In this document: piece after piece, positions 1 through 64,000 of the stretch
Position numbering within the stretch: position 1 is the stretch's first letter
How the letters are laid out: the number at the start of each line of letters is the position of its first letter
NCBI RefSeq assembly: GCF_020151015.1
Contig: NZ_CP083746.1
Coordinates: 1,827,001 to 1,891,000, forward strand
DNA: 64,000 nt
Direction of reading: 5' to 3'
Source of the DNA: Pseudomonas sp. p1(2021b)
GTDB lineage: Bacteria > Pseudomonadota > Gammaproteobacteria > Pseudomonadales > Pseudomonadaceae
Position numbers and translations under genes: made by a program
The notes under the pieces: generated by a model
The model's input: only the letters and a program-made list of their open reading frames with translations
What the model was told of the DNA's origin: nothing
Databases searched by the model: none

Positions 1-1
1 C

Positions 2-811
2 GAGACCCGCGGTGCCTTCTACGACAACACCGGCGCCCTGCGCGACATGGTGCCCAATCACCTGTTCCAGTTGCTGGCGATGGTCGCCATGGAGCCCCCG
101 GCCGCATTCGCCGCCGACGCCGTGCGCAGCGAGAAGGCCAAGGTGATCGGCGCCATCCGCCCCTGGTCGCAGAAGATGGCGCTGAAGAACTCCGTGCGCG
201 GCCAGTACGTGGCCGGCAAGCAAGGCCGCAAGCGCCTGGCGGGTTACCGGCAGGAGCCCAACGTGGCCCCCGACAGCCGCACCGAGACCTATGTGGCCTT
301 GAAGGTGATGATCGACAACTGGCGCTGGGCCGGCGTGCCGTTCTACCTGCGCACCGGCAAGCGCATGAGCGTGCGCGACACCGAAATCGCCATCTGCTTC
401 AAGCCCGCGCCCTATGCCCAGTTCCGCGAGTCGGAGCTGGAGCGGCCCAAGCCCAACTACCTGAAGATCCAGATCCAGCCCAACGAGGGCATGTGGTTCG
501 ACCTGCAGGCCAAGCGCCCGGGCCCCGAGCTGGTGATGGAGAACGTCGAGCTGGGCTTCGCCTACAAGGACTTCTTCCAGATGACCCCGGCGACCGGCTA
601 CGAGACGCTGATCTACGACTGTCTCACCGGCGACCAGACCCTGTTCCAGCGTGCCGACAACATCGAGAACGGTTGGCGCGCGGTGCAGCCGTTCCTGGAT
701 GCCTGGGCCAGCGGCGGCGAGGTGCATGAATACGCCGCCGGCGAGGATGGCCCTGAGGCGGGCAACGAGCTGCTTACGCGTGACAAGCGGGAGTGGCATA
801 CCTTGGGTTGA
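2..811 (+). CDS. zwf: Glucose-6-phosphate 1-dehydrogenase, C-terminal part (5' end outside window)
   Basis: This is the last 269 residues of a glucose-6-phosphate dehydrogenase, which oxidises glucose-6-phosphate to 6-phosphogluconolactone with NAD(P)+ in the cytoplasm and feeds the Entner-Doudoroff and pentose phosphate routes. The frame is open from the window edge, so the first ATG at 47 is internal. The C-terminal substrate-domain sequence is typical, including VPNHLFQLLAMVAMEPP near the start and NWRWAGVPFYLRTGKRM around window residue 110. The family is about 490 residues long, so a little under half is missing. A REP element and then a GH15 glycosidase gene follow on the same strand. 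The family assignment is certain; which zwf paralogue it is cannot be told from the fragment. Confidence 0.96.
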   Translation, partial: ETRGAFYDNTGALRDMVPNHLFQLLAMVAMEPPAAFAADAVRSEKAKVIGAIRPWSQKMALKNSVRGQYVAGKQGRKRLAGYRQEPNVAPDSRTETYVALKVMIDNWRWAGVPFYLRTGKRMSVRDTEIAICFKPAPYAQFRESELERPKPNYLKIQIQPNEGMWFDLQAKRPGPELVMENVELGFAYKDFFQMTPATGYETLIYDCLTGDQTLFQRADNIENGWRAVQPFLDAWASGGEVHEYAAGEDGPEAGNELLTRDKREWHTLG

Positions 812-859
812 TGCCTCGTCCGTACTGGGACAGGCCCACACACAGGGGGGCGCCGGACC

Positions 860-897
860 TGTAGGAGCGGGCTTGTCCCGCGATCAGGGCGCATGCC
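860..897. repeat. Single REP palindrome
   Basis: A lone copy of the Pseudomonas REP sequence (gtaggagcgggcttgtcccg followed by cgatc) lies between zwf and the GH15 gene. It forms a short imperfect hairpin and recurs in several intergenic gaps of this window. Confidence 0.75.
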
Positions 898-931
898 GCC
901 CCGGAATGCGCAGTCCAACAAAGGAGCCCCC

Positions 932-2728
932 ATGCCAGCCCCGATCGAAGACTACGCCCTATTGGGCAACTGCCGCAGCGCCGCCCTGGTCAGCCGCGAC
1001 GGTTCATTGGACTGGTTGTGCCTGCCACGTTTCGATGCCCCGGCAGTCTTCGCCGCGCTGCTGGGCAACGAGGAAAACGGCCGCTGGCGCCTGGCCCCCT
1101 GCGACCTGGTGGAAACCACCCACCGGCGCTACCTCGACGACACCCTGATCCTGGAAACCACCTACACCACCGCCAGCGGTCGTGCCCGCGTTCTGGATTT
1201 CATGCCGCTGGGCGAGCACAGCGCCGTGGTCCGCATGGTCGAAGGCCTGGCCGGCGAAACCGGCTTCGAGATGGACTTGGTGCTGCGCTTCGACTACGGC
1301 CGCAGCGTGCCCTGGGTGGAAAGGATCGACCCCCTGACCCTGAGTGCCGTCGCCGGCCCAGACCGCCTCATCCTGCGCAGTACCGAGCCCGTCCATTCCC
1401 ACGACCACCACAGCGTTTGTCGCTTCCGCGTCCACGCCGGTCAACGCCAGGTGTTCAGCCTGCGCCATCAGCTGTCGCACCTGCCCCCGCAGCCGGACTT
1501 CGATGTCGACCAGGCCCTGGAAAACAGCCATACCCAATGGCAGGCCTTCGCTGCCCGCTGCCCCGACGTCGGCCCCTGGACGGCCCTGGTCCGCCGCTCT
1601 CTGCTGACCCTCAAGGCCCTGACCTACGCCCCTACCGGTGGCATGGTCGCCGCTGCTACCACCTCCTTGCCTGAGCGCATCGGCGGCGAGCGCAACTGGG
1701 ACTACCGCTACTGCTGGCTACGCGACGCCACCATGACCCTGCTGGCGCTGATGAACCTCGGCTATTTCGACGAAGCCCAGGCCTGGCGCGAATGGCTGCT
1801 GCGCTCGGTGGCCGGCAACCCGGAACAGATGCAAATCATGTACGGCCTGGCCGGTGAGCGCGACCTGCCGGAATTCACCCTGCCGTGGCTCAGTGGCTAC
1901 GAACAGTCCCGGCCCGTTCGCATCGGCAACGCCGCCGCCCAACAGCTGCAATTGGATATCTACGGCGAACTTGCCGACGCCATGACCCAGGCCATTCGTG
2001 GCGGCCTGCCCCGGCACCCGCGCAGCTCCGCCATCGCCCGCCTGATCCTGCCGTACCTGGAGCGCATCTGGCGCGAGCCTGACGAGGGCCTCTGGGAAGT
2101 GCGTGGCGGGCGGCAGCACTTCGTGCATTCCAAGGTCATGGCCTGGGTCGCCTTCGACCGCGCCGCGAGCCTTGCCGAAACCACCGAGGAGGACCGCGAG
2201 CGCGGGCGGCACTACCGGCAGGTGGCCGATGAGATTCACCGCGAAGTCTGCCAGCAGGGGCTCGACGCCAAACGCCAATGCTTCGTGCAGGCCTACGGCT
2301 CGACGGAGGTGGACGCCAGCTTGCTGCAGATCGCCTTGACCGGTTTTCTGCCGGCGGAGGATCCACGCTTCCTACGCACGTTGGCGGAAATCGAAAAGCG
2401 CCTGCTGCGCAACGGTTTGCTGCTGCGCTACGACAGCGACCGCTGCAGTGACGGGCTGACACCGGGGGAGGGGACGTTCCTGGTGTGCTCGTTCTGGCTG
2501 GCGGATGTGTACGTGCTGCTGGGCCGGCAGGAAGAGGCGCGGGCGCTGTATGAGCGGTTGGCGGGGCTGTGCAACGACGTCGGTCTGTTGGCTGAGCAGT
2601 ACGACCCGGTGGGCAAGCGCATGCTCGGCAATTTCCCGCAGGCGTTCAGCCATATCGGGATCATCAATACCGCGCTGAACCTGCACCGGGCGCAGTGTCC
2701 GGTGCGGGATCGGGCGAGTTGCAGCTGA
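932..2728 (+). CDS. Glycoside hydrolase family 15 protein (glucoamylase/trehalase type)
   Basis: A 598-residue cytoplasmic-looking GH15 enzyme with no signal peptide. GH15 members hydrolyse terminal alpha-glucosidic bonds of maltodextrins or, in some bacterial branches, trehalose. The N-terminal beta-rich domain (about residues 1-210, beginning MPAPIEDYALLGNCRSAALV) is followed by the (alpha/alpha)6 barrel. The conserved RYCWLRDAT block is near residue 260, and LLAEQYDP followed by GNFPQAFSH near the C-terminus fits the catalytic-base region. The ATG at 932 was chosen because AAGGAG lies 5 nt upstream at 921-926; an in-frame extension to 893 lacks such a site and would run into the REP. The substrate is unresolved between trehalose and maltodextrin. 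Confidence 0.9.
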   Translation: MPAPIEDYALLGNCRSAALVSRDGSLDWLCLPRFDAPAVFAALLGNEENGRWRLAPCDLVETTHRRYLDDTLILETTYTTASGRARVLDFMPLGEHSAVVRMVEGLAGETGFEMDLVLRFDYGRSVPWVERIDPLTLSAVAGPDRLILRSTEPVHSHDHHSVCRFRVHAGQRQVFSLRHQLSHLPPQPDFDVDQALENSHTQWQAFAARCPDVGPWTALVRRSLLTLKALTYAPTGGMVAAATTSLPERIGGERNWDYRYCWLRDATMTLLALMNLGYFDEAQAWREWLLRSVAGNPEQMQIMYGLAGERDLPEFTLPWLSGYEQSRPVRIGNAAAQQLQLDIYGELADAMTQAIRGGLPRHPRSSAIARLILPYLERIWREPDEGLWEVRGGRQHFVHSKVMAWVAFDRAASLAETTEEDRERGRHYRQVADEIHREVCQQGLDAKRQCFVQAYGSTEVDASLLQIALTGFLPAEDPRFLRTLAEIEKRLLRNGLLLRYDSDRCSDGLTPGEGTFLVCSFWLADVYVLLGRQEEARALYERLAGLCNDVGLLAEQYDPVGKRMLGNFPQAFSHIGIINTALNLHRAQCPVRDRASCS

Positions 2729-2840
2729 ACCTGCCGCACCGCCGCTCACACCGAAGGCTGGGGCAGTTCGACGGAACGACGCGGTTTCGCATGTCGTCTG
2801 AACAGACAGGCATTCGAGACCAGGAGGAGTAGCCCCGCTC

Positions 2841-3566
2841 ATGAACGTGTTCATCGGCTGTGCCGGTTGGAGCGTACCCAGCGCCTATGCCGAGGTGTTT
2901 GCGCAGGCGGGCAGCCATCTGCAGCGCTACGCCGCGAGGTTGGGGGCGGTGGAGATCAACAGCTCGTTCTACCGCCCGCACAAGCCCCAGACCTACGCCC
3001 GCTGGGCCGCCTCGGTGCCTGATCATTTTCGCTTCTCGGTGAAGATGCCCAGGGCGATCACCCATGAGCAGCGCCTGCACGCCAGCGATGCATTGCTCGA
3101 TGCATTTCTCGAACAGTGCGGGGAGCTGGGCGAACGCCTGGGCTGCCTGTTGGTGCAGTTGCCGCCTTCGTTGCGATACGAACCACAGGTCGCCCGGCGC
3201 TTCTTCGAAGCGGTACGCAGGCGCCATACCGGGCCGCTGGCGTTGGAGCCACGGCACGCGTCATGGCAGTGCGCAGGGCCGTTGCTGACCGATCTACAGA
3301 TCGCCCAGGTGGCCGCCAGCCCCGCGCGTTTCGAAAGCGATGCCCAGCCCGGCGGATGGCCAGGGCTGATCTATTGGCGTTTGCATGGTGAACCACGGAT
3401 CTACTACAGCGACTACGCCGAGGCCTACCTGCAGCGCCTGGCCGCAGAGCTTCGAGCGAGCCGCGCGGCGAACGTGCCGACCTGGTGCATTTTCGACAAC
3501 ACCGCCGGCGGTGCCGCCTTGGGGAATGCCCTGGCGCTGCAGGACCGCCTGGACATGTCCCGATGA
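2841..3566 (+). CDS. DUF72 family protein (YecE-like)
   Basis: A 241-residue DUF72 protein, a TIM-barrel family of unknown biochemical role. The N-terminal MNVFIGCAGWSVPSAYAEVF and the later VEINSSFYRPHKPQTYARWA blocks are family hallmarks, as is the FRFSVKMPRAITHE strand. An AGGAGGAG run at 2822-2829 lies 11 nt before the ATG. The stop overlaps the start of the following DUF488 gene by four bases (ATGA), so the two are probably translationally coupled. DUF72 and DUF488 proteins are often neighbours in bacteria, but neither has an agreed function. Confidence 0.92.
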   Translation: MNVFIGCAGWSVPSAYAEVFAQAGSHLQRYAARLGAVEINSSFYRPHKPQTYARWAASVPDHFRFSVKMPRAITHEQRLHASDALLDAFLEQCGELGERLGCLLVQLPPSLRYEPQVARRFFEAVRRRHTGPLALEPRHASWQCAGPLLTDLQIAQVAASPARFESDAQPGGWPGLIYWRLHGEPRIYYSDYAEAYLQRLAAELRASRAANVPTWCIFDNTAGGAALGNALALQDRLDMSR

Positions 3567-4102
3567 ACGACATGCCGGACAAGGTATTCACCGTGGGGCA
3601 TTCGACCCGGTCGATCGAAGCCTTCGTCGCATTGATGCGCAGCTTCGGCGTGCAGGTGGTGGTCGACATCAGGACGGTTCCCCGGTCCCGTACCAACCCG
3701 CAGTACAACCTGGACGTGTTACCTGGCTTACTACAGCAGGAGGGCATGGATCACCGCCGGATCGCGGCGTTGGGCGGGCTGCGCAAGAAATCGAAGACCG
3801 TTGCGCCGCACACCAATGGGTTGTGGCGCAACCGCAGCTTTCACAACTATGCCGACCATGCGTTGGGTGCCGAGTTCGCCGCGGGGCTGGATGAGCTGAT
3901 CGAGCTCAGTGAAGCCCGGCGCTGCGCGATCATGTGTTCCGAGGCGGTCTGGTGGCGTTGTCATCGGCGCATCGTCGCCGATCATCTGCTGGTACGGGGA
4001 ATCGAGGTCATGCACATCATGGACATCGGCAAGGCCACCCGGGCGCAGCTGACGCCAGGTGCCGAGGTTCATGGCTTGAAGGTCGAATATCCGCTCCCAT
4101 AG
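3563..4102 (+). CDS. DUF488 domain-containing protein
   Basis: A 179-residue DUF488 protein of unknown function. It shows the family signature TVGHSTRSIEAFVALM near the N-terminus, a VVVDIRTVPRSRTNPQYN block around residues 33-52, and a cysteine in the CAIMCSEAVWWRCHRRI segment around residues 118-134. The ATG at 3563 sits in an ATGA overlap with the DUF72 stop and gives a normal family length; a longer in-frame reading to 3485 would lie inside the upstream gene. A REP pair follows the stop. Confidence 0.9.
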   Translation: MNDMPDKVFTVGHSTRSIEAFVALMRSFGVQVVVDIRTVPRSRTNPQYNLDVLPGLLQQEGMDHRRIAALGGLRKKSKTVAPHTNGLWRNRSFHNYADHALGAEFAAGLDELIELSEARRCAIMCSEAVWWRCHRRIVADHLLVRGIEVMHIMDIGKATRAQLTPGAEVHGLKVEYPLP

Positions 4103-4138
4103 AAGAACGCGCACTACGCGCTGATTTTGCAGATCCCT

Positions 4139-4257
4139 GTAGGAGCTGGCGACAGCCTGCGATGGGCCGCAAAGCGGCCCCTTAAGTCTGGAAGGCTCCA
4201 CCATTTGAAGGCTTGGGGCTGCTTTGCAGCCCATCGCAGGCTGTCGCCAGCTCCTAC
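4139..4257. repeat. REP pair, 28-bp perfect inverted repeat
   Basis: The arms gtaggagctggcgacagcct... at 4139-4166 and its exact reverse complement at 4230-4257 face each other across 63 bp. The unit belongs to a second REP sequence class (ctggcgacagcctgcgatgg) distinct from the gcgggtaaacccgc class seen elsewhere. It lies between two convergent genes and could act as a bidirectional terminator. Confidence 0.85.
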
Positions 4258-4320
4258 CGAGATTGCGCCGCTCTCAAGACGTGCGAAAACACTGTGGGCT
4301 TACCGGCGATGGGCCCAGCC

Positions 4321-5370
4321 TCAGCCAGCCAGGCTGGCGTTGTCGATCACGAACCGATACTTCACCTCGCCCCGCAGCATCCGTTCGTAGGCCTCGTTGA
4401 TCTGCTCGGCACGCACCAGTTCGATATCCGCGACGATGCCATGCTCGGCGCAGAAATCGAGCATCTCCTGGGTCTCGGGAATGCCGCCGATCATCGAACC
4501 GGCCAGGGTGCGGCGCTTCATGATCAGGTTGAAGACGTTGGGCGAGGAGTGCGGCGAGGCTGGCGCGCCCACCAGGGTCATCGCCCCGTCGCGCTTGAGC
4601 AGGACCAGGAAGGCATCCAGGTCATGGGGCGCTGCGACCGTGTTGAGGATGAAGTCGAAGCTCTGGGCATGGGCGGCCATCTGCTGCGCATCACGCGACA
4701 CCACCACCTCGTCCGCGCCCAGCGCCAGGGCCGCTTCGCGCTTGTTCTCGGAGGTGGTGAACGCCACCACATGGGCACCCATGGCGTGGGCCAGCTTGAT
4801 CCCCATGTGTCCCAGGCCGCCGATACCGACCACGCCGACCTTCTTGCCTGGCCCGGCATTCCAATGGCGCAGCGGCGAATAGGTGGTGATCCCCGCGCAC
4901 AGCAGCGGCGCCACCGCCGCCAGTTGCGCTTCGGGGTGGCCGATGCGCAGCACGTAGCGTTCATGCACGACGATGGCCTCGGAATAACCGCCCAGCGTCC
5001 AGCCCGGGGCATCCGGGGTCGGGAAGTTGTAGGTGCCGACCATGCCGTCGCAGTAGTTCTCCAGGCCTGCGTCGCAGTCATCGCAGTGCTTGCAACTGTC
5101 GACGATGCAGCCCACGCCGACCAGGTCGCCTGGCTTGAACGAGGCGACGTGTGCACCGACTGCCGTCACGCGGCCGACGATCTCGTGGCCCGGCACGCAG
5201 GGGTAGTGGGTGCCTTCCCACTCGGAGCGCGCCTGGTGAAGGTCTGAATGGCAGATGCCGCAGAAGGCGATCTGGATCTGGACATCGTGGGCACCGGGGG
5301 CGCGCCGGGTGATGCGCAGCGGCTCCAGGGGTTGGTTGCCGGCATGGGCGCCGTAGGCATTGACTTGCAT
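4321..5370 (-). CDS. Zinc-dependent alcohol dehydrogenase, YahK/cinnamyl-alcohol type
   Basis: A 349-residue cytoplasmic MDR-family NAD(P)-dependent alcohol dehydrogenase, expected to reduce aldehydes. The catalytic-zinc segment FCGICHSDLHQARSEWEGT and the GHEIVGRVTAVG motif are near residues 35-70. The structural-zinc cysteines follow in SCKHCDDCDAGLENYC near residues 94-109. The Rossmann motif VGIGGLGHMGIKLAHAMGAH is around residue 180. The start at 5370 was chosen because the protein there aligns with family N-termini (MQVNAYGAH); upstream in-frame sequence is not protein-like. Divergent upstream lies the remnant of an HxlR-type regulator, perhaps its former partner. Confidence 0.92.
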   Translation of the reverse strand: MQVNAYGAHAGNQPLEPLRITRRAPGAHDVQIQIAFCGICHSDLHQARSEWEGTHYPCVPGHEIVGRVTAVGAHVASFKPGDLVGVGCIVDSCKHCDDCDAGLENYCDGMVGTYNFPTPDAPGWTLGGYSEAIVVHERYVLRIGHPEAQLAAVAPLLCAGITTYSPLRHWNAGPGKKVGVVGIGGLGHMGIKLAHAMGAHVVAFTTSENKREAALALGADEVVVSRDAQQMAAHAQSFDFILNTVAAPHDLDAFLVLLKRDGAMTLVGAPASPHSSPNVFNLIMKRRTLAGSMIGGIPETQEMLDFCAEHGIVADIELVRAEQINEAYERMLRGEVKYRFVIDNASLAG

Positions 5371-5872
5371 GGTATGACCCTCGTGAAGTTCGTGAGGGGC
5401 ATTGTCCAGGTGGCAAGGCGCTGACCAGTAGCGTGATCCGCTGGATTGCTTGCCTGATCCTGTTGAGCATGCCGGTGTTTGGCGCCATGGGAGCAATCGT
5501 TGAAATCAAGCCGAGTTCACTATCGCGAAGGCGACTGCCTATCCAACGCGCGCCCCAATGGCCCAGCGCCATTATTATCGGGCGTAGTTCCTCGCCTGCC
5601 TCGGTCAGGTTGTACTCCCAGTACTTTGCCCGTGGCTGTGCGAGTGTAGAGGAATAGCGTTCAGCAGGATAGCAGAGAGGAATTAGCATCATTAGCTTGG
5701 CTACTGATTGCTTCGGGTCCAGGCTGTGTGAAAACCTCCGGCGCGATTCGACTGGTTAAAAAACAACCCAGAATTCGCGCTTCTACATGAACTACAGCTT
5801 AGTTGACCATGGCATTCATATGGGTTTGCCTGGCCTGTGCGATCTAGGGCAAGAGCTGGGGGGCGTCAAATA
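5371..5872. other. Decayed intergenic stretch with regulator remnant and possible insertion-sequence end
   Basis: About 500 bp with no intact gene. The left part holds the HxlR-like remnant. The right part (about 5700-5870) drops to roughly 42 percent GC in sampled lines. Around 5715-5735 it contains gtccaggctgtgtgaaaac, which resembles the termini I associate with some Pseudomonas insertion sequences; that resemblance is from memory and is weak. No transposase frame is visible. Confidence 0.45.
5510..5665 (-). pseudogene. C-terminal remnant of an HxlR-type winged-helix regulator
   Basis: About 50 residues on the minus strand read AKYWEYNLTEAGEELRPII then MALGHWGARWIGSRLRDSEL. This matches the wing and C-terminal helix of HxlR-type regulators (the usual pattern is Y.LTEAG.EL.P......WG.RW). 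The DNA-recognition half is absent upstream, and after SELG the frame runs into unrelated sequence, so this is a gene fragment rather than a short gene. It may once have regulated the adjacent alcohol dehydrogenase, since HxlR-type regulators often respond to reactive aldehydes or quinones; that link is inference. Confidence 0.6.
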
Positions 5873-6334
5873 TTAATCATGATCTAACTGGATTTCGAGA
5901 ATGTCGTCTTCGAATTCGTCCTTTTCCCCTGTCGGCCTCCATCCCAGGTGTCGATAGAAGCCATAGGAACGAACGCTCGGATCGCTGGAACAAGCTAAGA
6001 AGAGGCGATGAAACCCTTGATTCTTGAGTGTGTCGACCATCATCGCAAGAAGCATTTTGCCGACTCCCTGGCCTTCGTACGCAGGCAGAAGCGCCAGGAC
6101 AACAATCTCGCCGGTATTCCGATCGCCAAAGCAATAGCCAATCATTTGACCCTTCACACAGGCGATGAAGCCAGGGCAACTGCCGTTTCGGATGCCCGTG
6201 TTCCAAGATTCGATAGTGATGCCAAGTGCACGCAGCTCTTCTTCTGAAAATGCATTTTCCCGAGTCATACCTCGGATCCTGATACACATGGCAGCGTCAT
6301 CGGGCGTGGCAGGGCGATAGGTCAGGTCGGTCAT
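5873..6334 (-). CDS. GNAT family N-acetyltransferase
   Basis: A 153-residue acetyltransferase of the GNAT fold. The acetyl-CoA binding motif A is visible as LPAYEGQGVGKMLLAMMVDT around residues 86-105 (consensus Q/R-x-x-G-x-G/A), and the C-terminal FYRHLGWRPTG block is typical. The substrate cannot be told. The ATG at 6334 gives MTDLTYRPATPDDAAM, a standard family N-terminus; a GTG at 6346 is an alternative start and neither has a clear ribosome site. Base composition is clearly lower in GC than the flanks, which suggests acquisition, and it sits between two decayed stretches. Confidence 0.85.
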   Translation of the reverse strand: MTDLTYRPATPDDAAMCIRIRGMTRENAFSEEELRALGITIESWNTGIRNGSCPGFIACVKGQMIGYCFGDRNTGEIVVLALLPAYEGQGVGKMLLAMMVDTLKNQGFHRLFLACSSDPSVRSYGFYRHLGWRPTGEKDEFEDDILEIQLDHD

Positions 6335-6463
6335 GAGAGTTATCACTGGGTGGGGCTGGGCGATGATGATTCAAAAAAAGTAGGAAATATTCGTAATGGC
6401 AGGCATCCAAACCAATGTCCACACTCGTCAAATTTTTTCGCAATGTCAAACGAGCCAATGTTT

Positions 6464-6729
6464 TTAAGTGTAATTCGCTCGCTGCCTTGTCATGGGCGCT
6501 GGAAGCGAAAGCAGCCATTGAGTGGCGTATGGCTGCATTAAAAAGAAGCGCTGCGCGCGGTCACCGAGTGGGAGGGTGACGCCATGGATGATATGAATAT
6601 CGCTATCTACCAATTTTCTCAGTTCGTCGAAGAACTGCCCGACATCCAACGATGGATCCCGAAGGGTCGCGAGTAGGCGCTGCCGCTCAGCTTCTGTTTG
6701 ACATCCCCCGTAGAGGTTATTCCCGCTCC
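6464..6729 (-). pseudogene. Unrecognised ORF fragment in AT-rich stretch
   Basis: On the minus strand an open frame reads GNNLYGGCQTEAERQRLLAT, then DPSLDVGQFFDELRKLVDSD, before running into low-complexity sequence. The first ~65 residues look like real soluble protein (amphipathic, with acidic and basic spacing), but I do not recognise the family and no ATG or ribosome site precedes it. The 400-bp gap from 6335 to 6738 contains nothing else I can support; sampled GC is about 38 percent near 6361-6420. It is probably a remnant of acquired DNA. Confidence 0.3.
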
Positions 6730-6738
6730 TGACAGGAA

Positions 6739-7953
6739 TTACCCCTTGGTCAGATCAACCAACGGCGTCTGCCGCACCTGGGTTTCGCGCCCACCCTGTA
6801 TCTCGCTCACCCGTTTCAAGGCCTGGTCCACAGCCGCCTTGTCCGCCAATAGGCTGTAGCTGATGTGGAACTGCCGGCGTTGCTTCGGTCCGATTGTCGG
6901 CACCAGGTTCAGTGGCCGCTGGTAACGGCGGTTATAGGAAAAACTCGTTCCTGGCTCCAATCCCGTGACATAGCCCTGGCCTTGGGTATCGGTATTCTTC
7001 CACAAGGAAAACACAGGCAGTGTCCGAGTGTTGAAACCGACCGAAACGCCCAGGGTGCCGGCCTTGTTATGCAACACGGTCACTGTATCGCCCTTGGCAT
7101 CGGCATAGGGCACCACGTTGTAGACCGTTTCGTCATAGTCCTTGGTGGGAGCGCGGTAGGTTTGCCAATCGGGCAGGTCGCCCTTGGCCTTGTCGTTGAA
7201 CGGCGACACCTGTTTCACCGGGGCGGCGAAACGAGCGCCCTGCTCCAGGAATGGGGTGCTGAAGTTACTGTGATACAGCGCCTGGTATTCCTTCGGATAG
7301 TCGCCGTTGTTGGTGAGGGTGTCGTTGAGCGTGAACGCCACGCTGCCGGGTTGAGTAACCAATTCGGTCGCGATGGAGAAGTCGACCTTCTTGAATGCCT
7401 GCTCTTTCAGTTCGCCACGCAAGGTAATGGCGTACGGTGGTTTCTCATCGATGTGCAGGGTGACATTGCTCGCAGGAATGTTGGCGGCCCGACCGTGCAG
7501 GGTCAGCAGCTCGCCGTTGTCGATGCCGGGGTGGCCGACCCATTCGTAACCGCAGCGGGTGACCAGCTCGTTGAAACCTTCCAGCCAGCCTAGGCCATTG
7601 CGCCCATTGAGTTCGATGAAGGAGGGGTTGACCACTTCCTTGACTGGCGAATCCCAGCCCATGCGCACATCACCGACCGAGGCCTGCAAGACGTTCATTC
7701 CGCGAGTCGGCACCACCGAAAGTTTCATCGTGCCGTTATCGATGTCGACGATGCTGACACCCTCCTGCCGACCGCCGTGCAAGGTACGCATCGTGACGCT
7801 GAAGGGCTTGTCGGTCTTTATGCCCAGCTCCTGGCTGGTGATCTGCCAGCTCTGGGCGGGTTTGTCGGTGTCGAGCAGGACATAGTCCCAAGCCATCGCC
7901 TGGGTGGTCGCGAACAGGGCGGTGAGTGCAAGGAAGTGTTTGGGGGAGCGCAT
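6739..7953 (-). CDS. Periplasmic DUF4432 family protein (aldose-epimerase-like fold)
   Basis: A 404-residue protein with a signal peptide (MRSPKHFLALTALFATTQ, cleavage after AMA near residue 21). The rest matches DUF4432, a galactose-mutarotase-like beta-sandwich family: VVPTRGMNVLQA around residue 81, GFNELVTRCGYEWVGHPG around 126, and HGRAANIPA around 152. Epimerases or sugar-binding proteins are the likely roles, but no substrate is known for this branch. The signal peptide means it acts in the periplasm, whereas many DUF4432 proteins are cytoplasmic. AAAGG upstream of the ATG is a plausible ribosome site. It stands alone, with a divergent lipoprotein gene upstream. Confidence 0.85.
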   Translation of the reverse strand: MRSPKHFLALTALFATTQAMAWDYVLLDTDKPAQSWQITSQELGIKTDKPFSVTMRTLHGGRQEGVSIVDIDNGTMKLSVVPTRGMNVLQASVGDVRMGWDSPVKEVVNPSFIELNGRNGLGWLEGFNELVTRCGYEWVGHPGIDNGELLTLHGRAANIPASNVTLHIDEKPPYAITLRGELKEQAFKKVDFSIATELVTQPGSVAFTLNDTLTNNGDYPKEYQALYHSNFSTPFLEQGARFAAPVKQVSPFNDKAKGDLPDWQTYRAPTKDYDETVYNVVPYADAKGDTVTVLHNKAGTLGVSVGFNTRTLPVFSLWKNTDTQGQGYVTGLEPGTSFSYNRRYQRPLNLVPTIGPKQRRQFHISYSLLADKAAVDQALKRVSEIQGGRETQVRQTPLVDLTKG

Positions 7954-8153
7954 GGCGGCAGCCTTTCTTGGAGTTGTGCCTTTTTATAGCCTTGGAGAAA
8001 CGTTTCAGCAAGCTAGGTCAATGAGGCTTCCGGCGAATGTAAGAAAACATTTGATATCCGTGGGCGCCAACCCTTTAATTCGCTTGCTGGTTATTGGCCA
8101 TGTGCCACTATTTTCCCAATCCGCCCTCGTCGCCACCGCCAAAGGATTGAGTC

Positions 8154-9479
8154 ATGGATTCGTTTGCAAGATCCTGCCTGTATGCCGCACTTCTTGCCGG
8201 TACCGTTGTTCTCCACGGCTGTTCCAGCTGGCAGCCTGCCGGGGCCTACGGTATCGAATCCGCTGTCCGGGATTCCGAGGTCAGCGCCCTGCCCAAGTCC
8301 CAGGCACAAGCTGTGGTATTCATCGACCCCTCCCAGCTGGGCACTGCCATCGACAAGTCGGCTGAAGGATTTGCCGGAAGCGCCTGTGAAGTGTCCTTCC
8401 GCCTCTATCCAGAACTGTATGCGCAGTCATTCCAGAAGCTTTCCATGGTTTATCGGCGTGTAGATCTGAAGCCATTGGGCAGTTCTGCGGCTGGGTACGA
8501 TCTGGCGGTATTGCCGCAACTCGATGATGTTCAATGGAGCGCTGACGGGCCCAGTGCCAATATGGCGGCCGTAAAAGTGCTGTTCACGTTGATGGCGGGC
8601 GGCGCATCGAAGAACAGCTTCGAAGCCTTCCAGATGGCCCGTGGCGACCTGGGGCGCTGGCACCAGGGCTGCCCGGACGCAACGAAGTCCTCCTCAAAGG
8701 CGGCGCAAGAGGCTGTCGGACTGGCGGTGAACCGGATCGTCCGAGAGATGGCGGCCCAGCCCATTCGTGCAGGCGGGGCCTCGATTCCCCTGCCCGGTGA
8801 GCAACAAAGCCTGCTGCTGATGCAGATCCAGGGCCTGCGAGGCAATGCTGGGGCGCTCAATCACGAAACGGACTATACCCCAGTCATTGCGGCCGGCCTG
8901 GACGTCACGGCGGCGGCCTACAACCTGAAGGGCAGAAGCGCCGAAGCAACGACGGCGCAGAGCCTGGCAAATCAGCTCAGAGCAGGAAGAGGGACCACCG
9001 ATGCGGTGGGCGAGGGCGCTGCCATGGCTGCTGTCGCAGCAAGCGACGGCATCCCGGTGCCTGCCGCGGCTTCATCAGCCAGTTGCAGCGGCGACTACAG
9101 CTTCCTGGCGCCACAGCTGCGAGCCTATCAGGACCCTTCATTGTCCGTGGTTCGCTCCAACTACCTGACGCAGCCCATCTCCAACGACATCGCGTTCCTG
9201 CGCAGTAAAGGGCTCGACAAGCAGGGTGCGATCAACGCCATGCTGCAGAATGCCGCGTTATACGACCAGACCGCTCGTGAAGCCGCACAGCAGGCGCGCG
9301 ACTCCGATGGGCATGGCGATGTCAGCATTCCACAGGCGCAAAGCGATCAACTGCGCCTGGATTTCCCGTGCGATCAGACCAGCATTCATGCGACGGGCGT
9401 TTGCACGTACATTCAGCATAGGTGGACCAGTCTCTATGAGCGCACTACAGCTGAGCTGATAGAACGGTGCTGGAACTAA
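8154..9479 (+). CDS. Predicted lipoprotein of unknown function
   Basis: A 441-residue protein with a lipoprotein signal: a hydrophobic stretch followed by the lipobox LHGC, with Cys at residue 23. AAGGA lies about 8 nt before the ATG. The mature protein is Ala/Gln-rich with four or more cysteines, including SCSGDYSFLAPQLRAYQD in the C-terminal third and several long predicted helices. I recognise no domain. A bulged inverted repeat at 9504-9566 follows the stop and may terminate transcription. It is likely an envelope protein; its function is unknown. Confidence 0.8.
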   Translation: MDSFARSCLYAALLAGTVVLHGCSSWQPAGAYGIESAVRDSEVSALPKSQAQAVVFIDPSQLGTAIDKSAEGFAGSACEVSFRLYPELYAQSFQKLSMVYRRVDLKPLGSSAAGYDLAVLPQLDDVQWSADGPSANMAAVKVLFTLMAGGASKNSFEAFQMARGDLGRWHQGCPDATKSSSKAAQEAVGLAVNRIVREMAAQPIRAGGASIPLPGEQQSLLLMQIQGLRGNAGALNHETDYTPVIAAGLDVTAAAYNLKGRSAEATTAQSLANQLRAGRGTTDAVGEGAAMAAVAASDGIPVPAAASSASCSGDYSFLAPQLRAYQDPSLSVVRSNYLTQPISNDIAFLRSKGLDKQGAINAMLQNAALYDQTAREAAQQARDSDGHGDVSIPQAQSDQLRLDFPCDQTSIHATGVCTYIQHRWTSLYERTTAELIERCWN

Positions 9480-9503
9480 GCCCTCACTGCCCCTTGGAGG
9501 CAG

Positions 9504-9566
9504 CCGGCTTTCCCCCTGCCCAGAAGCGGTTTATCCGCCAAGCGTGCGACGGGCAGGGGAAGCCGG
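9504..9566. terminator. Inverted repeat downstream of the lipoprotein gene
   Basis: ccggctttccccctgccc at 9504-9521 pairs with gggcaggggaagccgg at 9551-9566 with a two-base bulge and a 29-base loop. It lies between the convergent lipoprotein gene and the aldehyde dehydrogenase remnant. No clear T-tract follows on either strand, so the terminator role is tentative. Confidence 0.45.
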
Positions 9567-9587
9567 CAGGGGCCTGAAAGGCGCCGG

Positions 9588-10520
9588 CTAGCGAGCCAAG
9601 GCTTCTCGGCTGTATTCCCCATCGACCAAGCGCAAGAGGCCTAGTGGGTTGGCATCTTGCAGCGCGGGTGGAAGGAGTTCGTCGGGGTAGTTCTGGAAGC
9701 ACACCGGCCGCAGGAATCGGTCGATGGCCAAGGTGCCCACGGAGGTACCGCGGGCATCGGAAGTGGCCGGGTAGGGGCCGCCGTGTACCATGGCGTCGCA
9801 GACTTCCACACCGGTCGGGTAGCCGTTGAGCAGCAGACGACCGACCTTGTCCTGCAACAGGTCGCTCAACCAGCCGTGGGCCAGCAGTTCGGCGGGTTCG
9901 CCGATGAGGGTGGCGGTCAGTTGGCCGCGCAGGGCCTTGACCGCATCGGCCAGCTGGGCCTGGTCTTGGACCTCGACCACCAGGGTCGCGGGGCCGAAAA
10001 CCTCTTCCTGCAACAGTTCATCGCCTTCGAGCAGCAGGCTGACGTCGGCTTGGAACAGCTGTGGCTCGGCGTGTTGCGCCCCCTGCGCCGCCCCTGCCAG
10101 GTGGCGGATGCCTGGGTGGGCATGCAGGTGCTCCAGCGCTTGGCGGTAACTGGCCAGGGTGCCGACATTGAGCATGGTCTGGGCCGGTTTGTCGGCCATC
10201 TGGGCTTCGAGCTGCTCGATGAAGGCGCTGAACGCAGGCGAGCGCAGGCCCAGGACCAAGCCTGGATTGGTGCAGAATTGCCCACAGCCGAGGGTGACCG
10301 AGGCGCTCAGTTCCCGGGCGATCGCTTCGCCGCGAACCTTCAGCGCATCTGGCAGGACGATCACCGGGTTGATACTGGACATCTCGGCGAACACCGGAAT
10401 CGGCTGTGGGCGCTCGGCGGCCATGCGGCACAAGGCGTTGCCACCCTTGAGCGAGCCGGTGAAGCCGACCGCCTGGATCGCCGGATGCTTGACCAACTCG
10501 AGGGGAAACGTCGATGACAT
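9588..10520 (-). pseudogene. 5'-truncated aldehyde dehydrogenase (alpha-ketoglutaric semialdehyde dehydrogenase type)
   Basis: The 310-residue frame encodes only the C-terminal ~60 percent of an NADP-dependent aldehyde dehydrogenase of the sugar-acid degradation branch (intact members are about 525 residues). Sequence begins at the end of the cofactor domain (HPAIQAVGFTGSLKGGNALC, then PIPVFAEMSSINPV), and the catalytic cysteine is in TLGCGQFCTNPGL near residue 82. The first ~210 residues, including most of the Rossmann fold, are missing. Upstream of 10520 the sequence is unrelated and lower in GC. The catalytic half is uninterrupted, so the truncation may be recent, but activity is unlikely without the cofactor fold. 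Confidence 0.8.
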
Positions 10521-10787
10521 TCAGTCTCGACGTCGGAGCCCCTGCAGTCGAAAATTGTTCACATGCAGGGGCAAAAAATGGTCACAAAATAGCGGACAAT
10601 CTATTGTTGCGAGTTTCTCCCAAAGGTATATTTCGCGCCGATTGATGGCTCAATGCCATATTGCGTATCCACAGCGAAATACCCTCCCAAGGGCACCGCC
10701 TAGGTGCATCGATTGTGCAGTGAGTCCGCTCTCTAATTTCGCCGTCCTGGACGGCATCACCGGTCATGGTTATTCGAGGCTCCGTAG

Positions 10788-12371
10788 ATGTTCGACCCCG
10801 TTGTGAAGGTACTGGCTGATATGAGTGTGCGGTCGAAACTGGCCTTGGGCTTTGCACTGGTATTGCTGTTGACCTTGGTGATCGCCGGGATTGGCTGGGG
10901 AACGCTGAGTAGTCTGGGCGAGCGCAGTGCCAAGCTCAGCAGTGTCGCGAAAATCAATGAAGAGACGCGTGACGTACGCATCGCGCGGTTGAACTACACC
11001 GTCTCCCCTGGGGCTGGCCAGGCCGCGCTGATGGTCAAGGCGACAGATGAACTGAGCCTGCGGATTGGGGCGCTTTCCAAGCATTTCACCGACTCCAACG
11101 ATTTGCGTTGGGTTGGGCAAGCAGAAAATGCGGTCAAGGCCTACCGTACACATTTCCAGGACTACGCCCGTGCTATCGAGGCGCATGACCAGGCCCAGGC
11201 CACGCAGGCCCTGGCGGTCCTGGAGGCAGATCTCGAACGCTTGCTCGAGGCCGCCGGGCAGTTGTCCGACAGCCAATCGCAAAAGCGCGATCGTGAGGTG
11301 CAGTCGTCGCAGCAGCGCTTGATCTTCGCTGCGTTGCTGGCGCTATCGTTCGGGGTCCTGGCCGCCTGGGGGATCACCCGTCTGATCGTGATGCCGTTGA
11401 AGCAAGCTCTGCAGGCTGCCGAACGCGTGGCCAGTGGCGACTTGAGTCAGGATGTCGTGGTGTCGCGGCGCGATGAGCTGGGCGAGCTGCAAGCCAGCAT
11501 GCAACGCATGACACTGAATCTGCGGGATTTGATCGGTGGCTTGCGCGATGGCGTGGTGCAGATCGCGAGCGCCGCCGAAGAACTGTCTGCCGTCACCGAG
11601 CAAACCAGTGCAGGGGTGAGCAGCCAGAAGGTCGAGACGGACCAGGTCGCTACCGCAATGAACCAGATGGCCTCGACCGTGCAGGACGTGGCACGCAGTG
11701 CCGAACAGGCCTCGAGCGCGGCGGTCAACGCAGGACAAGAGGCGCGGGAAAGTGACACGGTCGTCACCCAGGCCATCGATCAGATCACGCACCTGGATAT
11801 CGAGGTCGGGCACTCGACGCAAGCCATGGCCGAGCTCAAGCGCGAAAGCGACAAGATCGGCACGGTGCTGGATGTGATCAAGTCCGTCGCCCAGCAGACC
11901 AATCTACTGGCCTTGAACGCGGCCATCGAGGCGGCGCGAGCCGGTGAAGCCGGCCGTGGTTTTGCAGTGGTTGCCGATGAGGTTCGCAGCCTGGCGCAAC
12001 GTACCCAGGTCTCCACCGAGGAGATCGAAGGGCTGATCAGCGGCTTGCACCGTGGTACGCAGCAGGTCGCCGATATCCTGGAGCGCAGCCGTGCGCTCAC
12101 GAGCAACAGCGTCGAACTGACTCGTCGCGCTGGCACATCGCTGATGAATATCAGCCGGTCGGTGGCTACCATCGAGTCGATGAACCTGCAGATCGCCACG
12201 GCATCGGAGCAGCAGAGCGCGGTGGCGGAGGAAATCAATCGCAGCGTGCTCAATGTGCGCGAAGTGTCCGAGCAGACTGCGGCGGCCAGCGAGGAAACAG
12301 CCGCTTCGAGTGTCAAGCTGGCGCAGCTGGGGGCCGAGCTGCAGATGCTGATGGGCAAGTTCAAGCTTTGA
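10788..12371 (+). CDS. Methyl-accepting chemotaxis protein
   Basis: A 527-residue transmembrane chemoreceptor that signals through CheW/CheA to the flagellar motor. TM1 is at about residues 18-40 (LGFALVLLLTLVIAGIGW) and TM2 at about 177-200. The periplasmic sensor between them is ~135 residues, a size fitting a four-helix bundle rather than a CACHE domain. A HAMP linker follows TM2. The signalling tip, with QQTNLLALNAAIEAARAGE and then GRGFAVVADEVRSLAQRT, is at about residues 365-405. The ligand cannot be predicted. It is monocistronic: the 267-bp gap upstream contains the break point of a truncated dehydrogenase, and the downstream gene is convergent. Confidence 0.95.
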   Translation: MFDPVVKVLADMSVRSKLALGFALVLLLTLVIAGIGWGTLSSLGERSAKLSSVAKINEETRDVRIARLNYTVSPGAGQAALMVKATDELSLRIGALSKHFTDSNDLRWVGQAENAVKAYRTHFQDYARAIEAHDQAQATQALAVLEADLERLLEAAGQLSDSQSQKRDREVQSSQQRLIFAALLALSFGVLAAWGITRLIVMPLKQALQAAERVASGDLSQDVVVSRRDELGELQASMQRMTLNLRDLIGGLRDGVVQIASAAEELSAVTEQTSAGVSSQKVETDQVATAMNQMASTVQDVARSAEQASSAAVNAGQEARESDTVVTQAIDQITHLDIEVGHSTQAMAELKRESDKIGTVLDVIKSVAQQTNLLALNAAIEAARAGEAGRGFAVVADEVRSLAQRTQVSTEEIEGLISGLHRGTQQVADILERSRALTSNSVELTRRAGTSLMNISRSVATIESMNLQIATASEQQSAVAEEINRSVLNVREVSEQTAAASEETAASSVKLAQLGAELQMLMGKFKL

Positions 12372-12444
12372 CGTGTCAGCTCGCTGCGCGGGCCGTGCCT
12401 GAAAACGCACGATGGCGAGCGAGTCTCGCCATCGTGCAGTCCTT

Positions 12445-13617
12445 TCAGAGCGTCTCGCCCACGGCGCCGGCCGCGATCTTGTTGCGCCCGCCAAGCCATA
12501 CCAACAGCAGGCCACCGGCTGCCAGTAAACCGCCGGCGACCGGTACCGCGGCGTAGCCAAGGTTCAGGCTGATGACGCCGCCACCCAGTGCCGCGCCCAC
12601 GGCGTTGCCGAGGTTGAAGGCACCCACGTTGATCGAGGAGGCCAGCCCCGGGGCTTCGGCAGCAGCGATCATCACGCGCATCTGCAGGGGCGGTACCACG
12701 GCGAAGGTGAATACGCCCCATACCAGCAGGGCCAGGGCGGCGCCGACGTGGGTGCCGAGCACCAGCGGCATCAGGACCATGATCAGGGCCAGCACGCCGA
12801 GGAAGATGCGCGCCGAGCCGTCCAGCGACCAGTCGGCCAGGCGCCCGCCCAGGCTGTTGCCCAGGGTGAAGCCGACGCCGATCAGCACCAGGCCCAGGGT
12901 GACGAAGCTGTCCGAAGCACCGGTCAGTTCGGCAAGCACCGGGGCCACGTAGGTATACAGGGTGAACATGGCGCCGGCACCGAGCACGGTGGTGGCCATG
13001 GCCAGCAGGACGTTCGGCCGGGCGATCACGGCCAGTTCCCGGCGTACATGGGGCACGCTGCCGCGTTCACCCTTGGGCAGGGCATACCACAGCGCGGCCA
13101 TGGCCAGGATGCCGAGCACTGCGGTACCGGCGAAGGCCAGGCGCCAGCCGACTTGCTGGCCGATCCAGGTGGCGGCGGGCACGCCGCCGATATTGGCGAT
13201 GGTCAGGCCCATGAACATGGTGGCGATGGCGCTGGCCTGTTTCTCGCGAGGCACCACGCTTGCGGCCACCACCGCACCCAGGCCGAAGAAGGCGCCGTGG
13301 TTGAGGCTGGTGATCAGGCGCGAGGCGAGCAGGGTGCCGTAGCCTGGCGAGAGGGCCGAGAGCAGGTTGCCCAGGGTGAAGATGGCCATCAGCGCGATCA
13401 ACGCGCCGCGCTTGCCGAAGCGGCTGAACAGCAAGGTCATGATCGGTGCACCGACCATCACGCCGACGGCGTAGGCGGTGACCAGCATGCCGGCGCTGGG
13501 GATGCTGACATCCACCCCTTCGGCGATGACGGGCAGCAGGCCCATGGGGGTGAATTCGGTGGTGCCGATGCCGAAGGCGCCGATGGCCAAGGCTAGCAGG
13601 ACGTGTCCGGGTTTCAT
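12445..13617 (-). CDS. MFS transporter, AraJ/YdhP-like DHA1 family
   Basis: A 390-residue inner-membrane permease with about 12 hydrophobic segments. It opens with LLALAIGAFGIGTTEFTPMG, the characteristic TM1 of the arabinose-efflux-permease AraJ/YdhP group, and has the motif-A-like loop LLFSRFGKRGALIALM between TM2 and TM3 (residues 63-78). Members are proton-driven exporters of sugars or drugs; the substrate here is unknown. It is a single gene, convergent with the chemoreceptor and with a 232-bp gap upstream. Confidence 0.9.
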   Translation of the reverse strand: MKPGHVLLALAIGAFGIGTTEFTPMGLLPVIAEGVDVSIPSAGMLVTAYAVGVMVGAPIMTLLFSRFGKRGALIALMAIFTLGNLLSALSPGYGTLLASRLITSLNHGAFFGLGAVVAASVVPREKQASAIATMFMGLTIANIGGVPAATWIGQQVGWRLAFAGTAVLGILAMAALWYALPKGERGSVPHVRRELAVIARPNVLLAMATTVLGAGAMFTLYTYVAPVLAELTGASDSFVTLGLVLIGVGFTLGNSLGGRLADWSLDGSARIFLGVLALIMVLMPLVLGTHVGAALALLVWGVFTFAVVPPLQMRVMIAAAEAPGLASSINVGAFNLGNAVGAALGGGVISLNLGYAAVPVAGGLLAAGGLLLVWLGGRNKIAAGAVGETL

Positions 13618-13773
13618 TGCATAGGCTCCTTCGAGCGTTGCGAATCAGGTAGGTGCGCAGTATGGCTGGGGCAGGGGGTAGGATTAAGTCACGATTGCGC
13701 TAATGACCTTTGATCTGGAGTCATTAATAGAGAGAAGGGGGCGGAGGGGGACTGGAGCTTGTGTAGATCGGGG

Positions 13774-13812
13774 CTGCGTTGCAGCCCATCGCGGGACAAG
13801 CCCGCTCCTACA
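13774..13812. repeat. Single REP palindrome
   Basis: One REP unit (catcgcgggacaagcccgct) with a flanking ggctgcgttgcagcc mini-hairpin lies just downstream of the glycine-zipper gene, between it and the MFS gene promoter. Confidence 0.7.
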
Positions 13813-13849
13813 GAAGGGCGTGTTCAGCCTGCTGGAGCGGTTGGAGCGG

Positions 13850-14281
13850 TCAGTCGTGGTGCTTGTGCTTATGCTTGTGCTTGTGTTTCTTGCCGGAGTT
13901 GTGGCTGCCGTGGTGGTGGTCGTCATCGGCCATGCTATTGCCGATGGCGCTGCCTGCTGCACCGCCGAGGCCAGCACCGATGGCGCCGCCGGTGGAGCCA
14001 CCGACCTGGTTGCCGATCACCTGGCCGCCGGCCGCGCCGAGGCCGCCACCAATCGCTGCCTCGGTCTTCTTGCCGTGCTTGGCCGACACCGCGCCGCCTG
14101 CCGCACCGCCCACACCGGCACCGATCGCGGCACCTGTGCTGCCGCCGATCGCCTGGCCGACCACGCTACCCAGGGCACCGCCGACACCGCCGCCGACAGC
14201 GGTATTGGTGGTTTCACCGGCGAGGGCGTAGGGGGCCGACATCAAGGTGAACAGTGCAATTACAGGAAAGGACTTACGCAT
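13850..14281 (-). CDS. Secreted glycine-zipper protein with a Lys/His tail
   Basis: A 143-residue exported protein with signal peptide MRKSFPVIALFTLMSAPYAL followed by AGE. Residues about 28-115 are an uninterrupted series of GxxxGxxxG glycine-zipper repeats in two similar blocks (each containing VGQAIGGSTG- or IGNQVGGSTG-like units), a pattern of membrane-inserting envelope proteins. The last ~25 residues are a cationic, potentially metal-binding tail (DDDHHHGSHN and then KHKHKHKHKHH), encoded by a near-perfect short DNA repeat at about 13856-13895. It lies 6 nt downstream of rnz on the same strand, so they may be co-transcribed. Function is unknown. Confidence 0.8.
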   Translation of the reverse strand: MRKSFPVIALFTLMSAPYALAGETTNTAVGGGVGGALGSVVGQAIGGSTGAAIGAGVGGAAGGAVSAKHGKKTEAAIGGGLGAAGGQVIGNQVGGSTGGAIGAGLGGAAGSAIGNSMADDDHHHGSHNSGKKHKHKHKHKHHD

Positions 14282-14287
14282 TTTCTA

Positions 14288-15304
14288 TCAATCTCTGGAT
14301 GGAACGAAGGTGCGAAGTCTGCTGGGTGCTGGGGTTTCGGTCAATGCAGGGCTGGGTACGAGCCGCCCATCGCGCCCCATGTGGTAACGCTGCAGGTCCT
14401 TGGCCAGGATCAGGTTGCCGCTGTAGTGCGCCATCGCTTCGGCGCGCACATCCTCGATGGACGGGCTGCGCTGCGGGTTGGGCTGGTAGCGCGCACTGAA
14501 GTGCGTGAGCACCAGGTTGCCGATGCCGGCCGCCTCTGCGAACTGCGCCACGGCCGCAGCGGTGCTGTGGCCGAAGGTCACCTGGGTGCGTTCGACGATC
14601 GGCTGGGTGAAGGTCGCTTCGTGCACCAGCACATCCACGTCCTGGGCGACGTCTGCGAGCAATTGTGGGCTGTCGTTGTCGCCACAGACGATGATCCGCC
14701 GTGGCGGGCGCGACGGGCGCAGGTAGTCCAGGGCGTTCAGTACGCGGCCTTCATGCTGCACCGGGTTGCCGTGGGCCAGCTCGCCCCACAATGGGCCGCG
14801 GGGGATGCCGTCGGCCTCCAGGCGCGGGATGTCCAGGCGTGGTTCGGGGTTGATCTCGGTGAACACGAAACCATGGCTGGGCACCCGGTGCGACAGCGGT
14901 ACGGTGCTGACCTGGATATCGTCGTTGCGCCAGGTGCCGAGGTCTTCGAGGGCCAGCAGGCGCAGTTCGAATGGCAGGTAGGTGTGGCTGACGGCCAGGC
15001 CCAGGCGCAGCCAGTCGTGCAGTGCGGCAGGCAGGATCAGGTCCAGTGGCTGGGTGCGCCCGGACATGCCGGCACTGGCCAGTAGCCCCGGCAGGCCGAA
15101 GCAATGGTCGCCATGCACGTGGGTAATGAACACGCCGCGCAGGTCGCGGATCGACAGGGAGGTATGCAGCAGCTGGTGCTGGGTGGCCTCGCCGCAATCC
15201 ACCAGGTACCAGTGGCTGCCCGTGGCTTCGATGACGGCGGTGCCGGTGACATTGCGGGCCTTGGTGGGCATGCCGGCGGAAGTGCCCAGAAACTGCAGGT
15301 CCAT
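14288..15304 (-). CDS. rnz: Ribonuclease Z
   Basis: A 338-residue metallo-beta-lactamase-fold endoribonuclease of the RNase Z family, which trims 3' ends of tRNA precursors in the cytoplasm. It shows the N-terminal [20 protein letters not shown], the zinc motif [18 protein letters not shown] around residues 58-75, ICGDN-like VCGDND near residue 213, and a C-terminal LTHFSARY near 271. The start at 15304 gives the exact family N-terminus; upstream in-frame sequence back to 15595 overlaps the neighbouring aminotransferase gene and is not protein-like. An 11-bp perfect hairpin lies upstream. Confidence 0.96.
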
Positions 15305-15407
15305 TGGCTGGCTCCTTTGCGGGTCGCAGGTCGGGTTATTGTACGACCATGCGCACGGGCAGGAAGTCAGTCCAGTGGCGAACGTCTTCAGAGGGTGGTG
15401 TTTGGAC

Positions 15408-15437
15408 GATCGCGCGCCGCGCGGGTGGCGCGCGATC
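15408..15437. terminator. GC-rich hairpin after the ectoine catabolic operon
   Basis: gatcgcgcgcc (15408-15418) and ggcgcgcgatc (15427-15437) form a perfect 11-bp stem with an 8-nt loop, 31-60 nt past the stop of the last ectoine gene. No T-tract follows on the transcribed strand, so intrinsic termination is uncertain; it could instead stabilise the 3' end of the message. Confidence 0.45.
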
Positions 15438-15467
15438 TCAAAAACACCGAGGCGGCTGCGGCGAACC

Positions 15468-16853
15468 TCAACCCAACACTTTCCCCGCCACTTCATCCAC
15501 CGCTGCCTTGGTGATGGCCACGATGCGCTCGGCATCCTGCTTGTCCAGCACCAGCGGTGGGGCAAAACCGAGGATGTCGCCGTGGGGCATGGCACGGGCG
15601 ATCATGCCGCGTTCCAGGCACGCTGCCGACACCTGCGGGCCGACCTTCAGTGCCGGGTCGAACGCAGTGCGAGCCTCGCGGTCGGCCATGAATTCCACCG
15701 CGCAGAGCATGCCGTCGCCGCGCACCTCGCCCACCAACGGGTGGCCCTCGAAGGTTTCGCGCATGCGTTGGTTGAGGTAGGCACCGACCACCTCGGCGTT
15801 GCCGGTCAAGTCCTCGCGCTCGAGAATGTCCAGGTTGGCCAGGGCCGCCGCGGCGCAGATCGGGTGGCCCGAGTAGGTCCAGCCGTGGCCCATGGGGCCG
15901 GCCTTTTGCGAGCCTTCCTCGATCACGTTCCATACCTTCTCGCCGACGATCACTGCCGACAGCGGTGCATAGGCGCTGGTCAGCCCCTTGGCGGTGGTGA
16001 TCAGGTCCGGGCGGATACCGTAGCGCTGGCTGCCCATCTTCGAGCCGAGGCGGCCGAAGGCGCACACCACTTCGTCGGCGATCAGCAGCACGTCATAGCG
16101 GTCCAGCACGGCCTGGATCGCCGCCCAGTAGCCCTTGGGCGGGACGATGATGCCACCGGTGCCCATCAACGGTTCACCGATGAAGGCGGCGACCGTGTCG
16201 GGGCCTTCGGCGAGGATGAGCTTTTCCAGCTCGTCGGCGCAGTAGCGCACGAAGGCCTGCTCGTCCATGCCGGCGGGGGCCTTGCGGTACCAGTGCGGGC
16301 AGACGGTGTGGGTGACGCCCGCCACCGGCAGGTCGAAGTGCTGGTGGAAGCTGGGCAGGCCGGTGAGGCTGCCGGTCATGATGCCCGAGCCATGGTAGCC
16401 ACGGTCGCGGGAGATGATCTTCTTCTTGTTCGGGCGTCCGAGGATGTTGTTGTAGTAGCGCACCAGCTTGACCTGGGTCTCGTTGGCGTCGGAGCCGGAG
16501 AGGCCGTAGTAGACCTTCTTCATGCCCGCAGGCGCCCAGTCGATGATGCGCCTGGAGAGCTCGATGATCGCCTCGGTGGAGTGGCCCACGTAGGTGTGGT
16601 AGTACGCCAGCTCCTTGGCCTGGCGATGGATCGCGTCGGCCACTTCGGTGCGGCCGTAGCCGATGTTCACGCAGTACAGGCCGGCGAAGGCGTCGATCAG
16701 TTCGCGGCCTTCGTGGTCACGCAGGCGGATGCCCTCGGCACCGGTGATGATCCGCCCCTTGAGCGCGCCGCTGGCATGGTCGTGGGCGTGGGTGGACGGG
16801 TGCATGAAGTGGGCACGGTCTTGCTCGAACAGCTGGTTGTATTCGGGGTTCAT
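15468..16853 (-). CDS. doeD: Class III aminotransferase, probable L-2,4-diaminobutyrate transaminase of ectoine degradation
   Basis: A 461-residue PLP-dependent class III (omega) aminotransferase. The PLP lysine is Lys289 in [15 protein letters not shown], and the cofactor aspartate is in [16 protein letters not shown] around residue 257. By itself the sequence resembles omega-amino-acid:pyruvate transaminases. Its place as the last gene of an ectoine operon, right after an aldehyde dehydrogenase, argues that it converts 2,4-diaminobutyrate to aspartate-4-semialdehyde (DoeD). The ATG at 16853 has AAGGAG 8 nt upstream; a GTG nine bases earlier is less likely. The gap to the dehydrogenase gene is 12 nt. 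The substrate role is inferred from context. Confidence 0.85.
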
Positions 16854-16865
16854 GGCAAACACTCC

Positions 16866-18332
16866 TTAGAATTGACCTTGGTGGTGCACGCAGAAATATT
16901 TGGTCTCGACGAAGGGCTCGAAGCCCTCGATGCCGCCTTCGCGGCCCAGGCCCGAAGCCTTCATGCCGCCGAACGGGATGGGGTGGCCGGTGAACTTCAC
17001 GCCGTTGACCGCGACCATGGCGTGGTCCAGGCGGCGGATCAGCGGGTGCACCACGTCCAGGCGGTTGGAGCAGATGTAGGCGGCCAGGCCGTACTCGGTG
17101 TCGTTGGCCATCTCGATGGCCTGCTCCAGGGTGTCGAAGGGCATCACCCCGGCGATGGGCGCGAAGTTTTCTTCCTGGTAGATGCGCATGGCCGGCGTCA
17201 CGTCTGCCAGCACGGTGGGCTGGTAGAACCAGCCGCCCAGGGCATGGGCCTCGCCGCCCACCAGGCGGCGGGCGCCCTTGGCGATGGCGTCCTCGACCCG
17301 CGCCACCGTGGCGTCGAAGGCGCCCTGGTGCATCAGCGGGCCGACGTCGGCCGGGGTCTCCTGGCCGTCGACCATCGCCGGCCCCACGCGCAGGGCCCGA
17401 ACTGCCTCGGCGAAGCGCACCAGGAAGGCCTCGTACAGTGGGCGCTGGACCATGATGCGGTTGGCCGCGCAACAGTCCTGGCCGGAGGTCTGGAACTTGG
17501 CGGCCACGGCGACCTTCACCGCCAGGTCCAGGTCGGCGTCGGCACAGACAATGAAGGGGGCATTGCCGCCCAGCTCCAGGGCGACCTTCTTCACATCATG
17601 GGCCGCTGCCTGCAGCACCAGCTTGCCGACCCGGGTGGAGCCGGTGAAGCTGACCGAGCGCACCCGCGGGTCGCGCACCAGGGTTTCCATGGCCATCTGC
17701 GGCTCGCCGATGACCACGTTGAACACGCCCGGCGGCAGGCCTGCGTCCTCGGCCAGCTGGGCCAGGGCCAGGGCCGAGTAGGGCGTCTCGTGGGCCGGCT
17801 TGACCACCACGGTGCAGCCGGCGGCCATGGCCGCGGCGGCTTTGCGGGTGATCATGGCGCTGGGGAAGTTCCAGGGCGTGAGCAGCGCGCACACACCTAC
17901 CGGTTCCTTCACCGTGCCCAGGTCGGCGCCGGGGATATGGCTGGGGATGGTCTGGCCGTACAGGCGACGCGCCTGTTCGGCGAACCAGGGGATGAAGCTG
18001 GCGGCGTAGGCGATTTCGCCGCGTGCCTCGGCCAGGGGCTTGCCTTGCTCCTGGCTGAGGATGCGCGCCAGGGCCTCCTGGTGTTCGAGGATCAGTTCAC
18101 CCCAGCGGCGCAGCGGCGTCACACGTTCCTCCAGGCGCAGGCTGCGCCAGGGTGTGAAGGCGCGCTGGGCGGCGTCCACCGCAGCGACGATCTGCTCGTG
18201 GTCGAGCAGCGGCACATGGCCAATGGTCTGGCGGTTGGCCGGGTCGAGGACGGCGATGCTGCTACCGCTGGTGCTGTGCAGCCATTGGCCGTCCACGTGG
18301 CACAGTTGCTTGAACGGGTATTCGTCTGACAT
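16866..18332 (-). CDS. doeC: NAD(P)-dependent semialdehyde dehydrogenase, probable aspartate-semialdehyde to aspartate step
   Basis: A 488-residue aldehyde dehydrogenase of the succinate-semialdehyde (GabD) subfamily. It has the cofactor and active-site motifs LLTPWNFPSAMITRK around residue 145, FTGSTRVGK around 230, and LELGGNAPFIV around 252. The catalytic cysteine is in the TSGQDCCAANR segment (Cys287, with a second Cys at 288). In ectoine degradation this enzyme (DoeC) oxidises aspartate-4-semialdehyde to aspartate, which suits its position between doeB and the aminotransferase. GGGAG precedes the ATG at 18332. On sequence alone it could equally be a succinate-semialdehyde dehydrogenase. 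Confidence 0.87.
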   Translation of the reverse strand: MSDEYPFKQLCHVDGQWLHSTSGSSIAVLDPANRQTIGHVPLLDHEQIVAAVDAAQRAFTPWRSLRLEERVTPLRRWGELILEHQEALARILSQEQGKPLAEARGEIAYAASFIPWFAEQARRLYGQTIPSHIPGADLGTVKEPVGVCALLTPWNFPSAMITRKAAAAMAAGCTVVVKPAHETPYSALALAQLAEDAGLPPGVFNVVIGEPQMAMETLVRDPRVRSVSFTGSTRVGKLVLQAAAHDVKKVALELGGNAPFIVCADADLDLAVKVAVAAKFQTSGQDCCAANRIMVQRPLYEAFLVRFAEAVRALRVGPAMVDGQETPADVGPLMHQGAFDATVARVEDAIAKGARRLVGGEAHALGGWFYQPTVLADVTPAMRIYQEENFAPIAGVMPFDTLEQAIEMANDTEYGLAAYICSNRLDVVHPLIRRLDHAMVAVNGVKFTGHPIPFGGMKASGLGREGGIEGFEPFVETKYFCVHHQGQF

Positions 18333-18376
18333 GAGTTGTTCTCCCATACCTCTTGTTGTCGTTGCGTCCGCTGGGG

Positions 18377-19396
18377 CTAGGCCAACACGTCGGCAATCAC
18401 CGCCAAGGTGTCGCCGCACTGCACCAGCCCGGGGAAATGCCGGGCGGCCAGCAGGCCGTCGCGGCGCGCGCGGTATTCCACCGGCGCGCTGCCGGTGCGG
18501 CGGATGTCATGGATACGGGCGATCACTTCGCCCTGGTGCACCTGCTCGCCCAGGTCGCGGCACATTTCCAGCAGGCCGTCGTGCTCGCTGGCGATGAAGC
18601 AGTCGCCGTCGGGCATGTCGAGCATGATCGACTCGGCGGGCGTCACTTCGCCCTGGAGGATGCCGGCGTGCACCAGCAGGTTGCGCACGCCGCGCTCAGC
18701 CAGGGCGATGCTGCGTGCGGTCGAGGTGCCGCCGCCGCCCAGTTCGGTGGTGACGAACACCTTGCCCTGGGCCTCGGCGGCAGTGTCGTACATGGCCTGG
18801 GCGTCGAGTTCGAGCATGCGCATGGCATAGGGCGCGGCGAATGCCCGCATGCCCGCTTCGCAGCGTGCCTGCTGGGCCTTGTCGGGCAGCACGTGGCAGG
18901 CGGCGAACGGCAGGAAGTCCAGGGTGCGGCCGCCGGAGTGGATGTCCAGCACCACGTCGGCCAGGGGCAGCAGGGTGCGCCGGAAGTAATCGGCGATCTT
19001 CTGCGTGACCGTGCCGTCGGGCTTGCCCGGGAAGCTGCGGTTGAGGTTGCCCTGGTCGATCGGCGACGTACGGGTGCCGGCATGGAACGCCGGGGTGTTC
19101 ATGAACGGCACGATGATCACCCGGCCCGAAACCGCTTCGGCGCGCAGCTGCTGGGCCAGCTTGCACAACGCCACCGGGCCTTCGTACTCATCGCCATGGT
19201 TGCCGCCGGTGAGCAGGGCGGTAGGCCCTGCGCCGTGCTTGACCACGGTGATGGGGATCATCACCGCGCCCCAGGCCGAGTCGTCGCGCGAGTAGGGCAG
19301 CTTGAGGAAGCCGTGCTGTACGCCGTCGCGGGTGAAGTCCACGGTGCTGCTGATCGGGTTGGCCACCTCGGTGGCGGTGTCCGTGAATGCGTTCAT
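18377..19396 (-). CDS. doeB: N-alpha-acetyl-L-2,4-diaminobutyrate deacetylase
   Basis: A 339-residue zinc carboxypeptidase-like (M14/AstE-type) deacylase. It has LLTGGNHGDEYEGPVALC around residues 61-78 with the zinc ligands His and Glu, NLNRSFPGKPDGTVTQ around 118, and the third ligand in VVLDIHSGGRTLDFLP around 150. DoeB (also called EutE) removes the acetyl group from N-alpha-acetyl-diaminobutyrate, the product of ectoine ring opening, in the cytoplasm. It starts 4 nt after the doeA stop, so the two are surely co-transcribed. The family identity is strong because of both motif pattern and neighbours. Confidence 0.93.
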   Translation of the reverse strand: MNAFTDTATEVANPISSTVDFTRDGVQHGFLKLPYSRDDSAWGAVMIPITVVKHGAGPTALLTGGNHGDEYEGPVALCKLAQQLRAEAVSGRVIIVPFMNTPAFHAGTRTSPIDQGNLNRSFPGKPDGTVTQKIADYFRRTLLPLADVVLDIHSGGRTLDFLPFAACHVLPDKAQQARCEAGMRAFAAPYAMRMLELDAQAMYDTAAEAQGKVFVTTELGGGGTSTARSIALAERGVRNLLVHAGILQGEVTPAESIMLDMPDGDCFIASEHDGLLEMCRDLGEQVHQGEVIARIHDIRRTGSAPVEYRARRDGLLAARHFPGLVQCGDTLAVIADVLA

Positions 19397-19400
19397 GGCG

Positions 19401-20591
19401 TTAGTCCTTGACGAACAGCTGGCGCGGCACGTTGCACAGGGTTTCTACCCCGGTCTCGGTGATCAGGATGCTTTCGGTGATCTCCAGGCCCCAGTCGTCC
19501 ATCCACAGCCCCGGCATGAAGTGGAAGGTCATGCCCGGTTGCAGCACGCTGGTGTCGCTGGGGCGCAGGCTCATGGTGCGCTCGCCCCAATCCGGCGGGT
19601 AACTGATGCCGATCGGGTAGCCGCAGCGGCTGTCCTTATGGATGCCGAACGTCTCCAGCACCTTGAAGAAGGCCCGGGCGATGTCGCCGGTGGTATTGCC
19701 GGGGCGGGCAGCTTCCAGGCCGGCGGCGATGCCCTCGACCACGGCCTTCTCGCCGTCGAGGAAGTGCTGCGGCGGCTTGCCCAGGTACACCGTGCGCGAC
19801 AGCGGGCAGTGGTAGCGTTTGTAGCAGCCGGCGATCTCGAAGAAGGTGCCGGCGCCGAGGGTGAAGGGCGAATCGTCCCAGGTCAGGTGCGGGGCGCTGG
19901 CGTCGGCGCCGGTCGGCAGCAGGGGCACGATGGCAGGGTAGTCGCCGCCATGGCCGTCCACGCCGAGGATGCCGCTGCTGTAGATCTCTGCCACCAGTTC
20001 GTTCTTGCGCATGCCCGGTTCGATACGCTCGAGGATGCGCCCATGCATCTTCTCGACGATACGCGCGGCGATGCGCATGTATTCGATCTCCTGGGGCGAC
20101 TTCACCGCCCGCTGCCAGTTGACCAGCCCGGCGGCGTCGTTGAAGGTCGCCTGGGGCAGCTGCCGGTTCAGGGCCTGGTAGGCCGCGGCGCTGAAATAGT
20201 AGTTGTCCATCTCCACGCCGATGTTGAGCGCGCCCCAGCCCTTGGCCAGGATCACTTCCTGGCACAGGTAGTCCATGGGGTGACGTTCGCGCGATTGCAC
20301 GTAGATGTCCGGGTAGCCGACGATATTGTCGTGGCTCATGAACACCGTGCGCTTGGCGCCGTTGGCGTCCTGGCCGCGACCGAACCAGATCGGCTCGCCG
20401 TCCAGCGCCAGCAGCACGCACTGGTGCACGTAGAACGACCAGCCGTCATAGCCGGTGAGCCAGGCCATGTTCGACGGATCGGTGACCAGCAACAGCTCCA
20501 GGCCCTGTGCCTGCATGGCGGCGCGGGTCTTGGCCAGGCGCTGGGCGTACTCTTGCCGACTGAACGGCAGGTTGACCACTGACTGAGACAT
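19401..20591 (-). CDS. doeA: Ectoine hydrolase
   Basis: A 396-residue M24 (pita-bread) peptidase-like enzyme that opens the ectoine ring to N-acetyl-diaminobutyrate. The N-terminal creatinase-like domain (LLLVTDPSNMAWLTGYDGWS near residues 34-53, then GEPIWFGRGQDANGAKRTVF) and the C-terminal catalytic domain (GTFFEIAGCYKRYHCPLSRT near 265) are those of DoeA/EutD. It is not a methionine aminopeptidase because the canonical five metal ligands are not kept. The start at 20591 gives MSQSVVNLPFSRQEY; the upstream in-frame extension to 20666 has no coding character. It is followed 4 nt later by doeB. Confidence 0.93.
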   Translation of the reverse strand: MSQSVVNLPFSRQEYAQRLAKTRAAMQAQGLELLLVTDPSNMAWLTGYDGWSFYVHQCVLLALDGEPIWFGRGQDANGAKRTVFMSHDNIVGYPDIYVQSRERHPMDYLCQEVILAKGWGALNIGVEMDNYYFSAAAYQALNRQLPQATFNDAAGLVNWQRAVKSPQEIEYMRIAARIVEKMHGRILERIEPGMRKNELVAEIYSSGILGVDGHGGDYPAIVPLLPTGADASAPHLTWDDSPFTLGAGTFFEIAGCYKRYHCPLSRTVYLGKPPQHFLDGEKAVVEGIAAGLEAARPGNTTGDIARAFFKVLETFGIHKDSRCGYPIGISYPPDWGERTMSLRPSDTSVLQPGMTFHFMPGLWMDDWGLEITESILITETGVETLCNVPRQLFVKD

Positions 20592-20625
20592 TGCAATGCC
20601 CTCTGATGAGTGGGGGTGGGGAGGT

Positions 20626-21618
20626 TCAACTGTTGAATGCCAGGCCCTTGCCTGCGGCGCGGGCACGCTCGAAGGCGAGGTTGGCGATGGCGGTGTCCTG
20701 GGCGCCGGTGCCGGTCAGGTCGCACAGGGTGATTTGGCTGGCATCGGTGCGGCCGGTTTGCTGGCCGGCGACCACCTGGCCGAGTTCGCACAGGGTGGCC
20801 TCGTCGGTGACCGTGCCGGCGCGCAAGGCGTGGTGCAGCTCACCCAGTACGCGGGTCTGGCCGAGGCGGTCGGCGACATAGCGGTCGACCTGGGCCAGCA
20901 CCTGCGGGGCGATCTCGTTCTTGTGCTCGGCGTCCGACCCCATGGCGGTGATGTGCAGACCCGGTTGCAGGTGACGGGGCTGGATCAGCGGTTCGCGGCT
21001 GGGCGTGCAGGTGAGCGCGATGTCCACGCCCTGCATGGCCTGGTCGATGCTGTCGCACAGCGCCAGTTGCAACGTGCCGTCGCGGCCCAGCTCATCGGCC
21101 AGCGCCGCGGCCTTGGCCGGGTCGCGGGCCCACAACTGCACTCGCTCGATCGGCCGCACCAGGCGCAGCGCCTGCAGTTGCAGGCGGGCCTGCTCGCCAC
21201 TGCCGATCAGGGCCACGCAGCGGCTGTCCTCGCGGGCCAGCCAGCGCGCCGCCACCGCACCCGCCGCGGCGGTGCGCACGGCGGTGAGGTAGCCGTTGTC
21301 CAGCAGCAGGGCATCGAGCAGGCCGGTGCGTGCCGAGAGCAGCATCATCATGCCGTTGAGGCTGGGCAGGCCAAGGCTGGGGTTGTCGAAGAAGCCCGGG
21401 CTGACTTTGATCGCGAAACGCTCGATGCCCGGCAAGTAGGCGGTCTTCACATCCACCTCGCCGTTGTGCTCGGGCACGTCCAGACGCAGGATCGGCGGCA
21501 TGGCCACGTTGGCCGTGGCCAGCAGGGCGAAGGCCTGCTCGACGGTGTCGACCGCGGCGCGGTCGAGGGTGATGCAGTCTCGCAGGTCGGCTTCGTTGAG
21601 CAAGGTGATGGCCGGCAT
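20626..21618 (-). CDS. eutC: Ectoine utilisation protein EutC (ornithine cyclodeaminase/mu-crystallin family)
   Basis: A 330-residue NAD(P)-binding protein of the ornithine cyclodeaminase/mu-crystallin family. It has VDVKTAYLPGIERFAIKVSP around residues 57-76, the Rossmann motif CVALIGSGEQARLQLQALRL around 133-152, and GSDAEHKNEI near 231. In ectoine gene sets EutC acts with EutA and EutB in turning hydroxyectoine into ectoine. Gaps of 33-34 nt separate it from eutB and doeA, consistent with one transcript. Confidence 0.9.
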   Translation of the reverse strand: MPAITLLNEADLRDCITLDRAAVDTVEQAFALLATANVAMPPILRLDVPEHNGEVDVKTAYLPGIERFAIKVSPGFFDNPSLGLPSLNGMMMLLSARTGLLDALLLDNGYLTAVRTAAAGAVAARWLAREDSRCVALIGSGEQARLQLQALRLVRPIERVQLWARDPAKAAALADELGRDGTLQLALCDSIDQAMQGVDIALTCTPSREPLIQPRHLQPGLHITAMGSDAEHKNEIAPQVLAQVDRYVADRLGQTRVLGELHHALRAGTVTDEATLCELGQVVAGQQTGRTDASQITLCDLTGTGAQDTAIANLAFERARAAGKGLAFNS

Positions 21619-21651
21619 CGGTGAACCTCCAGTGAGCGAAAAGGGAAAACC

Positions 21652-22623
21652 TCAGGCGTTGTCGCCGTTCATCACCCGCAGGTGCTGGGCGGTGTCGACG
21701 TTGCGCCCGCTGACCACCACCACGATCGGCCCGCGCGCCGGCACCAGGCCGTCGAGCAGGGCGGCGATACCCACCGCGCCGGCCCCTTCGAGTACCTGGC
21801 GCTCCTGGTGGTAGGCATGGCGCAGGCCCGCTGCGATGGACGCTTCCTCGAGCAGGTGCAGCTGGTCGAGCAGGCGCTGGGTGAGGGCGAAGGTATGGCG
21901 GTTGTCCAGGCCAATGCCGCCGCCCAGGGAGTCGGCCAACGTCGGCAGCTCCTGCACCTCGACCGGATGCCCGGCCTGCAGGCTGGCGTGCATGGCGGCA
22001 CCCCGGCGCATGCTGATGCCATGGGTGGTGATGGCCGGGTTGAGGCCCTTGAGGGCCAGGGCCACGCCGGCGAACAGGCCGCCGCCGGAGAGGGGCACCA
22101 GTACCTGGCTGACGTCGGGCAACTGTTCGATGATCTCCAGGCCCAGGGTGCCCTGGCCGGCAATGACGGCAGGATGGTCGAAGGGCGGCACCAGCGCGGC
22201 GCCCTGTTCCTCGGCATGACGCTGGGCGGCGTGCTGGGCGTCGTCCTGGGAGAGGCCGACGATGCACACCTCGGCGCCCAGGTCGCGAATCGCCTGGACC
22301 TTGTTGGCCGGCACCAGCTGTGACAGATAGATGGTCGCCTGCACGCCCAGTTGCGAGGCCGCGAAGGCCAGCGCCCGGCCATGGTTGCCGGTGGAGGCGG
22401 TGACCACGCCGCGTGCCCGTTGCTGTTCACCCAGGCAGGCCACGGCGTTGCTCGCGCCGCGCAGTTTGAAGCTGCCGGTGAGCTGCTGGGATTCGAGTTT
22501 CAGGTACACCGGCACGCCGACCAGGCGGCTCAGGCTCGGCGAATGTTCCAGCGGCGTGCGACGCACGAGCCCCTGGATGCGCTGGTGGGCAAGGTGGATA
22601 TCGTGAAGCGAAAGCTCTGACAT
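21652..22623 (-). CDS. eutB: Hydroxyectoine utilisation dehydratase EutB
   Basis: A 323-residue fold-type II PLP enzyme of the threonine/serine dehydratase family. The PLP lysine is in QLTGSFKLRGASNAV near residue 52, with the phosphate-binding SGGGLFAG near 175. In ectoine utilisation clusters this paralogue (EutB) dehydrates a hydroxyectoine-derived intermediate. The ATG at 22623 gives MSELSLHDIHLAHQRIQGLV, the family N-terminus; the in-frame extension to 22674 is not conserved-looking. It is the first structural gene after the regulator, across a 246-bp gap holding a REP-like element. Confidence 0.9.
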   Translation of the reverse strand: MSELSLHDIHLAHQRIQGLVRRTPLEHSPSLSRLVGVPVYLKLESQQLTGSFKLRGASNAVACLGEQQRARGVVTASTGNHGRALAFAASQLGVQATIYLSQLVPANKVQAIRDLGAEVCIVGLSQDDAQHAAQRHAEEQGAALVPPFDHPAVIAGQGTLGLEIIEQLPDVSQVLVPLSGGGLFAGVALALKGLNPAITTHGISMRRGAAMHASLQAGHPVEVQELPTLADSLGGGIGLDNRHTFALTQRLLDQLHLLEEASIAAGLRHAYHQERQVLEGAGAVGIAALLDGLVPARGPIVVVVSGRNVDTAQHLRVMNGDNA

Positions 22624-22747
22624 GACCGCATCCCAACGAGTGACCGGGTGTTGGGCGGAGTCTAAGAGCGGCAAATTGTCGTGATGAATGTACTAGGTCA
22701 ATTTGCCGGACATTTTTTTGGACCGCCGTCGGCAGCGATCGCAGCAG

Positions 22748-22825
22748 CCTGTGGGAGCGGGCAGCATTGGTCGCTTGTTCTCTGCGCGACAGCGCAGCCC
22801 CGAAGGGCTGGGTATCTCCCACAGG
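22748..22825. repeat. Degenerate REP-like inverted repeat between enuR and eutB
   Basis: cctgtgggag (22748-22757) and ctcccacagg (22816-22825) are exact inverted ends, and a ctgcgcgacagcgcag mini-hairpin and ccccgaagggctggg lie inside. It sits in the 246-bp leader between the regulator and eutB on the same strand, so it could attenuate read-through from enuR. Confidence 0.55.
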
Positions 22826-22869
22826 CCTCTGCTAAATCAATGGGTTATATAGGCCGCAGCGGCCCCTGG

Positions 22870-24264
22870 TCACAGTTCATGGATCTGCGGGTATTGCCCG
22901 AACAGTTCATGCATGTCGGCCAGCGCCTGGCGCATCTTGGCATCCGAGCACTCGGCGCCTACGCACAGTCGCACCGCCCGTGGCCGCGGCGTGCCGCGCA
23001 CCAGGAACGGCTCCGGCGGGGTCACCGCGATGTGCCGGCGGCGCAATGCCCGCACCAGGCTGTCCACCTCCCAGTGCGCGGGGATCCCCAGCCAGGCCCC
23101 CAGCGCCTGGGCCGGGTTGCCCAGCAGGTAGTCGCCCAGGTGCTCGCGCAGCATCGCCTGCCGCCCACTGATCAGCTTGCGCTGCAATTCGGCCAGCTGC
23201 GCCGCGCGCCCATCGTTGATCCAGCGTGTGGCGATCTCCGCCACCAGCGGTGTGGCCATCCAGCTGTTGACCCGCAGGATGCTCTCGGTGCGCAGCGCCA
23301 GGCGCTTGGGCATGGCCAGGTAACCGACCCGCAGCCCGGTGAGCACCGACTTGGTCATGCTGGTGCAATAGAACGACAGCTCCGGCGCATAGTGGCTGAT
23401 CGGCCGGGCGCGGCGTTCGCCCAGCAGTGGCCCGTACACATCGTCCTCGATGATGTGCACGCCAAAGCGTCGGGCGATGGCGGCGATCTCCCGGCGGCGG
23501 GCGTCGGGCATCAGGCTGGTGGTGGGGTTGTTGAGGTTCGGCGTGCACACCAGTGCGGTGACCCGCTCGTTGCTGCAGATATCCTCGAAATGCTCCGGGT
23601 CGATGCCGTCGCGGTCCATCTCCAGGCCCTTTAGAGTGAACCCCAGCACCTGGGAGTTGCCGATCACGCCGTGGTCGGTCAGGCCTTCGCAGAGCACCAC
23701 GTCATCGGGCCCGGCTAGCGAGGCCAGGGCCAGGAAGATGGCGTGGGCCGCGCCGTTGGTGACCAGCACGTCGTCGCGCTCCACCGTCATGCCCAGGCCC
23801 GCCAGCCAGCGCACCGCTGCCTCGCGATGGCTTTCGAAGCCGGCGATGGGGCGGTAGGCGTGGATCCACGGCTGCTCTTCCTCCACGCTGAGCTCGGCGC
23901 AGGTCTCGCGCCAGATCCGCTCGTGCACCTGGGTGTGCAGGATGCGCGTGATGGAGAAATCCACCAGGGTGCGCTCGGGCAGGTCGATGATGTCGTCGGC
24001 CACCCGGTCGCTCATGCGCCGGCTGACGAAACTGCCGCGGCCGATCTCGCAGCGCACCAGGCCCTGGCGCTCCAGTTCCTTGTAGGCATTGGTCACCGTC
24101 TGCACGCTGATCTCCAGGGCATCGGCGACATGCCGCTGGGGTGGCAGGCGCTGGTCGTGCACCAGTTCGCCGCGTTCGATCTCCCCGGTGATGGCCTGCA
24201 CCAGCAGTTTGTACTTGGACTCGCCGATGCGTGCCGAATCGAGGACTTTCTTCCAGTTTTCCAT
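22870..24264 (-). CDS. enuR: MocR/GntR-type transcriptional regulator of ectoine use
   Basis: A 464-residue MocR-family regulator: an N-terminal GntR winged helix (about residues 12-80; LPPQRHVADALEISVQTVTN is the recognition helix region) joined to an aminotransferase-like effector domain. The PLP-anchoring lysine is Lys305 in YCTSMTKSVLTGLRVGYL, and PNLNNPTTSLMPDARRREI is typical of the fold. EnuR proteins repress ectoine genes until PLP-linked N-alpha-acetyl-diaminobutyrate releases them. Its position, upstream of the catabolic genes and divergent from the importer, is the usual arrangement. The ATG at 24264 (MENWKKVLDSARIGESKYKL) is the normal start; the longer frame to 24477 is intergenic. 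Confidence 0.92.
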   Translation of the reverse strand: MENWKKVLDSARIGESKYKLLVQAITGEIERGELVHDQRLPPQRHVADALEISVQTVTNAYKELERQGLVRCEIGRGSFVSRRMSDRVADDIIDLPERTLVDFSITRILHTQVHERIWRETCAELSVEEEQPWIHAYRPIAGFESHREAAVRWLAGLGMTVERDDVLVTNGAAHAIFLALASLAGPDDVVLCEGLTDHGVIGNSQVLGFTLKGLEMDRDGIDPEHFEDICSNERVTALVCTPNLNNPTTSLMPDARRREIAAIARRFGVHIIEDDVYGPLLGERRARPISHYAPELSFYCTSMTKSVLTGLRVGYLAMPKRLALRTESILRVNSWMATPLVAEIATRWINDGRAAQLAELQRKLISGRQAMLREHLGDYLLGNPAQALGAWLGIPAHWEVDSLVRALRRRHIAVTPPEPFLVRGTPRPRAVRLCVGAECSDAKMRQALADMHELFGQYPQIHEL

Positions 24265-24536
24265 GGGTAGCGCTTCGCTGGCCGGGACTGCGCACAGCAT
24301 CGCCTGTGCAGGATCTTCAGGCAATTGTCCTAGTGCAATGCCATCGCTGTTGAGGCTTTTGTATGCTCCGGCCCAAGGTCGACACCCGTTACACGAACAA
24401 GAGCCTGTCGGCCCGCCGGAACGCTCGGGCTGTGCACCGATCGAACGACACATCCGGCCTTCGCTGTTTTGCTCCACTGCCTCCTAATACACACAGCCGT
24501 CACCGACGGTTTGATAACAAGACAGGAGATTCATTG
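24265..24536. promoter_or_regulatory. Divergent control region between enuR and ehuB
   Basis: This 272-bp gap must hold the promoters for both the leftward regulator/catabolic genes and the rightward importer genes. GAC-poor, AT-richer sequence lies at about 24320-24365 (gcaattgtcctagtgcaatg, then ttgaggcttttgtatgctcc with a possible -10 tatgct). I cannot identify the EnuR operator with confidence. An AGGAGA ribosome site for ehuB ends the region. Confidence 0.5.
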
Positions 24537-25397
24537 ATGAGCCAGCCTCCTTCCGCCAACGCGGTATCCCCCTTCAAGCGTCTGCTGGTGGCCTGTGCGG
24601 CCTTGGGCCTGGTCGCCAGCGCCCAGGCCACCACCCTGGAGACGATCAAGGAAAACAGCCGTATCCGCATCGGCTACGCCAACGAAACGCCGTTCGCCTT
24701 CACCGAGACCGACGGTCGGGTCACGGGCGAGTCGCCGGAGATCGCCAAGATCATCTTCCAGAAGATGGGCATCAAGCAGGTCGATGGCGTGCTCACCGAA
24801 TGGGGGGCGTTGATCCCTGGGTTGCGCGCAGGCCGCTTCGATGTGATCGCCGCCGGCATGTACATCACGCCGGCGCGCTGCAAGCAGGTGATCTTCACCG
24901 ACCCGCAATACGCCTTGCCCGACACCCTGCTGGTGGCCGCCGGCAACCCGAAGAACCTGCACAGCTACGCCGACATCGCCAAGAACCCCGAGGTGAAGCT
25001 GGCGATCATGGCCGGCACGGTCAACCTGGCCTATGCCCGCGATTCTGGCGTCAAGGACGAGCAGATCCTCCAGGTGCCGGACACCACTGCACAGTTGCAG
25101 GCCGTGCGCGCCGGGCGCGCCGATGCCGCGGTGGGCACTCAGCTGACCATGAAGGGCCTGGCGAAGAAAGGCGGCGAGAAGGTCGAGGCGATCGGCGACT
25201 TCAAGGACGACCCGGCCCATACCGGCTATGGCGCCTTGGCGTTCCGCCCCGAGGACAAGGACCTGCGCGATGCGGTCAATGCCGAGCTCAAGCGTTGGCT
25301 GGGCAGCGAGGAGCACCTCAAGGCCGTGGCCCCGTTCGGCTTCGACCGCTCCAACGTGACCGACAAGACCGCCGCCGAGCTCTGTGCCCAGCAATGA
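24537..25397 (+). CDS. ehuB: Ectoine/hydroxyectoine ABC transporter substrate-binding protein
   Basis: A 286-residue periplasmic solute-binding protein of the amino-acid (SBP_bac_3) family. The N-terminal signal sequence runs to about residue 31 (FKRLLVACAALGLVASAQA). The mature part has RIGYANETPFAFTETDGRVT, VDGVLTEWGALIPGLRAGRF and DVIAAGMYITPARCKQVIFT, matching EhuB proteins. The start at 24537 has AGGAGA upstream and gives a standard signal peptide; the in-frame extension to 24363 is intergenic. It is first in ehuBCDA. Specificity for ectoine is inferred from neighbours as well as sequence. Confidence 0.93.
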   Translation: MSQPPSANAVSPFKRLLVACAALGLVASAQATTLETIKENSRIRIGYANETPFAFTETDGRVTGESPEIAKIIFQKMGIKQVDGVLTEWGALIPGLRAGRFDVIAAGMYITPARCKQVIFTDPQYALPDTLLVAAGNPKNLHSYADIAKNPEVKLAIMAGTVNLAYARDSGVKDEQILQVPDTTAQLQAVRAGRADAAVGTQLTMKGLAKKGGEKVEAIGDFKDDPAHTGYGALAFRPEDKDLRDAVNAELKRWLGSEEHLKAVAPFGFDRSNVTDKTAAELCAQQ

Positions 25398-25459
25398 ATC
25401 GAGGTGGCATGGCATCTGCCATGCCGTTCCCTGCGTAATCCGATTATTCAGGTCGAACC

Positions 25460-26119
25460 ATGGGTGAATTGATACCGCTGTTATTGCAAGGGGCCTGGAT
25501 CACCATCCAGGTCACATTCTTCGGCTCGTTGCTGGCTATCGTCGCCGCGATCCTCGCCGCCCTGGGTCGGCGCTCTTCGTGGCGGCCCTTGAGCTGGTTC
25601 TGCGTGGCCTACATCGAGCTGTTTCGCGGCACGTCGCTGCTGGTGCAGCTGTTCTGGCTGTTCTTCGTGTTGCCGTTGCCGCCGTTCAACCTGGAGCTGA
25701 GCGCCTACACCGTGGCCATCGTCGGCCTTGGGCTGCACATCGGGGCCTACGGTGCCGAGGTGATGCGCGGGGCCATAGGCGCGGTGGCCAAGGGCCAATA
25801 CGAGGCCTGCGTGGCGCTGAACATGCCACCGGCCACGCGCTTTCGCCGCGTCATCCTGCCCCAGGCGCTGCTGGCGGCGATCGCACCGGGCACCAACTTG
25901 CTGATCGAGCTGCTCAAGAACACCTCCCTGGTGTCGTTGATCACCTTGTCGGACCTGAGCTTCCGCGCCCGCCAGCTGGACCAGGCGACCTTCCAGACCC
26001 TGGAGATCTTCAGCCTGACCCTGCTGCTGTACTTTGTCCTGGCGCAGGTCATCAACTTCGCCATGCGCGGCGTCGAACGACGCCTGGGCCGCGGTCGCCT
26101 GCGGGGGAGCCTGTCATGA
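25460..26119 (+). CDS. ehuC: Ectoine/hydroxyectoine ABC transporter permease EhuC
   Basis: A 219-residue inner-membrane permease of the polar amino-acid (HisMQ) type. It has about five hydrophobic segments and the ATPase-contact EAA loop around residues 113-134 (YEACVALNMPPATRFRRVIL followed by PQAL). ELFRGTSLLVQLFWLFF near residue 51 is the typical conserved start of the TM domain. It pairs with EhuD. The stop overlaps the ehuD ATG by four bases, implying coupled translation of equimolar subunits. Confidence 0.92.
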   Translation: MGELIPLLLQGAWITIQVTFFGSLLAIVAAILAALGRRSSWRPLSWFCVAYIELFRGTSLLVQLFWLFFVLPLPPFNLELSAYTVAIVGLGLHIGAYGAEVMRGAIGAVAKGQYEACVALNMPPATRFRRVILPQALLAAIAPGTNLLIELLKNTSLVSLITLSDLSFRARQLDQATFQTLEIFSLTLLLYFVLAQVINFAMRGVERRLGRGRLRGSLS

Positions 26120-26772
26120 ACGTCTGGGACTGGAACTACGTCGCGCAGATCTTGCCCGACCTGCTGCAGGCCTCGCTCAAGACCCTGGGCATCACCCTGG
26201 TGGGCTTCATGATCGCCATCGTCCTGGGCTTGTTCCTGGCCATCGGGCGGCGCAGCCGGCAAGTGGTCATCGCCTGGCCGGTGACCCTGCTGATCGAGTT
26301 CATCCGCAGCACGCCGCTGCTGATCCAGGTGTACTTCCTGTACTACGTATTGCCCAACTATGGCGTGAACATGACCGCCATGCAGGCGGGCATCCTCGGT
26401 ATCGGCCTGCACTACGCCTGCTACATCGCCGAGGTGTACCGCGGTGGGCTGGACGCCGTGCCGCGCAGCCAGTGGGAGGCCGTGGTAGCGCTGAACTTCG
26501 CTCCCTGGACCGCCTACCGCACGATCATCCTGCCCCAGGCCGTGCGGCCGATCCTGCCGCCGCTGGGCAACTACCTGATCGCCATGCTCAAGGACACCCC
26601 GGTGTTGTCCGCCATCACCGTGGTGGAAATCATGCAGCAGGCCAAGAACGTCGGCTCCGAGAGCTTCCGCTACCTGGAGCCGATCACCCTGGTCGGTCTG
26701 TTCTTCCTGGCCTTGAGCGTCGCTCTGGCCTACCTGGTTCGGCGCCTCGAAGTGCGCCTGGAGTTACGCTAA
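26116..26772 (+). CDS. ehuD: Ectoine/hydroxyectoine ABC transporter permease EhuD
   Basis: A 218-residue HisMQ-type permease with about five membrane segments. It has EFIRSTPLLIQVYFLYYVLP near residue 58 and the EAA loop EAVVALNFAPWTAYRTIILP near 119. It begins in an ATGA overlap with ehuC and its TAA shares one base with the ATG of ehuA, so the three importer subunits are translationally linked. It is the second membrane subunit of the importer. Confidence 0.92.
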   Translation: MNVWDWNYVAQILPDLLQASLKTLGITLVGFMIAIVLGLFLAIGRRSRQVVIAWPVTLLIEFIRSTPLLIQVYFLYYVLPNYGVNMTAMQAGILGIGLHYACYIAEVYRGGLDAVPRSQWEAVVALNFAPWTAYRTIILPQAVRPILPPLGNYLIAMLKDTPVLSAITVVEIMQQAKNVGSESFRYLEPITLVGLFFLALSVALAYLVRRLEVRLELR

Positions 26773-27629
26773 TGATCGCGCCTGTCTCGAACCTCGCCAC
26801 CCTTGCCACCAGCCCCCAGCAGCGGGACCACGCCATGCCGGAACCGACCATCGCCCAGCCGATCGTCGCCTTCCGCGACGTGACCAAGCGCTACGGCAAC
26901 TTCACCGTGCTCGATGGCCTGAACCTGGAAGTCGCCCCGGGCGAAAAAGTGGCGATCATCGGCCCCAGCGGCTCGGGTAAGTCCACTCTGCTGCGTGTGC
27001 TCATGACCCTTGAAGGGATCGACCAGGGCATGATCGAGGTGGATGGCGAGTCGCTGACCCACATGCCCGGGCGCAACGGTGGCCTGGTCAGTGCCAACGA
27101 ACGCCACGTTCGCCGCGTGCGTGCGAAGATCGGCATGGTGTTCCAGAGCTTCAACCTGTTCCCGCACATGAGTGCCCTGCAGAACGTCATCGAGGCACCG
27201 GTCCAGGTGCTCGGCGTCAAGCCTGCCGAGGCCCGTGAGCGTGCCGCCGAGCTGTTGGAGATGGTAGGGCTGGGCACCAAGTTCGATCACTACCCCTCGC
27301 AGCTTTCCGGTGGCCAGCAGCAGCGCGTGGCGATCGCCCGGGCCCTGGCCATGCGACCGAAGGTGATGTTGTTCGACGAGGTGACATCGGCGCTGGACCC
27401 CGAGCTATGCGGGGAGGTCCTGAATGTGATCCGCCGGCTGGGCAGCGAGCACAACCTGACCATGCTCATGGTCACCCACCAGATGGGCTTCGCCCGTGAG
27501 TTCGCCGACCGGGTGTGCTTCTTCTACAAGGGCCAGATCCATGAACAGGGCGCGCCGGCCCAGCTTTACGAGAACCCCCAGCAGGAGCGGACCCGGGCTT
27601 TCCTGAGCGCGGTCAGGGAGGCCAACTGA
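26772..27629 (+). CDS. ehuA: Ectoine/hydroxyectoine ABC transporter ATP-binding protein
   Basis: A 285-residue ABC ATPase that powers the EhuBCD importer. Walker A is GPSGSGKST near residue 66, the Q-loop GMVFQSFNLFPHMSALQNVI near 124, the signature LSGGQQQR near 178, and Walker B VMLFDEVTSALD near 198. The ATG at 26772 overlaps the ehuD stop and has GGAG 8 nt upstream. An internal ATG at 26835 would give a more usual 264-residue protein and cannot be excluded, because residues 1-21 (MIAPVSNLATLATSPQQRDH and one more) are not part of the ATPase fold. Confidence 0.93.
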   Translation: MIAPVSNLATLATSPQQRDHAMPEPTIAQPIVAFRDVTKRYGNFTVLDGLNLEVAPGEKVAIIGPSGSGKSTLLRVLMTLEGIDQGMIEVDGESLTHMPGRNGGLVSANERHVRRVRAKIGMVFQSFNLFPHMSALQNVIEAPVQVLGVKPAEARERAAELLEMVGLGTKFDHYPSQLSGGQQQRVAIARALAMRPKVMLFDEVTSALDPELCGEVLNVIRRLGSEHNLTMLMVTHQMGFAREFADRVCFFYKGQIHEQGAPAQLYENPQQERTRAFLSAVREAN

Positions 27630-27642
27630 CGGGGTAAAGCCA

Positions 27643-27704
27643 TTCGCGGGTAATCCGCTCCTACAGGCTCAGCGCCACCTTGTGGGAGCGGGTTTACCCG
27701 CGAA
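27643..27704. repeat. REP pair between ehuA and the BCCT gene
   Basis: ttcgcgggtaatccgctcct (27643 on) and gggagcgggtttacccgcgaa (ending 27704) are facing REP units with a few mismatches, separated by a short spacer. They lie between convergent genes and probably form the shared terminator. Confidence 0.75.
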
Positions 27705-27752
27705 GCAGGCGACGCGATAGCGGCAGGGCAGCCGCTACTGCGCCGTACGACT

Positions 27753-29501
27753 TCAGAGCTCCGTGGCCTGGGCCTCGGTGTGGGCGCGCTTGGTGGAGGA
27801 TTTCTTCTCCTGCACGACGATGTAGAACTCCTCGCCATGCTTGACCGCACCGTAGAGCACGGCTTTCTCGATTAGCTCGGTGCCGCGCAGGTGGCGCAGC
27901 ATCATCGGGTCCTTGCGCAGGTCGCGGTACAGCGCCAGGCACAGCAGCACCATCACGATGACGAAGGGCAGCGACACGACGATGGTCAGGTTCTGCAGGC
28001 CCGTCAGGGCCTCGCCCGGGTTGTTCGGGTCGCCGATGGCCAGCATGATCGCCGCCACCGTGCCGGTCAGGGCGCCCCAGAAGATCACCGTGGCACGAGA
28101 CGGGTCGGTGGTGCCGCGCTCGGACAGCGTGCCCATCACCAGGGAGGCGGCGTCTGCGCCGGAGACGAAGAAAATACCCACCAGGACCATCACCAGTACC
28201 GAGGTCACCGAGGCCCACGGGTAGCTTTCCAGCAACTGGTACAGCGCATGGTTGCTGTTCACCGCGCCATTGACCAGCTGGTAGGTGCCTTCCTGCAGGG
28301 CGTCGATGCCGGCGCCGCCGAAGACGGTAAACCAGATCAGGCTCACCAGGCTCGGTACCAGCAGCACGCCGGTGACGAACTGGCGGATGGTGCGGCCGCG
28401 GCTGATGCGGGCGATGAACATGCCCACGAACGGTGTCCAGGAGATCCACCATGCCCAGTAGAACACGGTCCAGCCGGCCAGCCAGTTGTCCATCTGTTCG
28501 CCGCCGCTGGCACTGGTGCGGGCCATCATCTGCGGCAGCATTTCGATGTAGACGCCGATGGAGGTCGGCAGCAGGTTCAACATCAGCAGGGTCGGGCCGA
28601 CGATGAAGGTGAACAGCGCCAGCGCCAGGGCCAGCACCATGTTGGTGTTGGACAGCCACTGGATGCCCTTGCCGATGCCCGAGACCGCCGAGGCGACGAA
28701 AGCCACGGTGAGCAGGGTGATGATCGAGATGTAGAAGATCTTGCCCGGGTGTTCGATCCAGCCGTTGTACTCCAGGCCGCCGGCGATCTGCAGGGCGCCC
28801 AGGCCCAGCGAGGCGGCCGAGCCGAACAGGGTGGCGAAGATCGCCATCATGTCGATCAGGCGGCCGATGGGGCCGTTGGCGTGGCGGCCGATCAACGGGC
28901 GGAATGCCGTGGAGATCAGTTGCGAACGCCCGCGGCGGAAGGTGCCGTAGGCGATCACCAGGCCGACGATCGCATACATGGCCCAGGGGTGCAGGGTCCA
29001 ATGGAACAGCGTGGTGGCCATGGCCACCTGCATCGCCTCGCTGCTTTGCGCCGCGGCGGTGCCGGGCGGCGGGGACACATAGTGCGACAGCGGTTCGGCC
29101 ACGCCGAAGAACATCAGGCCAATGCCCATGCCGGCGCTGAACATCATCGCCACCCACGACACGGTACGAAACTCGGGGCGTTCGCCATCACGCCCCAGCG
29201 GCACCTTGCCGTAGCGGCTCGCCGCCAGCCAGAGCACGAACACCACGAACAGCGTGGAAGTGAGGACGAAGAACCAACCGAAGTTGACGATGACCCAGGA
29301 CTGGGCCGTGGAGGCGCTGGCCGCGAGGCTTGCCTGGCTGACGAAGCCCCATATGACGAATGCGATTGCGAGGATGCTGGTGATGCCGAAGACGATCCAG
29401 TCGATCTTGCCTTCCAAGTGACGATCCCGTTTGGCCTCTTCGGTCTGCGAAGGGTCCGTCACGCCAAGCGCGAGGGTTTCAACGTTCTCTTCCGTTGCCA
29501 T
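27753..29501 (-). CDS. BCCT family betaine/carnitine/choline-type transporter
   Basis: A 582-residue inner-membrane sodium- or proton-coupled solute carrier with about 12 hydrophobic segments. The glycine-rich TM3 motif GMGIGLMFFGVAEPL is near residue 124. The aromatic TM8 signature FYWAWWISWTPFVGMFIARI is near 350, with SRGRTIRQFV following. Substrates in the family are choline, glycine betaine, carnitine or ectoine. Its place beside the ectoine cluster suggests a compatible solute, though it is convergent with ehuA and could be independent. The C-terminal cytoplasmic tail is short (~60 residues), unlike osmosensing BetT proteins with long tails. Confidence 0.9.
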   Translation of the reverse strand: MATEENVETLALGVTDPSQTEEAKRDRHLEGKIDWIVFGITSILAIAFVIWGFVSQASLAASASTAQSWVIVNFGWFFVLTSTLFVVFVLWLAASRYGKVPLGRDGERPEFRTVSWVAMMFSAGMGIGLMFFGVAEPLSHYVSPPPGTAAAQSSEAMQVAMATTLFHWTLHPWAMYAIVGLVIAYGTFRRGRSQLISTAFRPLIGRHANGPIGRLIDMMAIFATLFGSAASLGLGALQIAGGLEYNGWIEHPGKIFYISIITLLTVAFVASAVSGIGKGIQWLSNTNMVLALALALFTFIVGPTLLMLNLLPTSIGVYIEMLPQMMARTSASGGEQMDNWLAGWTVFYWAWWISWTPFVGMFIARISRGRTIRQFVTGVLLVPSLVSLIWFTVFGGAGIDALQEGTYQLVNGAVNSNHALYQLLESYPWASVTSVLVMVLVGIFFVSGADAASLVMGTLSERGTTDPSRATVIFWGALTGTVAAIMLAIGDPNNPGEALTGLQNLTIVVSLPFVIVMVLLCLALYRDLRKDPMMLRHLRGTELIEKAVLYGAVKHGEEFYIVVQEKKSSTKRAHTEAQATEL

Positions 29502-29764
29502 AGTGTAATAACGCCCCTTTGGTGGGTGCCTTGCCGCTGCAGGTTGTAGTTTTTTTAAGCGTGCCGCTGTGCGTCGACAGCCGCCCCGGAACCAGGCCGT
29601 GCTGTCGAGGCGGGATTATCCTGCTGAAAAAAGGGGGCTTCCTGTCCCAAGACCGTCCTGACACGTCCTTGTAACGACGCCCTGGCCGGCTGTCGATTTG
29701 GCCGTGCGCCGTTCGACCATGAGCAGGGGCGGCCTATCGGCGGCCCAGAACTGGAGATCACACC

Positions 29765-30382
29765 ATGCGCAAGCTCATCGTTGCCGCATTCGTTTCGCTC
29801 GATGGCGTCATGCAGGCCCCTGGCGGTCCGAGCGAAGACCTGAGCGGCGGGTTCCGTTTCGGCGGCTGGCTCGTGCCCTATGCCGACCAGGCCTTCGGCC
29901 AGGCCATCGATGCGTTGTTCGCCGAGCCGTTCGAGCTGCTGCTGGGGCGGCGCACCTACGACATCTTCGCTGGCTACTGGCCGCGTATCGGCGCCGAGTC
30001 GAGCGATCACATGATCGCCGAGGTGTTCAACCGTATCCCCAAGCATGTGGCCACCCACCACCCCGCAACCCTGGAATGGCACAACAGCCATGGGCTGCAG
30101 GGCGATGTCCGGGAGGCCATAGGCGCGCTCAAGCGGCAAGCGGGCGACCGTTTGCTGACCCAGGGCAGCAGTGAGCTGGTGCAGCAGCTGCTGGCGGCGG
30201 GGCTGGTGGATGAGTTGCTGCTGATGGTTCACCCGGTCCTGCTCGGGGCGGGCAAGCGGCTGTTTGGCGACGATGCCCAGCCGGCAGCCTTTAGCCTGGC
30301 GGACTCGACCGCGACGCCGAGCGGCGTGCTCATCAGCCGCTATGTGCGCAGCGGCGAGGTGCGCACTGGGTCGTTCGACTAG
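29765..30382 (+). CDS. Dihydrofolate reductase family protein (RibD C-terminal type)
   Basis: A 205-residue protein of the RibD C-terminal/bacterial bifunctional deaminase-reductase family, small cytoplasmic NADPH-dependent reductases of mostly unknown substrate. It shows the typical start MRKLIVAAFVSLDGVMQAPG, then LLLGRRTYDIFAGYWP near residues 58-73, and the C-terminal LLLMVHPVLLGAGKRLFGD near 150. GGAG lies 8 nt before the ATG. The 263-bp gap upstream carries the presumed promoters of this gene and of the divergent BCCT gene; I see no other element in it. Confidence 0.9.
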   Translation: MRKLIVAAFVSLDGVMQAPGGPSEDLSGGFRFGGWLVPYADQAFGQAIDALFAEPFELLLGRRTYDIFAGYWPRIGAESSDHMIAEVFNRIPKHVATHHPATLEWHNSHGLQGDVREAIGALKRQAGDRLLTQGSSELVQQLLAAGLVDELLLMVHPVLLGAGKRLFGDDAQPAAFSLADSTATPSGVLISRYVRSGEVRTGSFD

Positions 30383-30409
30383 CGCCGGTGAGGAAGCAGG
30401 GCGGCTGCA

Positions 30410-30578
30410 GGACAGCCCATCGCAGGCTGTCGCCAGCTCTCATAGAACAACGTATAACTCATTGATTTGACAAGGCCTGTAGGAGCGGGCTTGTCCCGCG
30501 ATCAAGGGCGAAGCCCTTGCCATACAGCCGCGGCGGCTGGGCCGGCCCAATCGCGGGACAAGTCGGACCGCCGCACCG
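30410..30578. repeat. Cluster of two REP classes
   Basis: One unit of the ctggcgacagcctgcgatgg class (minus orientation, about 30414-30440) is followed by a gtaggagcgggcttgtcccg unit at 30479-30502 and a partial inverted copy at about 30550-30564. The two classes side by side suggest repeated insertion in this 284-bp gap. Confidence 0.65.
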
Positions 30579-30611
30579 CCACTCCGGCGATCGGGCCCGG
30601 TGGCCCAGTGC

Positions 30612-30644
30612 AAAAAAAAAAAGCCGCACCTTGTCAGATGCGGC
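30612..30644 (-). terminator. Rho-independent terminator of the glycine-rich protein gene
   Basis: On the minus strand gccgca-loop-tgcggc (30644-30639 pairing with 30628-30623, 10-nt loop) is followed by a run of eleven T residues (30622-30612). It lies 23 bp beyond the stop of the gene at 30667-31074 and is the clearest intrinsic terminator in the window. Confidence 0.88.
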
Positions 30645-30666
30645 TTTGTCGAGCAGGCCTCTGGCC

Positions 30667-31074
30667 TTAGCGGTCGTTCTTGGTGGAGGAGTCCACCGCG
30701 TTCGACAGCCCTTTGCTGTTGTGCGTACCCGGCGTGGTGCCGGAGATCGCAGTGGCTTTGGTCAGGCCGCGGGTGTCTTTCGACTGGGCGATGCCGGAGG
30801 TGGCAGTGCCGTGGCCTTTGCTGTCGTTACGGTCCTGACCATAATGGTTGCCGCTCAGGCCGTGGTCACGGGACGCCTTGCCGGCATGCCCGTCGGATTT
30901 GCCCAGGCCCAGGCCACCGTCACCATGCCCAGCCCCCAGGCCGCCGCCGTGTCCACCACCGCCGCCACCGCCTTTGGCATAAGCCGACGCGATCGGGGAC
31001 ATCTCAGCAGGCAGGAAGGCTGTGGTGCCCAATACCAGTGCAAAAGCAGCCACGGCAGCCAGGGTTTTCTTCAT
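30667..31074 (-). CDS. Small secreted Gly/His-rich protein of unknown function
   Basis: A 135-residue protein with a signal peptide (MKKTLAAVAAFALVLGTTAF, likely cleaved before or at SAYAKGG near residue 34). The mature part is a glycine-rich stretch with interspersed His and Asp (GGGGGGGHGGGLGAGHGDGG), then a polar Ser/Thr/Asn tail with no cysteine. I know no function; similar low-complexity secreted proteins are common in Pseudomonas. It lies 97 bp downstream of the siderophore operon on the same strand and has its own terminator. Whether it is part of that transcript cannot be told. Confidence 0.75.
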   Translation of the reverse strand: MKKTLAAVAAFALVLGTTAFLPAEMSPIASAYAKGGGGGGGHGGGLGAGHGDGGLGLGKSDGHAGKASRDHGLSGNHYGQDRNDSKGHGTATSGIAQSKDTRGLTKATAISGTTPGTHNSKGLSNAVDSSTKNDR

Positions 31075-31170
31075 GATTTAAACGCCTCCAGGGGCGAGTG
31101 TTGTGATGTGCCCTATGGACAGGTCGCGGCGACTTTCGTTCAAAGCCGCCCGACGAAATAAGCAGCCTGG

Positions 31171-32355
31171 TCAATCCTCCAGGAAGACCATGCGCGGCGG
31201 TGCGTGCATGAGGAAATCGCGGTGGGAGATATTCCAGGCATAGGCACCGGCCAGGGTGAACACCAGCAGGTCGCCGACCGCCAGTGCCGGGATCGGCTGG
31301 CGACGGGCCAGCACGTCCTTGGGCGTGCACAACTGGCCGACCAGAGTGACGGTCTGTTCCTCTATTTCCGCGCGCTGCTCGCCCCGCACCACCACGAACG
31401 GGTGGTCGTGCCCCTGGGCTGCCGGGGTGCGGAAATGGTGGGTACCGCCGCGGGCGATGGCGAAGTACTCGCCGTGGTTGCGCTTGATGTCCAGCACTTC
31501 CATCGCGTAGTAGCCACAGGGCGCGGCGATGTAGCGGCCGATTTCGAAGCGCAGGCGCACATCCGCCATGCCTTCCTCGGCCACCAACTGGTGCAGGGCA
31601 TCGCAGAAGCCTGGCCAGTCGAAGGCGCCGTGCGGGTCCCGGTAGTCGATGCCCATGCCGCCCCCGACGTTCAGCAGTGTGAGCGGCAACTGAGCGTCCT
31701 GGGCGATGCGGCGGAAGGTGCGGCAGTAGGCGCGGATCAACTGCAGGTGGGCCGCCACGTCGAGCTGGTGGGAGAGCAGGTGGAAGTGCAGGCCCTTGAG
31801 GGTGAGCAACGGTTCCTCGCGCAGCACGGCCAGGGCCTGGTCGAGCGCTTCTTCATCGAGCCCGAAGGGGGTCGGCTTGCCGCCCATCACCAGGCGGCTG
31901 TCAGGGGCTTCGTCGAGTTTCAGGTTCAGGCGCAGCAGCAACGGGATAGCTTGACCGGTTCGCCGGGCCAGGGCTGCCAGGCGGCGTAACTCATGCAGGC
32001 TTTCCACATGGAAGGCGTCGAGGTCGCCGGCCAGGGCGGCTTCCAGCTCGCTTTCCAGCTTGCCGGGGCCGCCGAAGATCAACGGGTGCCCGGGGCAGTG
32101 TTGGCGCAGCCAGGCCAGCTCGCCGCCGGACGCCGCCTCGAAGCCATCGACCAGTGGCGCCAAGGTGCGTAGCACCGCAGCCTCCGGGTTGGCCTTGGCG
32201 GCATAGAACAGTTCGCAGTTGGCTGGCAGCGCGGCGCGCATGTCGCGTACCCGCTCGCGTAGGGCCGGCAGGTCGTAGAGATAGGCGCAGACCGGTTCCT
32301 GCTGCTCGCGGCGCAGGTCGGCGAGGGCATGGCTGATACGCGGTGGCAGGGTCAT
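31171..32355 (-). CDS. pvsE: PLP-dependent decarboxylase of the vibrioferrin-type pathway
   Basis: A 394-residue fold-type III (alanine racemase/ornithine decarboxylase-like) PLP enzyme. The PLP lysine is in ELFYAAKANPEAAVL near residue 51, and LLNVGGGMGIDY near 216 contacts the phosphate. GQLCTPKDVLARRQP near 335 and the C-terminal GAYAWNISHRDFLMH are typical of siderophore decarboxylases. In vibrioferrin synthesis PvsE supplies the ethanolamine unit by decarboxylating a serine-derived moiety. The ATG overlaps the pvsD stop by four bases (ATGA). It is the last gene of the operon. The assignment rests on both fold and gene order. Confidence 0.88.
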   Translation of the reverse strand: MTLPPRISHALADLRREQQEPVCAYLYDLPALRERVRDMRAALPANCELFYAAKANPEAAVLRTLAPLVDGFEAASGGELAWLRQHCPGHPLIFGGPGKLESELEAALAGDLDAFHVESLHELRRLAALARRTGQAIPLLLRLNLKLDEAPDSRLVMGGKPTPFGLDEEALDQALAVLREEPLLTLKGLHFHLLSHQLDVAAHLQLIRAYCRTFRRIAQDAQLPLTLLNVGGGMGIDYRDPHGAFDWPGFCDALHQLVAEEGMADVRLRFEIGRYIAAPCGYYAMEVLDIKRNHGEYFAIARGGTHHFRTPAAQGHDHPFVVVRGEQRAEIEEQTVTLVGQLCTPKDVLARRQPIPALAVGDLLVFTLAGAYAWNISHRDFLMHAPPRMVFLED

Positions 32356-34106
32356 GCGCGGGCTCCGTGGAACAGGGGGTTGGGCAGGGCGGTGTAACCG
32401 GCTTCGCGGTCGGCGCGCTGCAGCAGGCGGGTCATGAAGTTCTCCTTGCTGGGCAGGGTGGCGCCGGCACACAGTTCGCTGAGTTCGGCCGGGTTGCCCA
32501 AGTGTTCGCACTGCGCTTGCAGTTGCTGGCCGAGCTGGGTCCATAGGCGTTTCTCCAGCGCCGCGTCGCCGTCGGCGAGGTGGAACAGGGCCTCGCCCAG
32601 GTTGTTGACCAGCGAGCAGTAGGCAACACGTTTCCAGGCTTTTTCCGGGCTGTAGTACAGCGAGGCGCGGGTGCGCTCGTCGAGGTCGGCCAGGCGCTGC
32701 TCGGGCCAGTGCCCGGCCACCAGCTTGGTGCCTTCCAGGTCGCGTACCCACACCCGGCAGGGCAGGCCGTCCTCGTCGAAGCCCAGCAAGGTGTTCTGCA
32801 GGTGCGGCTCGAGCACCACGCCTTGGCGGTACAGGCAATGCAATACGCCGCCGAGCAACAGCCCGGCATAACGCTCCAGCCACAGGGCGGCGGCTTCCTC
32901 GCGGCTCAGGCCCAGGCGGGCGGCGCACTGGCGCAGGCGCGACGCGCACATGCCGTGGCCATCCAGGCCCCAGGTGAACAGGGCCATGGCCACTTGCGGC
33001 TGGAAGGCCTCGCGGCTGGCGGCATCGAAGTTGCTGCGATAGAGAATGCCGAAGCATTCGGTCACCTCGCGGGCCTCTTCGGCGCTGCCCAGGGCGCTCA
33101 GGTCAAGGGTGCTGGCCGCCGGTTCCGGCATCAGGGCGAAGCCGGGCTGGTGGACGGCCAGGTCGGCCATGGCCGGTTGCAGCAGGTGGGTCAGGGCGAC
33201 GGCGCTGTCGAGCTCGTACCAGGCATTCTTGCGGATGCAGTTGGTCAGGCGCACATGCACCGAGAACTTGAGGAAGTAGGCCAGCTCCGGGTGGTAGAGG
33301 GTGCGCACCGAGGAGGTCGGGTACAGCGGTACGCCGCGCGCGCCCTTGTAGGTCATCAGGCCCTGGGCCATGGCCCGCTGCACCAGCGGGTTGGCCAGGA
33401 TGCGCTCCACCTCCCACGGGTGGCAGGGGTAGAGGTTGTCCTCGCCGCAGAGCTGGCGCAGGGTCGGGCGTGGGTCTTCGCCCAGGTGGCGCACCAGGGA
33501 GGGGGCCACTTCGAACCAGTGCAGCGAGAACTGTGCGCCCACTTCCGGCGAGCAGGCCAGCAGGTCGTCCAGGCTTACGCCTTCGCGGCTCTTGGGGGTG
33601 GGGTGCAGGGCATGGCCCCATACCTGGTGCTGCTCGGAGCGCAGCAGGCTGTCGGCGGGTTGGTGGTGGGCCGGGACCGCGTGGCGCAAGAAGGTCTGGG
33701 TGATGCTCAGGCTGTTGTTGATCTGCTGCATCAGCTCGCCGTGACGCTCGGCGCAGGTCAAAGGCGCCAGCAGCAATTGGGCCAGCTCCAGGGCACCCAG
33801 GGGGCGCCAGCCATGGCCGTTGCCCTTGAAATAGGGCGCGCTGGTGAAGCGGCAGCGCCCCAGCACACTGGTGCGGTCGGCGGCCAGGGCCAGGCGCCCG
33901 CCAGGCAGGGTGATGCAGATGCGCTGGCCGGCGAGCTGGCGCAGGCTCATGGGCAGGTCGTGGCCCTGAGCGTCGAGGCAGGCCTCGCCACGGGGCAGGG
34001 CGTATTCGCGCAGGTAGCAGTTGAGCAGGCACTCGATGGCGTGCCGCTGGGCGTCACCGGCCAGGGCGTGTTCCTGCAGGGATGGGTAATCGATGGCCAG
34101 GGTCAT
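32352..34106 (-). CDS. pvsD: NIS siderophore synthetase (IucA/IucC family), PvsD-like
   Basis: A 584-residue NRPS-independent siderophore synthetase, which adenylates a carboxylate (typically citrate) and joins it to an amine or alcohol. Family motifs seen are NLYPCHPWEVERILANPLVQ near residue 225, LYPTSSVRTLYHPELAYFLK near 260, HVRLTNCIRKN near 281, and VVLEPHLQNTLLGFDEDGLP near 430. The C-terminal FhuF-like region is intact. It starts in an ATGA overlap with the exporter gene and ends in one with pvsE. The specific step (citrate plus serine in the vibrioferrin scheme) is inferred from the order of genes. Confidence 0.9.
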   Translation of the reverse strand: MTLAIDYPSLQEHALAGDAQRHAIECLLNCYLREYALPRGEACLDAQGHDLPMSLRQLAGQRICITLPGGRLALAADRTSVLGRCRFTSAPYFKGNGHGWRPLGALELAQLLLAPLTCAERHGELMQQINNSLSITQTFLRHAVPAHHQPADSLLRSEQHQVWGHALHPTPKSREGVSLDDLLACSPEVGAQFSLHWFEVAPSLVRHLGEDPRPTLRQLCGEDNLYPCHPWEVERILANPLVQRAMAQGLMTYKGARGVPLYPTSSVRTLYHPELAYFLKFSVHVRLTNCIRKNAWYELDSAVALTHLLQPAMADLAVHQPGFALMPEPAASTLDLSALGSAEEAREVTECFGILYRSNFDAASREAFQPQVAMALFTWGLDGHGMCASRLRQCAARLGLSREEAAALWLERYAGLLLGGVLHCLYRQGVVLEPHLQNTLLGFDEDGLPCRVWVRDLEGTKLVAGHWPEQRLADLDERTRASLYYSPEKAWKRVAYCSLVNNLGEALFHLADGDAALEKRLWTQLGQQLQAQCEHLGNPAELSELCAGATLPSKENFMTRLLQRADREAGYTALPNPLFHGARA

Positions 34107-35245
34107 GCGGTGATCTCCCGTTGAGCGACAAGTAGAGGGCGGGCCAGCAGCAGCGCGGCGAATGCGGCGAGGCTGGCGACCAGGAACGGTGAAGCGATGC
34201 CAAGGCGTTGGCTGACCAGCCCCGCCACCACGCCGGCGGCGGCGCCGGCCCATTTGCCGCTGGAGTCGAACCAGGCGAACAGGCGCCCGGCACTGCCCTG
34301 GTTGCGCCGCTGGCTGAGGCAGCGGTGCAGGCCGATGAAGGCGAGCAACATGCCCAGCCCGCCGAGCAGGCGCCAGGCGAACAGCAGCCACGGGTCGCTG
34401 GCGCCGAACTGCAGCATGTTGCCCAGGGCGAACAGCGCGAGCCCCGGCAGCAGCAGGTTGCTTTCATGGCGCTGGAACCACGGCAGGGCGACCAGGTAGA
34501 CCAGGTGCGGCAGGGCGTAGAGCAGGCCGATCAGGGCATCGTTGCGCACCCCCAGGGCTTCGCCGTAGGGCACGAAGTAGGGGAAGGTGACGACCATGGC
34601 GAAGCAGAACAGGAACTGCACCAGCAGCAGGCGTGGCAGGTCCTGGGGCAGCTCGCTGCCTGTGTCGCCGGTTTTCTTGCGCGCCTTGGCCTGGCCGCGG
34701 TCGTCGGGCAGCGGCAGGATCAACACGAACGCCAGCAGCGGCAGCCAAGCCAATACGCGATACAGTTCCTGGCCCATGCCGCTGGCGGTGAGCAGGCCGA
34801 GCAGGATCGGCCCGCTGATCATCGCCAGGCGGGCCGAGTATTGGGTCCAGTTCAGGGCGCGCGACAGGTTGCCGTCGTTGAGCTGGGTGGCCAGGTAGGC
34901 ATTGGAGGCCGCCATGGCACCGCCGAAGGTGCCCTGGATCACCAGGGCCAGGGCGAACAGCGCAAGGTTCGGGCTCAGGCCCGCGAGCAGGAAGCCTGCG
35001 GCCAAACCGGCATGGGCGCGCAGCAGCGACAGCCGGCAACCGTGGCGATCCGCCAAGCGGCCCCAGATCGGCGCCGCCAGGGCGGTGCACAGGGTGGGCA
35101 GGACGAACAGCACGCCGATGCTCCAGCCCGGTGCGTCCGGCGCCAGGTCGGCGAGGATGCGTGGCAGGTACAGGGGCACGCCCAGGGCGGTGAACGCCGA
35201 CAGGTAGTGCCCCAGCAGCACGCTGAACATCAGGCGTCGGGACAT
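34103..35245 (-). CDS. pvsC: MFS transporter, probable siderophore exporter PvsC
   Basis: A 380-residue inner-membrane permease with about 12 hydrophobic segments. The motif-A-like loop WGRLADRHGCRLSLLRAHAG lies near residues 61-80, and RALNWTQYSARLAMISGPIL follows near 130. In the vibrioferrin operon the third gene is the MFS exporter PvsC that moves the siderophore to the periplasm; this gene is in exactly that place. It overlaps the end of the preceding synthetase gene by 16 nt and the start of pvsD by 4 nt. Confidence 0.88.
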   Translation of the reverse strand: MSRRLMFSVLLGHYLSAFTALGVPLYLPRILADLAPDAPGWSIGVLFVLPTLCTALAAPIWGRLADRHGCRLSLLRAHAGLAAGFLLAGLSPNLALFALALVIQGTFGGAMAASNAYLATQLNDGNLSRALNWTQYSARLAMISGPILLGLLTASGMGQELYRVLAWLPLLAFVLILPLPDDRGQAKARKKTGDTGSELPQDLPRLLLVQFLFCFAMVVTFPYFVPYGEALGVRNDALIGLLYALPHLVYLVALPWFQRHESNLLLPGLALFALGNMLQFGASDPWLLFAWRLLGGLGMLLAFIGLHRCLSQRRNQGSAGRLFAWFDSSGKWAGAAAGVVAGLVSQRLGIASPFLVASLAAFAALLLARPLLVAQREITA

Positions 35246-37005
35246 GCCGGGCCCTCCAGCAGGAAGTTCCGGGCGCTGTAGCCATAGAACTTGTTGATGT
35301 CCTGGGCCCCGGACCAGGCCTTGCTGAACAGGCTGCCGGCACTGAGCAGGTACTTGACCGGCAGGTAGGGGCTGTCGAGCAGGAAGCGGCGTGCCTCGCC
35401 GCAGTCCAGGCCCTCGCCTTCGAGCTGTTCCAGGCAGGCGTGCAGGCGCTCGCGCAGGCGCTGGTACAGCGCCTGGCGCGGGGCCAGCCCGGCTTCGGCG
35501 ATGGCCTCAAGGGGCGCGACGATGTTCAGTTGCAGGGTGATGGTGGTGAACATCTCCGCCAGCGGCTCGAAACGCTCCACACGGATGCGTTCGTCGCGCA
35601 GGCCCTGGCAGCGTTCGGCCAGGTCCGGGCAGGCGGCCAGGAAACGGTGCGGCCACAGGCGTGCGGCGTCGTTGTCCTTCATCAGCAGGCGCAGGGGCCG
35701 GCCCGCCTGGAACATCAGCACGGCGTTCTGCTGGTTGGCTTCCAGGGCGATGCCGTAGCGCAGCCACAGGCGCAGGTGCACCTGCAGCAGCAGGTCCAGG
35801 TACTGGTCCAGCCAGGCCAGCAGGTCGCCGCCATGGAAGCGCTCGGCCAGGGCCTGGACGAACAGCCGACCATCCTCCAGCGAGCTGGCCAGGGCCGCCA
35901 CCGGCACCAGAGTGGTCTGCTCCAGCCCTTCTGGGTAGTGGCGCACGATATAGGCCAGGTGCTTGTGCTCGCCGACGTGGCCGCCATGCAGCTCGTCGAC
36001 GTGCCGGTAGCGACCGGCCAGGGCCGGGTCGCGCTCGGCCAGGGCCTGCAGGATGCATTGGAAGGCATGGCCGTCATACAGGGTGCTGGGCTTGATCAAG
36101 CGCAGGTTGCGGGCCCCCAGGGTGCGGACCAGCAGCGGCAGCTTGATGTGCCAGCGCGGCTGGTCGACACAGGCGACGGTACGCACCGAGAGGGTCGGCT
36201 GCACCCACAGCGCAGGAGCTGGGGCGCGCACGGCGCCGGCCGGCAGGCCATGGCGCTCGAGCTCCGGCCAGGTCATCGGATGCACTGGCAGCAGCGCGTG
36301 GGTATGGGCCAGGGCCGGGTTCAGGCCCACCTCGGCGAAGCTTGGCCAATGCGCGGGCGGGGCGCAGGTCAACGCCAGGTCGCCCTGAGGCACGGCCAGC
36401 CAGTTCAATTGCAGGCGTGGGGCGAACTCGGGCGCGTAGCGTTGCAGGGCGTCCTGGTCGAAGCCGCTCTTGGCGCGGGCGGTGGGGTAGAAGGGGTGGT
36501 CGAGGTAGCTGGCCAGGCGGTCGATTTGCAGCAGGCGTGCGTCCCAGGTCGGGGCGTCGAGCAGGGCGGCCGGGTGGGTACCTTGCTCGACGCGGGCCTG
36601 CTGGCAGAGGACACGATGCGCCACGGCGCAGTCGGCTTCCTCGCCGTAGGCGCGGAACAGCGCCAGGCTCTCGTCGTCCAGCCCTTGGCTCATCAGCTCC
36701 AGCCAGGCTGCATGGCCACGCTCATGCAGAACCTGGCCCGCCTGGGTGCGCAACCAGGCATCGCCCAGGGCGCTCCAGGCTTGCAGCGGCGCCCCCTGGC
36801 GTACCGGCAGCCAGAGTTCGCCGATGTCCAGGTGGCTGACTTGTAACCAAGTACGGGAGGTGTGTGCCAGTTCATGGGCGGCGAGCGGCGTGGGCAGCGG
36901 GCCCAGGCGGCCCTGGCTGACCAGGCCGCGGATGTCCTCGCGCAGGAAGCAGTCGATGATGCGTTGGCCGATGGCTGCCTCGGCGCAGGCATGGGCGGCA
37001 GTCAT
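35230..37005 (-). CDS. pvsB: NIS siderophore synthetase (IucA/IucC family), PvsB-like
   Basis: A 591-residue second NIS synthetase, only distantly similar to the pvsD product. Motifs: LLPVHPMTWPELERHGLP near residue 239, WVQPTLSVRTVACVDQPRWH near 268, LRLIKPSTLYDGHAFQCILQ near 300, and ALEANQQNAVLMFQ near 428 (family EA.QQN motif). Two different NIS enzymes in one operon mean that two carboxyl groups are joined separately, as in vibrioferrin. The ATG overlaps the pvsA stop by 4 nt. The exact condensation it catalyses is not readable from sequence. Confidence 0.9.
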   Translation of the reverse strand: MTAAHACAEAAIGQRIIDCFLREDIRGLVSQGRLGPLPTPLAAHELAHTSRTWLQVSHLDIGELWLPVRQGAPLQAWSALGDAWLRTQAGQVLHERGHAAWLELMSQGLDDESLALFRAYGEEADCAVAHRVLCQQARVEQGTHPAALLDAPTWDARLLQIDRLASYLDHPFYPTARAKSGFDQDALQRYAPEFAPRLQLNWLAVPQGDLALTCAPPAHWPSFAEVGLNPALAHTHALLPVHPMTWPELERHGLPAGAVRAPAPALWVQPTLSVRTVACVDQPRWHIKLPLLVRTLGARNLRLIKPSTLYDGHAFQCILQALAERDPALAGRYRHVDELHGGHVGEHKHLAYIVRHYPEGLEQTTLVPVAALASSLEDGRLFVQALAERFHGGDLLAWLDQYLDLLLQVHLRLWLRYGIALEANQQNAVLMFQAGRPLRLLMKDNDAARLWPHRFLAACPDLAERCQGLRDERIRVERFEPLAEMFTTITLQLNIVAPLEAIAEAGLAPRQALYQRLRERLHACLEQLEGEGLDCGEARRFLLDSPYLPVKYLLSAGSLFSKAWSGAQDINKFYGYSARNFLLEGPACPDA

Positions 37006-38201
37006 GCGATCACCCAGCGCAGGTCGGCCAGGGTGGCCTGCAGGCGGGCCTGGAGGCGAGCGTCGTCGCGTTCGATCAGGCGCAGCACGCCGATGTAGTC
37101 CTTGTTGGAGTTGCTCAGGCGGATGTCATCGCCGGCCTGGTGCAGGGCGCGATATTCGTGCCAGTGGCCGTCACCTTCGTCCTGGAAGCTGCCGGGCGCC
37201 TCGCGCAGGTGCCCGGAGCGTTCAGCTACCAGGTAGTGCACCAGGGCATGGTTGTCGCCAGGTTGGGGTTCGGTGAGGGCCTCGCCCAGGTGCAGGGCCA
37301 GGATGCGGTCGAACCAGCCTTGCGGCAGCAGGCGCTCGAGCAGGAATTCGCGGCCGTCGCCAATGCTGCGGTAGTTGATCTCCACCAGCACCGGTCCTTC
37401 GGCGGTGAGGATGAATTCGCTGTGGCAGACCCCGAAATTGATGCCGAACGCGGCCACCTGGGCCAGTGCGGCGGCACGGTGGGCCTGGCCCAGCGGGCCG
37501 TTCCAGCGGGCGGCGAGCTCGACGAAGTACGGGGGCTCGGACAGGCTCACATCGAAGCCGCCGATCGTCCTCAGGCGCTGGCCATCACCGAGGGTTTCGA
37601 GGGTGAACAGCGGGCCCTCCAGGTAGGCTTCCAGCAGCAGGGCGCGGCCCGGGTTGAGCTGCCAGAACCGCGTGCAGTAGGCGCTGAGCTCGTCGGCGTT
37701 GCGGCACAACTGTACATCGAGGCTGGCAACGCCCTCCCGTGGTTTGGCCACCAGCGGGTAGCAGGCATCGGTGGGCAGCGCGGCACCTGGAGTCAGGACC
37801 TGGAACCACGGGCTGGGCAGCCCGAGCTGCTGCAGGCGTTGGCGCATGGCGGCCTTGTTCTTGGCGGCGTAGCACAGGTGCCAGTCCTTGCCGGGGCAGC
37901 CAAAAGCCTCGGCCACCAGGGCAGTGGCGGTCTGCAGGTGGTCGCTGTTGGAGAACACCGCCCGGGGCGCCCAGCCGTAGGCATTGATCAGCTCGATCAC
38001 CGCGAGCGGGTTGAACACGTCGCACTCATGGATCTGCAGGCGCTCGGCCGGGTAGCCGACGTTGGCCAGCAGGCGGCGGTGCTGCTGGGCGTGGTCGGTG
38101 ACCAGCACCACCGGCAGGTCCCGGGCCAGGGCCGCGGGCAGGAAACCTTCGGTGATGGCGGGGTGGGCGATGTGGGTGAGGATCACGAGCGGTCGTTGCA
38201 T
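37002..38201 (-). CDS. pvsA: ATP-grasp ligase, PvsA-like
   Basis: A 399-residue ATP-grasp enzyme, expected to form an amide bond through an acyl-phosphate. Evidence is the FGCPGKDWHLCYAAKNKAAM segment near residue 100 and CYPLVAKPREGVASLDVQLC near 150 (ATP-binding lysine). Near the active centre are CHSEFILTAEGPVLVEINYR, around residue 260, and SIGDGREFLLERLLPQGW. In vibrioferrin synthesis PvsA is the ligase that brings in the amino acid (alanine). It follows the receptor gene by 77 nt and overlaps pvsB by 4 nt. The amino acid is inferred from the known pathway, not read from sequence. Confidence 0.87.
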   Translation of the reverse strand: MQRPLVILTHIAHPAITEGFLPAALARDLPVVLVTDHAQQHRRLLANVGYPAERLQIHECDVFNPLAVIELINAYGWAPRAVFSNSDHLQTATALVAEAFGCPGKDWHLCYAAKNKAAMRQRLQQLGLPSPWFQVLTPGAALPTDACYPLVAKPREGVASLDVQLCRNADELSAYCTRFWQLNPGRALLLEAYLEGPLFTLETLGDGQRLRTIGGFDVSLSEPPYFVELAARWNGPLGQAHRAAALAQVAAFGINFGVCHSEFILTAEGPVLVEINYRSIGDGREFLLERLLPQGWFDRILALHLGEALTEPQPGDNHALVHYLVAERSGHLREAPGSFQDEGDGHWHEYRALHQAGDDIRLSNSNKDYIGVLRLIERDDARLQARLQATLADLRWVIA

Positions 38202-38278
38202 GTTGGCCTCCGAATGGGCGGCAGCCGTCCCTCCGCGGGGAGCGGACGGCTGTGGGGTGGTACGGGAAAGGGTGTGGG

Positions 38279-40354
38279 TTAGAAGCGGTAGTTCACGCCG
38301 AGCGTGACCGTGCGGCCTGGGGCCGGCTGGCGTCCCAAGGGACTGGTATCAATGCCACGGAAGTAATACTGACGATCGAACAAGTTACTAATGCCAGCGG
38401 AGGTAGTCAGCACGCTATGGTTGGCAAGTTTGAACGTACGCTCGATTGCAGTGTTCCATATCCAATAAGCAGGGAGCGGACCATGTTCACCGTCAGGATC
38501 TTCATCATGACTGTTGGCCGCATCACTGTAGCTTTTGCTGATATAGAGGCCATCCAAACTATAAGTCCAGAACTCGGCGAAGTGGTAGCGACCATCGAGG
38601 ATTAATTGGTGCTTGGAAGCCTTCGGTACATCGTTGCCCTTATATTGACCGCTGCGCTGCTTGGCATCCAGGAATGCATACCCCGCATGCAGTTCGAGAC
38701 CACGAATAGCTTCAGGTGACCAAAAAATTTCTGTCTCGAATCCTTGGTGACGGGTGCTACCCAAGTTTACAAAACGGTCGATGCTGCCGTCATATTCGAT
38801 TTGATCGTCGAAATCGATGCGATACAAACCAAAGTCCACACGCAAGTTTTCCTGCGGAGTGTAGCGCACACCTGTTTCGTAGTTCCACGCAATTTCCGAG
38901 GCTACAGCACCCTCTTTTACGATTTGACTAACTTGTGGCGGTCTTAGGGAACGTTGGGCATTGGCATATACGAACCATTTATCAGATGCTTGGTAGCCAA
39001 CGGTTAAGCCGGGCAGCCATTCTTTGGCTTTATTGGTGCGTTTGAAACCGCTCACCCCATCGGAGTAGTCCATAGTTGCGTTTTCGTACCGCACGCCCGG
39101 TGTGATAGTAAGGCGATGGTCTAATAAACTGATAGCGTTACTCAAGTATACGGCTTTGGCATCATTGTCGAACTTCCAATCGCGAATTACTCTAGTGTTT
39201 CCACTTGCCAGATCCTGTCGATAAACGTCGTAATCAATATCCTCACTGATATAGCGTGCGCCAACGAGCCACGTCTGCCCGACGGTGTCGCCATCAATGC
39301 TCATGCTCAAGCGCGGTTCGCTACCCCAAACCTTGAAATCGCGAGGGCTTTCTTGTTTTTCGTTTGCTGGTACATCTGGCGCAAATGGTTGACCGATGAC
39401 GAAATTTCGATAGCTATCATGAGCAAAATTGGTCCAACTGAACTCCACCGAATCGAACGGCCCCATGGCGCCTAAGTATTGGGTATAAGTACCCCAAATG
39501 CGGTTGGTATCCCCTTCGAAGCGGTCCAGGGGCCGGGTGGACTGGCGTGGGTCGTCCTTGTAGTCCTTGACGCTGAGCGCACCAGCCAGGTCCATGTCGG
39601 CGACATAGCGCTGGATGCCGAAGCTGAACTCGCGGTCGTCATCAATGTTCCACTGCCCGCGCAGGCGGTAGTTCTGCACGTCGGTGTCGGAGTGTTCGCG
39701 GCCGTATTCACCGTTGAGGGTGTTCAGGTCCAGCTGCAGCCCGAAGTTATCGGTCAGGTAGCCGCCGGTGCCCAGGTAGCTGTCCCACAGCTGGCGCCCG
39801 CCGGGGGCGAAGGTGGTGCGCTCCTGCAGGGTGGTTTCCCATTTGCGCGGGATGGGCTTGCTGATGAAGTTGATCACCCCGCCGACGTTGTTGGGGCCGT
39901 ACTGTACGGCCGCGCCGCCGCGCACGATGTCGATGCGGTCCACCGTGGCCAGGGTTGCCGGGAACAGCGACATGCCGGTCTGGCCGTAGGGGGCCAGCGC
40001 CAGCGGGATGCCGTCAGACAGCGCCTGGATACGGCCGCTGCGGCTCTCGTACAGACCGCGCACGGAAATCTGCGGCAGCGCGCCGGTACCGGTCTCGTCG
40101 AAGATCTTCACCCCTGGCACCCGCTGCAGGGCATCGTCCAGGCCGCGCACGCTGCCTTTCTTCAAGTCCTGCTCGTCGACGACGCTGCGGCTGCCGCTGT
40201 AGGTGAGCACCTCCGGTGCGCTGGCTTTGCCCAGGACATCGCCTTTGATGACCATCGGTTCGACGACGATCGGATCGTCTTGCTCCGCGGCATGAGCGAT
40301 ACCGACTGTGAGCAGGCTGAGGGGGAGAGCGAGTAGATGGCTTGTTGTTTTCAT
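38279..40354 (-). CDS. TonB-dependent ferric siderophore receptor (mosaic gene)
   Basis: A 691-residue outer-membrane receptor with signal peptide MKTTSHLLALPLSLLTVGIA (cleaved after HAA). A TonB-box-like segment VVEPMVIKG is near residue 30, followed by a plug domain (LDDALQRVPGVKIFDETGTG, then VDRIDIVRGGAAVQYGPNNV) and a beta-barrel ending in the aromatic TLGVNYRF. There is no N-terminal STN extension, so no FecIR-type signalling. It is FecA/PvuA-like and presumably imports the ferric siderophore made by the flanking genes. Base composition is uneven: codons for residues 1-280 and the last ~20 are GC-rich, while those for residues about 280-670 are sampled at 38-50 percent GC. Confidence 0.92.
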   Translation of the reverse strand: MKTTSHLLALPLSLLTVGIAHAAEQDDPIVVEPMVIKGDVLGKASAPEVLTYSGSRSVVDEQDLKKGSVRGLDDALQRVPGVKIFDETGTGALPQISVRGLYESRSGRIQALSDGIPLALAPYGQTGMSLFPATLATVDRIDIVRGGAAVQYGPNNVGGVINFISKPIPRKWETTLQERTTFAPGGRQLWDSYLGTGGYLTDNFGLQLDLNTLNGEYGREHSDTDVQNYRLRGQWNIDDDREFSFGIQRYVADMDLAGALSVKDYKDDPRQSTRPLDRFEGDTNRIWGTYTQYLGAMGPFDSVEFSWTNFAHDSYRNFVIGQPFAPDVPANEKQESPRDFKVWGSEPRLSMSIDGDTVGQTWLVGARYISEDIDYDVYRQDLASGNTRVIRDWKFDNDAKAVYLSNAISLLDHRLTITPGVRYENATMDYSDGVSGFKRTNKAKEWLPGLTVGYQASDKWFVYANAQRSLRPPQVSQIVKEGAVASEIAWNYETGVRYTPQENLRVDFGLYRIDFDDQIEYDGSIDRFVNLGSTRHQGFETEIFWSPEAIRGLELHAGYAFLDAKQRSGQYKGNDVPKASKHQLILDGRYHFAEFWTYSLDGLYISKSYSDAANSHDEDPDGEHGPLPAYWIWNTAIERTFKLANHSVLTTSAGISNLFDRQYYFRGIDTSPLGRQPAPGRTVTLGVNYRF

Positions 40355-40386
40355 TCGTACTGGCAACTGCTTGTGGCTGGAAAGGA

Positions 40387-41157
40387 TCAGGTGGTGGGTT
40401 GCAGCTCGGCCAGGCGCTTTTTCAAGGCGCCGTGCAGCAGGCCGCGGTCTTCGCCGGCCAGGTAGCTGCGGATGCCCAGGGCTTGCCAATGGCGATGCTG
40501 CTCCGGGGTACGCGGGTTGGCGCAGAACGGGACGCCAGCGTGCTGGCAGGCACTGGCCACCTCCTGCAAGGCCTGCCAGACCTGCGGATGCAGAGGGTCG
40601 GGGCCCAGCTGCAGGTCCAGGGCGAGGTCCAGTGCGCCTTCCAGGACCATGCCGATGCCGGGCAGTTGGAGGATGTCGGGCAATGCGCGCAGACCAGCGG
40701 CGCTTTCGATCATCGGCACGATGGGGCAGGCCTGGTTGGCCTGCTCGATGTAGTGGGGCAGGGGCAGGCGGCCGAAGCCGGTCACCCGGCCACCGGTAAT
40801 GCCGCGACGCCCCAGGGGCGGGAAGAACGCAGCCTCGACGGCGCGGGCGACCTCGGCCGCGCTTTCTACCCGGGGCAGCACCACCGCCTCGACGCCGGCA
40901 TCGAGGGCACGGCCGATCAGCTTGGCGTCGACCTCGGGAACGCGCAGCCAGGGCGATACCCCGGCAGACTCGCAGGCCCGCACGCAATGCATCAGTTCAT
41001 CGCCGGCGCGCAGCAGGTGTTCCATGTCGAGGATGAGGAAGTGATAGCCGGCGAGGGCGATCATTTCGCACAGCCAGGGAGAGGGGACAGAATTGAGCAG
41101 GCCGTAGGCGTTTTCGCCATTCCTTAGCCTTGCCAGTACGGGTGAGGGTCGAATCAT
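40387..41157 (-). CDS. HpcH/HpaI aldolase family protein, proposed SbnG-like citrate synthase
   Basis: A 256-residue class II aldolase-fold protein of the HpcH/HpaI family. It keeps the family's active-site pattern: FLILDMEHLLRAGDELMHCV near residues 40-59 (Asp, Glu, His), SPWLRVPEVD near 70 (Arg), PMIESAAGL near 150 (metal-ligand Glu) and VLEGALDLALDL near 172 (metal-ligand Asp). In staphyloferrin B synthesis the relative SbnG is a citrate synthase that supplies citrate to NIS synthetases. Being the first gene of a citrate-type NIS operon suggests the same job here. A degradative aldolase is the alternative. It is 32 nt upstream of the receptor gene. Confidence 0.8.
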   Translation of the reverse strand: MIRPSPVLARLRNGENAYGLLNSVPSPWLCEMIALAGYHFLILDMEHLLRAGDELMHCVRACESAGVSPWLRVPEVDAKLIGRALDAGVEAVVLPRVESAAEVARAVEAAFFPPLGRRGITGGRVTGFGRLPLPHYIEQANQACPIVPMIESAAGLRALPDILQLPGIGMVLEGALDLALDLQLGPDPLHPQVWQALQEVASACQHAGVPFCANPRTPEQHRHWQALGIRSYLAGEDRGLLHGALKKRLAELQPTT

Positions 41158-41185
41158 CCTGAACGAACTCCCTGACGAATTTTTA

Positions 41186-41204
41186 GCGAATGATAACGAC
41201 TCGC
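41186..41204 (-). promoter_or_regulatory. Candidate Fur box of the siderophore operon
   Basis: Read on the minus strand, gcgagtcgttatcattcgc matches 11 of 19 positions of the Fur consensus gataatgataatcattatc, with the core ttatcatt intact. It lies 29 bp upstream of the first gene's ATG, in the expected place for iron repression. Confidence 0.65.
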
Positions 41205-41208
41205 AAAT

Positions 41209-41225
41209 AAATGTAAATTACATTT
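41209..41225. promoter_or_regulatory. Perfect 17-bp AT-rich palindrome next to the Fur box
   Basis: aaatgtaa-a-ttacattt is a perfect inverted repeat four bases upstream of the candidate Fur box. It could be an operator for a second regulator or simply the AT-rich promoter core. No regulator gene lies in the operon. Confidence 0.5.
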
Positions 41226-41366
41226 TTGTTATTTTTCTCAAATGAGTGATGGCTAAAAGCCGCATGGTACGGGGGTTCCAGCGGATTTCGCGTGTCGCTG
41301 GCGGGGATGGCAGGTCGTAGGGCTATCCTTCCATTGACGTCAAGATCACGACGAAGGAGGTCGGAT

Positions 41367-41759
41367 ATGCACCTGTTCACAGGCGGTTGCCTTTGCGGCC
41401 AAGTCCGCTTCGAGGCTTCGGGGCAGCCATACAGGGTGGGGCTTTGTCACTGCCTCGATTGCCGCAAGCACCATGGGGCGTTGTTTCACGCGTCGGCGAT
41501 TTTTCCCGAAGAAGCGGTGAAGGTCGAAGGCCAGACGGGCGATTATGCCGGGCGGTTTTTCTGCCCACGCTGCGGGTCGTCGGTGTTTTCGCGAAGCGGG
41601 GACGAAGTGGAGGTCCACCTGGGGGCGCTGGATGCGCCGGACCAGTTCACGCCGACCTATGAAAGCTGGACCGTTCGGCGTGAAGGCTGGTTGCCGGCGT
41701 TCTCGCTCGCTCGGCATTACGCGGGCGACCGGGAAGGGGCGGGGCGTAGCGAAAACTGA
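41367..41759 (+). CDS. GFA family glutathione-dependent formaldehyde-activating-like protein
   Basis: A 130-residue zinc protein of the GFA/CENP-V family. The metal-binding cysteines are in GGCLCGQVRFEASGQPY (residues 6-22), HCLDCRKHHG (near 29) and FFCPRCGSSVFSR (near 66). Members bind two zinc ions and include glutathione-dependent formaldehyde-activating enzyme, but most, including this one, have no assigned substrate. A strong AAGGAGG ribosome site at 41354-41360 fixes the start at 41367, not the upstream ATG at 41292. Confidence 0.92.
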   Translation: MHLFTGGCLCGQVRFEASGQPYRVGLCHCLDCRKHHGALFHASAIFPEEAVKVEGQTGDYAGRFFCPRCGSSVFSRSGDEVEVHLGALDAPDQFTPTYESWTVRREGWLPAFSLARHYAGDREGAGRSEN

Positions 41760-41798
41760 TCGAATCGTCCGCACATGCCAAGGCACGCACGGGGCGAT

Positions 41799-41929
41799 GT
41801 AGGAGCGGCCTTGTGCCGCGATCGGGCGCGCAGCGGCCGTAAAACCAGCCACCTCGGTAAATCAGTCATACCGAGGTTGCCCCTCTACGGCCGCTGCGCG
41901 CCCGATCGCGGCACAAGGCCGCTCCTGCA
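41799..41929. repeat. Long REP pair with 44-bp arms and a nested inner hairpin
   Basis: The arm at 41799-41842 and the arm at 41886-41929 are reverse complements over 44 bp with one mismatch; each contains the REP core gagcggccttgtgccgcg. Inside the 43-bp spacer, cctcggta (41852-41859) and taccgagg (41869-41876) form a second perfect stem. It lies between the convergent GFA and nhaB genes. Confidence 0.88.
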
Positions 41930-41947
41930 AGGGTGAAGGTGCGTTCT

Positions 41948-43450
41948 TCAGAGCCAGTAGGTCACCGCCCACCACCCCAGCCCGCCCATGACCACGGTAT
42001 AGGGCAACGCCATCCACACCATCCGCCCATAGGACAACCGCACCAGCGGCGCGATCGCCGAGGTCAGCAGGAACAGGAACGCCGCCTGCCCGTTGGGCGT
42101 GGCCACGCTGGGCAGGTTGGTGCCGGTGTTGATCGCCACCGCCAGCGTCTCGAAATGCTCGCGGCTCATGGCGCCCTCGAGGAAGGCCTGCTTGACCTCG
42201 GTGATATAGATAGTGGCGACGAACACATTGTCGCTGATCGCCGACAGCAGGCCGTTGGCCAGGTACAGCATGCCTGGCTGCTGTTCGGCCGGCAGGGCCA
42301 GGACCCAGGCGATCAATGGGCTGAACAACTGCTGTTGGTGGATCACCGCCACCACGGCGAAGAACACCACCAGCAGCGCGGTGAACGGCATGGCGTCCTG
42401 GAAGGCGCGGCCCAGGCGGTGTTCATCGGTGATGCCGGTGAAGGCGGTGATCAGCACGATCACCAGTAGGCCGATCAGGCCCACTTCGGCGACGTGCAGG
42501 CCCAGGCAGACGATCAGGATCAGCGCGGCGATGCCTTGCACCAGCAGGGCCACGCGCTGGGCCTGGGTACGCGCGGCGTCGTCCTCGGCGGCGTAGCTGG
42601 CCAGCACCTGGCGCACGCGTTCGGGCATCAGCGTGCCGTAGCCGAACAGGCGCAGCTTTTCCAGCAGCACGCAGGTCACCAGGCCTGCGGCCAGCACCGG
42701 CATCGATACCGGGGCCACCCTGAAGAAGAACTCGCCGAAGTGCCAGCTCATTTCGTGGCCGATCAGCAGGTTCTGCGGCTCGCCCACCAAGGTGCAAACA
42801 CCGCCCAGGGCCGTACCCACGGCGCCATGCATCAGTAGGCTGCGCAGGAACGCGCGGAACTGGTCCAGGTCGTCCCGGTGCAGTTGCGCCACCTGGCCAT
42901 CGCTGTCCAGCGCCGACTCCTCCCGAGGGTTGGCCCCCGAGGCGACGCGATGATAGACGGCATAGAAGCCCACTGCGGCGCTGATGATCACCGCTGTCAC
43001 CGTCAGCGCATCGAGGAACGCCGAGAGAAAGGCCGACAGCACGCAGAACAGCAACGACAGGATCGCCTTGGAGCGCACGCCCAGGAGGATCTTGGAGAAC
43101 AGGAACAGCAGCAGTTCCTTCATGAAGTGGATGCCGGCCACCATGAACATCAGCAGCAGGATCACCGGGAAGTTGTGCAGCAATTCCTCATAGAGCGCTT
43201 CAGGCGTGGTCATCTTCAGCAACAGCGCTTCGATCAGCAGCAGGCCGCCCGGCATCAACGGGTAGCACTTGAGCGCCATCGCCAGGGTGAAGATGAATTC
43301 GATCACCAGCACCCAACCGGTGGCCACCGGGCCGAGGGCGGTCAGCAACAGAGGGTTGAGCACCAGGAACAGGCAGATGACCGCCTTGTACCAGAGCGGC
43401 GAGTGGCCCAGGAAACCGCGGGCGAAGGCGCCGGTCAGGGAACGGGACAT
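41948..43450 (-). CDS. nhaB: Sodium/proton antiporter NhaB
   Basis: A 500-residue inner-membrane Na+/H+ antiporter of the NhaB family, which expels sodium in exchange for protons. It has 11-13 hydrophobic segments. Typical NhaB blocks include [20 protein letters not shown] near residue 14, [20 protein letters not shown] near 210 and [20 protein letters not shown] near 420. Length matches the family. The gene is single and ends at a REP pair shared with the convergent GFA gene. Salt-related genes nearby (ectoine, BCCT) may be coincidental. Confidence 0.96.
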
Positions 43451-43600
43451 GAATTTGTATCCTTATGATTCAGCAGTGGCGCAAGGTGCCCGATGCGCGC
43501 GTCGGGTGCAAGGCGTTCAGTCCCGCTTTTGGCACAAGCGCGGCCTTTGGGGTGCGTTATAGTCCACTGCGTGAATATTTTTATGTAAGGAGTGCCACCT

Positions 43601-44413
43601 GTGACCGAGTATCGCGCATTCAAGGTTGAACTGACCGATAACATCGCCCATGTGCAGATCAACCGCCCAGAAAAGCTCAATGCGATGAATGCCGACTTCT
43701 GGCAGGAGATCCTCGACATCTTCCAATGGGTCGACGATACCGACGCGGTGCGCGTGGTGGTGCTCAGCGCCGCCGGCAAGCATTTCTCCGCCGGTATCGA
43801 CTTGGCCTTGCTGGCCCAGCTGGCCGGGCAGATGGGCAAGGATGTAGGCCGCAACGCACGCCTGCTGCGGCGTACCATTCTCGGCCTGCAGGCGTCGTTC
43901 AATGCCGTGGACAACTGCCGCAAGCCGGTGCTGGCGGCGATCCAGGGGTATTGCCTGGGCGGGGCGATCGACCTGGTCTCTGCCTGTGACATGCGCTATT
44001 GCAGCGCGGATGCGCAGTTTTCGATCAAGGAGATCGACATGGGCATGGCGGCCGATGTCGGCACCTTGCAACGTTTGCCGCGTATCATCGGCGATGGTGT
44101 GATGCGCGAGATGGCCTATACCGGGCGCAACGTAGCGGCGGCCGAGGCCCAGAGGATCGGGCTGGTCAACCAGGTGTTCGACGACCAGGCGGCGCTGCTC
44201 GACGGAGTCTTTGCCTTGGCGGCGCAAATTGCGCAAAAATCGCCGATTGCCGTGGGTGGCACCAAGCAGATGCTCAACTACATGCGCGACCATCGCATCG
44301 ACGATGGTCTGGAGTACATCGCCACCTGGAACGCCGCCATGTTGCAGTCCGAAGACCTGCGGGTCGCCATCGCGGCCCACATGAGCAAACAGAAACCGAC
44401 GTTCGCCGACTGA
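43601..44413 (+). CDS. Crotonase family, probable delta(3,5)-delta(2,4)-dienoyl-CoA isomerase
   Basis: A 270-residue crotonase-fold enzyme acting on acyl-CoA. The oxyanion-hole segments are AAGKHFSAGIDL near residue 63 and AIQGYCLGGAIDLVSACD near 112. The acidic residues that define dienoyl-CoA isomerases are present in FSIKEIDMGMAADVGTLQR near 142-160 (Glu of KEID and Asp of AADVG), as in eukaryotic ECH1. It would isomerise odd-position double bonds during unsaturated fatty-acid degradation. The GTG at 43601 was preferred because TAAGGAG is 8 nt upstream; another GTG at 43592 overlaps that site. No other beta-oxidation gene is adjacent. Confidence 0.88.
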   Translation: MTEYRAFKVELTDNIAHVQINRPEKLNAMNADFWQEILDIFQWVDDTDAVRVVVLSAAGKHFSAGIDLALLAQLAGQMGKDVGRNARLLRRTILGLQASFNAVDNCRKPVLAAIQGYCLGGAIDLVSACDMRYCSADAQFSIKEIDMGMAADVGTLQRLPRIIGDGVMREMAYTGRNVAAAEAQRIGLVNQVFDDQAALLDGVFALAAQIAQKSPIAVGGTKQMLNYMRDHRIDDGLEYIATWNAAMLQSEDLRVAIAAHMSKQKPTFAD

Positions 44414-44449
44414 CCGGGCCGGGGGACGCGCTTCAAGGAACCCCCGAAC

Positions 44450-45280
44450 ATGTCAGCACGCTGGACTACCGCAGTACTCGACCCGCAGATCACCGGCGGC
44501 CTGGCCGTCGCCCGCGGCCCGGAAGGGTTCCTGGTGGACGATAACGGCGCGCTGTTCCCCCGCCAGTGGCTCAAGAGCCAGGACCTGGACGTGCTGTGCG
44601 AGCACGGTATCGGCCACCTGGACGGCCAGCCGGTGTTCCTGCTCGAGCTGCGCGCCACTGCCCAGGTGCCGGGCTGCACCTGGCGCGGCCTGCGCCAGTT
44701 CATGCTCGAAGGCGACATGCAGACCTACACGGTGCTGGGCTATGCCGCACAGATCGGCACCTGGGCCCGCGAGCACCGTTTCTGCGGCAGCTGTGGCCAG
44801 CCCATGGCCCAGATCCGCTGGGAGCGGGCGATGTACTGCCAGCCGTGCGACCTGCGCAGCTACCCGCGCATCTCGCCGAGCATGATCGTATTGATCACCC
44901 GCGGCGACGAGGTATTGCTGGCGCGCTCGCCGCGCTTCGTCACCGGCGTGTACAGCACCCTGGCCGGCTTCGCCGAGCCTGGCGAGTCGGCCGAGGACTG
45001 CCTGGTGCGCGAGGTGCGTGAGGAAGTGGCGGTGGAGGTCAGGAACATCCAGTACATCGGCAGCCAGTGCTGGCCGTTCCCTCATTCGATGATGCTGGGC
45101 TTCCACGCCGAGTATGCCGGCGGCGAGATCGTCATGCAGCCGGACGAGATCGAGGACGCTCAGTGGTTCAATGTGCACGACCTGCCGCCGCTGCCGGCCG
45201 GGCGCTCCATCGCCCGCTACCTGATCGACCTCTACGTGGCCCGCCGCCTAGGCCTGCCCGAACCAGTGCTGCCACACTAG
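44450..45280 (+). CDS. nudC: NAD+ diphosphatase NudC
   Basis: A 276-residue Nudix hydrolase that cleaves NADH/NAD+ and can remove NAD caps from RNA. The zinc ribbon [11 protein letters not shown]...MYCQPCD is near residues 109-133. The Nudix box begins [20 protein letters not shown] near 173-192. The NADH-pyrophosphatase signature downstream reads [11 protein letters not shown], where the third residue is usually Pro. The 3' end overlaps the 3' end of the convergent TSUP gene by 33 bp. It lies 36 nt downstream of the isomerase gene on the same strand. Confidence 0.95.
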
Positions 45281-46027
45281 GCGCACGGTCAGGGCCAGCA
45301 CCACGGCGATGAACACCGGGCGGATGAATTTGCTGCCGCCGCTGATCGCCGTGCGCGCGCCGAAGAAGGCGCCGACCATCACCGACAGGCCCATGGCCAA
45401 GCCGACGATGTAGTCCACCTGCCCGGAAACGATGAACACCGTCAGCGCAGCGATGTTGCTGACGAAGTTCATGCTGCGCGCCACACCGCTGGCACGGACC
45501 AGGTCGATGGGGTAGAGCAGCAACGTGCTCACCGTCCAGAACGCCCCGGTGCCCGGGCCTGCCACGCCGTCATAGAAGCCCAGGCCGAAACCCTGCGGGA
45601 ACTGCCATCGCTTCTTGATCGGCACGTCGGCGTCCAGCGGTGCCTTGGGCGTGCCGCCGAACAGCAGGTAGACGCCGCAGGCGAAGACGATCACCGGCAA
45701 CATCTTGTTCAGCCAGTCGGCGGGCATGAAGTGCGCCGCCACCGCGCCGAGCAATGCACCGACCAGGGTGCCCAGCAACGCCGGGCGCCACTGCGCCGGG
45801 TGGAACAGCTTGCGGCGGTAGTAGGTGAAGCCGGCGGTGGCCGAGCCGAAGGTGGAGCTGAGCTTGTTGGTGCCCAGCACCAGGTGCGGCGGCATGCCGG
45901 CGGTCAACAGTGCCGGCGTGGTCAGCAGCCCGCCGCCGCCGGCGATGGCGTCGATGAACCCGGCGACGAAGGCGACCAGGGCAAGGATCAGCAGGGTGAG
46001 CGGTTCTACGGTGAGTTCGAAGGGCAT
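45248..46027 (-). CDS. TSUP (TauE/SafE) family permease
   Basis: A 259-residue inner-membrane permease with about eight hydrophobic segments. Members export or import sulfonates, sulfite or related organic anions. The conserved pair [20 protein letters not shown] near residue 22 and [20 protein letters not shown] near 146 are both present, with [20 protein letters not shown] near 50. The start at 46027 gives a normal membrane-leading N-terminus ([20 protein letters not shown]); the longer frame to 46252 crosses a REP. No substrate can be named. It is convergent with, and overlaps, nudC. Confidence 0.92.
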
Positions 46028-46119
46028 GGGGGCTTTGGCAGGCTGGGGAGGCGGCGAGGGCCGCACTAGAGGGTGTACATGGTAATCGGCACATGAAGCG
46101 GTTGCCAATCGCCCATTTG

Positions 46120-46195
46120 GGGCTGCCTTGCAGCCCTTTCGCGGCACAAGGCCGCTCCTACACGGTACTGCAGTGTGCCTGTAGGAGCTGCCCCG
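46120..46195. repeat. REP elements between TSUP gene and puuA
   Basis: One complete REP unit (ctttcgcggcacaaggccgc tcctac, about 46134-46161) with a gggctgccttgcagccc mini-hairpin, and a facing partial unit cctgtaggagctgcccc at 46179-46195. Confidence 0.7.
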
Positions 46196-46214
46196 TACCC
46201 CAAGCCCACACTGG

Positions 46215-47570
46215 TCAGAGGAACCAGCGGTACTCCCGCGCACTGACCTCATGCATGAATGCCAGATGGTCCTGGCGCTTGTTCTCGCAATAGACCATCA
46301 CGAACTCCTCGCCCAACCCCTCGTTCACCGCCCGGTCGCTGCGCATCGCCGCCACGGCGCTGAGCATGTCCTTGGGAAAATCGATGCCACTGTCGCGATC
46401 ATCGTTGAGCGGTGCGATCGGCTCCTGGCCGGCATCGAGCCCATGCTCCATGCCGCACAGGATCGCCGCCAGCACCAGGTACGGGTTGGCATCGGCCCCA
46501 GCCAGGCGATGCTCGATGCGCAGGTTGCGGGCATCGGACTCAGGGATGCGAATGCACGCATCGCGGTCCTCGAAGCCCCAGCTGGCGCGGCTGGCAGCAT
46601 TGACCATGGCGCCATAGCGGCGAAACGCATTGTGGTTGGCAGCGAAGATCGGCATGCAGTGCGGCAGCAGCGCCAGGCAGCCGGCCACAGCGTGGCGCAG
46701 CGGGCGCTGGCCGTCGGCCGCCAGCAGGTTGTTGCCGGCCTCGTCGTAGAGGCTCACATGCACATGCATGCCGCTGCCCGGCGCATGCAGGTAGGGCTTG
46801 CTCATGAATGAGGCGCGCAGGCCGTGCTTGAGGGCAACGCCTCGGGTGCTGCGGCAGAACATGGCCGCCCAGTCGGCCGCGCGCAGGCCATTGTCGCAGT
46901 GGCCGAAGTTGATCTCGAACTGACCAGGGCCGAGCTCGGCGGTGATGACGTTGGCGTCCACACCTTGGGCATTGGCCGTATCGACCATGTCCCGTAGCAC
47001 GTCGGAGAACCGCGATAGGCGCTCGATGTGCATATTGGGCTGGTCGTCGGCATCGTCGCTGAACGGGTCGTGGGGGAACTGTGGCAGGCCTTCTTTGAGC
47101 GCACGGTCGAACAGGTAGAACTCCAACTCGAAGGCCACCACCGGGCGGATGCCCCGACGCTGCAGGCGCTGCAGCACGCGGGCGAGCACTTCGCGGGGCT
47201 CGAACTCGATGGGCGCGGCGGTGCCGTCGGAGGTGATGAGCATCTGCCCCAGCGGCTCGCGTTCCCAGCTCACCGGTTTGAGGGTGCCGGGCACCAGGCG
47301 GCGTGGCGCGTCCGGGTCGCCGTCGGCGAAACAGTAGTCGCCGATCGGGAACAACCCACCCTGTACGCCCAGCAGCACGCAGTTCTGGGGCAGTTTCAGG
47401 GGGCTGCCGGCGGCGACCTTCTCGAGCATGTCCACCGGGTAACGCTTGCCATAGAAATGCCCTGGGATGTCCAGGCTGATCAGGTCCACATAGCGCACCT
47501 CGGGGTGCTGGGTGCGGAATGCACGAACTTCACTGAGCAGGTCGGGAACGCTTTTTATTGTGGTTGTCAT
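46215..47570 (-). CDS. puuA: Glutamine synthetase family protein, probable gamma-glutamylpolyamine synthetase
   Basis: A 451-residue glutamine-synthetase-fold enzyme expected to join glutamate to putrescine or a related amine with ATP. Motifs: PVVAFELEFYLFDRAL near residue 143, TAELGPGQFEINFGHCDN near 209, GSGMHVHVSLYDEAGNN near 266 and NPYLVLAAILCGMEHGLDAG near 361. It is the distal gene of a puuB-puuR-puuA operon, 9 nt after puuR. It lacks the adenylylation-site context of housekeeping GlnA. Other amines (e.g. ethanolamine, isopropylamine) are possible substrates; the operon context favours polyamines. Confidence 0.87.
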   Translation of the reverse strand: MTTTIKSVPDLLSEVRAFRTQHPEVRYVDLISLDIPGHFYGKRYPVDMLEKVAAGSPLKLPQNCVLLGVQGGLFPIGDYCFADGDPDAPRRLVPGTLKPVSWEREPLGQMLITSDGTAAPIEFEPREVLARVLQRLQRRGIRPVVAFELEFYLFDRALKEGLPQFPHDPFSDDADDQPNMHIERLSRFSDVLRDMVDTANAQGVDANVITAELGPGQFEINFGHCDNGLRAADWAAMFCRSTRGVALKHGLRASFMSKPYLHAPGSGMHVHVSLYDEAGNNLLAADGQRPLRHAVAGCLALLPHCMPIFAANHNAFRRYGAMVNAASRASWGFEDRDACIRIPESDARNLRIEHRLAGADANPYLVLAAILCGMEHGLDAGQEPIAPLNDDRDSGIDFPKDMLSAVAAMRSDRAVNEGLGEEFVMVYCENKRQDHLAFMHEVSAREYRWFL

Positions 47571-47579
47571 GTTGTGCTC

Positions 47580-48158
47580 TCAACGGAATACCCAGAGGAC
47601 GCGGGTCGTCTGGTCGGTCAGGTTGGCGTAGCGGAACTGGCTGTGCGGCGGCAGCTGGAAACTGTCGTTGGGGCCAAGGGTCACCGGCTCGTCACGGCCT
47701 TCCAGCCAGACAGTCAGTTGCCCTTCGAGCACGAACCCGCCCTGTTCGGAGCTGTCGTTCAGGTGCCCCTCGCCACTACTGGCGCCGGGCGCCAGGTGGC
47801 TTTCGAGCATGGAGAAGCTGCCGGTGAGGGTGGGCGAGACCAACACATCGGTCACGCCCTCGGCGTAGTAGATCGTGCGCCGCTCGCCGGGGCGGGTGAC
47901 CCAGCCCAGCGCCCGGGGCTGGCTGGCCTGGTAGAAATAGGTGGTCGGGACGTGCAGGGCTTCGCTGATGGCGGTGAGGTCCGCCACGGTCGGCCGCGAC
48001 AGGCCGCGTTCGACCTGGGACACAAAGCCCAGCGAGCGGTTGACCCGGCTGGCCAGCTCGCCCAGGGTCAGGCCCCGGTGCTTGCGCAGGTCGCGGATCA
48101 GCAGGGCCAGGCCCTGGATGTCTTCGTCGGTGTGCCGTGCGGCGTTGGCTTCAGACAT
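47580..48158 (-). CDS. puuR: XRE-family regulator with cupin domain, PuuR-like
   Basis: A 192-residue repressor: an N-terminal XRE helix-turn-helix (about residues 16-75; LTLGELASRVNRSLGFVSQV covers the motif) and a C-terminal cupin sensor (about 100-190, GSFSMLESHLAPGASSGEGH and GGFVLEGQLTVWLEG). PuuR represses putrescine-use genes and is released by putrescine. Its ATG overlaps the puuB stop by 8 nt, and puuA follows after 9 nt, so the regulator sits in the middle of the operon it likely controls. A matching palindromic site lies upstream of puuB. Confidence 0.9.
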   Translation of the reverse strand: MSEANAARHTDEDIQGLALLIRDLRKHRGLTLGELASRVNRSLGFVSQVERGLSRPTVADLTAISEALHVPTTYFYQASQPRALGWVTRPGERRTIYYAEGVTDVLVSPTLTGSFSMLESHLAPGASSGEGHLNDSSEQGGFVLEGQLTVWLEGRDEPVTLGPNDSFQLPPHSQFRYANLTDQTTRVLWVFR

Positions 48159-49440
48159 GGTCGCGCAACCTGTACCAGGCCTTGGCGGCGGCCTCCAAGG
48201 GCGCGGCCATCAGCTCCCCGCCGGGGAAGCGGCCGTTGTCGATGCCCTGGTACAGGCCCAGCAGGTCGTCATCGCCGAGGATCGCATCGCTGACCGCTCG
48301 GGCCCCGGCCAGGGTCGGCAGCACGCCGTGGCCGGAGAAGCCTTGCAGCCAGTAGCGCTGGCCCTGGCGGCCGATGTCTGGGGTGCGCTGGATGCTGCAA
48401 TCGATATGCCCGCCCCAGGCGTAGTCCAGGGCCACACCGGTGAGCTGGGGGAACACGCGTTCCAGGTACGGGCGGGTGGCGCTGGCGACATCCTTGGGGA
48501 TACCACCCAGGTAGGTGCAGCCGCCGCCGAACAACAGCCGGTGGTCGGGGGTCAGGCGGAAATAGTCGGGCACGAACTGGTTGTCGATCACGCAGCTGTT
48601 ACGCGGCAGCAGCGACTGGGCGAAGTCCGGCTCCAAGGGCGCTGTGGCCACCTGGTAGGAGCCCACCGGTAGCAGGCGGCGCGAGAGGTTGCGGTCGAGG
48701 CGGTCGATATAGGCATTGCAGGCCAGCACCAGCACCTGGCTACGCACTTCGCCGTGGCGTGTGCGCGCGACGTAGCCTGTGGCGCTTTCGTGGTAGTCGA
48801 GCACCTGGCTCTGCTCGAAGATCCTGCCGCCGGCGGCCTCGATGGCCGCGGCCAGGCCCTGGGCCAGTTTGAGTGGGTTGAGGTGGGCGCCGTTGGGGTC
48901 GTACAGGGCAGCCTGGTAGCGCGGGCTGTCGATCCATTCGGGCAGCTCGTCGCGGTGGATCAGGCGCAGGCAGTCGTAGCCCCATTTCTGTTCGGCGTCG
49001 CGCTGGGCTTCTTCGAGTAGCTTCACCCGGCGAGGCATTACGGCGGTCCACAGGCTGCCGACCCGGTAATCGATGTCGAAACCGTGGCGACCGGGTAGGT
49101 CGCGTAGCTCTGCGGCGGCCCAGCACATGCTGTCCCAAAGCCGGCGTGCCCGCTCCACGCCCAGGGCCTTTTCCAGGGGCGGCATGTCGCAGGACCAGCC
49201 CAGCAGCGCCTGGCCGCCGTTGCGCCCGGAGGCCGCCCAGGCGACCCGGCTGGCTTCCAGCAGGACCACCCGCTTGCCGGCCAGCGCCAGGCGCAACGCG
49301 GTGTGCAGGCCGCTGAAGCCAGCCCCGATGATCAGCACGTCGGTGTCTTCGTTGCCTTGCAGCGTGGGGCGCAAGGGGATGGTGGCGGGGTAGGTCTGGG
49401 CGTAGTAACTGGCTACGTGTTGGGCGGATTGCTTGAACAT
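48151..49440 (-). CDS. puuB: FAD-dependent oxidoreductase, probable gamma-glutamylputrescine oxidase
   Basis: A 429-residue DAO-family flavoprotein. The dinucleotide-binding motif VLIIGAGFSGLHTALRLALA is near residues 35-54, with the following VVLLEASRVAWAASGRNGGQ (SGRNGG near 72). The C-terminal FAD-contact is WLQGFSGHGVLPT near 361. PuuB oxidises gamma-glutamylputrescine to the aldehyde, releasing hydrogen peroxide and ammonia. It is first in the operon; puuR overlaps its stop. Enzymes for the following two steps (PuuC, PuuD) are not in this window. Confidence 0.88.
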   Translation of the reverse strand: MFKQSAQHVASYYAQTYPATIPLRPTLQGNEDTDVLIIGAGFSGLHTALRLALAGKRVVLLEASRVAWAASGRNGGQALLGWSCDMPPLEKALGVERARRLWDSMCWAAAELRDLPGRHGFDIDYRVGSLWTAVMPRRVKLLEEAQRDAEQKWGYDCLRLIHRDELPEWIDSPRYQAALYDPNGAHLNPLKLAQGLAAAIEAAGGRIFEQSQVLDYHESATGYVARTRHGEVRSQVLVLACNAYIDRLDRNLSRRLLPVGSYQVATAPLEPDFAQSLLPRNSCVIDNQFVPDYFRLTPDHRLLFGGGCTYLGGIPKDVASATRPYLERVFPQLTGVALDYAWGGHIDCSIQRTPDIGRQGQRYWLQGFSGHGVLPTLAGARAVSDAILGDDDLLGLYQGIDNGRFPGGELMAAPLEAAAKAWYRLRDHV

Positions 49441-49451
49441 GCCGGGCCTCG

Positions 49452-49499
49452 TGAAATTTATTGTTGTTTATTTCATGAAAAAATAGCAGATAAATTTCA
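49452..49499. promoter_or_regulatory. Palindromic operator candidate upstream of puuB
   Basis: tgaaatttat (49452-49461) and ataaatttca (49490-49499) are perfect inverted repeats around a central palindrome tttcatgaaa (49471-49480), within an AT-rich patch beginning 12 bp upstream of the puuB ATG. This triple tttca/tgaaa array is a good candidate for PuuR binding; the regulator assignment is inference. Confidence 0.65.
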
Positions 49500-49606
49500 T
49501 GGTGCCAGCGGGGACGATCGAAAAAGGCCGGGTATTAGCTATCTATCCGCTGCCAGGCGCTTCCGGTGACTAGCCTGCGGCCTCCATTCATACCGAGAGA
49601 GCCCCC

Positions 49607-52600
49607 ATGACCGCCACCGGACGCAGGAAGCCCACGGTCGATACGCTGGCAATCGCCCAGCGCTTTCAGGACCAGCGGATCGCCAAGCGATTGCCGCCCT
49701 GGATCAGCGACATCCACGACATGTTCTACCCGGTCTTCGTCGATGCGCTGGTGACCGGCCTGGAGTGCCGCCTGCGCCTGCAGGCGTTATGGTCGGGCGT
49801 GGAAAAAATCGACGTGTTCGCCAAGCGCAAGCTGCAGGAGCGGATGCGCGAACGCTATGGCGATGCAGTGGACATCGACCAGTTGTACTTTCGCCAGCAG
49901 TATCACTTCATTTCCCCTCGAAGCAGCGTCTGGGCGGGGCGTTTGCCGCTGCAGGACAGCGATGAGCTCGACATCCCCCTGATCACCGCTGCGCTGCACA
50001 ATTTCCAGGAGAAAGAGGCGCGCCCTGGTGGCCAGCCACAACGCAACACGCTGGTCGATGCACAGGGCAAGGCAGTGGAGCGGCCCAGTGCGGTGGCGTT
50101 CGCCAAGCTGTGCCGCGAGCTCGACCACGGCCAACAGTACCAGAAACACCTGAGCGCCATCCTCGATGCCCCCGCTGGCACGGGAAACCAGGATTTCAAG
50201 AGCGCCTTGGCCGAACTGCAGCGCTCATCGATGATGGTCGATGCGTTCAAGGCCTACAGCGAAAAGGTATTGTCCTGGTCGGAATTGCAAATGCTGATCC
50301 GCCTGTATGAGAGCGGGGAGCCTGGGTCATTGGACGGATTGCCGGTGGTCGCCAAGCAATTGCGTGCATTCGGATGCGACCTGCAACAGATTGTCGTGCT
50401 CGATGCCATCAAGGGCGGCCTGGGGGGCTATTCCAGCAAACGGGTATTGGTCTACATCCCCGCAGACCCGGTCGGCCCATGGTGCGCAGCAGACAACCTC
50501 GATGCGTTCGCCCGCAAGATCCTGGGCAAGCGTCTGCGAAACACCGAGTACCGGCATTTCTTCAGCCGCTTCGTGCTCTGTCGCGACAGGCAGTCTTTCT
50601 TCAGCAGGGTTATCGAGCGCGTGGGTGACGTCGCGGATTGGGCCACCCGTGACCTGGACGAACACATGAAGGCCTACCCGAAGCCGTTGTTCGAACACCT
50701 GGCAAGGGCGCGCATCGCCCAGATCAAGGAAGACGCGGCGACGCTGGTGGCGCCTGTCGCCAGGATCGACCGTGCCGTGCAGGAGGCGCACCACGCTTGG
50801 CTCGAGACGGCAGGCTGGACGTTGTTGGGAGTGGCGGGGCTGTTCGTGCCCGCCATTGGCACCGCCCTGCTGGCCGTGATGGCCTGGGAGCTTCTGGACC
50901 AGGTGTTCCAGTCCACCGAGGACTGGTACGAGGGCGACACCAAGGCAGCCCTCGAACACCTGACCTATGTGATGGAGGAGGTCGCGATCTTTGGCCTGTT
51001 GGGCGCAGGCGAGATCGCCCTGCGCTCGTCCTGGCGCCGTGCAGCGGTTGTGGACAGGTTGGTGCCGACCGCCCTCGAAGACGGCGGCGAGAAGCTGTGG
51101 AACCAGGACCTTGCACCTTTTCGCAGCGAGCTGCCGCCCGCTCAGGCGCTCGCCGACGAGCGAGGCATCCTGGCATTGGACCAACGACAGTGGATCGAGA
51201 TGGACGGGCATCACTACGAAGTCGTCCAGCGCAACGAAGACACTTGGCATTTGCGCGCCCAGGAACACGAGGCCCCAGCGGTGATGCGTAACGGTGCGGG
51301 CCAGTGGTACTTGCCAAGCGAGCAGGCGAACCTCGTTGCTTACCGCAGCGCGCCACCGCCCAGCGCGGCGACGGTGGACGAGCTGGGCATCCTGGGGCTG
51401 GGTGAGCTGCGCTGGATAAACATGGAAGGGCATTATTACCAGGTGCGGCAGGGCACGGCCGAGACCTGGCGCCTGCGTGCCCGTGACCGCCATGCGCCGG
51501 AGGTGGTGCACAACGGGGCCGGGGCCTGGCGCCTGTGGAGCGAGCAGCCCGGCGAGTGGAACGACCGCCACAGGATGTTCCGCCGCCTCGGCGGCCTGTT
51601 CCGGTTGCTTTCGGCTGAGCAGATCGAGCAAGTCATGGCCCTGCATGGCCTGGGCGCGGACGATTTGCGTGGGCTGCATGTCTATGGCCGAGCGCCGGAC
51701 GGCGAGCTGGTGGACACGGTACAGCGCGTGGTGCTGGCCAACCGCGTCCGGGACTTGGTGAGCGGCTTGCGACAAGGGTGGCCGGATATCGACCAGGCCC
51801 TGCTGGCCCAGGCGCGTGACTATGTGGCGGCCGCACGGGAGGACGAGGGCTTGGCCGATGCGCTATGGGCGCAGCGGCGGGGGTTTCTCCAGCACCTGTA
51901 CGACCAGCTCAACCCGCTTGACAGCCAAATGCAGGTCTTGCGCCGAAATTTTGCCAGCCTCGATCGCCGGGCAGCGGAGCAGGTGCTGGAGGCGGCGAGC
52001 GAAGAGGAGCGCGAAGGCTTGCTCGAAACCGGGCAGGTACCGCAGCGCCTGGCCGAGCTGGCCCGTGCGCGGTCTTTGCGCATCCGGGGGGCTCGGGCTT
52101 TCGAGGCGTTGTGTTTCGACACCCCGCAGACCCTGGACCTGGCCCAGGTCGTACTGAGGCTGCTGCCGAACCTGTCGGAGGTGGCGGGTGGACCGCGCTG
52201 GGCCCTGTTCGACGGCGATGGGCTGGGGCCGTTGCTGGTCACACCGGGGGACGGGCCGCTCTACCGACTGGTCTACCTGGATGGGCATTTCCTGCTGACC
52301 GATGCACAAGGGCACGCCATAGGGGAGGCGGGAGAGCTGTTCCAGACTTTGGCCGGTGCGTTCGACGAGGCCGAGCAGGCCGCCTTTGGCCGCGACCAGC
52401 CCTTTGCCCAGACGCTGCGAGCCTCGTTGGTGCACATGGCGGTTTCCAACCGCGAGCACGTGCTCAGCGTGCTGGGTGGTCGCCAGCCTGCCGGCGCCTT
52501 CCTGGCGCCCCTGCGGCTGGGCGATGGCCGTATCGGCTACCCGCTCAGTGGAGGCTGGTTCAGGATAGGCGCACGTCGGCCCAGGGGGATCGCCGCACGC

Positions 52601-54319
52601 GTGCGCCATCTGTATCCGAATTTCGACGATCAGCAGATCGAACGGTGGATCGTGCAGGTACAAGACCAAGGGCGGGACGTAGAAGCCGTATTGGATGAGC
52701 TGGACGAGCAGTATCGTGTTTTGCGTAGCACGCTCAGGCGATGGCGATGGGCAACCGTCAGCCCTGCAGAACTCAAGTGCCGAGGGAAGGTACGAAAAGG
52801 GTTGATCGACTGTTGGCGGCACCTTGTACCGGAGCAGGCCATTCTGGAGCGCGACAACACCTACATGCTTTGCTATGGCGGCGAAGGCATGAGTGCGTTG
52901 AAAAGCCTGCCCAGCCTGCCAGAGCAGATCAAGTTCCCACACGTCAACCACCTGTCGGTCCGTAGCGTGCGCCTGGAACACGTTCCGGATACCTTCCTGC
53001 AGGCCTTCTTCAACTTGCGAGGCCTGGAGATCACCAATTGCCGGCTGCGTGCGTTGCCGTTGCACCCGATATTCGCCAGCCAGCTGCAAGTTCTCGACCT
53101 TTCAGGCAATCGCATCGTGCTCAATACACTCCAGGCTGAGCGAATCTCCCGGTGCCGTTCATTGGTGTACCTGAATCTGTCGGGCAACCCGTTGTACACG
53201 GCGCCCTCCATCGCCGACATGTCCGACCTCAATACATTGCTGCTTCGCGATACCAAGTTGCTCAGTGTGCCGCAGGGGGTCGTGCAGCACCCACGCCTCA
53301 GTAACTTCGACATCCGGGACAACGACCTGAGCCGCGTTCCGGCCGACTTCACGCTTTCGCACGTGTGGCGCAACGGGCGGGTGCGTATCGAGCATGAACA
53401 GATCGACAACGCGGCCCAACAACGCCAATGGCATGAGCCGCGGGACAGCCTGGTGGTGCAGCGCCTGCGCTGGCAGGACTTCGTCGATCCGCTCGACCGC
53501 GACGACATGGCCATGGACTGGGTGCACCTGGAGTCGTTGCCCGAGGGGCGGGATTTCTTTCGCCTGGTCGCACAGTTGACGAGGTCAGAGGGGTTTGCCT
53601 GGGATGCCTCGGCCCGGGACCTGGCGAACCGGGTGAGCCAGATGCTCGAAGTGATGCGGGACAACCCCGACATCCGCCAGGAGCTGTTCTCCAATGCCTT
53701 GGCGCGGACCTGCCAGGACAATGCCACGCTGTGTTTCCATGACCTGGAAATACGGGTGCGCGTATGGGATGCGTTGTCCAGTAGCGGCGAGCGCGATGCC
53801 CAGGCGTTGCTGGCGCTCGCCGGGCAGCTCTGGCGCCTGGAGCGACTGGACCAGTTCGCTTACGAGCATGCGCAGCGACTGCCGAACCGGGGTGAAGAGT
53901 CCATCGAGGCACTTCTGGCGTTTCGCCTGGAACTCAATGGCCCGTTGGACTTGCACTTGAACCGCATGACCATGGCGTTCCGCAGAGTAGCGGGCGTGAC
54001 GGCCGATGATGTGGAGCAGGCACGGTTGCATGTGCAAGCGCACCAGCTGGAAAGTGCCCTGGTTGTGTGGATCGTCGAGCAGCCCTTCTGGAAGAACTAC
54101 CTGTCCGAGCACTATCCCTCGATGTTCGAAGTGCCGGATGCCTACCATACCGAGCTGGAGCGGCTGATCGACACGCAGGCGCCGCCGGAGACGATCAGTC
54201 GACTCCAGGAGCAAATCGACCAGCGTGAACAGCAGCTGCGCATGGACCTGACGCGTAAGGCCTTGCGAAAGCATGCACGTGACTGGCAAGTGCCCATAAC
54301 GTTCGACCTGGAGCCGTGA
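49607..54319 (+). CDS. Large LRR protein with C-terminal NEL-type E3 ubiquitin ligase domain (putative effector)
   Basis: A 1,570-residue protein with no Sec signal peptide. The N-terminal ~500 residues resemble the dermonecrotic-toxin-like region of large Pseudomonas effectors, with a hydrophobic segment at about 402-433 (LLGVAGLFVPAIGTALLAVM). Two ~60-residue repeats follow at about 515-575 and 589-650 (RQWIEMDGHHYEVVQRNEDT and LRWINMEGHYYQVRQGTAET). Leucine-rich repeats span about 1098-1248. The C-terminal part matches the NEL ubiquitin-ligase domain of IpaH/SspH proteins, with the CxD motif as TCQDNATLCFHDLEIRVRVW (Cys1369). NEL ligases act inside eukaryotic host cells. No secretion genes are nearby, so the export route is unknown. 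Confidence 0.82.
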   Translation: MTATGRRKPTVDTLAIAQRFQDQRIAKRLPPWISDIHDMFYPVFVDALVTGLECRLRLQALWSGVEKIDVFAKRKLQERMRERYGDAVDIDQLYFRQQYHFISPRSSVWAGRLPLQDSDELDIPLITAALHNFQEKEARPGGQPQRNTLVDAQGKAVERPSAVAFAKLCRELDHGQQYQKHLSAILDAPAGTGNQDFKSALAELQRSSMMVDAFKAYSEKVLSWSELQMLIRLYESGEPGSLDGLPVVAKQLRAFGCDLQQIVVLDAIKGGLGGYSSKRVLVYIPADPVGPWCAADNLDAFARKILGKRLRNTEYRHFFSRFVLCRDRQSFFSRVIERVGDVADWATRDLDEHMKAYPKPLFEHLARARIAQIKEDAATLVAPVARIDRAVQEAHHAWLETAGWTLLGVAGLFVPAIGTALLAVMAWELLDQVFQSTEDWYEGDTKAALEHLTYVMEEVAIFGLLGAGEIALRSSWRRAAVVDRLVPTALEDGGEKLWNQDLAPFRSELPPAQALADERGILALDQRQWIEMDGHHYEVVQRNEDTWHLRAQEHEAPAVMRNGAGQWYLPSEQANLVAYRSAPPPSAATVDELGILGLGELRWINMEGHYYQVRQGTAETWRLRARDRHAPEVVHNGAGAWRLWSEQPGEWNDRHRMFRRLGGLFRLLSAEQIEQVMALHGLGADDLRGLHVYGRAPDGELVDTVQRVVLANRVRDLVSGLRQGWPDIDQALLAQARDYVAAAREDEGLADALWAQRRGFLQHLYDQLNPLDSQMQVLRRNFASLDRRAAEQVLEAASEEEREGLLETGQVPQRLAELARARSLRIRGARAFEALCFDTPQTLDLAQVVLRLLPNLSEVAGGPRWALFDGDGLGPLLVTPGDGPLYRLVYLDGHFLLTDAQGHAIGEAGELFQTLAGAFDEAEQAAFGRDQPFAQTLRASLVHMAVSNREHVLSVLGGRQPAGAFLAPLRLGDGRIGYPLSGGWFRIGARRPRGIAARVRHLYPNFDDQQIERWIVQVQDQGRDVEAVLDELDEQYRVLRSTLRRWRWATVSPAELKCRGKVRKGLIDCWRHLVPEQAILERDNTYMLCYGGEGMSALKSLPSLPEQIKFPHVNHLSVRSVRLEHVPDTFLQAFFNLRGLEITNCRLRALPLHPIFASQLQVLDLSGNRIVLNTLQAERISRCRSLVYLNLSGNPLYTAPSIADMSDLNTLLLRDTKLLSVPQGVVQHPRLSNFDIRDNDLSRVPADFTLSHVWRNGRVRIEHEQIDNAAQQRQWHEPRDSLVVQRLRWQDFVDPLDRDDMAMDWVHLESLPEGRDFFRLVAQLTRSEGFAWDASARDLANRVSQMLEVMRDNPDIRQELFSNALARTCQDNATLCFHDLEIRVRVWDALSSSGERDAQALLALAGQLWRLERLDQFAYEHAQRLPNRGEESIEALLAFRLELNGPLDLHLNRMTMAFRRVAGVTADDVEQARLHVQAHQLESALVVWIVEQPFWKNYLSEHYPSMFEVPDAYHTELERLIDTQAPPETISRLQEQIDQREQQLRMDLTRKALRKHARDWQVPITFDLEP

Positions 54320-54403
54320 GCGCGCATGGGCGGGGCACACGGTGACGGCTGGGGATCCTGCGCTATATGATCCTGCCCTGATCGCCCTCGTGGAAACCTG
54401 CCC

Positions 54404-55291
54404 ATGCGTCGCCTGCCTTCCCTGACCGCGCTGCGTACGTTCGAATGTGCCGCGCGCCATGGCCATTTCGGCCGGGCCGCGGCCGAGCTGTGCGTGACCG
54501 ACAGCGCCGTGAGCCACCAGATCCGCCAGTTGGAGGACCAGCTCGGCGTCGCGTTGTTCGAACGGGTAGGCCGGCAGGTGCGTCCCAGCGCCGAAGCCGA
54601 GCGCCTGTTGCGCCATCTGCAGCAGGCGTTCGAGTTGATCGGCAAGGCCTGTGACGAGCTGCGCGACCCCGCCTCCCAGGCGATGCTGAGGGTGGCGGTG
54701 ACGGCGGAGCTTGCGCAGAAATGGCTGGTGGCAAGGCTCGCCGACTTCAGCAGCCGCTACCCGCACATCACCCTGCACCTGCTCGAACAACCCATCGATG
54801 CCGGCGCGCCGGCGCTGGATGTGGATATCGCCATCACCTATGGCACCAGTGCGCTGGATGCCAGCACGCATTTCGTGCGGCCTCTGCCACTGTTGCAGTT
54901 CTTTCCGGTGTGCAGCCCGAGCCTGTTCAACCAGGGCGGCCTGAAGCGACCTCGAGACCTGGTGCGCCATTGCCTGTTACATGACGACCAGGACGGGCGT
55001 ACCTGGACCACGTGGTTGGCGACCCATGCCGAGGATGCCTTGCCCACCCGCCAGTTGTACTTCCCCCATGCGGCGTTAGCCCTGGAGGCGGCCGTGCTGG
55101 GGCAGGGCGTGGCCATGGGCGACAACCTGACCTGCCAGGCCGACCTGCAAAGTGGTCGCCTGGTGCGCCCGTTCACGGCCAGCGTGACCGCCCAGGGGCA
55201 ATACGCGCTGGTGTGCGAACGCCTGCGCCTGGAGCGGAGCGCCGTGGCTGACTTCATCGAATGGTTCATCGAACAGATTACCGAACCCTGA
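54404..55291 (+). CDS. LysR-family transcriptional regulator, GcvA-like
   Basis: A 295-residue LysR regulator. The N-terminal winged helix (residues 1-65) has the GcvA-group signature LPSLTALRTFECAARHGHFG and AAELCVTDSAVSHQIRQLED. The C-terminal part is a periplasmic-binding-like effector domain (about 90-290). It is 95 bp upstream of aguA on the same strand, so it could regulate agmatine use, but LysR genes that control a neighbour are more often divergent. The ligand is unknown. Confidence 0.92.
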   Translation: MRRLPSLTALRTFECAARHGHFGRAAAELCVTDSAVSHQIRQLEDQLGVALFERVGRQVRPSAEAERLLRHLQQAFELIGKACDELRDPASQAMLRVAVTAELAQKWLVARLADFSSRYPHITLHLLEQPIDAGAPALDVDIAITYGTSALDASTHFVRPLPLLQFFPVCSPSLFNQGGLKRPRDLVRHCLLHDDQDGRTWTTWLATHAEDALPTRQLYFPHAALALEAAVLGQGVAMGDNLTCQADLQSGRLVRPFTASVTAQGQYALVCERLRLERSAVADFIEWFIEQITEP

Positions 55292-55386
55292 ATTGAATTC
55301 ACCTATCGTGGAATTTTCATCGTTGGAAGGCCGCAGCGGGCCGGCGTAGCGTGCAGTCATCACTCACCGATGACGAGGTTTGCTCC

Positions 55387-56499
55387 ATGGCGCGTACGCT
55401 GACCACTACCCCCAAGGCCGATGGTTTCCGCCTGCCTGGCGAGTTCGAACGCAAGACACGTTGCTGGCTCGGTTGGCCGGAGCGCCCGGATGTGTGGCGC
55501 AACGGTGGCAAGCCGGCGCAGAAGGTCTGGGTCGATATCGTCAGCGCCATCGCTTCCAGCGAGCCGGTGACCGTGTGTGCCTCTGCCGCGCAATACGCCA
55601 ACGCCCGCCGTCTGCTACCGGCCCATGTGCGGGTGGTGGAAATGACCTGCAACGATACCTGGTTCCGCGACAGCGGCGCGTGCTTCGTGGTCAACGATGC
55701 CAGCGGCGAGGTGCGCGGTGTGGACTTCGAGTTCAACGCCTATGGCGGCCTGGATGGCGGCCTCTACTACCCATGGGACAAGGACGACCAGATTGCCCAG
55801 AAGATGCTCGAGATCGAAGGCCTGGACCGCTACCGCGCCCCATTGATCGCCGAACTCGGCGGTATCCAGAGCGATGGCCAGGGCAGCCTGCTGACCACCG
55901 AACAATGCTTGCTCAACCGCAACCGCAACGCGCACCTGGGCAAGGACGAAGTGACCCGACGCCTGCAGGATTACCTGGGCGCCGAGCAGGTGATCTGGTT
56001 GCCACGCGGGTGCAAGTTCGACGAAACCGACGGCCATGTGGACGATCTGGCGTGCTTCGTGCGCCCGGGCGAGGTCGTGCTGCAATGGACCGATGACCGC
56101 AGCGACCCGCAGTGGGAGATCTATCAGGAGGCCTACGACATCCTGCGCAGTACGCGCGACAGCCGGGGCCGTGAACTGAAGGTGCACAAGCTGCCGCAGC
56201 CGCAGGTGCTGGAGTGGACCGCCGAAGAAGCCGCAAGCCTCGACCAGATCGACGGTACCCACCTGCGCCAGGCGGGTACGCGCATCTGTGCTTCGTACAT
56301 CAACTATTACGCGGGTAATTCGGCGATCGTCGTGCCGCTGTTCGGCGACCGCAACGACAGCGTGGCCCAGGCCACATTGGCCGAGCTGTTCCCGCAGCAC
56401 CGAATCATCGGTATCGAGAATTCCCGTGAAATCCTGCTCGGTGGTGGCAACGTTGCCTGCATCACCATGCCCCAATACGCCGGAGGTAGCCGCGAATGA
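55387..56499 (+). CDS. aguA: Agmatine deiminase
   Basis: A 370-residue porphyromonas-type peptidyl-arginine-deiminase-fold enzyme that converts agmatine to N-carbamoylputrescine and ammonia in the cytoplasm. It shows MTCNDTWFRDSGACFVVND near residues 87-105 and RGCKFDETDGHVDDLACFV near 206-224. The nucleophile Cys358 lies in LLGGGNVACITMPQ. The ATG at 55387 gives the family N-terminus (MARTLTTTPKADGFRLPGEF) and family length (~368). The next enzyme, AguB, is not adjacent. The stop overlaps the start of the binding-protein gene by four bases. Confidence 0.95.
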   Translation: MARTLTTTPKADGFRLPGEFERKTRCWLGWPERPDVWRNGGKPAQKVWVDIVSAIASSEPVTVCASAAQYANARRLLPAHVRVVEMTCNDTWFRDSGACFVVNDASGEVRGVDFEFNAYGGLDGGLYYPWDKDDQIAQKMLEIEGLDRYRAPLIAELGGIQSDGQGSLLTTEQCLLNRNRNAHLGKDEVTRRLQDYLGAEQVIWLPRGCKFDETDGHVDDLACFVRPGEVVLQWTDDRSDPQWEIYQEAYDILRSTRDSRGRELKVHKLPQPQVLEWTAEEAASLDQIDGTHLRQAGTRICASYINYYAGNSAIVVPLFGDRNDSVAQATLAELFPQHRIIGIENSREILLGGGNVACITMPQYAGGSRE

Positions 56500-57593
56500 A
56501 ACGTGCCCACTTGGCCCTGGCTCTCGCACTGGGTTGTGCCGTGTCGGCGGCCCAGGCAGCCGACGCACAACAGCCGACCGTCAACCTGTACATCTGGGGC
56601 GAGTATCTCGCGCCCGATACCTTGAGCAACTTCGAGAAGCAGACCGGCATCCATGTGGTGGCCGACCACTTCGATTCGCTGGAGACGGCCGAGACCAAGC
56701 TGCTCACCGGCGGCAGCGGCTACGATGTGGTACTCAGCGCCGGTCAGCACCTGAGCCGGGCGATTGCCAGCGGCGCCCTGCAGCCGCTGGACAAGAGCAA
56801 GCTGCCGCACCTGGCCGGCATTGGCGAGGAGTTTCGCCAGCACATGGCGGTGTTCGACCCTGGCAACCGCTATGCCGGTACCTATGCCTGGGGCACCACG
56901 GGGGTGGGCTTCCAGCAGCAGGCCGTGGCGGCGCGGCTGGCGGCCGCCCCCCAGGACAGCTGGGCGATGTTGTTCGACCCGCAGGTGGTGGCGAAATTCG
57001 CCGATTGCGGCGTGAGCCTGCTCAACGACCCCAACGAGGTATTCGCCGCGGCAATGCGCTACCTGGGGCTGGACATCAATCAACAGCGCATGGAGGACTT
57101 GAAGGCCGCCGAGGCGCACTTGCGCAAGATCCGCCCATACATTCGCTACTTCGACAATGACCGCAACATCAACGACCTGGCCAACGGCGAGACCTGCGTG
57201 GCGATGTCCTGGAACGGTAACGTGGCCATCGCCGCCGCGCAGGCCCAGGCGGCCGGCAAGGCATTCAACCTGGACTACCGCATTCCCAAGGAAGGCACGC
57301 TGATCTGGCTTGACGCGCTGGTGGTGCCCAAGGATGCGCCGCATCCCGAGGCCGCCTGGAAGCTGATGGACTACCTGATGCGGCCCGAGGTGATCGCGCC
57401 GATCACCGATACCATCCACTATGCCAATGCGATCACGGCTGCGGACAGCTTGGTGGACCCGCAGATCCGCCAGTCGCCGGGGACCTACCCACCTGCCGAG
57501 GTCAGGGCGCGGCTGTATAGCAAGAATGACAATGGCAAGCAGTTCAATCGCGAGCTGACCCGGGCGTTCAGTCGACTCAAGAGCGGGACCTGA
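56496..57593 (+). CDS. Periplasmic polyamine-binding protein (PotF/SpuD-like)
   Basis: A 365-residue solute-binding protein with signal peptide (MKRAHLALALALGCAVSAAQ, then AAD). The mature protein begins VNLYIWGEYLAPDTLSNFEK, the hallmark of PotD/PotF polyamine-binding proteins, and keeps the aromatic/acidic binding residues in YAWGTTGVGF near residue 128 and CVAMSWNGN near 230. It is translationally coupled to aguA (ATGA overlap), so agmatine or putrescine is the likely ligand. No permease or ATPase gene follows, so it must work with a transporter encoded elsewhere, or act as a sensor. Confidence 0.9.
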   Translation: MKRAHLALALALGCAVSAAQAADAQQPTVNLYIWGEYLAPDTLSNFEKQTGIHVVADHFDSLETAETKLLTGGSGYDVVLSAGQHLSRAIASGALQPLDKSKLPHLAGIGEEFRQHMAVFDPGNRYAGTYAWGTTGVGFQQQAVAARLAAAPQDSWAMLFDPQVVAKFADCGVSLLNDPNEVFAAAMRYLGLDINQQRMEDLKAAEAHLRKIRPYIRYFDNDRNINDLANGETCVAMSWNGNVAIAAAQAQAAGKAFNLDYRIPKEGTLIWLDALVVPKDAPHPEAAWKLMDYLMRPEVIAPITDTIHYANAITAADSLVDPQIRQSPGTYPPAEVRARLYSKNDNGKQFNRELTRAFSRLKSGT

Positions 57594-57617
57594 CAGGGGG
57601 AGTCGTTTCCCTGTACG

Positions 57618-57690
57618 GCCCTTTCGCGGGTAAACCCGCTCCCACAGGTTCTTCGGTGCTTGTGGGAGCGGGTTTACCCGCGAAAGGGCC
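57618..57690. repeat. REP pair, 30-bp perfect inverted repeat
   Basis: ggccctttcgcgggtaaacc... at 57618-57647 and its exact reverse complement at 57661-57690, separated by 13 bases. It lies between the convergent binding-protein and topB genes and can form a very stable hairpin on either strand, probably a shared terminator. Confidence 0.88.
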
Positions 57691-57705
57691 GAAACTGGTG
57701 ATACA

Positions 57706-59679
57706 TCAACTCGAGGTTTTGCGCCGTGGTTGTCTCGGCGTGTTCCCCGTTGTTTTTGGGCCGCTACCAGAGGCCTTGCCTTTCCCGGAGCCGCGCCGCT
57801 TCTTCTTCCAAGGCGCCCCTTTGCCCCCGGCCGGCACCGGCGGCCCGCTGATGGTCAGGTGCATGCCACTGCAGCGCTCCACCAGCTTGCCCATCCACGC
57901 TGATTGCCGGGCGACGAACTCCTCCAGGCTCATTTCGCCGCTCTGCACCATGTCCAGCGCCTGTTCCCAGATGGCCGTGGTGCCCGGGTCGGCGATGGCC
58001 CGGGGCACCGCATCGATGAGGCTGAACGCCGCCGGCGTGGCGGACAGGGCCTTGCCGTTCTTGACCAGGTAGCCGCGGTCGAGCAGGCCCTGGATGATGC
58101 TGGCGCGCGTGGCTTCGGTGCCGATGCCGGTGGTCTCCTTGAGTTTCTGCTTGAGTCGCGGGTCGTCCACCAGCTTGGCGACGTTCTTCATCGCCTTGAT
58201 CAGGTCGCCTTCGGTGAAGGGCTTGGGTGGCTGGGTCCACAGGTCCTTGAGCTGCAGGCCATGCACGGCGCAGGCCTGGCCGTGATGCAACGGCGGCAGC
58301 ACTTGCGCGGGCGGTGCTTCGCGGCCCTTGGCGGGTGTCAGCGCCTCGGGCAGGGCGCGGCGCCAGCCAGGCTCGACGATCTGCTTGCCCACCGCGCGCA
58401 AGGCGTGGCCGACGCAGTCGAACTCGGCCTGGGTACGGTCGTATTCATGGTTGGGCAGGAACTGCGCCAGGTAGCGGGCGCGAACGAGGGTATACACCGC
58501 CTTGTACTTGGGCGGCAGACGCGAGGGGTCGCTGGCGGCGGCGGTGGGGATGATGCCGTGGTGGGCACTGACCTTGGCGTCGTTCCAGGCCCGGGAGCGG
58601 CGTTGCGGTTCCAGGTGCGGCTGCAGTGGCGCGAGGCTGGCGTCGGCGCGTTGCAAGGCCGCCAGGATCGCGGGGGCATCGGCATGCTGGCTGAGCGGCA
58701 GGTAGCCGCAATCACTGCGCGGGTAGGTGATCAGCTTGTGGGTTTCGTACAGGGCCTGGGCGATGTCCAGGGTTTCCTGGGCACCAAGGCCGAGCTTCTT
58801 CGAGCAGACCTCCTGCAGGGTGCCCAGGTCGAAGGGCAGGGGCGCGGCTTCGCGTACGCGCTCGGTGGCGACTTGGGTCACCTGGGCGCTGCCGGCGGTG
58901 CCGATGGCGGCTGCGGCCTGCTGGGCCAGGGCCTGGTTCAGGCAGCGGCCCTGGTCGTCGCAGGCGTCTTCAGGCGCGCGCCACTGGGCAGTGAAGACGC
59001 TCCCGGCGCTTTCCAGCTGCACCTCGATGGCCCAGTAGGGCACGGGCACGAAGTCGGCGATGCTGCGGTCGCGGTCCACCACCAGGCGCAGGGTCGGGGT
59101 TTGTACCCGGCCCACGGGCAATACGCCTTGGTAGCCAGACTGACGGCCGAGCAGGGTGAACAGGCGGCTCATGTTCATGCCGATCAGCCAGTCGGCGCGG
59201 GAGCGGCCCAGGGCCGAATGGTACAGGCTGAAGGTCTCCTGCCCTGGCAGCAGGCGCGCCAGGGCCTTGCGGATCGAGGCGTCGTCCAGGGCCGAAAGCC
59301 ACAGGCGCTGGATCGGCCCGCGGTAGCGGCAATGTTCCACCAGCTCGCGGGCGATCATTTCGCCTTCGCGGTCGGCATCGGTGGCGATCACCAGCTCCCG
59401 GGCCTCGCCCAGCAGCCGCTTGACTGCCTTGAACTGGCTGGCGGTCTTGGGCTTGACCAGCATCTTCCATTTTTCCGGGATGATCGGCAGGTCGGCCAGG
59501 TTCCAGCGCTTGTAGCGTTCGTCGTAGCTGTCGGGCGGGGCGGTTTCGAGCAGGTGGCCGATGCACCAGGTCACGCAGACGTCGGGGCCTTGCCAGCAGC
59601 CATCGACCTTGCGGTTGGCGCCGAGGACTTTGGCGATATCTTTTGCCTGGGAGGGTTTTTCGCAGAGGAACAGGCGCAT
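57706..59679 (-). CDS. topB: DNA topoisomerase III
   Basis: A 657-residue type IA topoisomerase that passes single DNA strands during decatenation. The TOPRIM domain begins MRLFLCEKPSQAKDIAKVLG and has VIATDADREGEMIARELVEH near residue 97. The catalytic tyrosine is Tyr319 in KLITYPRSDCGYLP. The ending ETTGIGTEATRASIIQGLLD near 540 and a basic tail (PWKKKRRGSGKGKASGSG) follow. The C-terminus has no zinc fingers, in keeping with the TopB rather than TopA type. It is a single gene, and the right-hand core segment starts here. Confidence 0.96.
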   Translation of the reverse strand: MRLFLCEKPSQAKDIAKVLGANRKVDGCWQGPDVCVTWCIGHLLETAPPDSYDERYKRWNLADLPIIPEKWKMLVKPKTASQFKAVKRLLGEARELVIATDADREGEMIARELVEHCRYRGPIQRLWLSALDDASIRKALARLLPGQETFSLYHSALGRSRADWLIGMNMSRLFTLLGRQSGYQGVLPVGRVQTPTLRLVVDRDRSIADFVPVPYWAIEVQLESAGSVFTAQWRAPEDACDDQGRCLNQALAQQAAAAIGTAGSAQVTQVATERVREAAPLPFDLGTLQEVCSKKLGLGAQETLDIAQALYETHKLITYPRSDCGYLPLSQHADAPAILAALQRADASLAPLQPHLEPQRRSRAWNDAKVSAHHGIIPTAAASDPSRLPPKYKAVYTLVRARYLAQFLPNHEYDRTQAEFDCVGHALRAVGKQIVEPGWRRALPEALTPAKGREAPPAQVLPPLHHGQACAVHGLQLKDLWTQPPKPFTEGDLIKAMKNVAKLVDDPRLKQKLKETTGIGTEATRASIIQGLLDRGYLVKNGKALSATPAAFSLIDAVPRAIADPGTTAIWEQALDMVQSGEMSLEEFVARQSAWMGKLVERCSGMHLTISGPPVPAGGKGAPWKKKRRGSGKGKASGSGPKTTGNTPRQPRRKTSS

Positions 59680-59785
59680 GGCCGGGAGTGCTTCATCGGG
59701 AAATGATGGGCACTAGGATGCGCAAGCCAAGGCGTCTAGGCAAGCTTTATCTGGATGGATATACAGTTTTCGGTGGCGCAGGCCT

Positions 59786-59890
59786 GAGCGGCCTTGTGCC
59801 GCGAAAGGGCCGCAAGGCGGCCCCTGGTTCGAGCGTCGTCGCACAAGGCGACGGGGCTGCGATGCAGCCCTTTCGCGGCGCAAGGCCGCT
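59786..59890. repeat. REP pair between topB and GNAT gene
   Basis: gagcggccttgtgccgcgaa at 59786 on and ttcgcggcgcaaggccgct ending at 59890 face each other, with a gccgcaaggcggc mini-hairpin and a gtcgtcgcacaaggcgac element inside. Part of a 235-bp gap with no other feature. Confidence 0.78.
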
Positions 59891-59914
59891 ACAACGGGTG
59901 CTGGGGGCGCAATC

Positions 59915-60349
59915 TCAGGCCAGCTCGCGAGAGTCGCGCACCATGTCCACATGCGGGATGCCGGCCTCGAGGAATTCCTCGCTGACCACCCGGAAGCCCA
60001 GGCGCTCGTAGAACGGCGTGGCATGTACCTGGGCGCTTAGCATCTGCTGCTTGAGGTCGCGGTTCTGCGCTTCGACGATCACCGCGCGCACCAGCGTGTC
60101 GCCGACCTTCAGGCCGCGCCAGTCCTTGAGTACCGAGATGCGGCCGATGGTGCCGTCGGGCAGCAGGCGCGCGGTGCCGATCGGGTAGTCACCCTCCAGG
60201 GCCAGGAAGTGCAGGGCGTCCTGGTCCTCCGCGTCGAACTCCAGCTCTGGCGGGATGTGCTGCTCGGCAACGAACACCGCTTCGCGGATGCGGCGGATAT
60301 CGGCGTTGTCTTTGTGCCAGTCGGCGAGGCGAACGCTGATCTTATTCAT
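59915..60349 (-). CDS. GNAT family N-acetyltransferase
   Basis: A 144-residue GNAT protein of the ElaA/YjcF-like kind. The N-terminal MNKISVRLADWHKDNADIRR and FVAEQHIPPELEFDAEDQDA are typical, motif A is ISVLKDWRGLKVGDTLVRAV near residues 71-90, and HATPFYERLGFRVVSEEFLE near 109 closes the fold. The substrate is unknown. The ATG at 60349 lies 8 nt inside the end of roxA, suggesting coupled translation; a TTG two codons earlier is less likely. Confidence 0.9.
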   Translation of the reverse strand: MNKISVRLADWHKDNADIRRIREAVFVAEQHIPPELEFDAEDQDALHFLALEGDYPIGTARLLPDGTIGRISVLKDWRGLKVGDTLVRAVIVEAQNRDLKQQMLSAQVHATPFYERLGFRVVSEEFLEAGIPHVDMVRDSRELA

Positions 60350-61508
60350 TGGCAAACCCCAGGCTTCCTTGTTTGACCAGTTGGCAGAGCAGTGTCAGGC
60401 CTTCTTCGTCTTCCAGCCACTGTACAAGGTTTTCGATGTGCAGGGCGTCGGCGGCGCACACCAGCTTCAGCAGCTCGCGCAGGTGGCCCGAGAGCAGGCG
60501 GCTCTGGCCGCTGGCGAACAGCAGCAGGTTGTCGTCGACCTCCGACCAGGCCAGGCGCGCGCTGGGGTTGCGGATCAGGATGGCGCCCTGTTCCAGGCTG
60601 TCGATCAGGTCGTCTTCACTCAGCTCCTCGCCGGACACCAGCTCCGGGTAGCGCGGCTCGGTCATGAACTGGCCGAACCAGGTCAGCAGCAGGCGCTCGT
60701 CACCCATGTGCTCGGCCAGCAGGGCCTTGAGGCGGTCCAGGGCGTCATGCTGGATCTGGTGCGGGTCGCTGGCCGGCTGGGCGTCGGCGTCGCTGTAGCG
60801 CTCTTCCTCGGGCAGGAACTGGCTGAGGAAGTCGGTGAAATGGGTCAGCACCTCGGCGGCGCTCGGGGCACGGAAGCCGACCGAGTAGGTCAGGCAGTCG
60901 TCCTCGGCCACGCCGTAGTGGGCCAGGCGAGGCGGCAGGTAGAGCATGTCGCCGGGCTCCAGGGTCCACTCATTGCTCTGCTCGAAGTCGGCGAGGATGC
61001 GCAGGTCGGCGTGCTCGATCAGTGGGCTGTCGCTGTCGCACATCTGGCCGATCTTCCAGTTGCGCTTGCCATGGCCCTGGAGCAGGAACACGTCGTAGTT
61101 GTCGAAGTGCGGGCCGACACTGCCGCCGGGCGCGGCGAAGCTGACCATCACGTCGTCGATGCGCCAACTGGGCAGGAAGCGGAAGTGCTCCAGCAATTCG
61201 GCCACTTCCGGCACGAACTGGTCCACTGCCTGGACCAGCAGGGTCCAGTCACGCGCCGGCAGGTCGGCGAAGCTGTCCTCGGCGAACGGGCCGCGGCGCA
61301 GTTCCCAGGGGCGCTCGCCGTGCTCGAGCACCAGGCGCGACTCGACTTCCTCTTCCAGGGCCAGGCCGGCCAGCTCGTCGGGATCGAGGGGGCTTTCGAA
61401 GTCCGGGAAGGCCTGGCGCACCAGCAGGGGCTTCTTCTGCCAGTAGTCACGCAGGAATTCACGGGCTGTCAGGCCGCCGAGCAGCTGCAGTGGAGTATCA
61501 GGATTCAT
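60342..61508 (-). CDS. roxA: JmjC-type ribosomal protein L16 arginine hydroxylase (YcfD/RoxA)
   Basis: A 388-residue Fe(II)/2-oxoglutarate oxygenase of the ribosomal oxygenase family; its E. coli homologue hydroxylates an arginine of ribosomal protein L16. Iron ligands His134 and Asp136 are in GPHFDNYDVFLLQG, and His197 in PPRLAHYGVAEDDC. The region YWQKKPLLVRQAFPDF near the N-terminus and the C-terminal winged-helix-like domain are also present. The ATG at 61508 was chosen over a TTG two codons upstream. It lies downstream of purB on the same strand, separated by a terminator-like hairpin. Confidence 0.93.
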   Translation of the reverse strand: MNPDTPLQLLGGLTAREFLRDYWQKKPLLVRQAFPDFESPLDPDELAGLALEEEVESRLVLEHGERPWELRRGPFAEDSFADLPARDWTLLVQAVDQFVPEVAELLEHFRFLPSWRIDDVMVSFAAPGGSVGPHFDNYDVFLLQGHGKRNWKIGQMCDSDSPLIEHADLRILADFEQSNEWTLEPGDMLYLPPRLAHYGVAEDDCLTYSVGFRAPSAAEVLTHFTDFLSQFLPEEERYSDADAQPASDPHQIQHDALDRLKALLAEHMGDERLLLTWFGQFMTEPRYPELVSGEELSEDDLIDSLEQGAILIRNPSARLAWSEVDDNLLLFASGQSRLLSGHLRELLKLVCAADALHIENLVQWLEDEEGLTLLCQLVKQGSLGFANE

Positions 61509-61545
61509 GTTCAACCTATTGAAAAAACGTAGTTTTTATCCGGGA

Positions 61546-61573
61546 ATAAAAACGCCCGGCCAAGCCGGGCGTT
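61546..61573 (-). terminator. Rho-independent terminator after purB
   Basis: On the minus strand aacgcccggc-ttg-gccgggcgtt forms a 10-bp perfect stem with a 3-nt loop, followed by TTTTTATTC. It begins 17 nt beyond the purB stop and separates purB from roxA. Confidence 0.88.
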
Positions 61574-61589
61574 GAACGCGAGGATCAGC

Positions 61590-63020
<1,431 letters not shown>

Positions 63021-63070
63021 TCAGTTGGGGGGCTGACCAAAGGTCAGCTCTATGAATCATGTTGCAGTGC

Positions 63071-63190
63071 CCCTGTAGGAGCGGCCTTGCGCCGCGAAAG
63101 GGGCGCGCAGCGGACCCCGGGTCTTGGATCTGGCTTGATCGCCGGGGCCGCTTGGCGGCCCTTTCGCGGCGCAAGGCCGCTCCTACAGGG
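63071..63190. repeat. REP pair, 30-bp perfect inverted repeat
   Basis: ccctgtaggagcggccttgc... at 63071-63100 and its exact reverse complement at 63161-63190, with ggccgcttggcggcc as an inner hairpin near 63146-63160. It lies between hflD and purB, which are on the same strand, so it may reduce read-through. Confidence 0.88.
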
Positions 63191-63204
63191 CTTGCGTCGG
63201 TCCT

Positions 63205-64000
<796 letters not shown>

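Follow-up and report, generated by a model that had tools for sequence, protein, structure and literature searches.

The window, the whole 64-kb stretch of Pseudomonas sp. p1(2021b) DNA that we analyzed, contains seven leftward open reading frames (ORFs) at 31171-41157, none of which has an internal stop codon (Table 1). The original prediction had described an HpcH/HpaI protein, a TonB receptor, an ATP-grasp ligase, an NIS synthetase, an MFS exporter, a second NIS synthetase, and a PLP decarboxylase in that order; all of these ORFs are present and the family assignments agree. The first gene is separated from the receptor gene by 32 bp and the receptor gene from the ATP-grasp gene by 77 bp, after which the last five genes overlap by 4, 16, 4, and 4 nt, values that were the same as those predicted when we recomputed them. 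We favor position 40354 as the receptor start; a 902-amino-acid ORF that begins upstream at a TTG codon is over-long. The receptor scored 289.1 bits against TIGR01783 (cutoff, 223.5) and 355.2 bits against the FecA model, which is below that model's cutoff of 1100. The G+C content of the operon (0.664) is similar to that of the window (0.652), so there is no sign of recent foreign origin. A search of Rfam returned nothing at gathering scores.

Table 1. Features of the operon and its upstream region (positions in the window)
Feature	Position	Strand	Basis or remark
SbnG-type HpcH/HpaI-fold protein, predicted citrate synthase, 256 aa	40387..41157	-	Operon gene 1
TonB-dependent siderophore receptor, 691 aa, PvuA/XsuA position	38279..40354	-	TIGR01783; Plug and barrel domains
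PvsA-type ATP-grasp ligase, 399 aa	37002..38201	-	PF02655
PvsB-type NIS synthetase, 591 aa	35230..37005	-	PF04183 and PF06276; apart from acs rows at 100/100
PvsC-type MFS exporter, 380 aa	34103..35245	-	PF07690
PvsD-type NIS synthetase, AcsD-like, 584 aa	32352..34106	-	PDB AcsD 2w02; D tree
PvsE-type PLP decarboxylase, SbnH-like, 394 aa	31171..32355	-	PDB 6knh
Weak Fur-box-like site (11/19), 28 bp upstream of first start codon	41186..41204	-	Match to the Fur box consensus
Sigma-70-like promoter TTTACA-16-TATCAT, overlapping the Fur-like site	41190..41217	-	Sequence scan

Vibrioferrin (pvs/xss) operons combine a linked TonB receptor gene with the order ATP-grasp, NIS, MFS, NIS, and decarboxylase (A-B-C-D-E), and both were found here. 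The ATP-grasp ligase is 36 to 52% identical to its counterpart in distant pvs loci. The top PDB match of the D protein was AcsD (2w02; E value, 1.1e-63), and that of the E protein was 6knh (E value, 5.4e-104), which is SbnH according to PMC7139808. The five biosynthesis and export genes of Vibrio pvsABCDE stand in the same order as in the window, and the B protein of Vibrio fortis is 46% identical to that of the window. Thus, domains, locus comparison, and the trees described below agree with the predicted set of vibrioferrin-type assembly genes in Pvs order. The Xanthomonas xss cluster matches the window in all seven gene types, and PMC6804348, where promoter activity was assayed for mphE, gives them in this order (mhpE, xsuA, and xssABCDE). 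In X. campestris, mphE (XCC3049) has a Fur box 41 bp ahead of it and adjoins XCC3050, the receptor gene of a six-gene cluster that resembles pvs (PMC1790865). The homologous operon of X. campestris makes vibrioferrin, and an xibR xssA double mutant had no detectable siderophore (PMC5130282).

PvsB (E value of ≤1e-60) was found in 21 of the 298 genus genomes sampled, the window's own included, and the first gene co-occurs with the operon, being present at an identity of at least 70% in the same 21 genomes. All 20 other loci examined in the genus shared the order first gene, receptor, and A-B-C-D-E, and operon content and order therefore exceed chance. A first gene added ahead of the pvs set had been proposed as a new arrangement. 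That proposal fails, since the order occurs in every PvsB-bearing genome among those sampled and the X. citri xss cluster had already been published as mhpE, xsuA, and xssA-E. The locus is a seven-gene vibrioferrin-type operon also carried by other Pseudomonas and by Xanthomonas. A contig scan with the first protein yielded a single locus, in P. boanensis, and no named Xanthomonas locus. We searched beside the other loci for flanking DNA and for five proteins encoded next to the operon (NhaB-like, BCCT, enoyl-CoA hydratase-like, DHFR-like, and GFA-like). Outside the window's own locus, the only matches were distant BCCT-like genes near loci L082 and L120, in the same place and about 40% identical, with short DNA matches, and one 179-bp, 71% DNA match in locus L003. 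With so few matches, no common chromosomal site is seen among the compared loci.

To place the first gene in the history of the operon, we used a separate tree of the B protein, which holds 6 of 20 genus loci, P. boanensis, 4 achromobactin (acs) rows, and a second Vibrio plasmid locus, and a tree of the first gene, from which we removed 19 of 31 acs rows, to thin the set, and the Acinetobacter soli copy L133, which has internal stops. The plasmid records used were 9 of the 11 with a PvsB match (all except Embleya NBC_00888 and the second record of C. necator H16) and 9 of the 19 with a first-gene match; loci L079, L084, and L085 are in no tree. As had been stated for the known Vibrio operon, no SbnG-type gene was present in the Vibrio loci examined, among which the V. 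parahaemolyticus operon was not included, and their receptor genes are divergently placed. Nor was such a gene found anywhere in whole genome G719, which shares its plasmid locus with V. fortis.

The sets without the gene (Vibrio, a Piscirickettsia type, and Streptomyces/Embleya) each lie among gene-bearing loci in the B tree, on which presence and absence of the gene require three changes. Because the gene-less Vibrio loci are nested in this way, parsimony favors loss in Vibrio, and the predicted addition of the gene to a Vibrio-type operon is doubtful. An alternative is that the Pseudomonas/Xanthomonas lineage captured a citrate synthase-like gene, which would make it an addition to a five- or six-gene ancestor. 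Its position does vary, being at the head of the operon in Pseudomonas and Pantoea and at the tail in others. Furthermore, a pvs copy pairs with an sbn-like copy in Actinobacteria, and in the gene tree the tail-type locus L083 groups with the head-type set (100/98), as it does not in the B trees; both imply that the gene can move independently. However, the first-gene tree otherwise broadly tracks the operon, and with all three gene-less sets among gene-bearing loci and three changes on the B tree, we consider capture unlikely. We give an even chance to the reading that vibrioferrin operons ancestrally and generally included a dedicated, iron-controlled SbnG-type citrate synthase, that its gene has been mistaken for that of an aldolase (mhpE), and that it was lost on several occasions, one of them in Vibrio.

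The top PDB match of the first protein was SbnG (4tv5; E value, 5e-50), with the next different protein at 5.5e-29. The SbnG of the staphyloferrin B cluster, which has other assembly genes, is 36% identical to it. According to PMC7139808, SbnG is a citrate synthase with a distinct structure. The predicted fold also gave 4tv5 as the top Foldseek match (E value, 1.5e-22; rmsd, 1.6), although the TM-score against aldolases, 0.88, equals that against SbnG. Residues D44, E46, H47, R72, E151, and D177 form a scaffold that is common to aldolases too. In contrast, M149, E173, A175, C212, P215, R216, and R238 are SbnG type; at these seven positions, at least 97% of 75 rows have the SbnG-type residue, against none of 7 aldolase rows. 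The protein scored 117.4, 100.1, 98, and 92.2 bits against four HpaI/GarL/YfaU-type aldolase equivalogs with cutoffs of 368.8, 406.75, 393, and 441 bits, respectively, a shortfall of at least 250 bits in each case that, with the SbnG-type residues, led us to reject an ordinary HpaI-type aldolase. Sequence, predicted fold, and residues thus all favor the predicted SbnG-like over an HpaI-like identity. The same protein family also occurs in achromobactin-like and staphyloferrin-B-like clusters, the known products of which are citrate based. AcsB of the achromobactin clusters is a member (38 to 42% identity) but, unlike the window's gene, lies midcluster among other NIS enzymes with no ATP-grasp match; in P. 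syringae, it is annotated as an HpcH/HpaI aldolase (PMC3329529).

Homologues in the naming sources are likewise called aldolases or members of an aldolase/citrate lyase family, and the Xanthomonas gene, which we infer to be orthologous to the first gene of the window, is named mhpE or mphE (4-hydroxy-2-oxovalerate aldolase). These names, the common scaffold, and the equal TM-scores would fit a true pyruvate-type aldolase (annotated as a 4-hydroxy-2-oxovalerate or 2-oxoheptanedioate aldolase) that provides a modified building block, the product then being an analogue and not vibrioferrin. Given the wide margin of the SbnG match, the equivalog shortfalls, the seven residues, and the citrate-based clusters that share the family, we regard this as improbable. 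On sequence, modeled fold, and residues, we place the first protein with SbnG, the Staphylococcus citrate synthase; it looks like a dedicated citrate-making enzyme. The genome also has two ordinary citrate synthase-fold genes, so additional citrate may be needless; GltA and secreted citrate in Photobacterium are treated in PMC5550697. In the literature searched, outside which the main SbnG paper lies, we found no instance of this gene being called a citrate synthase and no paper treating SbnG, citrate synthase, and vibrioferrin together. What may be new, then, is the identification of operon gene 1 as a citrate synthase, not the gene arrangement.

Quick trees of B, D, and E were built with 5 of 20 genus loci, P. 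boanensis, and 6 acs rows. In these, the window grouped with Pantoea and V. fortis in 10-row, pvs-only sets (support of 99, 100, and 95, respectively), in line with the predicted Pvs and not achromobactin affinity. The overall split of pvs from acs/sbn rows had a support of 100 for B and a weak 63 for E; the D tree had a root split support of 3, and a single Rhodococcus row joined acs at 81. Achromobactin clusters have the order acsD-E-yhcA-C-B-A with three NIS synthetases, whereas the operon has a different order and an ATP-grasp gene, and the whole genome has only two NIS synthetases. The order, the ATP-grasp gene, and the 100/100 split of PvsB from acs rows in the separate tree led us to reject achromobactin itself. 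Although D resembles AcsD, E resembles SbnH, and the first-gene family is common to acs and sbn-like clusters, a different NIS siderophore, akin to achromobactin or staphyloferrin B, is highly improbable on these same grounds and because the genus's 30 achromobactin-like loci differ in gene order, carry more divergent genes, and have no match to the ATP-grasp gene.

Upstream of the first gene, the 11/19 Fur-like score is not significant alone, as it was reached by 111 of 1,000 random 200-mers of the window and by 35% of shuffles of the upstream region. Relatives have a Fur-like box of 13 to 15/19 in the same area in 22 of 22 cases. Of the 11 relatives shown, 8 also carry TTTACA upstream, and the scanned region held 2 promoter-like sites versus a chance expectation of 1.3.

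Taken together, the gene content suggests that the operon, which would also supply its own citrate, very probably serves under iron starvation to make, export, and reimport vibrioferrin or a very close analogue. Iron limitation would lift Fur repression at the promoter ahead of the first gene, and the SbnG-type enzyme would make citrate from oxaloacetate and acetyl-CoA. The AcsD-like synthetase D would join citrate to L-serine, and the decarboxylase E would convert the product to O-citryl-ethanolamine. The ATP-grasp enzyme A would join alanine to 2-ketoglutarate, and B would couple the two halves, chemistry for A, B, D, and E that we take to be that of the vibrioferrin pathway. C would then export the product and the receptor would reimport the ferric complex.

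The identification would correct the current mhpE/4-hydroxy-2-oxovalerate aldolase annotation in the siderophore operons of Xanthomonas and Pseudomonas, and the SbnG-type citrate synthase would extend beyond staphyloferrin B to a siderophore that is widespread. The identification also offers a simple test of whether siderophore citrate comes from the tricarboxylic acid (TCA) cycle or is made separately. If the gene is indeed ancestral, vibrioferrin makers that bear it could be independent of the TCA cycle citrate pool, and the Vibrio operon, the textbook model, would become a reduced form rather than the reference.

The leftward run of seven genes was borne out: each is an ORF without internal stops, the gene families were confirmed with Pfam and NCBIfam, the first three genes are separated by spacers of 32 and 77 bp, and the last five overlap by 4, 16, 4, and 4 bp. 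In the whole genome (5.57 Mb, two contigs), the only two NIS synthetases are those of this operon, and the single HpcH/HpaI-family match is its first gene, whose product has its best named relatives in Pseudomonas. The genome also has two citrate synthase-fold genes. Furthermore, it has 14 NRPS condensation domains spread over two regions, so a second, NRPS-made siderophore is possible. Directly 3' of the operon lies a small ORF, rich in glycine, whose start resembles a signal peptide (30667-31074, minus strand), followed by a terminator-like hairpin and T run (30647-30620).

Genes of the operon and the upstream Fur-like site (window coordinates)
Feature	Position	Strand	Remark
HpcH/HpaI-fold protein (G)	40387-41157	-	
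TonB-dependent receptor (R)	38279-40354	-	
ATP-grasp ligase (A)	37002-38201	-	
NIS synthetase (B)	35230-37005	-	
MFS exporter (C)	34103-35245	-	
Second NIS synthetase (D)	32352-34106	-	
PLP decarboxylase (E)	31171-32355	-	
Fur-like site	41186-41204		11/19 matches; same level in 111/1000 random 200-mers of the window

Upstream, a sigma-70-like promoter (TTTACA-16-TATCAT, 41217-41190) overlaps the Fur-like site. In all 22 relatives scanned, the best such site reached 13 to 15 of 19 matches, and 19 of these relatives have it 27 to 34 bp upstream of the start; at least 13/19 occurred in 3 of 1,000 random 200-mers of the window. Fur control of the window operon is plausible.

We surveyed 298 Pseudomonas-genus genomes for the first gene (cutoff, E 1e-30) and the B gene (E 1e-60). 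A first-gene homologue was present in 51, at 70% identity or more in 21 and at 38 to 42% in 30, and the B gene was found in exactly those 21. The order G-R-A-B-C-D-E was present in all 20 genus loci other than the window's. Similar clusters are also reported in the literature: for Xanthomonas citri, the xss cluster is given as mhpE, xsuA, and xssA to xssE (PMC6804348); in Xanthomonas campestris, the six-gene XCC3050 cluster is similar to pvuA-pvsABCDE, and XCC3049 (mphE), which adjoins the receptor gene XCC3050, has a Fur box 41 bp upstream (PMC1790865); pvs operons are described in Azotobacter (PMC4465626), in P. oligotrophica, with P. fragi cited there (PMC9164167), and in P. aeruginosa outliers (PMC6372532). 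Homologues of the first protein with 68 to 84% identity, taken as proteins alone without gene context, occur in Azotobacter beijerinckii, P. oligotrophica, P. paraeruginosa, P. bubulae, and Stutzerimonas xanthomarina. Thus, the original prediction that a citrate synthase gene heading this operon is a new arrangement did not hold.

Several single loci depart from the full set. In one Pseudomonas relative (L071:9108-10849), the B gene was matched in two pieces and so may be interrupted. The Pseudomonas boanensis locus (L003:10001-11100) keeps the SbnG-type gene and A to E, with only about 280 bp in the receptor's place, where pieces similar to the receptor's start and end seem to be the remains of that gene. 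On the P. mandelii JR-1 plasmid (L125:11001-16238), the SbnG-type gene and a 37% receptor stretch remain, followed by a Tn3-family transposase, and no further pvs gene was matched in that stretch.

The D protein has AcsD as its best solved relative; the AcsD product is O-citryl-serine. For the E protein it is 6knh, named as SbnH in a review (PMC7139808). In quick trees of B, D, and E (27 rows each), the window grouped with Pantoea and Vibrio fortis in 10-row sets containing only vibrioferrin-type (pvs) rows, with support of 99, 100, and 95, respectively, and, as had been predicted, not with achromobactin (acs) rows. A 28-row B tree separated pvs from acs rows at 100/100, with Vibrio sp. THAF190c among the former. 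The overall split was weak in the E tree (63); in the D tree, root support was 3 and the sole Rhodococcus row fell on the acs side at 81. An achromobactin-like identity for the window was rejected, because the achromobactin-like genus loci (the 30 with the more distant first-gene homologue) all have the order D-E-G-B and none has an ATP-grasp match; an extra NIS gene between E and G was matched in 26 of them. The five-gene core is of the vibrioferrin type, and the pathway assignment is very likely correct.

Wider searches covered 369 class and 398 phylum genomes, the window's genome being in both, and gave a B-like match (E 1e-20) in 11 others. Two have R-A-B-C-D-E-G, two have A-B-C-D-E-G within the stretch examined, five have a pvs set without the first gene (one fragmentary), and two lack an ATP-grasp match and were excluded from the pvs count. 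Searched as whole genomes, four of these five had no first-gene match, and G895, the remaining one, had a match of 23%. One locus (L079, genome G617) was matched mostly as fragments, as if decaying; two loci of the same family and genus code are unbroken. Among named plasmid records, the first gene stands ahead of pvsA in Pantoea soli and at the operon tail in Cupriavidus necator H16 and two Rhodococcus plasmid records. It was absent from the pvs loci searched on plasmids of Vibrio (two), Piscirickettsia, Streptomyces, and Embleya, the whole-genome search of these strains covering G719, carrier of the V. fortis plasmid.

On the B tree, presence and absence of the first gene require three changes, Vibrio and Pantoea join at 96/98, and every gene-less set is nested among gene-bearing loci. 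This nesting makes loss in Vibrio, not gain in Pseudomonas, the simplest reading, and the predicted addition of the gene to a Vibrio-type operon is probably wrong. Loss remains an inference, given that the root lies on the long achromobactin branch, its place differs between the quick and 28-row trees, and long branches were flagged. The first-gene tree broadly follows the operon, with Pseudomonas and Azotobacter, Xanthomonadales relatives, Pantoea/Oceanisphaera, and then tail types. It departs in that the tail-type L083 groups with head types (100/98) and, among Actinobacteria (L131, L129, L140), a vibrioferrin-like Rhodococcus plasmid copy pairs with a staphyloferrin B-like Pseudonocardia copy (98/87). 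This pairing suggests that the SbnG-type gene has been exchanged between siderophore pathways.

By sequence and predicted structure, the first gene is SbnG-type. A PDB sequence search returned SbnG (4tv5) at E 5e-50 and the next different protein at 5.5e-29. The predicted model (mean pLDDT, 90.5) had SbnG as its top Foldseek match (E 1.5e-22; rmsd, 1.6), with aldolases close behind (E 9.6e-20) and an equal TM-score on the query (0.88). The scaffold residues D44, E46, H47, R72, E151, and D177 are common to the first protein and aldolases. At M149, E173, A175, C212, P215, R216, and R238, 97% or more of the 75 rows compared have the residue of SbnG; about a third of these rows are the window and its Pseudomonas kin, and 11 were chosen by protein name without gene context. 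None of seven aldolase rows has the SbnG residues, one of these rows being too short to cover the last positions. Additionally, the protein scored at least 250 bits below the cutoffs of the four listed aldolase equivalog models.

SbnG is described in the review as making citrate from oxaloacetate and acetyl-CoA (PMC7139808). In the parts of the literature covered by our search, which left the main SbnG paper outside, mhpE of vibrioferrin operons was not found described as a citrate synthase. Outside Vibrio, a predicted citrate synthase may be hidden in vibrioferrin operons under the name mhpE, and this functional identity of the first gene is the part of the finding that may merit follow-up.
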